Origin: a virus
Length of the DNA stretch: 24,456 nt
Virus record (IMG/VR): IMGVR_UViG_3300045993_000643
Coordinates: 1 to 24,456 of that record
Strand: one strand, 5' to 3'
A program made the translations under genes and the position numbers. Of this stretch, positions 1 through 24,456 are shown in pieces. The notes beneath the pieces are model-generated. The model made no database searches. It worked only from the letters and a program-made list of their open reading frames with translations, and was not told the DNA's origin. Positions within the stretch are counted from its first letter, which is position 1; every line of letters begins with the position of its first letter.

Positions 1-496
1 CACCGCCTTGTTCATACAGTGCTTTGTCGTTGGCGAGTTGTTGGGCGTAATACAGCGCGGCGTTTAGGTTAGTGATGGCATCATCGATGATGTGGTTGAT
101 GGGGGTTTGCGCGTAGTCAGGGTGGTAGAGGTTGAGGATTTCAATGCCAGCCAAATACGCAAAGCCGCGCATTTGTTGAATGCTGTCGTTGCTGGCATTG
201 CTGACGACGATCTGCATATTATTGTGGTAGCAAAACAACACTTCATTGATAAAATGGCGATTGTTCAACGGTGCTAAGTAATGGATCACCAGTTGATCCT
301 GTAAGTCTTTTTTATAGCGCATCAGGCTGTTGATCGCATGGGTGTAGTCGGTCGCTGCGTCTTTGTGTCCACGGTTGCCCGCGCACATGGTTTTTTTGAA
401 GGCGTTAAAAATGGCGGCGGGCATTTGTAAACGGTGGGCAACGGCAAAGGGGTCGATGCTAAGTTGTTCGTACGGATTAGCGGTGGCTGGTAACAT
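1..496 (-). CDS. Early-region phage protein, partial (runs off left edge)
   Basis: The minus strand is open without a stop from an ATG at 496 to the window edge, giving 165 residues (begins MLPATANPYEQLSIDPFAVA). It overlaps the end of the HNH gene by 20 bases and follows it in the same operon. I do not recognise a family with confidence. Residues about 33-62 contain a pattern (AFKKTMCAGNRGHKD, then DYTHAINSLMRYKKDL) loosely like the K..RAG..K....D..KAI..L.R pattern of DUF3310-type phage proteins, but this is weak. The second half is rich in Asn, His and Tyr, with no signal peptide or membrane segment. Codon use and the operon position support a real gene; function unknown. Confidence 0.72.
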   Translation of the reverse strand, partial: MLPATANPYEQLSIDPFAVAHRLQMPAAIFNAFKKTMCAGNRGHKDAATDYTHAINSLMRYKKDLQDQLVIHYLAPLNNRHFINEVLFCYHNNMQIVVSNASNDSIQQMRGFAYLAGIEILNLYHPDYAQTPINHIIDDAITNLNAALYYAQQLANDKALYEQGG

Positions 497-743
497 GGCG
501 GCTCTCGTTGGGTAAGTGGTGGTTAGGGTGATGAATGGCAAAGTGGCAGCTCTCGCAAAGCGTCAGTAAGTCATTCATTTTTTCATCACCAAAACGGTCG
601 TAGTTTTGGTGGTGTACGGTTAGTTCTTCAGTGCTATGGCAATGTTGGCATTGCCAGTTATCCAGTTTTAAGCGTTGGTTACGCTTGGCTTTCCATGCGT
701 AGGATTGGATGTAAGTCACATAGCGGCGGCGGTTTGCGGTCAT
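477..743 (-). CDS. HNH endonuclease family protein
   Basis: 88 residues. The core is a Cys4 HNH fold: CQHC at residues about 32-35, then TVHHQNY (the His-His of the beta-beta-alpha metal site), and LCESCH at about 62-67 followed by an AIHH segment. The two CxxC pairs would bind structural zinc and the HH..H set the catalytic metal. Small stand-alone HNH proteins of this size are common in phages, where they nick DNA and sometimes help packaging, but those usually sit next to the terminase; this one is in the early operon. Its ATG overlaps the TGA of the upstream gene (ATGA at 740-743), so the two are probably translationally coupled. The nuclease family call is firm; the role in this phage is inference. 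Confidence 0.88.
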   Translation of the reverse strand: MTANRRRYVTYIQSYAWKAKRNQRLKLDNWQCQHCHSTEELTVHHQNYDRFGDEKMNDLLTLCESCHFAIHHPNHHLPNESRHVTSHR

Positions 744-997
744 GGCTTTTGCTCCACAACAAAGCGATAAACCCCGCTAAACCGTTGGCAGTTGCGTTGT
801 TCATCAGGTAAAAATTCACAGTTGCTATAAAACCCGTCACCGCCTAGTTCAGCGCGGTAGAAGTGGGCGTTTTGCTGTTCACTGACACCGCGCTTTATTT
901 GCGCTTCCCACTCTTTGTATAACCCCGTTGTTGAATGGCTTTCATGAGAAAAGTTAGCGCATTGATGACAGGTGATTTGTTTGCTTGAAAGAGGCAT
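740..997 (-). CDS. Small cysteine-containing phage protein
   Basis: 85 residues. An N-terminal CHQC (residues about 10-13, in ITCHQCANF) and two later cysteines (NCEFLP and RNCQRF near residues 59-70) suggest a single zinc site, as in many short phage proteins that begin with a T/K-C-x-x-C-x-x-F motif. There is no helix-turn-helix or membrane segment. It has a clear Shine-Dalgarno (AGGACAACAGCC before the ATG) and its stop overlaps the HNH start by 4 bases. Possible partner or regulator of the HNH protein, but that is only inferred from the coupling. Confidence 0.7.
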   Translation of the reverse strand: MPLSSKQITCHQCANFSHESHSTTGLYKEWEAQIKRGVSEQQNAHFYRAELGGDGFYSNCEFLPDEQRNCQRFSGVYRFVVEQKP

Positions 998-1015
998 GGC
1001 TGTTGTCCTATCTGG

Positions 1016-1195
1016 CTAACGGTGGTTGTAGGGTGGCGTATGGTCTTTTTTATCGTCACGGTTCGCATCGTTGTAGCGCGTGGCTATCCCTTGCCCTTGT
1101 TTTGCTTGCTGTTCAGCCTCTCTTTTGGCTTCATCAAACCGCGCTTTTTTTTGCGTTGCTGTTTCGATTTTGTAGCCGTGTGCCGAATGTCTCAT
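1016..1195 (-). CDS. Small hydrophilic protein, 59 aa
   Basis: This short frame lies in the gap between the Rha-domain gene and the Cys-rich gene. ATG at 1195 is preceded by TGAGGA about 8 bases upstream, and TAG ends it at 1016. The product (begins MRHSAHGYKIETATQKKARF) is very hydrophilic and charged, with a predicted helix rich in Lys, Glu, Gln and Ala (residues 11-35) and a polar tail ending HTPPYNHR. It fills most of a gap that would otherwise be about 210 bases in a tightly packed operon and has a good ribosome-binding site, so I regard it as real. No family recognised. Confidence 0.62.
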   Translation of the reverse strand: MRHSAHGYKIETATQKKARFDEAKREAEQQAKQGQGIATRYNDANRDDKKDHTPPYNHR

Positions 1196-1206
1196 GACAG
1201 CATTCC

Positions 1207-2370
1207 TCAGTAGAGTTGGATGAGGATGGATTTCACTGACCCTGTACCTTTGAATTCGGCGACTTTGTAGACGGCTGAGGGGACGGCAATTAGGGCTTCA
1301 CGGTTATAGCTGGGGAGTGGGCATTTGTTGCCAATGACCACCACGCCGTTTTTTAGGCGGATGAATTGGCTGAGTAGCAGTTGGGCGGCTTGGATGTGGT
1401 TTTCGTGGGTGTAATGCACGGCATCTAGCAGTTGTTTTATTGTTCCGCTTACCAGTTGGGTATTGAGTAGGGCTTTTAGGGCTTCGGGTTGAAAGGTAGC
1501 GGCGTGGGCTAGGATGTCTACGCCTGTTTCTGCCAAGGTGGTGGCGTTGGCATAGTCAAGGCGTTGTTGGCGGCTGTTGAGGGTTAAGCACGCCACTTTG
1601 TGGTTCTTCAGGAAGATGTCTTGCGGTGTTTTGGGTATCGCTTGGTGGTTGAGGCGATAGAGTTGTTTTTCCATGCTGTCAAAAGCACTAATGTAGGCTT
1701 CTTTGAATTGCGCGGCTTTTGTGCCTGTAAATCCGAAGGCTAAAAAGGCGAAGCCGTTTTTAGTGATGTTGTAAGCAGTATCTTTTCTAACGCCTCCAGT
1801 TGGCATTAAAAAGTCTATTTGCGTCGGCGCAAAATTGCGCCCACGAAAATCTTCTGAACACTCCAAATTCGCAATGGCTTTTAAAACGTCTTTATGGTTT
1901 TTTCCAAAGATGTCAGCCACTTTTAAGCTGGTAGTAATGGCTTGTTTGCCGTGAATGATAACCATTGCGGCGTTGTCGCTGTTTTGCGGCTTGAGGGTGA
2001 CGATGTTGTTAGTTGGCGGGGTGGACGACTTTTCATCCTCACTCATTTTAAAAATATAGCATTTCATAGCACTGTCGTTAATCACGGAGGTAATCACTTT
2101 GTACTCATAAAAACTCGGTTTTTGACTGCGTGGCAGTGCGTAGGCAAGGTCATCGATGGACAAAAAAGGTGTTTTAATTTCATCTTCCCAAACCACGGCA
2201 ATGGTCGGTAAATGAATCGCAATAACGCCTTCTTTTGCGCTGTGATTAATGCGGTGCGCGGTGTGGGCATTGCCTGCTAACAGGTGATAACGCCGCCAAA
2301 ATTCAGTAACTAATACGTCTAGCCCGTGTCCGCGTTGTTGTTTTTGTTCTCTGGTTAATTCAGTATTCAT
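1207..2370 (-). CDS. Rha family phage regulatory protein
   Basis: 387 residues. Residues about 140-240 form a Rha domain (pRha family): TTSLKVADIFGKNHKDVLKA, then NITKNGFAFLAFGFTGTKAA and FKEAYISAF. Rha proteins (named from phi-80 and P22-related phages) are regulators that interfere with phage growth under some host conditions, and the domain is often fused to other regulatory or anti-repressor modules. Here it is flanked by an unrecognised 135-residue N-terminal part (contains VLVTEFWRRYHLL) and an unrecognised C-terminal 145 residues. The start is supported by GAGGAAATAACC immediately before the ATG. It is the second gene of the leftward early operon, which fits an early regulator. Exact target unknown. 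Confidence 0.85.
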   Translation of the reverse strand: MNTELTREQKQQRGHGLDVLVTEFWRRYHLLAGNAHTAHRINHSAKEGVIAIHLPTIAVVWEDEIKTPFLSIDDLAYALPRSQKPSFYEYKVITSVINDSAMKCYIFKMSEDEKSSTPPTNNIVTLKPQNSDNAAMVIIHGKQAITTSLKVADIFGKNHKDVLKAIANLECSEDFRGRNFAPTQIDFLMPTGGVRKDTAYNITKNGFAFLAFGFTGTKAAQFKEAYISAFDSMEKQLYRLNHQAIPKTPQDIFLKNHKVACLTLNSRQQRLDYANATTLAETGVDILAHAATFQPEALKALLNTQLVSGTIKQLLDAVHYTHENHIQAAQLLLSQFIRLKNGVVVIGNKCPLPSYNREALIAVPSAVYKVAEFKGTGSVKSILIQLY

Positions 2371-2419
2371 GGTTATTTCCTCAGTTGTTATGTGTTTGTT
2401 TTACTTGGTATTTTTGTGC

Positions 2420-2656
2420 TTACATACTGCCAGTTTGTTCTGGCTTAGGTTCTTTACTTGCGGTAATGATTTGCGTTTTTAACGCTAATCCAGATGGCGT
2501 TTTATCAGTGCCTAGTAATACTCGACTGGCAAGACTGGGATTGATTGACGCATAACGACAGTAAGCAGCCAGCGTCCAACCGTTTTGCTTAAAACTTAAG
2601 ATCGTCATAGCCGAAGTACGCAGGTCTTTTTTGGTACGATTTTTATTGCTTGTCAT
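2420..2656 (-). CDS. gp16-like helix-turn-helix regulator (Cro/Cox position)
   Basis: 78 residues. The central segment NGWTLAAYCRYASINPSLAS followed by RVLLGTDKTPSGLALK resembles the BcepMu gp16 family of small phage DNA-binding proteins (pattern G.S...WA..NG..P..V..VL.G...G..G..). It is the first gene of the leftward early operon and is transcribed divergently from the CI-type repressor, the place held by cox in P2 and cro in lambda. It is therefore likely the lytic partner of the switch; whether it also acts as an excisionase like Cox cannot be seen. The start has only a weak ribosome-binding site (GGAT, about 9 bases upstream). The N-terminus is Lys/Arg-rich. Confidence 0.7.
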   Translation of the reverse strand: MTSNKNRTKKDLRTSAMTILSFKQNGWTLAAYCRYASINPSLASRVLLGTDKTPSGLALKTQIITASKEPKPEQTGSM

Positions 2657-2793
2657 TTGTTTTTTATCCGTTTTGGTGTATAAATCTTGTGCGCTTAAGC
2701 AATTTGTTTCAGTGCTTTTTAGCAGTGGATTAGATTATATAGTCAAATTGTTCACTAAGTTATCTATTTGACGTTTTTTATATAAAAAAAATT
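2657..2793. promoter_or_regulatory. Divergent early/repressor control region
   Basis: This AT-rich 137-base gap separates two divergent regulators. A perfect TATAAT lies on the minus strand at 2734-2739 and could serve the leftward early operon. On the plus side a TATATAA run ends only a few bases before the repressor ATG, and no Shine-Dalgarno is visible there, so the repressor mRNA may be leaderless or start from a weak site. A 7-base inverted repeat (2742-2748 and 2766-2772) sits between them. Promoter calls are by eye only. Confidence 0.5.
2742..2772. promoter_or_regulatory. Candidate operator, inverted repeat GTCAAAT/ATTTGAC
   Basis: GTCAAAT at 2742-2748 is matched by its exact complement ATTTGAC at 2766-2772, centre-to-centre 24 bases, in the middle of the divergent region and next to the minus-strand TATAAT. 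This is the expected position for binding of the repressor encoded at 2794. A spacing of about two helical turns would suit two half-sites on one face of DNA. Inference from symmetry and position. Confidence 0.4.
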
Positions 2794-3138
2794 ATGAAAC
2801 CAGAAAATAATGAAGCTAATCAGATAGTTGATAGGCTTAAGGACGTGTACAAAGTGACTACAGATACAGCACTCGGTGCGGAATTAGGAGTAACTAAACA
2901 TCATATTAATAACTGGAGAAGCCGTAACAGCCCTCCTTATGAAATTTGCTTGGCTATCGCCAAAGAAAAAAATATTGATTTGAACTGGTTACTGACGGGT
3001 AAAGGCGATATGTACCGCAATCAATTGAAAGAACAATCGCCGTCTTATCAATCCAAATCTATCGGGGCGTTAGAACAATTGTTCGACCGCGTTGAAACCC
3101 TTGAGCAACAACTGTCTGAAATGAGGAAACAAGCATGA
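2794..3138 (+). CDS. CI-type phage repressor (short, P2 C-like size)
   Basis: 114 residues. Residues about 8-68 match the phage CI repressor helix-turn-helix family: IVDRLKDVYKVTTDTALGAE with the recognition part LGVTKHHINNWRSRNSPPYE, then EKNIDLNWLLTGKGDMY. The C-terminal 30 residues (IGALEQLFDRVETLEQQLSE) have heptad spacing and probably dimerise. There is no LexA-like S24 protease domain, so it should not be RecA-cleavable, like the short P2 C protein. It should hold lysogeny by repressing the divergent early operon. It overlaps the next gene by ATGA at 3135-3138. Confidence 0.88.
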   Translation: MKPENNEANQIVDRLKDVYKVTTDTALGAELGVTKHHINNWRSRNSPPYEICLAIAKEKNIDLNWLLTGKGDMYRNQLKEQSPSYQSKSIGALEQLFDRVETLEQQLSEMRKQA

Positions 3139-3410
3139 ATACTGAAAACGATTTAATCATCAATGGCAGGGTGTTTGTCTTGACTGGATACACCTATTTT
3201 CCTGAACGGCTGGCTGAGTTGACCGCACAGATTGAACAGGCGGGTGGTGTGGTTGAGGAACGGGTATCAGAACGCACGCATTATTTGGTGTTGTCGCATG
3301 ATGATACTGATGAATGGAATAAGGATGAAATGGCAAAAGTGGATTATTTCATGGATACCAATCACGGGGTAATGCTTGGAATGCCCGCTGAAAATACGCT
3401 ATTTACATGA
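3135..3410 (+). CDS. Stand-alone BRCT-like domain protein
   Basis: 91 residues. The pattern INGRVFVLTGYTYFPERLAE, then IEQAGGVVEERVSERTHYLV, is the usual start of a BRCT domain as found at the C-terminus of NAD-dependent DNA ligase and in RFC1: a beta strand ending in TG, a helix, GG, and a strand with T-x-LV. The canonical late Trp is not obvious; the C-terminal part is acidic (DDTDEWNKDEMAKVDYF). BRCT domains bind DNA ends or phosphopeptides. It is translationally coupled to the repressor (4-base overlap) and precedes the terminator at 3751, so it should be expressed in the lysogen. Role unknown; protection of DNA ends or a lysogenic-conversion function is speculation. Confidence 0.78.
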   Translation: MNTENDLIINGRVFVLTGYTYFPERLAELTAQIEQAGGVVEERVSERTHYLVLSHDDTDEWNKDEMAKVDYFMDTNHGVMLGMPAENTLFT

Positions 3411-3451
3411 AAGATTAAAAGAAGTGTTGATAAGGTTGTTAAGTTTTCTAA

Positions 3452-3725
3452 CAATTTATTATCAACAAAACGCTTATTAATCAATGTGCTGTAACTTATT
3501 ACCTAACTCCGAAGATGATAGGGGTGGGGTTTTCACAATGACAGGGTTAATGATGGGTAGTATTTTTCGTGGTTTGTCAAATAAACGACTTTTTGATGTT
3601 TTGTTGATGAGGCAAAAAATGCAAAACCTCCCTGTTGACCTTCGGAGTTAGGTAATCTGATAAACAATTTATTAAAAGGCAGGTGTGACGCGGCTTTAAA
3701 GGTGTTTTGTGTTGATAATAAATTG
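3452..3725. repeat. Nested inverted repeats A and B (copies 1 and 2)
   Basis: Element A, CAATTTATTATCAACA at 3452-3467, is exactly complemented at 3710-3725 (16 of 16 bases). Inside it, element B, TTACCTAACTCCGAAG at 3499-3514, is exactly complemented at 3640-3655 (16 of 16). The 274-base unit thus has perfect 16-base termini and a perfect 16-base inner pair. No flanking target duplication is visible, and a third copy of both elements lies outside at 3851-3935, so binding sites are a better reading than a transposon end. TTATCAACA within A is one base away from a DnaA box. Confidence 0.8.
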
Positions 3726-3750
3726 ATAAATCTTGATAAGCTGGCTTTTT

Positions 3751-3802
3751 AAAAAATCCGTTCTAGCCCTTGGTATCCGTGGGCTGTAGCGGATTTTTTT
3801 TT
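3751..3802 (+). terminator. Rho-independent terminator after repressor-BRCT operon
   Basis: AAAAAATCCG (3751-3760) pairs with CGGATTTTTT (3790-3799); within it AGCCC (3765-3769) pairs with GGGCT (3781-3785). The stem is followed by a run of T to 3802. The A-run on the left side means it could also work on the minus strand. It lies about 340 bases past the BRCT gene and before int, so int likely needs its own promoter or readthrough. Confidence 0.8.
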
Positions 3803-3850
3803 CGTTAAGCTTTTGTTAAAAATTTCGTTAAGCTTATTAACAAGTTTTAT

Positions 3851-3935
3851 CAATTTATTATCAGGAAATGTGTGTATAAGTTATTGAATTTAATAGGTAT
3901 ATTCCCATTTATTAATTTATTACCTATCTCCGAGG
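3851..3935 (+). repeat. Third, degenerate copy of the A + B composite repeat
   Basis: Element A recurs as CAATTTATTATCA at 3851-3863 and element B as TTACCTATCTCCGAGG at 3920-3935 (two mismatches to the first copy). The start-to-start distance of A to B is 69 bases here and 70 in the inverted copy 2, but 47 in copy 1. The preserved spacing in two copies suggests that both elements are used together. Confidence 0.65.
3871..3879 (-). promoter_or_regulatory. DnaA-box match
   Basis: TGTGTATAA on the plus strand reads TTATACACA on the minus strand, fitting the TTATNCACA consensus exactly. It lies between elements A and B of the third composite repeat. One match alone is weak, but its setting in an AT-rich iterated region supports a replication role. 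Confidence 0.4.
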
Positions 3936-4009
3936 GTCATACCGCAACTTTTTGAAGCCCCTTTAACGTGTGCACATGACGTAAGATAAAATAATTATAA
4001 GTGATTGAT

Positions 4010-4999
4010 ATGTCTATAAAAAAGATAAAAGACCATTGGTTTTGTCAGATTGATAGAAAAGGTGTACCACGAGTCCGCAAATCGTTCGCTACTCTGGCAG
4101 AAGCTGCCATTTTTGAGCGTGATTATTTAGCTAAGGCGGCGGCTAAACCTGTTTTAAATGCGGATAGACGAAAGTTGAGTGAGTTGGTGGCGATTTGGTT
4201 TAAGTTTCATGGCATGAATTTAAGTGATGGGGAACGGCGGCGGTCTATTTTGTTGTCAATGGCTGTGGATTTGGGTGATCCAGTGGCGTGTGAGCTTACG
4301 CCCTCTCAGTTTTTGGATTACCGTTACCGCTGCACTTATTCGAATGGCACGCGGATTGCCTCAAAGACGTTTAATAATCGGCAGGGCTATTTGATGGCTG
4401 TGTATAACAAGTTACGCAAGCTACAGATTATTGATTATGTGTGTCCTATTTTGGATGTGGATGCAATTAAGGTGCATGAACGGCAGTTGAGTTATTTGTC
4501 AGGGCCACAAATTGAGTTGTTGTTTGATCGTCTGAAGCATGATTGTCGGAATACGTCGGTGTGGTGGATTGCTCAGGTGTGTATTCGGACGGGGGCGCGG
4601 TGGGGTGAGGCTGAGACGTTGCGGCGTAAGCAGTTGCATAATGAGCGGATTACGTTTGAGTTTACTAAATCAAAGAAGGTGAGGACTGTGCCGTTAGATG
4701 CTGCGTTTTATGCCTCGCTTTTGGAGTTTGCGAGAGGGAAAAATCCTGATGATAGGATTTTTAAGGATGGGATTACGGCGTTTAATCGGTGTGTTGCTCG
4801 GTGTGATCTGGAGTTTCCTGCTGGGCAAAAAACCCATATTTTACGCCATAGTTTTGCGTCGTATTTTGTGATGAACGGTGGTGATATTTTGTCGTTGCAA
4901 CGTATCCTTGGTCATAGTGATATTAAGATGACGCTTCGGTATGCGCATTTAGCCCCCGATCATTTGTTTGATGCAGTGAAGTTTAATCCGCTGGCGTAG
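4010..4999 (+). CDS. int: P2-type tyrosine integrase
   Basis: 329 residues from the ATG at 4010; a GTG nine bases earlier is also in frame, but the ATG start (MSIKKIKDHWFCQID) aligns best with the start of P2 Int. The catalytic set of a tyrosine recombinase is complete (numbering from 4010): Arg in TGARWGEA (about 197), Lys in TKSKKVRTVPL, His-x-x-Arg in THILRHSFAS (276 and 279), His in LGHSD (302) and the nucleophile Tyr in RYAHL (311). The ending DHLFDAVKFNPLA is typical of P2-group integrases. It should insert the phage at a tRNA-Ser gene, whose 3' end is found about 130 bases downstream of its stop. A terminator at 3751 separates it from the repressor operon. Confidence 0.95.
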   Translation: MSIKKIKDHWFCQIDRKGVPRVRKSFATLAEAAIFERDYLAKAAAKPVLNADRRKLSELVAIWFKFHGMNLSDGERRRSILLSMAVDLGDPVACELTPSQFLDYRYRCTYSNGTRIASKTFNNRQGYLMAVYNKLRKLQIIDYVCPILDVDAIKVHERQLSYLSGPQIELLFDRLKHDCRNTSVWWIAQVCIRTGARWGEAETLRRKQLHNERITFEFTKSKKVRTVPLDAAFYASLLEFARGKNPDDRIFKDGITAFNRCVARCDLEFPAGQKTHILRHSFASYFVMNGGDILSLQRILGHSDIKMTLRYAHLAPDHLFDAVKFNPLA

Positions 5000-5003
5000 G
5001 TGG

Positions 5004-5213
5004 TTGGCGGTCGATTGGCGGTGAAAACCGCCACTAATCGCCAGTTACCGCCATTGGTTTGTGTATTCATTCTGTAAGTCTTTGTTTTGGTTGGTGTGTT
5101 TTTTGTTTGTCGCTGTGTATTGAGTATTCGAACCCCTCTCTCTCCGCCATTAATTTATTGATATTTAAGATAAAAAATATATTTAATTTTAAATTGGCGG
5201 TAAATTTGGCGGT
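5004..5213. other. attP: Phage attachment site attP with tRNA-Ser 3'-end core and arm motifs
   Basis: The core at about 5127-5149 (TTCGAA then CCCCTCTCTCTCCGCCA) matches the 3' end of a proteobacterial tRNA-Ser: T-loop, acceptor strand and CCA. The upstream sequence does not make the rest of a tRNA, so it is a phage-carried fragment. TTGGCGGT occurs in direct orientation at 5004-5011 and 5015-5022 on the left and at 5194-5201 and 5206-5213 on the right. The inverse ACCGCCA occurs at 5027-5033 and 5047-5053. Paired arm-type sites on both sides of a core next to int are the hallmark of an uncut attP. The pair 5016-5022/5027-5033 could also form a hairpin with a GAAA loop. Confidence 0.75.
5127..5149 (+). 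other. att core: 3' fragment of tRNA-Ser
   Basis: The bases read TTCGAA followed by CCCCTCTCTCTCCGCCA, i.e. the T-loop, 3' T-stem strand, 3' acceptor strand and CCA of a tRNA-Ser whose gene would begin GGAGAGA. No matching 5' acceptor strand or anticodon arm lies within the preceding 100 bases, so this is not a functional tRNA. Confidence 0.72.
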
Positions 5214-5244
5214 TGATAGCAAGTGTATAATTCAAAATTTATTG

Positions 5245-5277
5245 AAAAACAAACAATCTAGCTAATTATTTGTTTTT
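5245..5277. repeat. AT-rich inverted repeat right of attP
   Basis: AAAAACAAA (5245-5253) pairs with TTTGTTTTT (5269-5277), and the stem continues inward after one mismatch. Two more symmetric elements follow before the late operon end: CATTACT/AGTAATG at 5306-5322 and the 14-base palindrome TCGCCAATTGGCGA at 5431-5444. They may be part of attP, or weak terminators for the int transcript. The stretch 5214-5456 otherwise holds nothing I can call a gene. Confidence 0.4.
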
Positions 5278-5456
5278 AATATTGCCTATTTTTTCTATTC
5301 CTTAGCATTACTGTTAGTAATGAGTAGGACTAAGAATGGCATTATCATGTTATTAGCACTATTTTTATGTAAACAAGGAGCAGGTGTTTAAGGAGGGAGT
5401 GATTTGCTTTGAAATGCTGCTATTTCCTAGTCGCCAATTGGCGAAAAATTAAGTTT

Positions 5457-5485
5457 AAAAAACTGTCATAATGTAGATAACAGTT
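5457..5485 (-). terminator. Rho-independent terminator of the late operon
   Basis: Read on the minus strand, AACTGTTAT pairs with ATGACAGTT (nine pairs with one G-U) around a 7-base loop at 5461-5485, and a run of T follows down to 5457. It overlaps the stop codon of the last late gene and would end the whole leftward transcript before attP. Confidence 0.82.
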
Positions 5486-7979
5486 AAATCACAATCTCAT
5501 TCATCCCCAAATTAGGTGCAGCGGATTCTATCAGTCCGTTGCGCACATAATAATTCGCCCCTACCGTTCCTGATCCCCGCGCGGTTATCACGCCACCATC
5601 TAATAAAGTTAGTATTGATACATCCCCTACAGTTGACACCAACTGCCCAACCAATAGCGGTTGTGCAGGTAATAAATTCAGCAATTTAGAATAAGCATTA
5701 GTAGTGTTTTCACCCACCGTGATGGTTTGCGAGACTTTACCAAATTCCACATTGATAGCCACGCCGTTAATGATTGCCCGTTCGTTGTTGACTTCTAACA
5801 GCCAACCGACGCGAGCCAGTGGAAAATCGCCACCTAGAAAGGTAGTGACTGACGTGGTGACAGGTTGCGTGGCTTGCCCTGCTAATAGTCTTTCACCTAA
5901 TGCCCTTGCTGCCACCACATCGGTTATGAGTGAGTTGGATACCGTGGGTGCAAGCACATCGCCCGCCGTGCCTGTCAACCGACAAAATGCCAGCACACCG
6001 TCCTTTTCACCATGCACATACACACCGTTGATTGGCGATTGCGTGCGTGATTCCACACCGATTGACGCGATCGCAGAATCGGGTATGACTAAATCCGCGT
6101 TAATGCCTGACGCGTGGAAGTTCCACGGCAATACAGGGTAGCGCGGTTGCATGGTTAAGACTTGTGTGTTTCGACTGGGTACTAAAACTGCACCGATGGA
6201 TTGCGCAATGGTGGCTAACGCTTGTAATAAGGTTTGTTGGGTATAGCTGAATGAATTGGTAGGCACAACCCACGGCGTGGCACATTGCCAGTTAATCGTC
6301 CAGCCCGTCGGTAGTAAAGAATCTGCTATTTGCTGTACGGTCAACTCACTGCCAGCGGTGTAACTGGTTAGCCGTTGGTACGGTGATCCAAGCAATGCAG
6401 ACAATGAACGCCCCTGAAGCGTAATATCGGTTTTACCAAAACTACGCTGTTCGGGTATTTTCTCGATTAAGACAATCCAGTTGTAACCATTGATGGTAAT
6501 TGATAACTGCACGGGCACATCATCGGTCATTGTCACTAAGGACAACGCGGCTTTATCGGCTAACACGCCGCCGAATACCCACGCAAAAGAATCGACATCG
6601 TAACTCAGTGATAATTTACTGAGCGGTACAGGATGATTGCCGATAACGGTAACAACAGAAATTGTGTGATGCACGGTGTATGCCTCTTTGGTTGGAATAG
6701 TGAGGGTTTCTTGATTGGTAGGCGGTTCAGGCGGTGGGCGTGGTCTATCAATGTGCGGACTTGTACCAAAAGGCGGCTTGATTGTGTCAGTTAATAAAGC
6801 ACAAAAGTGTCGCAAGATTAATTGATCGGGTGCGATCGTGGCATGATGACTGGTTGAATAAATGCCATGCACCTGTGCTTCACACAACTCAATAATTGCT
6901 TGTGTTCCAAAATCAAAAACAGCGATCGCAGAATAGTTAGTATCGGTAAAATTAAACGCGGCGTGTGGTGTGTAGGGATTAACGCTATCGCTATAAACTG
7001 CTTTAAGTAGCGCGTAAGTCTGTTGTGACATATCCGCTAAACTGAGCGCGGTGGCAACCTCATTAAAAGTTAAAACATCCTGGACGGATAACGTTCCATA
7101 ACTAAGCGGCGTGGCTTGTTGTTGTTTAGCCGTCGTGTTTTGCGTGTTAAAAACCACGGTATTGATAATGCTTAGCGTCGCATTAGTGAGCGGGTTGGCT
7201 TGTTCTTGTGTTATGGCAGTGGCAAACCATAAGGCGGTTAAATCAATAACCCAAGAATCGGTTTTAACGACGATTGGCAAGGTATCGTTTAATAAAGCCA
7301 GTGTATCGACTTGATTAAAACTAAAGATATTTATCTGGGTTTGAATGTTACAAATGAGCGGTTGTGCTTGTTGTATGATAGTGATTGATTGTGTAGCGGT
7401 AACACGATGCACGTTAATATCATAAATACCTTGCCCACTGCCAATGACATCATCAAGCGTGTAATGGCTACTGCCCACAGTATTAATGATACTGCCAACA
7501 CCTGCACCAATAACATCATCCAACGTGTAATTGACCACACCGTCATTAGCAACATGGGCAATCGCACTGCCAATAACATCATCCAGCGTGTAATGGACAC
7601 TGCCAAAAGCATTAATGACACTGCCAACGCCCACGCCAATAACATCATCCAGCGTGTAATTAACTGATCCACTAACGATTAAATCGCCGTTAAAATCAAA
7701 TACTGGGTACGGTGTGTAATTAGTATCGCGAAAATCAAAAACTGTGTGATAAATGGGCGCGATAACTGTACCGATGGCAACCATCGTTACATCGTCAAGC
7801 GTGTAATTAACAGTACCGCTGGTAATCGGCGCGGTAACAGTACCGACTGCTACCATCACCACATCGTCAAGCGTGTAATTAGCAGTACCGATTACATCAG
7901 TTGCTTCAGCAAAAACAAAGGTGCTTGATGGTGTGTAATCCGTTGCTACAAACTCAAATAAACCGTTTGGTGTATACAT
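5484..7979 (-). CDS. Baseplate hub-like tail protein with N-terminal YTLDDV repeat array
   Basis: 831 residues in two parts joined by a Pro-rich linker (about 402-422, with RPRPPPEPP). Residues 1-360 hold six copies of YTLDDV (start near 35, 59, 108, 130, 151 and 173, period 21-25) and five Y-T-P-x-x-x-F-x-F motifs (near 2, 15, 88, 336, 349), the latter known from many phage structural proteins. Residues about 430-831 resemble a tail hub or late-control-D-like protein: LSYDVDSFAWVFGG, ITLQGRSLSALLGSP, LTVQQIADSLLPTGWTINW, and the ending with ENTTNAYSKLLNLLPAQPLL. It is the last gene of the late operon and its stop overlaps the terminator. No clear Shine-Dalgarno precedes the ATG, so it may be coupled to the gene 6 bases upstream. 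Probably a baseplate or host-contact component at the tail tip. Confidence 0.75.
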   Translation of the reverse strand: MYTPNGLFEFVATDYTPSSTFVFAEATDVIGTANYTLDDVVMVAVGTVTAPITSGTVNYTLDDVTMVAIGTVIAPIYHTVFDFRDTNYTPYPVFDFNGDLIVSGSVNYTLDDVIGVGVGSVINAFGSVHYTLDDVIGSAIAHVANDGVVNYTLDDVIGAGVGSIINTVGSSHYTLDDVIGSGQGIYDINVHRVTATQSITIIQQAQPLICNIQTQINIFSFNQVDTLALLNDTLPIVVKTDSWVIDLTALWFATAITQEQANPLTNATLSIINTVVFNTQNTTAKQQQATPLSYGTLSVQDVLTFNEVATALSLADMSQQTYALLKAVYSDSVNPYTPHAAFNFTDTNYSAIAVFDFGTQAIIELCEAQVHGIYSTSHHATIAPDQLILRHFCALLTDTIKPPFGTSPHIDRPRPPPEPPTNQETLTIPTKEAYTVHHTISVVTVIGNHPVPLSKLSLSYDVDSFAWVFGGVLADKAALSLVTMTDDVPVQLSITINGYNWIVLIEKIPEQRSFGKTDITLQGRSLSALLGSPYQRLTSYTAGSELTVQQIADSLLPTGWTINWQCATPWVVPTNSFSYTQQTLLQALATIAQSIGAVLVPSRNTQVLTMQPRYPVLPWNFHASGINADLVIPDSAIASIGVESRTQSPINGVYVHGEKDGVLAFCRLTGTAGDVLAPTVSNSLITDVVAARALGERLLAGQATQPVTTSVTTFLGGDFPLARVGWLLEVNNERAIINGVAINVEFGKVSQTITVGENTTNAYSKLLNLLPAQPLLVGQLVSTVGDVSILTLLDGGVITARGSGTVGANYYVRNGLIESAAPNLGMNEIVI
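7446..7877 (-). repeat. Coding repeat array (YTLDDV units)
   Basis: The repeated DNA motif catcatccagcgtgtaat and close variants appears six times on the plus-strand reading, at roughly 63-75 base intervals with one larger gap near 7660-7785. The four units between 7446 and 7656 are most alike (VINAFGS, IINTVGS spacers), suggesting recent tandem duplication; the two at 7789-7877 form a second subfamily (MVAVGTV, MVAIGTV). Confidence 0.85.
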
Positions 7980-7985
7980 TTGAAT

Positions 7986-9026
7986 TTAAGACGGTATTAA
8001 AGGGCCATGCGTGATAGGTTGTGTTAATCGTGCGACGCGTTCCCATGCGTTCGTGACACTACCATCGTCACATTGCCCCGCGACCGCTGTTGACCATGTC
8101 GGTTCAGTGGTTGCGCTGGATGTTCCTGCTGCAATCCGCTTGTAATAGTACGGCGTGCTAATAGGGTTAGTGGGAAACACTAAATCGTTCACTGCATAAA
8201 CGGTTGAGGCTTTCCAAATATCGCCTTGATTCGGTAATAATGTGACCATGACAGGAACAGCAGAAGGGATCAGCAGTGTGGTATCCCCAGCGGTTAATGT
8301 TGCTGTGTGTACTAACGCACCGTCGGCTATTTTTGACACCACCGCCTTAAATTGTGTGGGTGCAATGGATTCTGTCAAGGTGACAGGCAGTTCATAATAT
8401 TGTGGATTATCTAAAAAAGCAGTGGCAGGTGGTGTGAAGTCTGACGTGTACCGTGCAACACCGTTGGTAAATCTAAAATCATCTATCCAACCATTCCAAT
8501 TTTCACCTCCGCCTGTATGCAATGAGGCGGCTAACATGATTCGATTGCCCGTTGAATTAATTGTGCCCGAATAAGTAGCTGTACCTTTTAATACACCATT
8601 AATATAAATTTTAACAGTGCTTCCTTGTCTAACGACTGCGAAATGATACCAAGTATTAGCCGCTGTATAATCGCTTAACCAGCCATTAAATAAAACACCA
8701 CCATTCACATATAACTCATTTCTTAGCATTATGCCGCTAGCATAAGTACCTAATCCCGCGAGTGTTGAATAAGCACCCAATGAGGCATAATTAAAAAAAC
8801 ACTCAATAGTAAAATCACCTGCAATAACAAAATCAGAGCTAGTCTCACATTGTACATAACCCGTCGATGAAAAAAGAGAACTACCGCCAAATTTACTCCG
8901 TGCAGTAGAAATAGTTGCATCTCCAGCCGCTGTAAATGTTTTTGGATTACTGCTAGTATCGACTAATGAGCTGTCAAAATGTAATGCGGCTTTTACATAA
9001 TTGTAGTAAGGATCACCCGCAATCAT
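7986..9026 (-). CDS. Phage adhesin with LamG/concanavalin A-like domain
   Basis: 346 residues. Residues about 8-205 are a LamG-like jelly roll of the kind found in phage tail tip proteins: VKAALHFDSSLVDTSSNPKT, FGGSSLFSSTGYVQ, FTIECFFNY, WYHFAVVRQGSTVKIYINGV and WIDDFRFTNGVARYT. Residues about 270-335 are a second module (WKASTVYAVNDLVFP, YYYKRIAAGTSSATTEPTW) common in phage fibres and possibly sugar-binding. It starts inside the stop of the upstream gene (TAATG). The likely role is binding a surface polysaccharide or other receptor; ligand unknown. Confidence 0.8.
   Translation of the reverse strand: MIAGDPYYNYVKAALHFDSSLVDTSSNPKTFTAAGDATISTARSKFGGSSLFSSTGYVQCETSSDFVIAGDFTIECFFNYASLGAYSTLAGLGTYASGIMLRNELYVNGGVLFNGWLSDYTAANTWYHFAVVRQGSTVKIYINGVLKGTATYSGTINSTGNRIMLAASLHTGGGENWNGWIDDFRFTNGVARYTSDFTPPATAFLDNPQYYELPVTLTESIAPTQFKAVVSKIADGALVHTATLTAGDTTLLIPSAVPVMVTLLPNQGDIWKASTVYAVNDLVFPTNPISTPYYYKRIAAGTSSATTEPTWSTAVAGQCDDGSVTNAWERVARLTQPITHGPLIPS
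8729..8745 (-). repeat. 17-base palindromic element, copy 2
   Basis: Same 17 bases as at 13173-13189, here inside the coding sequence of the LamG-like adhesin (encoding part of TYASGIML). Confidence 0.55.
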
Positions 9027-9439
9027 TAGCTGTTACCCTCTGTTAATACCACGCTAGTAATCCGCACAATACCGCCCGCGATAACTGCCACCGTATTTAA
9101 AATAAAAACCGCACCACTACCCGTCACGCCAACCGTCGCATCCGCAACAAAATTATCATCACTATCGAGTATCCGCGCAAAAGTTATCGTACCCGTATTG
9201 TCTGCCGCCATGTCATCACTAACTGCTGATAACGTTAAAACCCCGCCGCTAACCGTTCCACACGGATCGGATAAATCACAAGTGGCGATTAATGTTTGCG
9301 TGGTAATCGTCGCCCCCGCTGTTGGCATCGGTGTTGTGTAGAATTTAATCTTACCCACACCGCTACCTGCATCAATTGCAGTTTTGATAGCGGTTGCGCG
9401 GGCGGTGCGGATTGCAGTTGCTAAAACTAAGTTACTCAT
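9026..9439 (-). CDS. Virion-associated tail protein, small beta-rich
   Basis: 137 residues. The start AIRTARATAIKTAIDAGSGV with KIKFYT, then TLIATCDLSDPCGTVSGGVL and the ending GGIVRITSVVLTEG, recalls a widespread phage protein that accompanies large tail proteins in siphophage and Mu-like gene clusters. The N-terminal helix and the following Gly/Thr-rich beta stretch are typical. AAAGG lies about 7 bases before the ATG. Exact position in the virion unknown. Confidence 0.68.
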   Translation of the reverse strand: MSNLVLATAIRTARATAIKTAIDAGSGVGKIKFYTTPMPTAGATITTQTLIATCDLSDPCGTVSGGVLTLSAVSDDMAADNTGTITFARILDSDDNFVADATVGVTGSGAVFILNTVAVIAGGIVRITSVVLTEGNS

Positions 9440-9463
9440 TGTTTTGCCTTTTAATAATAATTA

Positions 9464-12400
9464 TTACGCATTGATGTCGCCGCGAAATTCGAGGCAACAA
9501 CCATAATCTGAGCTGGTGGGTTCACCTTGTGCGACCGACTGAATTATCCAAACAGGCGCGGCGGCGGCGTAGGTGTTAAACCGCAACACATTACCCGCGC
9601 TCCAACCACCACCGAAGCCTTGATGCGTTAAGGTGAAATACGGATCACCGTTGGCAGGATTAATGGGGCTAACATCGTTACTAATCGATAAGCCTGTCGC
9701 GATTTGTCCGACGTGTTCACCGATGACGTTAAATAACGTGGCACTGGTAAACACCAATGCCCACCGCTCTTGTTTAGTGCCTAAATTAGTGATGATAATC
9801 GGGTAATTGTTTACATCGAATTGGGCAGACGTGCTTGAACCGATAAGCGTATCGCTCCAAACGTTTGTCCACGTTTGTTGGTCAAATGGAATAGACGCAC
9901 GGGCATACATATCACCGTACACCACCGCGTTAGCTACCAATGTGCTAGTAGCAGGAAAATTATGCGTGAGTGGCTTGGATAAAGTTAGTTTGCCCGTGAC
10001 CTGCATATCACTAACGACCGCCATGTCTTCTATGCGGGCAGTAATCGCTAAGGGTTGTGATACCCCTGCCAAATCGCCCCAGGTGATAATCCCTGTATCA
10101 AGATTGACACTCCATTTAGTGCTTGCCAATAAATTACCGCCGTAATCTTTTACGGTGCATTTGGCTAACCGCGTCCGCGCTAAATCAGTCGTTGCCCCCG
10201 TAGTAAACGTACCTACTGTTTTTTGATCGTTCAACACAACGACAATATCGCCTTTATGATAAACAGGGATACGACCATCAATCGGTAAGCGGATCGGGTT
10301 TAATCCTAATATGTCAGAAGATAGTGGGATAAAGGTATAACTGACGGCGTTGTAAATAATAGAAGAGGCAAGCACGGGCTTAGGATGAAATATTTTGCCA
10401 TCAGCACGAATGTTTTCAGCATTAAACCACGCTTCAGCTTCGTTGCCCGCCGCTGTAATCCATTGCCCGAATTTGATCTTCACAATGCCCGTGGTGACAT
10501 TAATTGTGCCATCCATATCGGACGTTAAAATTACCCCGCTGTCATTTGCCGTGGCAGTGATAAAACCACCGCTGATTTTTGTCGCACGAAGTGAAAAGGA
10601 CGCGGGTTTAATCGGTGCTAAATCAGTGCGAAACGTCACACGGTCAACAGGTGCAAAGTCAGCGGTACTTAACGCGGCAATCACTACACCGCTATTATCC
10701 GCACCCGCTGTCCAACTTAATAACATTGCGGTAGCCGTGGCATAATCAACCGTCCCGCCATAAGTGCCAATCCCTGTCGCTGGATCTATTCCATAATACA
10801 ACTGCCCTAAACGGTCAGTATAGGTTTTGCCCGCGTAACTAAATAATAAACTACTTGGGACTAATACATCATTACCCAATTCCATGAGTTTTAATGCAGG
10901 GTTTGCCAGTGTTAATGTATCGGTAGCGGATATGGCTGCGGATGTTAAGCGATAATGAACGATAAAACTCGTTGTTGTACCGATTTCAGCAGGAAAAGTA
11001 AGCATCCCTTGATATTGCGCAACCACCGCGCCCGCGCCTGTTGTGCCTTTGTAATAAGTTGGAAACTTGAGGTTTAATGCAATGGCCCAGTCTAACGTTA
11101 CAATGCCTGTCGAATAATTGACCGTACTATTACGCCCACCTACTAATGCACCCGCGCCGTTGTCTCTATCCGCTTGCTGTACTGTACCCGTTGGAATAAT
11201 TGGCAATTCGACATAAACATTTAACGGTAAAGAATGCAGGGTGCTTGATCCCCAAGGCACTGCCCATTCAATCGCTAATGAACCCGTCACAATATCCGTA
11301 TCCCCTAAGTTTAAGGTGACGTGATTGCCCGTCATATCAAATGACGTAAGGGTTTTGGTGATTTGGGCGGCTTCACCATAAGTATAAGCAAAGTTAAATA
11401 CCGTCCCAGTCGGTGGTAAGGTAGTCGGACTAAATTTAACAAATCCTGTGATTGCTACTACCTCCCCTGACCCGTAACCTGATAACACGCCCGCCGCGTT
11501 GCTGGTGATCGTGCGCGTAGTACCGCTATCATTCCAAGTGATAACCAATGACGCGGCGGCGATCGCGGGGTGACTTAATTGCTTAGTGATAACCAATGAA
11601 GGCGTTGCCCCCGTGTGCGGCGTAAAATCAGCGGCTTTGCCCCATGAAAAAATTAATTCACTGCCCACATCGGGTAAGGATGACAAGGTAATTGCGCACG
11701 TTCCCGTAACGTAATCAATTGAACCAACACCAATACCCGCCACTTGTCCAACTAACGCACCTGCACCGTTATCTCTCAGTTCATAATTATTATCCAACGC
11801 ACGAAACGCCACTGATAAGGCATTGGGTTGTGGTGGTGGGTTGATATTAACCACATAGACAAATGAGCGGTTTAAATCGGTGATTGCAATGGAGTCAGTA
11901 TCGGAAATAACCAACGGTGCGACCGCTGGTCTATAGGTTATTGTTTTAATGTCACCTATCGTGGGTGCATTGGCGGCAAACGTAACAATGCCTAATGCGT
12001 GATCGCACGTCCCAATGGATACACCACCGCTTTTTAATTCGCCGTCCACATCTGCCATTACACCGCCGCTATAAGCGATTGTTAAGCTATTGGGCGAATA
12101 AGCTCGCCCGATGTATAAGCTCACATTAGCGGATAGCGTAGTAGATAAGGTGAATGAGGTTGTACCCGTCGCACTGTCAATGATTGGGGAAGCTTTACCG
12201 CCCGCGCTTAAATCAATTAATGGCGTTTGAGATTGTGACGACGGGATAACTTGGCTGTAAATGTCATCCACCATCAAGCTAAAATCGCCTAACGCCGCTG
12301 CGTCTTTCAACGGGCGTGCTGAATAATACCGCGCGGCGTTGGCAACCACCGACTGATACAGTAACGCGGGCGGCTTTAAATTATCGTATTGACTAATATC

Positions 12401-13015
12401 GGCACCGACAAAATCAACCTCTAACGGATTGGATAATTCTAGCGTGACAATGCGGCGATTAATTTGCACATCATGATCGCCTTGCGAAATGGTAATCGCA
12501 CGAATCTCACTAGCAACCTGCACAACTTGAATGTATTGCTGATATAGCGTGGCGGTAATTTGCAGTAAAAGCACTTCGTTGATTTTCGGTATTTCAGCGG
12601 CAATACTTTGGAAAATCGTTAAAATTTGTGAACCTGCATATTGCTTACCGAGCAATGTACCGTTGTACAGCCCTCCCATACCTCGATAGTTTTCAATTAA
12701 ACTTGACGCATGGGTTCTGGTGTCAAAATAATCATTGGTTTTAAATAAATTAACGCCTAATTTTTGGTCAGTGGGTAATTTACTGATTATCAAATGCGCA
12801 CCATAAAAACGGTCTTCATCTTGCGTAAGAACAGCGGGAAAAACCTTACGCAAATTCACTTCACCATAAGTTCTAGCAAGGGTGCTAATATCATCAAATA
12901 TATTATTACTCGCTCCATCTACCACCACATTATGTGTCATACCGCCGCCACTTTCAGGGGCATCACTCATGATTTCAGATTTAAGAATTTTTAAATCGCC
13001 TGATAAAATCGTCAT
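9464..13015 (-). CDS. Large tail/baseplate protein with repeated beta modules
   Basis: 1183 residues. The first 275 residues (LKILKSEIMSDAPESGGGMT, VVDGASNNIFDDIS, RTYGEVNLRKVFPAV) match in style a family of long phage tail proteins that starts with a D-I-K-L...D.GGG...V-V-D-G..N-N-L-F signature. From about 318 on there are at least seven related units built on G-x-(I/V)-x-Y-x-T-G-x-(V/I)-x-(L/F), near residues 320, 415, 508, 617, 735, 825 and 957, spaced about 90-130 residues. The end (QTWTNVWSDTLIG) looks like a separate domain. Start ATG overlaps the stop of the zinc-ribbon gene (ATGA). Probably a tail-tip structural or fibre-support protein; no enzyme motif seen. Confidence 0.72.
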   Translation of the reverse strand: MTILSGDLKILKSEIMSDAPESGGGMTHNVVVDGASNNIFDDISTLARTYGEVNLRKVFPAVLTQDEDRFYGAHLIISKLPTDQKLGVNLFKTNDYFDTRTHASSLIENYRGMGGLYNGTLLGKQYAGSQILTIFQSIAAEIPKINEVLLLQITATLYQQYIQVVQVASEIRAITISQGDHDVQINRRIVTLELSNPLEVDFVGADISQYDNLKPPALLYQSVVANAARYYSARPLKDAAALGDFSLMVDDIYSQVIPSSQSQTPLIDLSAGGKASPIIDSATGTTSFTLSTTLSANVSLYIGRAYSPNSLTIAYSGGVMADVDGELKSGGVSIGTCDHALGIVTFAANAPTIGDIKTITYRPAVAPLVISDTDSIAITDLNRSFVYVVNINPPPQPNALSVAFRALDNNYELRDNGAGALVGQVAGIGVGSIDYVTGTCAITLSSLPDVGSELIFSWGKAADFTPHTGATPSLVITKQLSHPAIAAASLVITWNDSGTTRTITSNAAGVLSGYGSGEVVAITGFVKFSPTTLPPTGTVFNFAYTYGEAAQITKTLTSFDMTGNHVTLNLGDTDIVTGSLAIEWAVPWGSSTLHSLPLNVYVELPIIPTGTVQQADRDNGAGALVGGRNSTVNYSTGIVTLDWAIALNLKFPTYYKGTTGAGAVVAQYQGMLTFPAEIGTTTSFIVHYRLTSAAISATDTLTLANPALKLMELGNDVLVPSSLLFSYAGKTYTDRLGQLYYGIDPATGIGTYGGTVDYATATAMLLSWTAGADNSGVVIAALSTADFAPVDRVTFRTDLAPIKPASFSLRATKISGGFITATANDSGVILTSDMDGTINVTTGIVKIKFGQWITAAGNEAEAWFNAENIRADGKIFHPKPVLASSIIYNAVSYTFIPLSSDILGLNPIRLPIDGRIPVYHKGDIVVVLNDQKTVGTFTTGATTDLARTRLAKCTVKDYGGNLLASTKWSVNLDTGIITWGDLAGVSQPLAITARIEDMAVVSDMQVTGKLTLSKPLTHNFPATSTLVANAVVYGDMYARASIPFDQQTWTNVWSDTLIGSSTSAQFDVNNYPIIITNLGTKQERWALVFTSATLFNVIGEHVGQIATGLSISNDVSPINPANGDPYFTLTHQGFGGGWSAGNVLRFNTYAAAAPVWIIQSVAQGEPTSSDYGCCLEFRGDINA

Positions 13016-13167
13016 TTGGTTTCCTTTAGTTCTATCTCTATCACGCTACGTTTATGGCAATGTGGACACCACATTGTTTTTATTTTTTGCCAGTTATTCA
13101 TAGTCCAGAAAGAGTGACAGTGTTCGCACTGGAATGTATAAATAATCTTTTTAGTGGGTTTTTTCAA
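13012..13167 (-). CDS. Small zinc-ribbon protein (Com-like size and pattern), TTG start
   Basis: 51 residues read from a TTG at 13167; no ATG start is available in this frame. The pattern CEHC (14-17) ... CPHC (34-37), in FQCEHCHSFWTMNNW and TMWCPHCHKRSV, makes a four-Cys zinc ribbon. The size, CxxC spacing and the I/W-x-C-P-x-C second knuckle resemble the Mu Com translational regulator, and also generic phage zinc ribbons; it does not look like P2 Ogr. Its TGA overlaps the ATG of the 1183-residue gene (ATGA), and a hairpin (TTATGC/GCATAA at 13173-13189) sits just before the start, so translation may be controlled. The Cys pattern and junction make a real gene likely; the start codon is less sure. 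Confidence 0.68.
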   Translation of the reverse strand: MKKPTKKIIYTFQCEHCHSFWTMNNWQKIKTMWCPHCHKRSVIEIELKETK

Positions 13168-13172
13168 AATGC

Positions 13173-13189
13173 TTATGCCGCTAGCATAA
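13173..13189 (-). repeat. 17-base palindromic element, copy 1
   Basis: TTATGCCGCTAGCATAA (arms TTATGC and GCATAA, 5-base loop) lies between the stop of the 13190 gene and the TTG start at 13167. The identical 17 bases occur at 8729-8745 inside the LamG gene. Confidence 0.6.
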
Positions 13190-13567
13190 TCAGACCGTTA
13201 GTAGTCGTAAAATAAGCGTGTGTGGCTGTGTGTCTTTTGGTATTGGGAAATCCTGCACAGGTGCACTATCAATCGGTTTTGCTTCATGGTCAAAGCGCAC
13301 GGTAAACACGCGGTTATCATGGTAAGTGAGTGTCATGTCAACATTATCATCTAGCTTGGCATACAGTGCTTCAACTACTGAACGCTTTACCCAGCCGCTG
13401 TCAATCCTGCCTTGCAGCGTTATCGGTCTACCTGCTAGTTTAATTGACGTTTCTAAGACTAACGCCCCTGTCAATGTGTAACTTTTTGCTTGTTGCGTCG
13501 GTGACCAATCATATTCATCAGTCCAAACTACACCATTGGGTAATTGAATAGCATCTAAGGTAATCAT
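13190..13567 (-). CDS. Tail protein, distal-tail type (hypothetical)
   Basis: 125 residues. It shows the pattern ITLDAIQLPNGVVWTDEYDW, then TLTGALVLETSIKLAGRPIT and LQGRIDSGWV, seen in small proteins encoded after the tape measure of several siphophages, which join tail tube and baseplate. No membrane or enzyme motif. Its place after the tape measure and before the large tail proteins fits a tail-tip connector. Function inferred from family resemblance and position. Confidence 0.65.
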   Translation of the reverse strand: MITLDAIQLPNGVVWTDEYDWSPTQQAKSYTLTGALVLETSIKLAGRPITLQGRIDSGWVKRSVVEALYAKLDDNVDMTLTYHDNRVFTVRFDHEAKPIDSAPVQDFPIPKDTQPHTLILRLLTV

Positions 13568-13637
13568 ATCCGAGTTACTCTGCTACAGCGTAATGTAAGC
13601 ACCAAGGTACACGCTGTTATTTCTAAATAAAGTAAAA

Positions 13638-13841
13638 TCAAAATATGCCCCCTGTTTCAATAATCACGTCATCAACGCCTAACAAATAACACTCTTCTAA
13701 CCATTGCCGACGGCTTCTAACGCCCGCCACTTTTGGATTTCGATACTCATAAAAAAGTATGCTATTACCCACTACGCCTGAGACAATCAATAATGTCTGG
13801 TCAAGCTTACGCCGCCACATTTGATCCGTTTCTATTTTCAT
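13638..13841 (-). CDS. Small phage protein, 67 aa, unknown
   Basis: 67 residues, mixed charge, with an Arg-rich middle (YRNPKVAGVRSRRQWLEECY) and a hydrophobic end. No family recognised. The ATG overlaps the TGA of the 41-residue membrane ORF upstream (ATGA at 13838-13841), which itself overlaps the tape measure end, so all three are coupled. A 70-base gap follows. Confidence 0.6.
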   Translation of the reverse strand: MKIETDQMWRRKLDQTLLIVSGVVGNSILFYEYRNPKVAGVRSRRQWLEECYLLGVDDVIIETGGIF

Positions 13842-13963
13842 CGTTTACTAATATGCCGTGCGACACAATACGCATAGCCTTTTTCAAAACTGCTAAGCAT
13901 CATTAACAGAAAAATAATAACGGGCAATGCTAAAAGGACACAGACGGCTAAGAGTGTTTTCAT
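13838..13963 (-). CDS. 41-residue single-span membrane protein
   Basis: This very short frame begins with an ATG overlapping the TGA of the tape measure gene and ends overlapping the ATG of the next gene. The product (MKTLLAVCVLLALPVIIFLL, then MMLSSFEKGYAYCVARHISK and R) is one long hydrophobic helix at residues 3-24 and a short basic tail. It could be a signal-peptide-like or membrane-anchored mini-protein, for example a lysis or superinfection factor; this is speculation. The two ATGA junctions support that it is translated. Confidence 0.65.
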   Translation of the reverse strand: MKTLLAVCVLLALPVIIFLLMMLSSFEKGYAYCVARHISKR

Positions 13964-16900
13964 AATTTTGTGACTCCGCTAATCGTGTCCAATTTACTAA
14001 AAAAATCTTCTGGATTAGATCCGTTAAATTGCCCTGATACTGACTGCCCACTGGGTGCGACAAATTTAATGGTGGACACTTTGCCAGCGGTTTGTAGTGC
14101 GGCTGAATTACCTATGCTTAAATTACCACTGCTGACTGTTGGGAGTCTCATAGGTGGCGAAACACTGGAACTAGCTGTCGTTGTCGAAAAAGACGGTAGT
14201 TGTGCGGATGACGTAACGCTATTCTGATTAGTTTGAGATATAGGCACGGTGTCTGCTTTAGCTTGCGCATCATCTAAAGCAAGTTGTGCCTTGGCTTTCG
14301 CGTCAAACCCAACCGCATTGGTTAGGTCTTTGGAAAGTTTTAAGTTTTTCATATAGTCACTGAGAAATTCCAGCGGCAACGCATTATCCCGTAAATACTT
14401 TTCAGCGTTCATTTCAAAACTTAACCGCGCTGCATCCTCACTTTGGTATGCCTGACCTTGCCCGCCGTGTGTCCACGATAACTGTGTAAACGGTTGGTCA
14501 AAAAACGCGGATACTTCCTCAAATTTCTTCTTTTTTAATTCAGCGGCTTTGGCTTTGTAATCACCAATAACGCCACCTTCACTACGCAGAACAATGGTAG
14601 CGTCCCCTTTTTTCAGCGCATCAAATGCTTCCACACCTTCGCGCCGTGTGGTGTCCTTATCAGTAACGTATTCGCCATCTTCTGCCAATAATAACCGTCT
14701 ATCTCCGCCACCATATCCAGCTAATGCACCGCCCGCGCGTTGTATTGCACCGCCCGCCGCTCTACGCAATACGCCAATAATCCCACCGTCTTGTCTAGCT
14801 TGGATAGGTTCAGCGGGTTGTGTGCTACCACCACGATTTTCAACGACGTTTATGGTGTGGGTGCTTTGCGTGGGTTGTTTGATCCGTGCGATTGCATCAT
14901 CAACCACAACAGTGTTAGCGGTGATTTTTAATTCAGTACCATTTTTTACCGCCGTTTCAATATCGGCAATTCTTGCCCTGACTTGGTCAAGTGTTAAAAC
15001 GCGTTTATCGGCTTCTGCCTTGGCAATATCCGCTTGTTTCGTCTCAGCGGCGGCGGCTTGTTCTAAGGCACTCTTTGTTAAATCGACGGTTTTATTGTAC
15101 GTTTCACGGGCATTTTTTGCATTGGTGAAATTCCAGCCTGTTTTTTCATTTTCAGTCGCTTCAGCGGTGGCGATTTGCTTGGCTAAATCAATGGTTTTTT
15201 TGCCCAATTCAGCGGCGGCGGTAAATTCACCATCGGCAATGAGCTGTTTTATTTTTGCGGTATCAGTGGTTAATTGCCGTTTTTTAAGTTCACTGAGCTC
15301 TGAACTGCTTAAGCCTTGTTGATCTAATGCCTGTAATGTGCCTAACCGTGCTTGTTCAATGCCTTCAATTTCTTTGATAAAGCCGATTGCTTTGTCGCGG
15401 TGGTCTTTTTCTAAGGCAACAAGGTTTTTTATTTGATTCGCGGTGGCGGTTTCAATTTCAATTAACGTGGTACGTTTCGCAAGTAACTCGTCTTGTGTAA
15501 ATTGATGTTTCGCTGTGCTTTCTTGCGTTAAATCCGCTAATTCTGCATTGAGACGTTGCTTAGTCAGTAAGCCAATTTGGTTTTCAGTGTTGATTTTTTG
15601 TTGAAAGGAAAAATCATCAATCTGTTTTTTAGTGACGGCAGTGCTGGTATACAGCCTTATTTTTTCAGCTTCATTATCCCTAATTTGCTGTATTTCACGG
15701 TCACGAACGGATTTTGCTAAGTCATCCTGAGCTTTTGCGGCGGTTTTAGTGTCAACAGGTTCGCCTGTCGTGGGGTCAGTACCTGTATCAGCGGCGCGGG
15801 TATCTTTTTGAGCGAGCGTTTTAGGGTCTTTTTGCAGGTTTTTAGCGGTAGTTTCTTCAAACGTTTTGACCGCGTTTTTAGAATCTTCCCCGATTTGTTT
15901 AAAGGAGTTAGAAACTTGCGCAACATTATTTTTAACTCTATCAAGGTAAGTGTTTAAGCTATTGCCTATGCCTTTACCTGAAAAAACATCCTCTGTGAAT
16001 TGACTAAATGCGGCAATGCTTTCGACCGCATAACCCACCACCGCCCCAATACTTTGACCAAAGGCTTTAAATAAGCCGCCTGTGTTGACGACTACCACGC
16101 CAATAAATTCAAGCGAGTTTTTTAACGCCCCTGTTAAGCCTTCTGCTATGCCTAGCGATTTAAGCCATTCGTCTAACGCGGTTTTGCCTTGGCTGAAAAC
16201 CTCGGCAATCGGTTGAAAACCTTCAATAATGGTTTTCCACATTGCCCCGATGACTTCTCCAACGGTGGCTGTGGTTTCACCCCATTTGGTTGTCATCGGT
16301 AACACGTTGGCAATGGCTAAACCCACGGCGGCAATTGCACCCACGGCTAAGCCTAACGTGCCACCGACTAAAAATGACATTGCCGTTTTTAGAATACCAA
16401 AGGCACTTGCACCGCGTGCCATTGCGAATAATGATGCAGTGGTTGCCATCACATTAGCATTGAGACTAATTAATACGCCGCCTAATTGTGCAAACTTTGT
16501 CATTAAGCCAGCGGGGGCTAAGCCCACCAGTGACATTGCAAGACCAAGCAAGCGAAACGCCCCGCCCAATGAAATAACGACGGCGGTTATTGCACCAAAG
16601 GTTTTAATAATTGGGTGGTTAATCGATAAATCAGTAAAGACGTTTAGTAATTTAGTAAACGCATTAGTGATTAATTTAATAGCGGGTAAAAAAGTATCAG
16701 TCAAACTCAATGAAAAACTATTCCATGAGTTTTTCAGTAGGGTTAAACCAGAATCTTCTGTCGCTAATTTTTTAAGGTAAGCATCACGAACACTGCCACT
16801 GTAAATCGTAGCATCGGATGTTTGGTTGATTGCCTCTTTTAACAGTTGGGTGTTATCGACTAGCTTTGTTAAAGCAACCGAATCTTGACCTTTGCCTAAT

Positions 16901-17898
16901 AATTTATCAGCAAGGTCTAACCGCCCCACCTTGCTAAAGCTGTACATCGTATCAAGCAATGCTAACAACGTTGGCATAGGCTTGGCTTTAATATCGACGG
17001 CTAATTTGTCCGCCGATGTACCCATCATTGCTAAGGCTTGTTGAAATTCAGGCGTTTGATTTTTAGCGTTTTGCAGTGAGTTTAACAGGTTGATAATGCC
17101 TGTGCGTGCAACTTCTGGAGCTGCCCCTAGTGATACCATCGTACCTGACAGGGCAATGGTTTCACCTTTCAACAAGCCAAATTGTTGACCCGCAGAAGCC
17201 GCGCCCGTAGCCATTACTTCAAAAATATCAGTTTCTGATACGTTAGCCAGTGTGTCCGCTGTCGTGTTGACCTGATCGCTAAAACTGACCAATTGATCTT
17301 CTGATAAATGCAGTAATGCTTGTACCGTTCCCAGTTTGTTAGCGAGTTCTTCAGCGGGTATACCTAACGCCACCACGCCTTCTGCGACCGTGCGAACAAA
17401 TTGTGGAATGTCTTGTGCGGATTTACCCGCTGAACCAGCGGCTTTTGCAATGGCGTAGAGTTGTTCAGTAGGGATTGCTAAATCCACCGTTGCCATTGTA
17501 TCAATGGTGGTTTTTAATTCTTTGAGCTGGTCATCTGTAGCGTTAATCGTGCGTGATGCTTCACTAAATGCGGACTCACTGGCTATATTTTTTTTGAGAC
17601 TGGTAAAGGTAGCGGCGGTGTTAGCGGCGAAAAGAGCGAGTGAAACAACAGCGGACTGAATATCTTGTTTGAATTCTGCCAAGGTAATATTTTTGGCAAT
17701 TTCACCGATTTGTTTAAGCAGTGGAATAGATGATATTGCAAATGCAGAAAAACTTTTATTTGATGATTCAGCGGCGTTGCCTGTATCAACAGTTGCTTGC
17801 TCAACATCTTTTAGGCTTGCCGTGGTTTGTTCAAGCGCGGCGTTAGAGTCTTTATTATCAGCCGTGATGTTTAGTTTTAGGTCTAAATCAGTAGCCAT
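13960..17898 (-). CDS. Tail tape measure protein
   Basis: 1312 residues. Residues about 110-400 match the TP901-type tape measure core (IPTEQLYAIAKAAGSAGKSA, FVRTVAEGVVALGIPAEELA, FEVMATGAASAGQQFGLLKG). A hydrophobic stretch lies at about 430-535 (AITAVVISLGGAFRLLGLAM and following), then charged coiled-coil at about 680-1000, and a Gly-rich segment with LLLAEDGEYVTDKDT near 1075-1090. It sets tail length; at about 1.5 angstrom per residue this would predict a tail near 190-200 nm. A good ribosome site (AAGGAATAATT) precedes the ATG. Its length and the lack of a sheath gene favour a long non-contractile tail. Confidence 0.92.
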   Translation of the reverse strand: MATDLDLKLNITADNKDSNAALEQTTASLKDVEQATVDTGNAAESSNKSFSAFAISSIPLLKQIGEIAKNITLAEFKQDIQSAVVSLALFAANTAATFTSLKKNIASESAFSEASRTINATDDQLKELKTTIDTMATVDLAIPTEQLYAIAKAAGSAGKSAQDIPQFVRTVAEGVVALGIPAEELANKLGTVQALLHLSEDQLVSFSDQVNTTADTLANVSETDIFEVMATGAASAGQQFGLLKGETIALSGTMVSLGAAPEVARTGIINLLNSLQNAKNQTPEFQQALAMMGTSADKLAVDIKAKPMPTLLALLDTMYSFSKVGRLDLADKLLGKGQDSVALTKLVDNTQLLKEAINQTSDATIYSGSVRDAYLKKLATEDSGLTLLKNSWNSFSLSLTDTFLPAIKLITNAFTKLLNVFTDLSINHPIIKTFGAITAVVISLGGAFRLLGLAMSLVGLAPAGLMTKFAQLGGVLISLNANVMATTASLFAMARGASAFGILKTAMSFLVGGTLGLAVGAIAAVGLAIANVLPMTTKWGETTATVGEVIGAMWKTIIEGFQPIAEVFSQGKTALDEWLKSLGIAEGLTGALKNSLEFIGVVVVNTGGLFKAFGQSIGAVVGYAVESIAAFSQFTEDVFSGKGIGNSLNTYLDRVKNNVAQVSNSFKQIGEDSKNAVKTFEETTAKNLQKDPKTLAQKDTRAADTGTDPTTGEPVDTKTAAKAQDDLAKSVRDREIQQIRDNEAEKIRLYTSTAVTKKQIDDFSFQQKINTENQIGLLTKQRLNAELADLTQESTAKHQFTQDELLAKRTTLIEIETATANQIKNLVALEKDHRDKAIGFIKEIEGIEQARLGTLQALDQQGLSSSELSELKKRQLTTDTAKIKQLIADGEFTAAAELGKKTIDLAKQIATAEATENEKTGWNFTNAKNARETYNKTVDLTKSALEQAAAAETKQADIAKAEADKRVLTLDQVRARIADIETAVKNGTELKITANTVVVDDAIARIKQPTQSTHTINVVENRGGSTQPAEPIQARQDGGIIGVLRRAAGGAIQRAGGALAGYGGGDRRLLLAEDGEYVTDKDTTRREGVEAFDALKKGDATIVLRSEGGVIGDYKAKAAELKKKKFEEVSAFFDQPFTQLSWTHGGQGQAYQSEDAARLSFEMNAEKYLRDNALPLEFLSDYMKNLKLSKDLTNAVGFDAKAKAQLALDDAQAKADTVPISQTNQNSVTSSAQLPSFSTTTASSSVSPPMRLPTVSSGNLSIGNSAALQTAGKVSTIKFVAPSGQSVSGQFNGSNPEDFFSKLDTISGVTKL

Positions 17899-17900
17899 AA

Positions 17901-18284
17901 TTATTCCTTATAAAGCCCTTGAACGGCTTGAAAAAATGCCCAGCCGTATTGCCAACAGTTAATGTGTCCGTGATGGATTAAAACTGCACAGGTATGATTT
18001 ATCTCATCAGCAATGCTTTTTAATGAGCGACTGCTGCCATCACCGCTGCCTGAATAAAAAGCCTCATTGAAGGTGATAAACACTGCAATGTATTTGGTTA
18101 GTAAATCGGTTTTGGATTGGATTAAATCGCTGTTGGATAACAGCGCGGTTTGAAAATGGATGCTATCCACCTCGTCTGAATTTAAATCACCCGACTGCGT
18201 TAAAACGTCGATCGCACGTTTTAAATCAATCGGGCGTATTTCGCGGACAATTACGCCATTGTTAAGAGCTAATTCTCCGCGCAT
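17901..18284 (-). CDS. Possible tail assembly chaperone
   Basis: 127 residues, acidic-neutral, helical, ending CWQYGWAFFQAVQGLYKE. It lies between the tail tube gene (2 bases away) and the tape measure (2 bases), the usual place of the tail assembly chaperone that coats the tape measure. No convincing slippery site with a long second frame was found, so no G/GT frameshift product is claimed. Called on position only. Confidence 0.5.
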   Translation of the reverse strand: MRGELALNNGVIVREIRPIDLKRAIDVLTQSGDLNSDEVDSIHFQTALLSNSDLIQSKTDLLTKYIAVFITFNEAFYSGSGDGSSRSLKSIADEINHTCAVLIHHGHINCWQYGWAFFQAVQGLYKE

Positions 18285-18286
18285 GA

Positions 18287-19042
18287 CTAATTCAGATAAC
18301 GGAAGTAATGCGTGGACGATTCGCCGTCTTGTAAAATCGGCGTACCTTTAAAAGTGAATTCAGACAGTTTATCGTCCAGAAAATCAAATGGCTTATCACT
18401 GGTTAAAACCAGATAAGGAATTTCCAGTCTAAAGCGGCGTTTTTGCGCAATGTTAGTACCGCTAAAAATAAATCGCCCTGTGATTTGTGCGACTGTTTCC
18501 CCTGCCACATCCCAGCCACTGATTGAACCATAGGCATAACTGACTTTAATCGCCTGTGCTGATGCAACAGTCGTGCCTTTTTTGATGATATAACCTTCGT
18601 TATAGTCAATCGTGTAATCCGTACCTTCAACGTAAGTGACAATGCCTGCTGAATCTTTAGCGACGACAGAACCTGCCGTTATCGCTTGATAAGCCAATTT
18701 GATGTAAATGCCGTTTGCACCAATGGTGATAGGTTCAGAGGTGGCAGTACCACCGCCCTGACTAAATGTGGTATCCGTTCCCATCATTTGCATAGACATC
18801 TTGGTACGATCAAAGCCTTTTACTGTCCAAGTAAAATCCATTGCATCACGTTCAGCCACTTGCGCACTGACCATGCCGCGCTGATTCTCGTCTTTGCTTT
18901 TGTCGGTCAGCATTTTGGAGTTAGGCTTGGTTGTAATGCTGTTTGAGCCTGTGATTTTTTGCAGGCCCGTTGAAATGTCGCTGGCATCGTAACGGTCAAA
19001 TAACACCGTCCCGTCTGCGTAAAAAGTATCATTCTTTGCCAT
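18287..19042 (-). CDS. Major tail tube protein
   Basis: 251 residues. It starts MAKNDTFYADGTVLFDRYDA and has the beta-rich, Gly/Thr-rich make-up of a tail tube protein, with the segment VTYVEGTDYTIDYNEGYIIK seen in several siphophage tube proteins and an ending rich in F, L and T. It precedes the putative chaperone and tape measure, the classic order. Not related in any visible way to the P2 gpFII tube, and no sheath gene is next to it. Confidence 0.75.
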   Translation of the reverse strand: MAKNDTFYADGTVLFDRYDASDISTGLQKITGSNSITTKPNSKMLTDKSKDENQRGMVSAQVAERDAMDFTWTVKGFDRTKMSMQMMGTDTTFSQGGGTATSEPITIGANGIYIKLAYQAITAGSVVAKDSAGIVTYVEGTDYTIDYNEGYIIKKGTTVASAQAIKVSYAYGSISGWDVAGETVAQITGRFIFSGTNIAQKRRFRLEIPYLVLTSDKPFDFLDDKLSEFTFKGTPILQDGESSTHYFRYLN

Positions 19043-19047
19043 GAGTG

Positions 19048-19209
19048 TTATGCCTGTTTAGGTTTAATGACATCGGCAATTACGCCGTATTTTTTTAACC
19101 AGTCCGCCTCATCACTGGTAACAATGATTTTTTCACCCGCTGGTAAAAAAATACCGTTATGGGTGTGCGGTCTGATAAGGGTTACTTCTTGTTCGTCTGG
19201 GGTTGCCAT
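19048..19209 (-). CDS. DUF7210-like small phage protein
   Basis: 53 residues (begins MATPDEQEVTLIRPHTHNGI, then FLPAGEKIIVTSDEADWLKK). The pattern V-T-L-(I/K)-x-P-H-T-H-x-G...x-x-(Y/L)-P-A-G...D-E-A-x-W-L-x-x-x-G matches a widespread short phage protein now filed as DUF7210, usually encoded among head-tail genes. An AGGA site lies 7 bases before the ATG. It fills the gap between gpS and the tail tube gene. Confidence 0.72.
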   Translation of the reverse strand: MATPDEQEVTLIRPHTHNGIFLPAGEKIIVTSDEADWLKKYGVIADVIKPKQA

Positions 19210-19218
19210 GAGTTTTTC

Positions 19219-19839
19219 CTATAGTGCTGATTCAATTTCATCAATAATGCTTTGTCTGATTTGCTGTAGATCATCATCGGTAACAGCTAAAAAAGAACGT
19301 GCGGGCAATGCAACCGTCCAACTTGTCCGTGTTGTGATGCCGTGCCACGCTCTTAATTTACGCACCAAAAACCCCGCCTGTGAGATGGTGTATTTTTGGG
19401 TAATCATTTTTACACTGGGTTTTTTATTGCCAAGTCTAAAGCCCAGATTAATTAATTCAGTCGCTTGCCTAATGGTTGCGGGACTGGTGGTATTGCTATT
19501 ATTCCCCGATTTAGCCGTATTATTAAACGTCTGTGACGCTCCGAATTGCTGTTTATAAGCAATGGCACTGGTGCTTTTATCAGTGAAGCTAATCACCGCT
19601 TGATTACCAGACACCGATACCACTAAACGATCTTTTAAGCCTAATAGCATCTTGCGCTTATTGGCGTTGTTCTTACGTTCTTTAAATGCCGAGCCTGTGA
19701 CATCGGTTTGCGTGTCAATGCGCTGTTTTGCCGAGGCTAACAGTATGTTTGCTGTTTTAGCCACTAAGCGTTGTTGAGCAAGCTCGCTTAGTTTTTCAAA
19801 CTTACTCTGTACGGCTTCTACGCCATTCAACTGAATCAT
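19219..19839 (-). CDS. S: Tail completion protein gpS (P2-like)
   Basis: 206 residues. Matches the phage virion morphogenesis/tail S family: KRKMLLGLKDRLVVSVSGNQ, IAYKQQFGASQTF, TSPATIRQATELINLGFRLG, ISQAGFLVRKLRAW and LPARSFLAVTDDDLQQIRQS. In P2, gpR and gpS complete the tail and join it to the head. It overlaps the gpR gene by 38 bases, a strong sign of co-translation. Longer than P2 gpS because of an insert near residues 105-130. Confidence 0.87.
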   Translation of the reverse strand: MIQLNGVEAVQSKFEKLSELAQQRLVAKTANILLASAKQRIDTQTDVTGSAFKERKNNANKRKMLLGLKDRLVVSVSGNQAVISFTDKSTSAIAYKQQFGASQTFNNTAKSGNNSNTTSPATIRQATELINLGFRLGNKKPSVKMITQKYTISQAGFLVRKLRAWHGITTRTSWTVALPARSFLAVTDDDLQQIRQSIIDEIESAL

Positions 19840-20332
19840 AATCAGTCTCTAGTATGTAACTGGGTTCCAAGGCTATCGATTCATCATCGGTCGCGTTGCG
19901 ATAATGCACCCCGTTAATGAGGTACTTGCCTGTTACATCAGCAATGCCAAAAACGGGTTCACGAAACGTCACTAATAATTCAATCGAAAAGGTTTCACTG
20001 GATTCTTCGTCGATAATCGGATCAATATCGGGTAATGGTATTGGCTTACCGTCTTGTCTGCTGACTTTAAAGCGGTATGTAATGGGGTCGTATTCCTGTA
20101 TCCAACAAGCTAGGTCAATCAAAAACGCTAGCATCCCGTAATCCATCGGAAAGCGTTCAATGCGAATGATTCCTTGATAACTTTGGTCATAAAAACAAAC
20201 CTCAGTGTCACTTAAGACAATGCCACTGGGTTTGTATTCTTCAATGATGTGCCAATCCTGTATATTTTCCTCACCGACAATGGCTAACGCATGAATGAAG
20301 CCTCTTAATGCTGCAAGTTTTCTGAGTTTCAT
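19802..20332 (-). CDS. R: Tail completion protein gpR (P2-like)
   Basis: 176 residues. The centre (RIERFPMDYGMLAFLIDLAC, WIQEYDPITYRF) and the FSIELLVTFRE segment followed by V.G.Y.INGVHYRNA fit the P2 gpR family, whose members have D...LL..V..WL...QPD and a central IS.SLMLTER-like strand. It overlaps gpL by ATGA and gpS by 38 bases. Tail terminator/completion role by homology to P2. Confidence 0.78.
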   Translation of the reverse strand: MKLRKLAALRGFIHALAIVGEENIQDWHIIEEYKPSGIVLSDTEVCFYDQSYQGIIRIERFPMDYGMLAFLIDLACWIQEYDPITYRFKVSRQDGKPIPLPDIDPIIDEESSETFSIELLVTFREPVFGIADVTGKYLINGVHYRNATDDESIALEPSYILETDYDSVEWRRSRTE

Positions 20333-20823
20333 ATCAGATACACCCCAACCGTCCCGCTAATGGTTGGACGCTGTGAAATACCAAACACATCAAACAAAAA
20401 CTGCACTGCCTGAATGGAACGCTCTAACCAGTATTGGTAGGTGTCTTCTGATTCTTTAGCCAGATTCTCAGCCTCTGGTTTGCGTATGAAGGTCTTGAAC
20501 TGCTGTAATAATTGCGCTTTGGCATAACAAAAAACTGCCTCTTTGTATTTTTTAATTAATATCGGTTCGTCACCAATGGCTTCAGGATGTACGGTGCAGT
20601 AATCCTCTAACGTTGATTCAGTCATCGCAGCGCGGAATGCGCTTAACTGTGCATTGATTTCTATCATTGCTAATTGCAAACCATCGGTAATGACGAATGC
20701 TTTGTATTCGCTAGGGATGCGATAAATAGCGACAAATTCACCAACGACCAAATCAGGGTAAAAACCATTATTAGCAATGGGTTCTAAGTTGTCTATTTCA
20801 GGACGACCTGTGTAATTTGTCAT
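20329..20823 (-). CDS. L: Head completion protein gpL (P2-like)
   Basis: 164 residues. The order NNGFYPDLVVGEFVAIYRIP, AMIEINAQLSAFRAAM, PILIKKYKEAVFCYAKAQLL and the acidic W/R-rich end (YQYWLERSIQAVQFLFD) fit P2 gpL, the neck protein that completes the head after packaging. It lies directly before R and S, as head-tail connector genes do, but is separated from M by a fibre cassette. It overlaps the membrane protein by ATGA. Confidence 0.82.
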   Translation of the reverse strand: MTNYTGRPEIDNLEPIANNGFYPDLVVGEFVAIYRIPSEYKAFVITDGLQLAMIEINAQLSAFRAAMTESTLEDYCTVHPEAIGDEPILIKKYKEAVFCYAKAQLLQQFKTFIRKPEAENLAKESEDTYQYWLERSIQAVQFLFDVFGISQRPTISGTVGVYLI

Positions 20824-21149
20824 TTCAAATCGTCTCGTAAATCAACACGTCCGCGCTTTTCTATGACACTGCTTAATAACACACTGAGTTTATTAAACGC
20901 TTCTGTCGATTCTTTACGATCCGCCGCTGCCATAACGGTCATCTTGTCGATTTGAGTCGTAAATTGCAGCGTTACTTTTTCGATATTCGCATCATGCGCC
21001 GTGTTAATACGCTCAATTTGTGCCGTGTGTTCAGTATCTTTGCGGTTTTGCTCTCGAATTAACCACCAGATAAATAAGAGCAATATGACGCATAACCCGC
21101 CGAATGCGCCCGATTCCATTATTTTCTGTGATGCTTGTTCTGGGTTCAT
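20820..21149 (-). CDS. Membrane-anchored coiled-coil protein, holin candidate
   Basis: 109 residues. One hydrophobic helix at about 16-33 (GGLCVILLLFIWWLIR) is followed by a long polar helix (EHTAQIERINTAHDANIEKV and on) and a basic tail (KRGRVDLRDDLK). This layout is frequent in phage proteins near fibre or lysis genes. A single-span holin is possible; no endolysin gene is visible in the window, so the lysis role is unproven. It is 4 bases from the collar protein gene. Confidence 0.55.
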   Translation of the reverse strand: MNPEQASQKIMESGAFGGLCVILLLFIWWLIREQNRKDTEHTAQIERINTAHDANIEKVTLQFTTQIDKMTVMAAADRKESTEAFNKLSVLLSSVIEKRGRVDLRDDLK

Positions 21150-21153
21150 AAAT

Positions 21154-21726
21154 TTATGCTGTCCTTACCCATCGGTAGACGACTATATACGGCTGCAAGT
21201 TGTTGTGTGCAGAGGAAGCGTTGGCTGCTGTGTTAGCAGGCACTATCAGTGTGAGAGAACCACCAGCTGAATAGCTTAAGGATAAATTTGTCGTTCCTCC
21301 AGAATTAAGTCCAACTGAATTACCGCTAGCATCTTTAACATTAGGATGCGTATGAGCTGGAACGCCGTTTTCTGCACCTGTTAATAAATGTGTTTTTTCA
21401 CCGCCCGTTTCGCCATTAACATCAAACTCTGTTTGAGCTGTATCAATGGCGACAGTTACGCGCCCAGTGCCAAATGCTGCCCATGTTCCAAATCCTAACA
21501 AGGTAGCTGGATTAGTCGATACGTTAAACTCCCTAATCGTTCCAATCGGATTTAATGTACTTGCCAATGCGGTTAAATCATCTAAACCAGCAAAGGTATG
21601 GTCCTTGTCTTGTATCGTCCATGTCCGCGCAGCCGTTGTCGCATTAACAAACGAATTAACAAACGTTGCCGCTGTATTTTTAAGCTTCAATACCGCGACT
21701 TCTAACTCTGTGCCTAAGGATTTCAT
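21154..21726 (-). CDS. Tail fibre / collar-domain protein
   Basis: 190 residues. Residues about 65-190 match the C-terminal part of phage tail collar and gp10-like baseplate proteins: IREFNVSTNPATLLGFGTWA, GETGGEKTHLLTGAENGVPA, HTHPNVKD and the ending HNNLQPYIVVYRWVRTA. The HTHP and HNNLQPY motifs bind metal in known fibre tips. N-terminal 60 residues (VLKLKNTAATFVNSFVNATT) would trimerise or attach. It starts in TAATG overlapping the fibre stop. Confidence 0.85.
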   Translation of the reverse strand: MKSLGTELEVAVLKLKNTAATFVNSFVNATTAARTWTIQDKDHTFAGLDDLTALASTLNPIGTIREFNVSTNPATLLGFGTWAAFGTGRVTVAIDTAQTEFDVNGETGGEKTHLLTGAENGVPAHTHPNVKDASGNSVGLNSGGTTNLSLSYSAGGSLTLIVPANTAANASSAHNNLQPYIVVYRWVRTA

Positions 21727-22511
21727 TAGCCTAAAACGAATACATTGAATTGATTGGTAGTTGGTGCTGAAGCGAATTTCACAGTGATACTGTTCGTAGT
21801 CGTCAACTCAATATCGGCTTGTACAATGTCGTAAGGACTCGCAACGCGAGAAACCGTTACTGCGATATTTTTAGTGCCTAAGTTGTGTGTAACAGTGTAT
21901 GACGTTGCTGAAGCATCGCCGATCGTCGTGTTGTACTTAAGCGGTTTACCTGACCACGTTTTTAACTTTAATGGTGTAACAATGCGTAAATCATCCGTAC
22001 CCGCATCGGTTTCTGATTGGGTTGCGATTTCTGCGATACCTGCAATCGTTTCGCTAGCGGCGGGGGCTGTTGTACCAAATGAGACAAAGACCACGTTGCC
22101 AGAGTCGAGGGTAAAATTCACTGTCGTTTGTCGAAAGGTAGCGTTCGCACTCGTACCTTCTTCAACCGTTAGCGTTGCCATTTCTAATTCGACGGAGGTA
22201 TTGGCATCTAACGCCCGCGTCATTGCTGTCGCTGCACCATTCCAGATATAAATGCCGTTGGCTGGCTGGCTAGTCTGATTCATGACTAACACGCGGTCAT
22301 TCACTGCCATGCTAATACCATCAATCGTCGCACCTGTTGATGCTAAATTAATATTGGATTGTGTCGCTACCCGCGCACTGTCTTTCCAGTTAATCCCTTC
22401 AATCGACGCTTTTAATTGCGCGACCGTTACCGCGTCCTGATCGGCTGATCCATCAACCAAATTTTTAATTTTTGCTACGCTGTCTAAATCTAAGTCACTT
22501 AAAAATTTCAT
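21726..22511 (-). CDS. Tail fibre protein
   Basis: 261 residues. N-terminal FLSDLDLDSVAKIKNLVDGS with VTVAQLKA is the standard phage fibre head. Residues about 60-150 hold VNDRVLVMNQTSQPANGIYI and a module common in fibres; residues 159-183 hold the short phage tail repeat (IAGIAEIATQSETDAGTDDL with RIVTPLKLK). The end (YTVTHNLGTKNIAVTVSRVA) is a module shared with the gene upstream. AGGAAC lies before the ATG. Probably the main receptor-contact fibre with the collar protein. Confidence 0.87.
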   Translation of the reverse strand: MKFLSDLDLDSVAKIKNLVDGSADQDAVTVAQLKASIEGINWKDSARVATQSNINLASTGATIDGISMAVNDRVLVMNQTSQPANGIYIWNGAATAMTRALDANTSVELEMATLTVEEGTSANATFRQTTVNFTLDSGNVVFVSFGTTAPAASETIAGIAEIATQSETDAGTDDLRIVTPLKLKTWSGKPLKYNTTIGDASATSYTVTHNLGTKNIAVTVSRVASPYDIVQADIELTTTNSITVKFASAPTTNQFNVFVLG

Positions 22512-22520
22512 GGGATGTTC

Positions 22521-22850
22521 CTAGTTACATTGTGCGATACCAGCCGTGGCGATCGCGAGTGAGATAATTGACTGATTGCTGTTTGGATGCGTAATTTCGG
22601 CAAAAAACTTAACGCTACCAACGGTTAGTAATTCAATGGATGGGTACTTACCAAGATTATGATTAATCGTCCAGGTCGTTGCGGGTGTTGTTTGAGTGTG
22701 TCGATAGCTCGCATCTCCTGATGCCCCATTTATCCCGCTTATGCCTACCTCAACTAAAATAACCTCGGTTTCTTTAGTAATTACAGTAACCGCAGTTTCG
22801 CCAATGCTGATATTAACGACAGGTTGCTCAATGACGATAATCTCAGTCAT
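22521..22850 (-). CDS. Fibre-associated protein with HNLG module
   Basis: 109 residues. Short beta-rich N-terminus, a short Gly-X-Y-like stretch (GISGINGASGDAS), then TWTINHNLGKYPSIELLTVG, a domain often found at the end of phage fibre or fibre-associated proteins. It overlaps the gene upstream by 8 bases. Probably attaches to the fibre complex. Confidence 0.7.
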   Translation of the reverse strand: MTEIIVIEQPVVNISIGETAVTVITKETEVILVEVGISGINGASGDASYRHTQTTPATTWTINHNLGKYPSIELLTVGSVKFFAEITHPNSNQSIISLAIATAGIAQCN

Positions 22851-23175
22851 AAGTCTGATCTTGAATAACAGTTAAGACGCTAGATTCAATCGTTAAAACG
22901 ATACCGTTTGAATACGTTAGTTCTAAATCGTATTTATATTTCCCAATAGCCCATACTTCTGACACAGTGGCTTCAATGCGTAAATCTATGCGCCCTTCTA
23001 ACGAGGTAATAATTATTTCTGCCGTGCTTGTACTCGCCGCATGGATTAATACTTGTTTAGCATCGCGTACATGAAGCCGTGCAGTTGCCCCTGTTAAGTC
23101 TATCGGGTTGTTATTGCTGTCTTTAACAATCCAGCTTCGCAACCAAGTATCACCTCTGAACATTTGTGCGGGCAT
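22843..23175 (-). CDS. Fibre-attachment protein, BppU N-terminus-like
   Basis: 110 residues. The pattern MFRGDTWLRSWIVKDSNNNP, then IDLTGATARLHVRD, GRIDLRIEATVSEVWAIGKY and KYDLELTYSNG is typical of small phage proteins related to the N-terminal domain of baseplate upper proteins, encoded beside tail fibres. It is the first gene of the fibre cassette and follows the 226-base non-coding segment. Two close ATGs (residues 1 and 5) are possible starts. Confidence 0.72.
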   Translation of the reverse strand: MPAQMFRGDTWLRSWIVKDSNNNPIDLTGATARLHVRDAKQVLIHAASTSTAEIIITSLEGRIDLRIEATVSEVWAIGKYKYDLELTYSNGIVLTIESSVLTVIQDQTYD

Positions 23176-23401
23176 CTTTAAATCACCAAAATAATAAAAG
23201 TCCGAAAATAAGGATGTCGGGCTGCTATGGAAACAGGATAGCGGTGTTGCAACACCTGCCCGACAAAAACTAAAAAACTGTCAATAAGATTTTTGTGTCG
23301 CCGTTTCTGGGTTTAGGATTAAATCCTAATGCCTGACTACGAAGTTCGCTAACATCAATGTAGTGTTATTAAACCCGCGTAGGCAGGGCTTGGAGGGTTC
23401 T
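23176..23401 (-). ncRNA. Structured non-coding segment in the late operon (candidate RNA element)
   Basis: No gene is visible in these 226 bases, in an operon where other gaps are at most about 70 bases. A compact three-way junction lies at 23215-23265: closing stem TGTCGGGC/GCCCGACA (8 pairs), arm GCTAT/ATAGC (23224-23228 with 23238-23242), and arm made by the palindrome GGTGTTGCAACACC (23243-23256). Further inverted pairs follow at 23313-23329 (TTAGGAT/ATCCTAA), 23309-23315 with 23370-23376 (GGGTTTA/TAAACCC) and 23330-23334 with 23381-23385 (TGCCT/AGGCA). No typical terminator T-run follows any stem on the minus strand. Identity unknown; it may regulate the fibre cassette or be an end of an inserted element. 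Confidence 0.5.
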
Positions 23402-24085
23402 TTATAATTTCGCTTGTGCTTTCGCCTTTAGCGTTTTAACACCCGCACCTTCTGGATTAATCGTTTCTGCTTGCGTACATAACGCCACGGTTTTTTCAAA
23501 GTTATTGTCAGCAAACTTAAACTTAGCGAGCAGCGCGTACATTTTGGACGCGACAGCAGGATGTAAATCCCAGTGATTCAAGTCGATTTGTTCAACCACT
23601 TGATCTAAATACGGACTAGCTGACTGATTATCGACTAGCAGTTTATTAGCCCAATCGTAGGTATAATCACAAACAAAGGTTTCCATCGTGCTATTAAACC
23701 GATCAGGCATTTGTTGCCGTTGGGCAATTAATACCAGGGCGAGTTTTAGTGCGTTTTCAATATCACCAATGTCGAATAACCAAATCATCACTTGGACGGC
23801 AATTGGGTTTGGGTAGTATTTACCGCTGGTAATGTAGTCTTCTACAAACGGTAAATACGCCGTCACCATATCGCGCTTAGCAATAATTTTGTCAGGTATA
23901 TCGGCAATGGCTTTTAATCGGACTAAGTCATTCGCCAATTGCGCTTGATAATGTATCAACGCACTGGGTTTCCCAGTTGCTGTAGCAGGTGCAACCGCGT
24001 TTTTATAGGGATGCTCAACGCCTTGTGCTTCTGCCTGTGCAATTTGAGCGGCTTTAACTGCATCTAACGGATTAATCCAGTTCAT
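23402..24085 (-). CDS. M: Terminase small subunit gpM (P2-like)
   Basis: 227 residues, close to the 247 of P2 gpM. Motifs of the family: YQAQLANDLVRLKAIADIPD, KIIAKRDMVTAYLPFVEDYI, VMIWLFDIGDIENALKLALV, QQMPDRFNSTMETFVCDY, and a C-terminal tetratricopeptide-like end (FEKTVALCTQAETINPEGAG). In P2-type phages gpM is the endonuclease subunit of the packaging terminase that cuts cos. It starts 2 bases after the capsid gene stop, as N-M do in P2. Confidence 0.88.
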   Translation of the reverse strand: MNWINPLDAVKAAQIAQAEAQGVEHPYKNAVAPATATGKPSALIHYQAQLANDLVRLKAIADIPDKIIAKRDMVTAYLPFVEDYITSGKYYPNPIAVQVMIWLFDIGDIENALKLALVLIAQRQQMPDRFNSTMETFVCDYTYDWANKLLVDNQSASPYLDQVVEQIDLNHWDLHPAVASKMYALLAKFKFADNNFEKTVALCTQAETINPEGAGVKTLKAKAQAKL

Positions 24086-24087
24086 GA

Positions 24088-24456
24088 CTAAGTGATATTT
24101 TCAATTAAGCAAGTGGCTTCTTCGTTGTAAACAACGTAGCCCGCATTGCTAGTGTTAAAATCTTTGATGCAATTGCCTTGTGGCCAGTCCATCACATTAC
24201 GGCGTACCGCACCCGATTGTGAGTAATATTGCAACCCTCCCACAGGAGCAACCAATACCGTGTTGTCTGGAAAAAACGGCGGTACAACGGCTTTTAACCC
24301 GCCGTAGGTTTGCAGTATTTCACCGCCATTTTGTAACAAAATCAGCTTTTCAGAACCACGTTCATAGGTTTGGGTGTAATACTTACCTTCTTCACGCGCA
24401 ACCAAGTTATCCGATACATACGCAACCAAGTTCTGACGTAACCACGGTTTAATACG
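24088..24456 (-). CDS. N: Major capsid protein gpN (P2-like), partial C-terminus
   Basis: The frame is open to the right edge of the window, so this is the last 122 residues of a longer protein; an internal TTG at 24429 is not the true start. The segment GGLKAVVPPFFPDNTVLVAP, then LQYYSQSGAVRRNVMDWPQG, and the end AGYVVYNEEATCLIENIT match the C-terminal part of P2 gpN (GGLxxxxPPxFPxxxxLVTxLxNLxxYYQxGxxRRxxxDNP...NxAYVVEDYG...ENI). N forms the capsid shell. The rest lies outside the window. Confidence 0.87.
   Translation of the reverse strand, partial: RIKPWLRQNLVAYVSDNLVAREEGKYYTQTYERGSEKLILLQNGGEILQTYGGLKAVVPPFFPDNTVLVAPVGGLQYYSQSGAVRRNVMDWPQGNCIKDFNTSNAGYVVYNEEATCLIENIT

What the first reader, a model, noticed from the sequence alone, without database searches (positions are those of the whole stretch)
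5004..5213. Apparently intact attP lies between int and the late operon, with phage genes on both sides
The sequence shows a tRNA-Ser 3'-end core (5127-5149) with TTGGCGGT pairs on both sides (5004, 5015 on the left; 5194, 5206 on the right), plus inverse copies at 5027 and 5047. In an integrated prophage, one arm would be replaced by host DNA; here both arms are present and the P2-type order (late genes, attP, int, C) is uninterrupted. The source is therefore a free phage genome, a plasmid-like episome, or the junction of tandem prophages.
Basis: partly seen in the sequence, partly recalled or inferred. Interest (0 to 1): 0.65.

Follow-up and report, generated by a model that had tools for sequence, protein, structure and literature searches.

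The report
Intact P2-type phage attachment site
The stretch is the complete DNA site with which an uncultured temperate bacterial virus inserts itself into the end of a host serine-tRNA gene; finding it whole means that this copy of the virus was not sitting alone inside a chromosome, but the site itself is of a well-known kind.

Summary
At 5004-5213 two TTGGCGGT pairs flank a 23-nt stretch equal to the 3' end (T-loop to CCA) of a tRNA-Ser gene, between an intact P2-type integrase and the end of the late genes. None of 300 simulated windows gave such a double pair. Relatives settle what it is: the arm pairs sit at nearly fixed distances from the CCA end (P about -145/-134, P' about +48/+60) in phages with different cores: the window, L002 and, with the P arm 12-13 bases further out, Fels-2, whose core is annotated as attP. 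L033 shows the attL form (complete tRNA-Ser gene plus P' arm); L021 and L024 show P arm and core without a P' arm, as expected of attR. So this is an intact attP, a new member of the known P2-type kind. The host was not found. Two details are mildly interesting: the P arm holds three inverted copies at 10-bp steps, and a sister record keeps an attP-like site about 6.5 kb from its integrase. Interest is low.

The parts
4001..4999 (+). int: P2-type tyrosine recombinase, catalytic R200, K223, H279, R282, H305, Y314 present
   Evidence: Pfam Int_N and Phage_integrase, phrog_1; the six residues fall in invariant columns of a 7-sequence alignment
5004..5022 (+). P arm: two direct TTGGCGGT copies 11 bp apart (at -144/-133 from the CCA end)
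5027..5053 (-). three inverted copies at 10-bp steps (5027 and 5047 exact, 5037 degenerate); with the forward pair they form a long imperfect inverted repeat
5127..5149 (+). core: 3' end of a tRNA-Ser gene (T-loop to CCA), the expected crossover region
5151..5163 (-). exact match to the IHF consensus WATCAANNNNTTR next to the core; one-mismatch matches at the same place in L002 and L033
   Evidence: consensus from PMC7581858. The window holds 5 exact matches in all, so weak alone
5194..5213 (+). P' arm: two direct TTGGCGGT copies 12 bp apart (+46/+58 from the CCA end)
2794..3138 (+). CI-type repressor, on the far side of int
   Evidence: Phage_CI_repr
5484..7979 (-). last late gene (tail protein), first phage gene on the other side of attP
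   Evidence: phrog_6079; 66% identical over 451 aa to LR797314.1

Best explanation
It is the intact attP of an uncultured temperate phage with P2-type head genes and a siphovirus-type tail. The integrase N-terminal domain would bind the TTGGCGGT pairs on both arms. IHF would bend the DNA beside the core. The catalytic domain would exchange strands within the 23-nt core against the 3' end of a host tRNA-Ser gene, which the phage core would rebuild, so the tRNA stays functional. Shown here: the sequence anatomy, its conserved geometry in relatives and the identity of the core. Inferred: protein binding, the exact crossover point, and that this copy was free, episomal or in a tandem.
For: Arm register relative to the CCA end is conserved while the core changes: window -144/-133 and +46/+58; L002 -145/-134 and +49/+60; L021 and L024 -145/-134; L033 +48/+60; Fels-2 -157/-146 and +49/+60. 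Fels-2 has an annotated attP at that core. L033 is an attL: complete tRNA-Ser(UGA) followed by a P' arm. L021 and L024 have P arm and core but no P' arm. The core equals a bacterial tRNA-Ser(GGA) 3' end. The double pair is not chance. A published description of P2-like phages has integrase binding two arm sites, each of two direct repeats, around the core (PMC3931495). The catalytic residues are intact.
Against: No host genome with this prophage was found: 0 of 369 sampled genomes of the class and 0 of 40 of the order of G242 carry an integrase at the cut-offs used. The core matched only 1 of 369 genomes. In the 5' T-stem the window agrees with the tRNA at only 3 of 5 bases (GAGTA against GAGGG). 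No binding or recombination was tested. The 3' flanks of L021 and L024 were not shown to be host DNA.
Confidence: 0.93

Rival explanations
1. The record is the junction of two tandem prophages rather than a free or circular phage genome. The attP-like site would be the att site between the two copies.
For: A tandem junction recreates the same P-core-P' order, so the sequence alone cannot exclude it.
Against: No second int, second core or host DNA lies in the 24 kb, though 24 kb is less than one phage genome. Tandem lysogens are rarer than free or induced phage DNA (general knowledge).
Confidence: 0.1
2. The TTGGCGGT pairs are sites for an excision factor (RDF, Cox/Apl type) rather than for integrase arms.
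For: RDF sites are also direct repeats one helical turn apart; phage 186 attP has five Apl sites at 10-11 bp spacing (PMC7498355).
Against: The same motif in the same orientation lies on both arms at a conserved distance from the core, as described for P2-like integrase arm sites, two direct repeats on each side (PMC3931495). The inverted array might still include such sites.
Confidence: 0.12
3. The inverted copies beside int (5027-5053) belong to a transcription terminator of int and have no part in recombination.
For: The stretch folds better than all 200 shuffles as DNA and as RNA and directly follows the int stop codon. Smp131 also has an inverted repeat there (PMC3931495).
Against: No run of T follows. 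The copies share the arm consensus and sit at 10-bp steps. In record G002 the forward-forward-reverse-reverse array is kept although int is about 6.5 kb away.
Confidence: 0.25

Closest known systems
Fels-2 attP (Peduoviridae, NC_010463)
   Same: int, then a TGGCGGCA pair 11 bp apart, then a tmRNA-type 3'-end core, then a pair at +49/+60, then late genes (ogr, D)
   Different: core of another gene; arm motif TGGCGGCA; no inverted copies in the P arm; P pair 12-13 bp further from the core; contractile P2-type tail
Smp131 attP (P2-like phage, PMC3931495)
   Same: attP downstream of int in a tRNA-derived 46-nt core, direct repeat pair and inverted repeat after int
   Different: arm motif AATTTTACCGG; no repeat pair found on the other side
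phiO18P (Aeromonas, DQ674738)
   Same: 44% identical integrase; a tRNA-Leu-like 3' end 44 bp after int
   Different: tRNA-Leu core; no TTGGCGGT arms
LR797314.1, uncultured freshwater phage
   Same: same tail module and CI repressor
   Different: no related int or attP between tail and CI; a different integrase elsewhere, so int plus attP look like an exchanged cassette

Membership tests
P2-type attP (Peduoviridae integrase subfamily) | site lies between the 3' end of int and the end of the late genes | tested here: met
P2-type attP (Peduoviridae integrase subfamily) | core identical to the 3' end of a tRNA or tmRNA gene (usual for tRNA-targeting members) | tested here: met
   the real host gene was not found
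P2-type attP (Peduoviridae integrase subfamily) | two arm sites, each of two direct repeats, on both sides of the core | tested here: met
   description in PMC3931495
P2-type attP (Peduoviridae integrase subfamily) | adjacent integrase of the same subfamily with intact catalytic residues | tested here: met
P2-type attP (Peduoviridae integrase subfamily) | IHF site | tested here: inconclusive
   exact consensus at 5151-5163, but 5 such matches in the window
P2-type attP (Peduoviridae integrase subfamily) | Int binds and recombines it with attB | not testable with these tools
   needs protein and DNA at the bench
Peduoviridae (whole phage) | contractile P2-type tail genes (sheath, tube) | tested here: not met
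   the late ORFs scanned match siphovirus-type tail families (tape measure phrog_28, Ig-like major tail protein phrog_807) and no sheath; a few small ORFs were not scanned and the record is partial

The most novel reading that the evidence does not exclude
The P arm is a conserved two-orientation array (two forward and two to three inverted copies in helical phase) bound throughout by Int or by Int plus its excision factor, and the attP of this integrase group can work far from int, as the sister record G002 suggests (attP-like site about 6.5 kb from int).
Probability: 0.15. Interest if true: 0.4.

Novelty: new member of a known kind. Interest (0 to 1): 0.22.

Why it matters
It shows that this record is not a lone integrated prophage and gives a testable attB (a tRNA-Ser 3' end) for an uncultured temperate phage. 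The arm motif with its fixed register to the core can be used to recognise attP, attL and attR of this integrase group in metagenomes, and so to read the lysogenic state of a contig.

Tried and rejected
Broad scan for CGCCA plus TTGGCSGT pairs in viral contigs: 52 stretches, of which only L033 was a real relative; none of the 48 newly fetched loci had a related integrase or a tRNA 3' end before the pair. Strict pattern of the left arm: no hit. The looser left-arm pattern gave 16 stretches, most of them looking like chance matches; L019, L021, L022 (= the record of L002), L024 and L033 were real. Host search by integrase protein in one class and one order: nothing. Genome contigs gave one distant relative, L008 at 40% identity, with a tRNA-Met gene after int. 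Rfam on the window: nothing. Plasmid and phage collections: integrases below 60% identity only.

Full report
What is there. The window is a linear IMG/VR virus record of 24,456 bases with no end redundancy. An intact P2-type tyrosine integrase ends at 4999; the late operon on the other strand ends at 5484. Between them lie two TTGGCGGT pairs (5004/5015 and 5194/5206), inverted copies at 5027, 5037 (degenerate) and 5047, and a 23-nt core at 5127-5149. The paired motif never appears in 100 shuffles, and no simulated window of 300 held a comparable double pair.

What the core is. TTCGAACCCCTCTCTCTCCGCCA is the T-loop-to-CCA end of tRNA-Ser. It occurs exactly in complete tRNA-Ser(UGA) genes of four phage records and in a tRNA-Ser(GGA) gene of one of 369 sampled genomes of the class, G242. 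The window has no tRNA gene, so this is a fragment, as in an attP.

Relatives. L002 (integrase 61% identical) has the same arms around a different core that ends in CGCCTCCACCA, which looks like a tmRNA 3' end (the gene was not identified). L021 and L024 (63-64%) have the P arm and a tRNA-Ser type core but no P' arm, as expected of an integrated prophage end; their flank was not shown to be host DNA. L033 has a complete tRNA-Ser(UGA) gene followed by a P' arm, an attL. Measured from the CCA end, the arms fall at -144/-133 and +46/+58 in the window, -145/-134 and +49/+60 in L002, -145/-134 in L021 and L024, +48/+60 in L033, and -157/-146 and +49/+60 in Fels-2. The core of Fels-2 is annotated as attP. 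More distant integrases of this group have other motifs after int but again 11-bp spacing (L008 GTTGACA, PfAC03 AATTCGG).

Mechanism. From established knowledge of tyrosine integrases (PMC2951348) and P2-like phages (PMC3931495), Int would bind the arm pairs with its N-terminal domain and the core with its catalytic domain. An IHF consensus lies at 5151-5163. These steps are inferred. The direct repeats could in principle be RDF sites, as in phage 186 (PMC7498355), but their presence on both arms at a fixed register favours Int.

State of the molecule. Both arms being present excludes a single integrated copy at this site. Free phage DNA, an episome and a tandem junction all remain; free or induced phage is the most likely on general grounds. 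No host was found.

Oddities. The int-attP stretch looks like a cassette: the freshwater phage LR797314.1 shares the tail module and the CI repressor but has neither a related integrase nor TTGGCGGT arms between tail and CI. Record G002 (64% integrase) carries the same 23-nt core (28 nt equal to the G242 tRNA) with TTGGCCGT arms at -113/-103 and +58/+70, shifted by about three and one helical turns, and the site lies between a baseplate gene and the portal side, about 6.5 kb from int. Its int ends 44 bases from the contig end, so a second site there cannot be excluded.

Verdict. A correct and careful observation of an ordinary thing: an intact P2-type attP in a partial phage genome.

Noticed in passing
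L015 and L005 (record G002), L005:2444-2629: An attP-like site with the same tRNA-Ser core and TTGGCCGT arms lies about 6.5 kb from the integrase gene, between a baseplate gene and a small ORF, instead of next to int.
   Followed up: partly
5004-5053: Forward and inverted copies of the arm motif form a long imperfect inverted repeat at 10-11 bp phase right after the int stop codon; similar arrays exist in L002, L019, L021, L024 and G002.
   Followed up: partly
13960-24456: P2-type terminase small subunit and capsid genes are joined to siphovirus-type tail genes (tape measure, Ig-like major tail protein).
   Followed up: partly
3135-3410: A small BRCT-domain protein is encoded between the CI repressor and int.
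   Followed up: no
L003, L004, L006, L007: Four viral contigs with large tRNA arrays carry a tRNA-Ser(UGA) whose 3' end equals this attP core.
   Followed up: no
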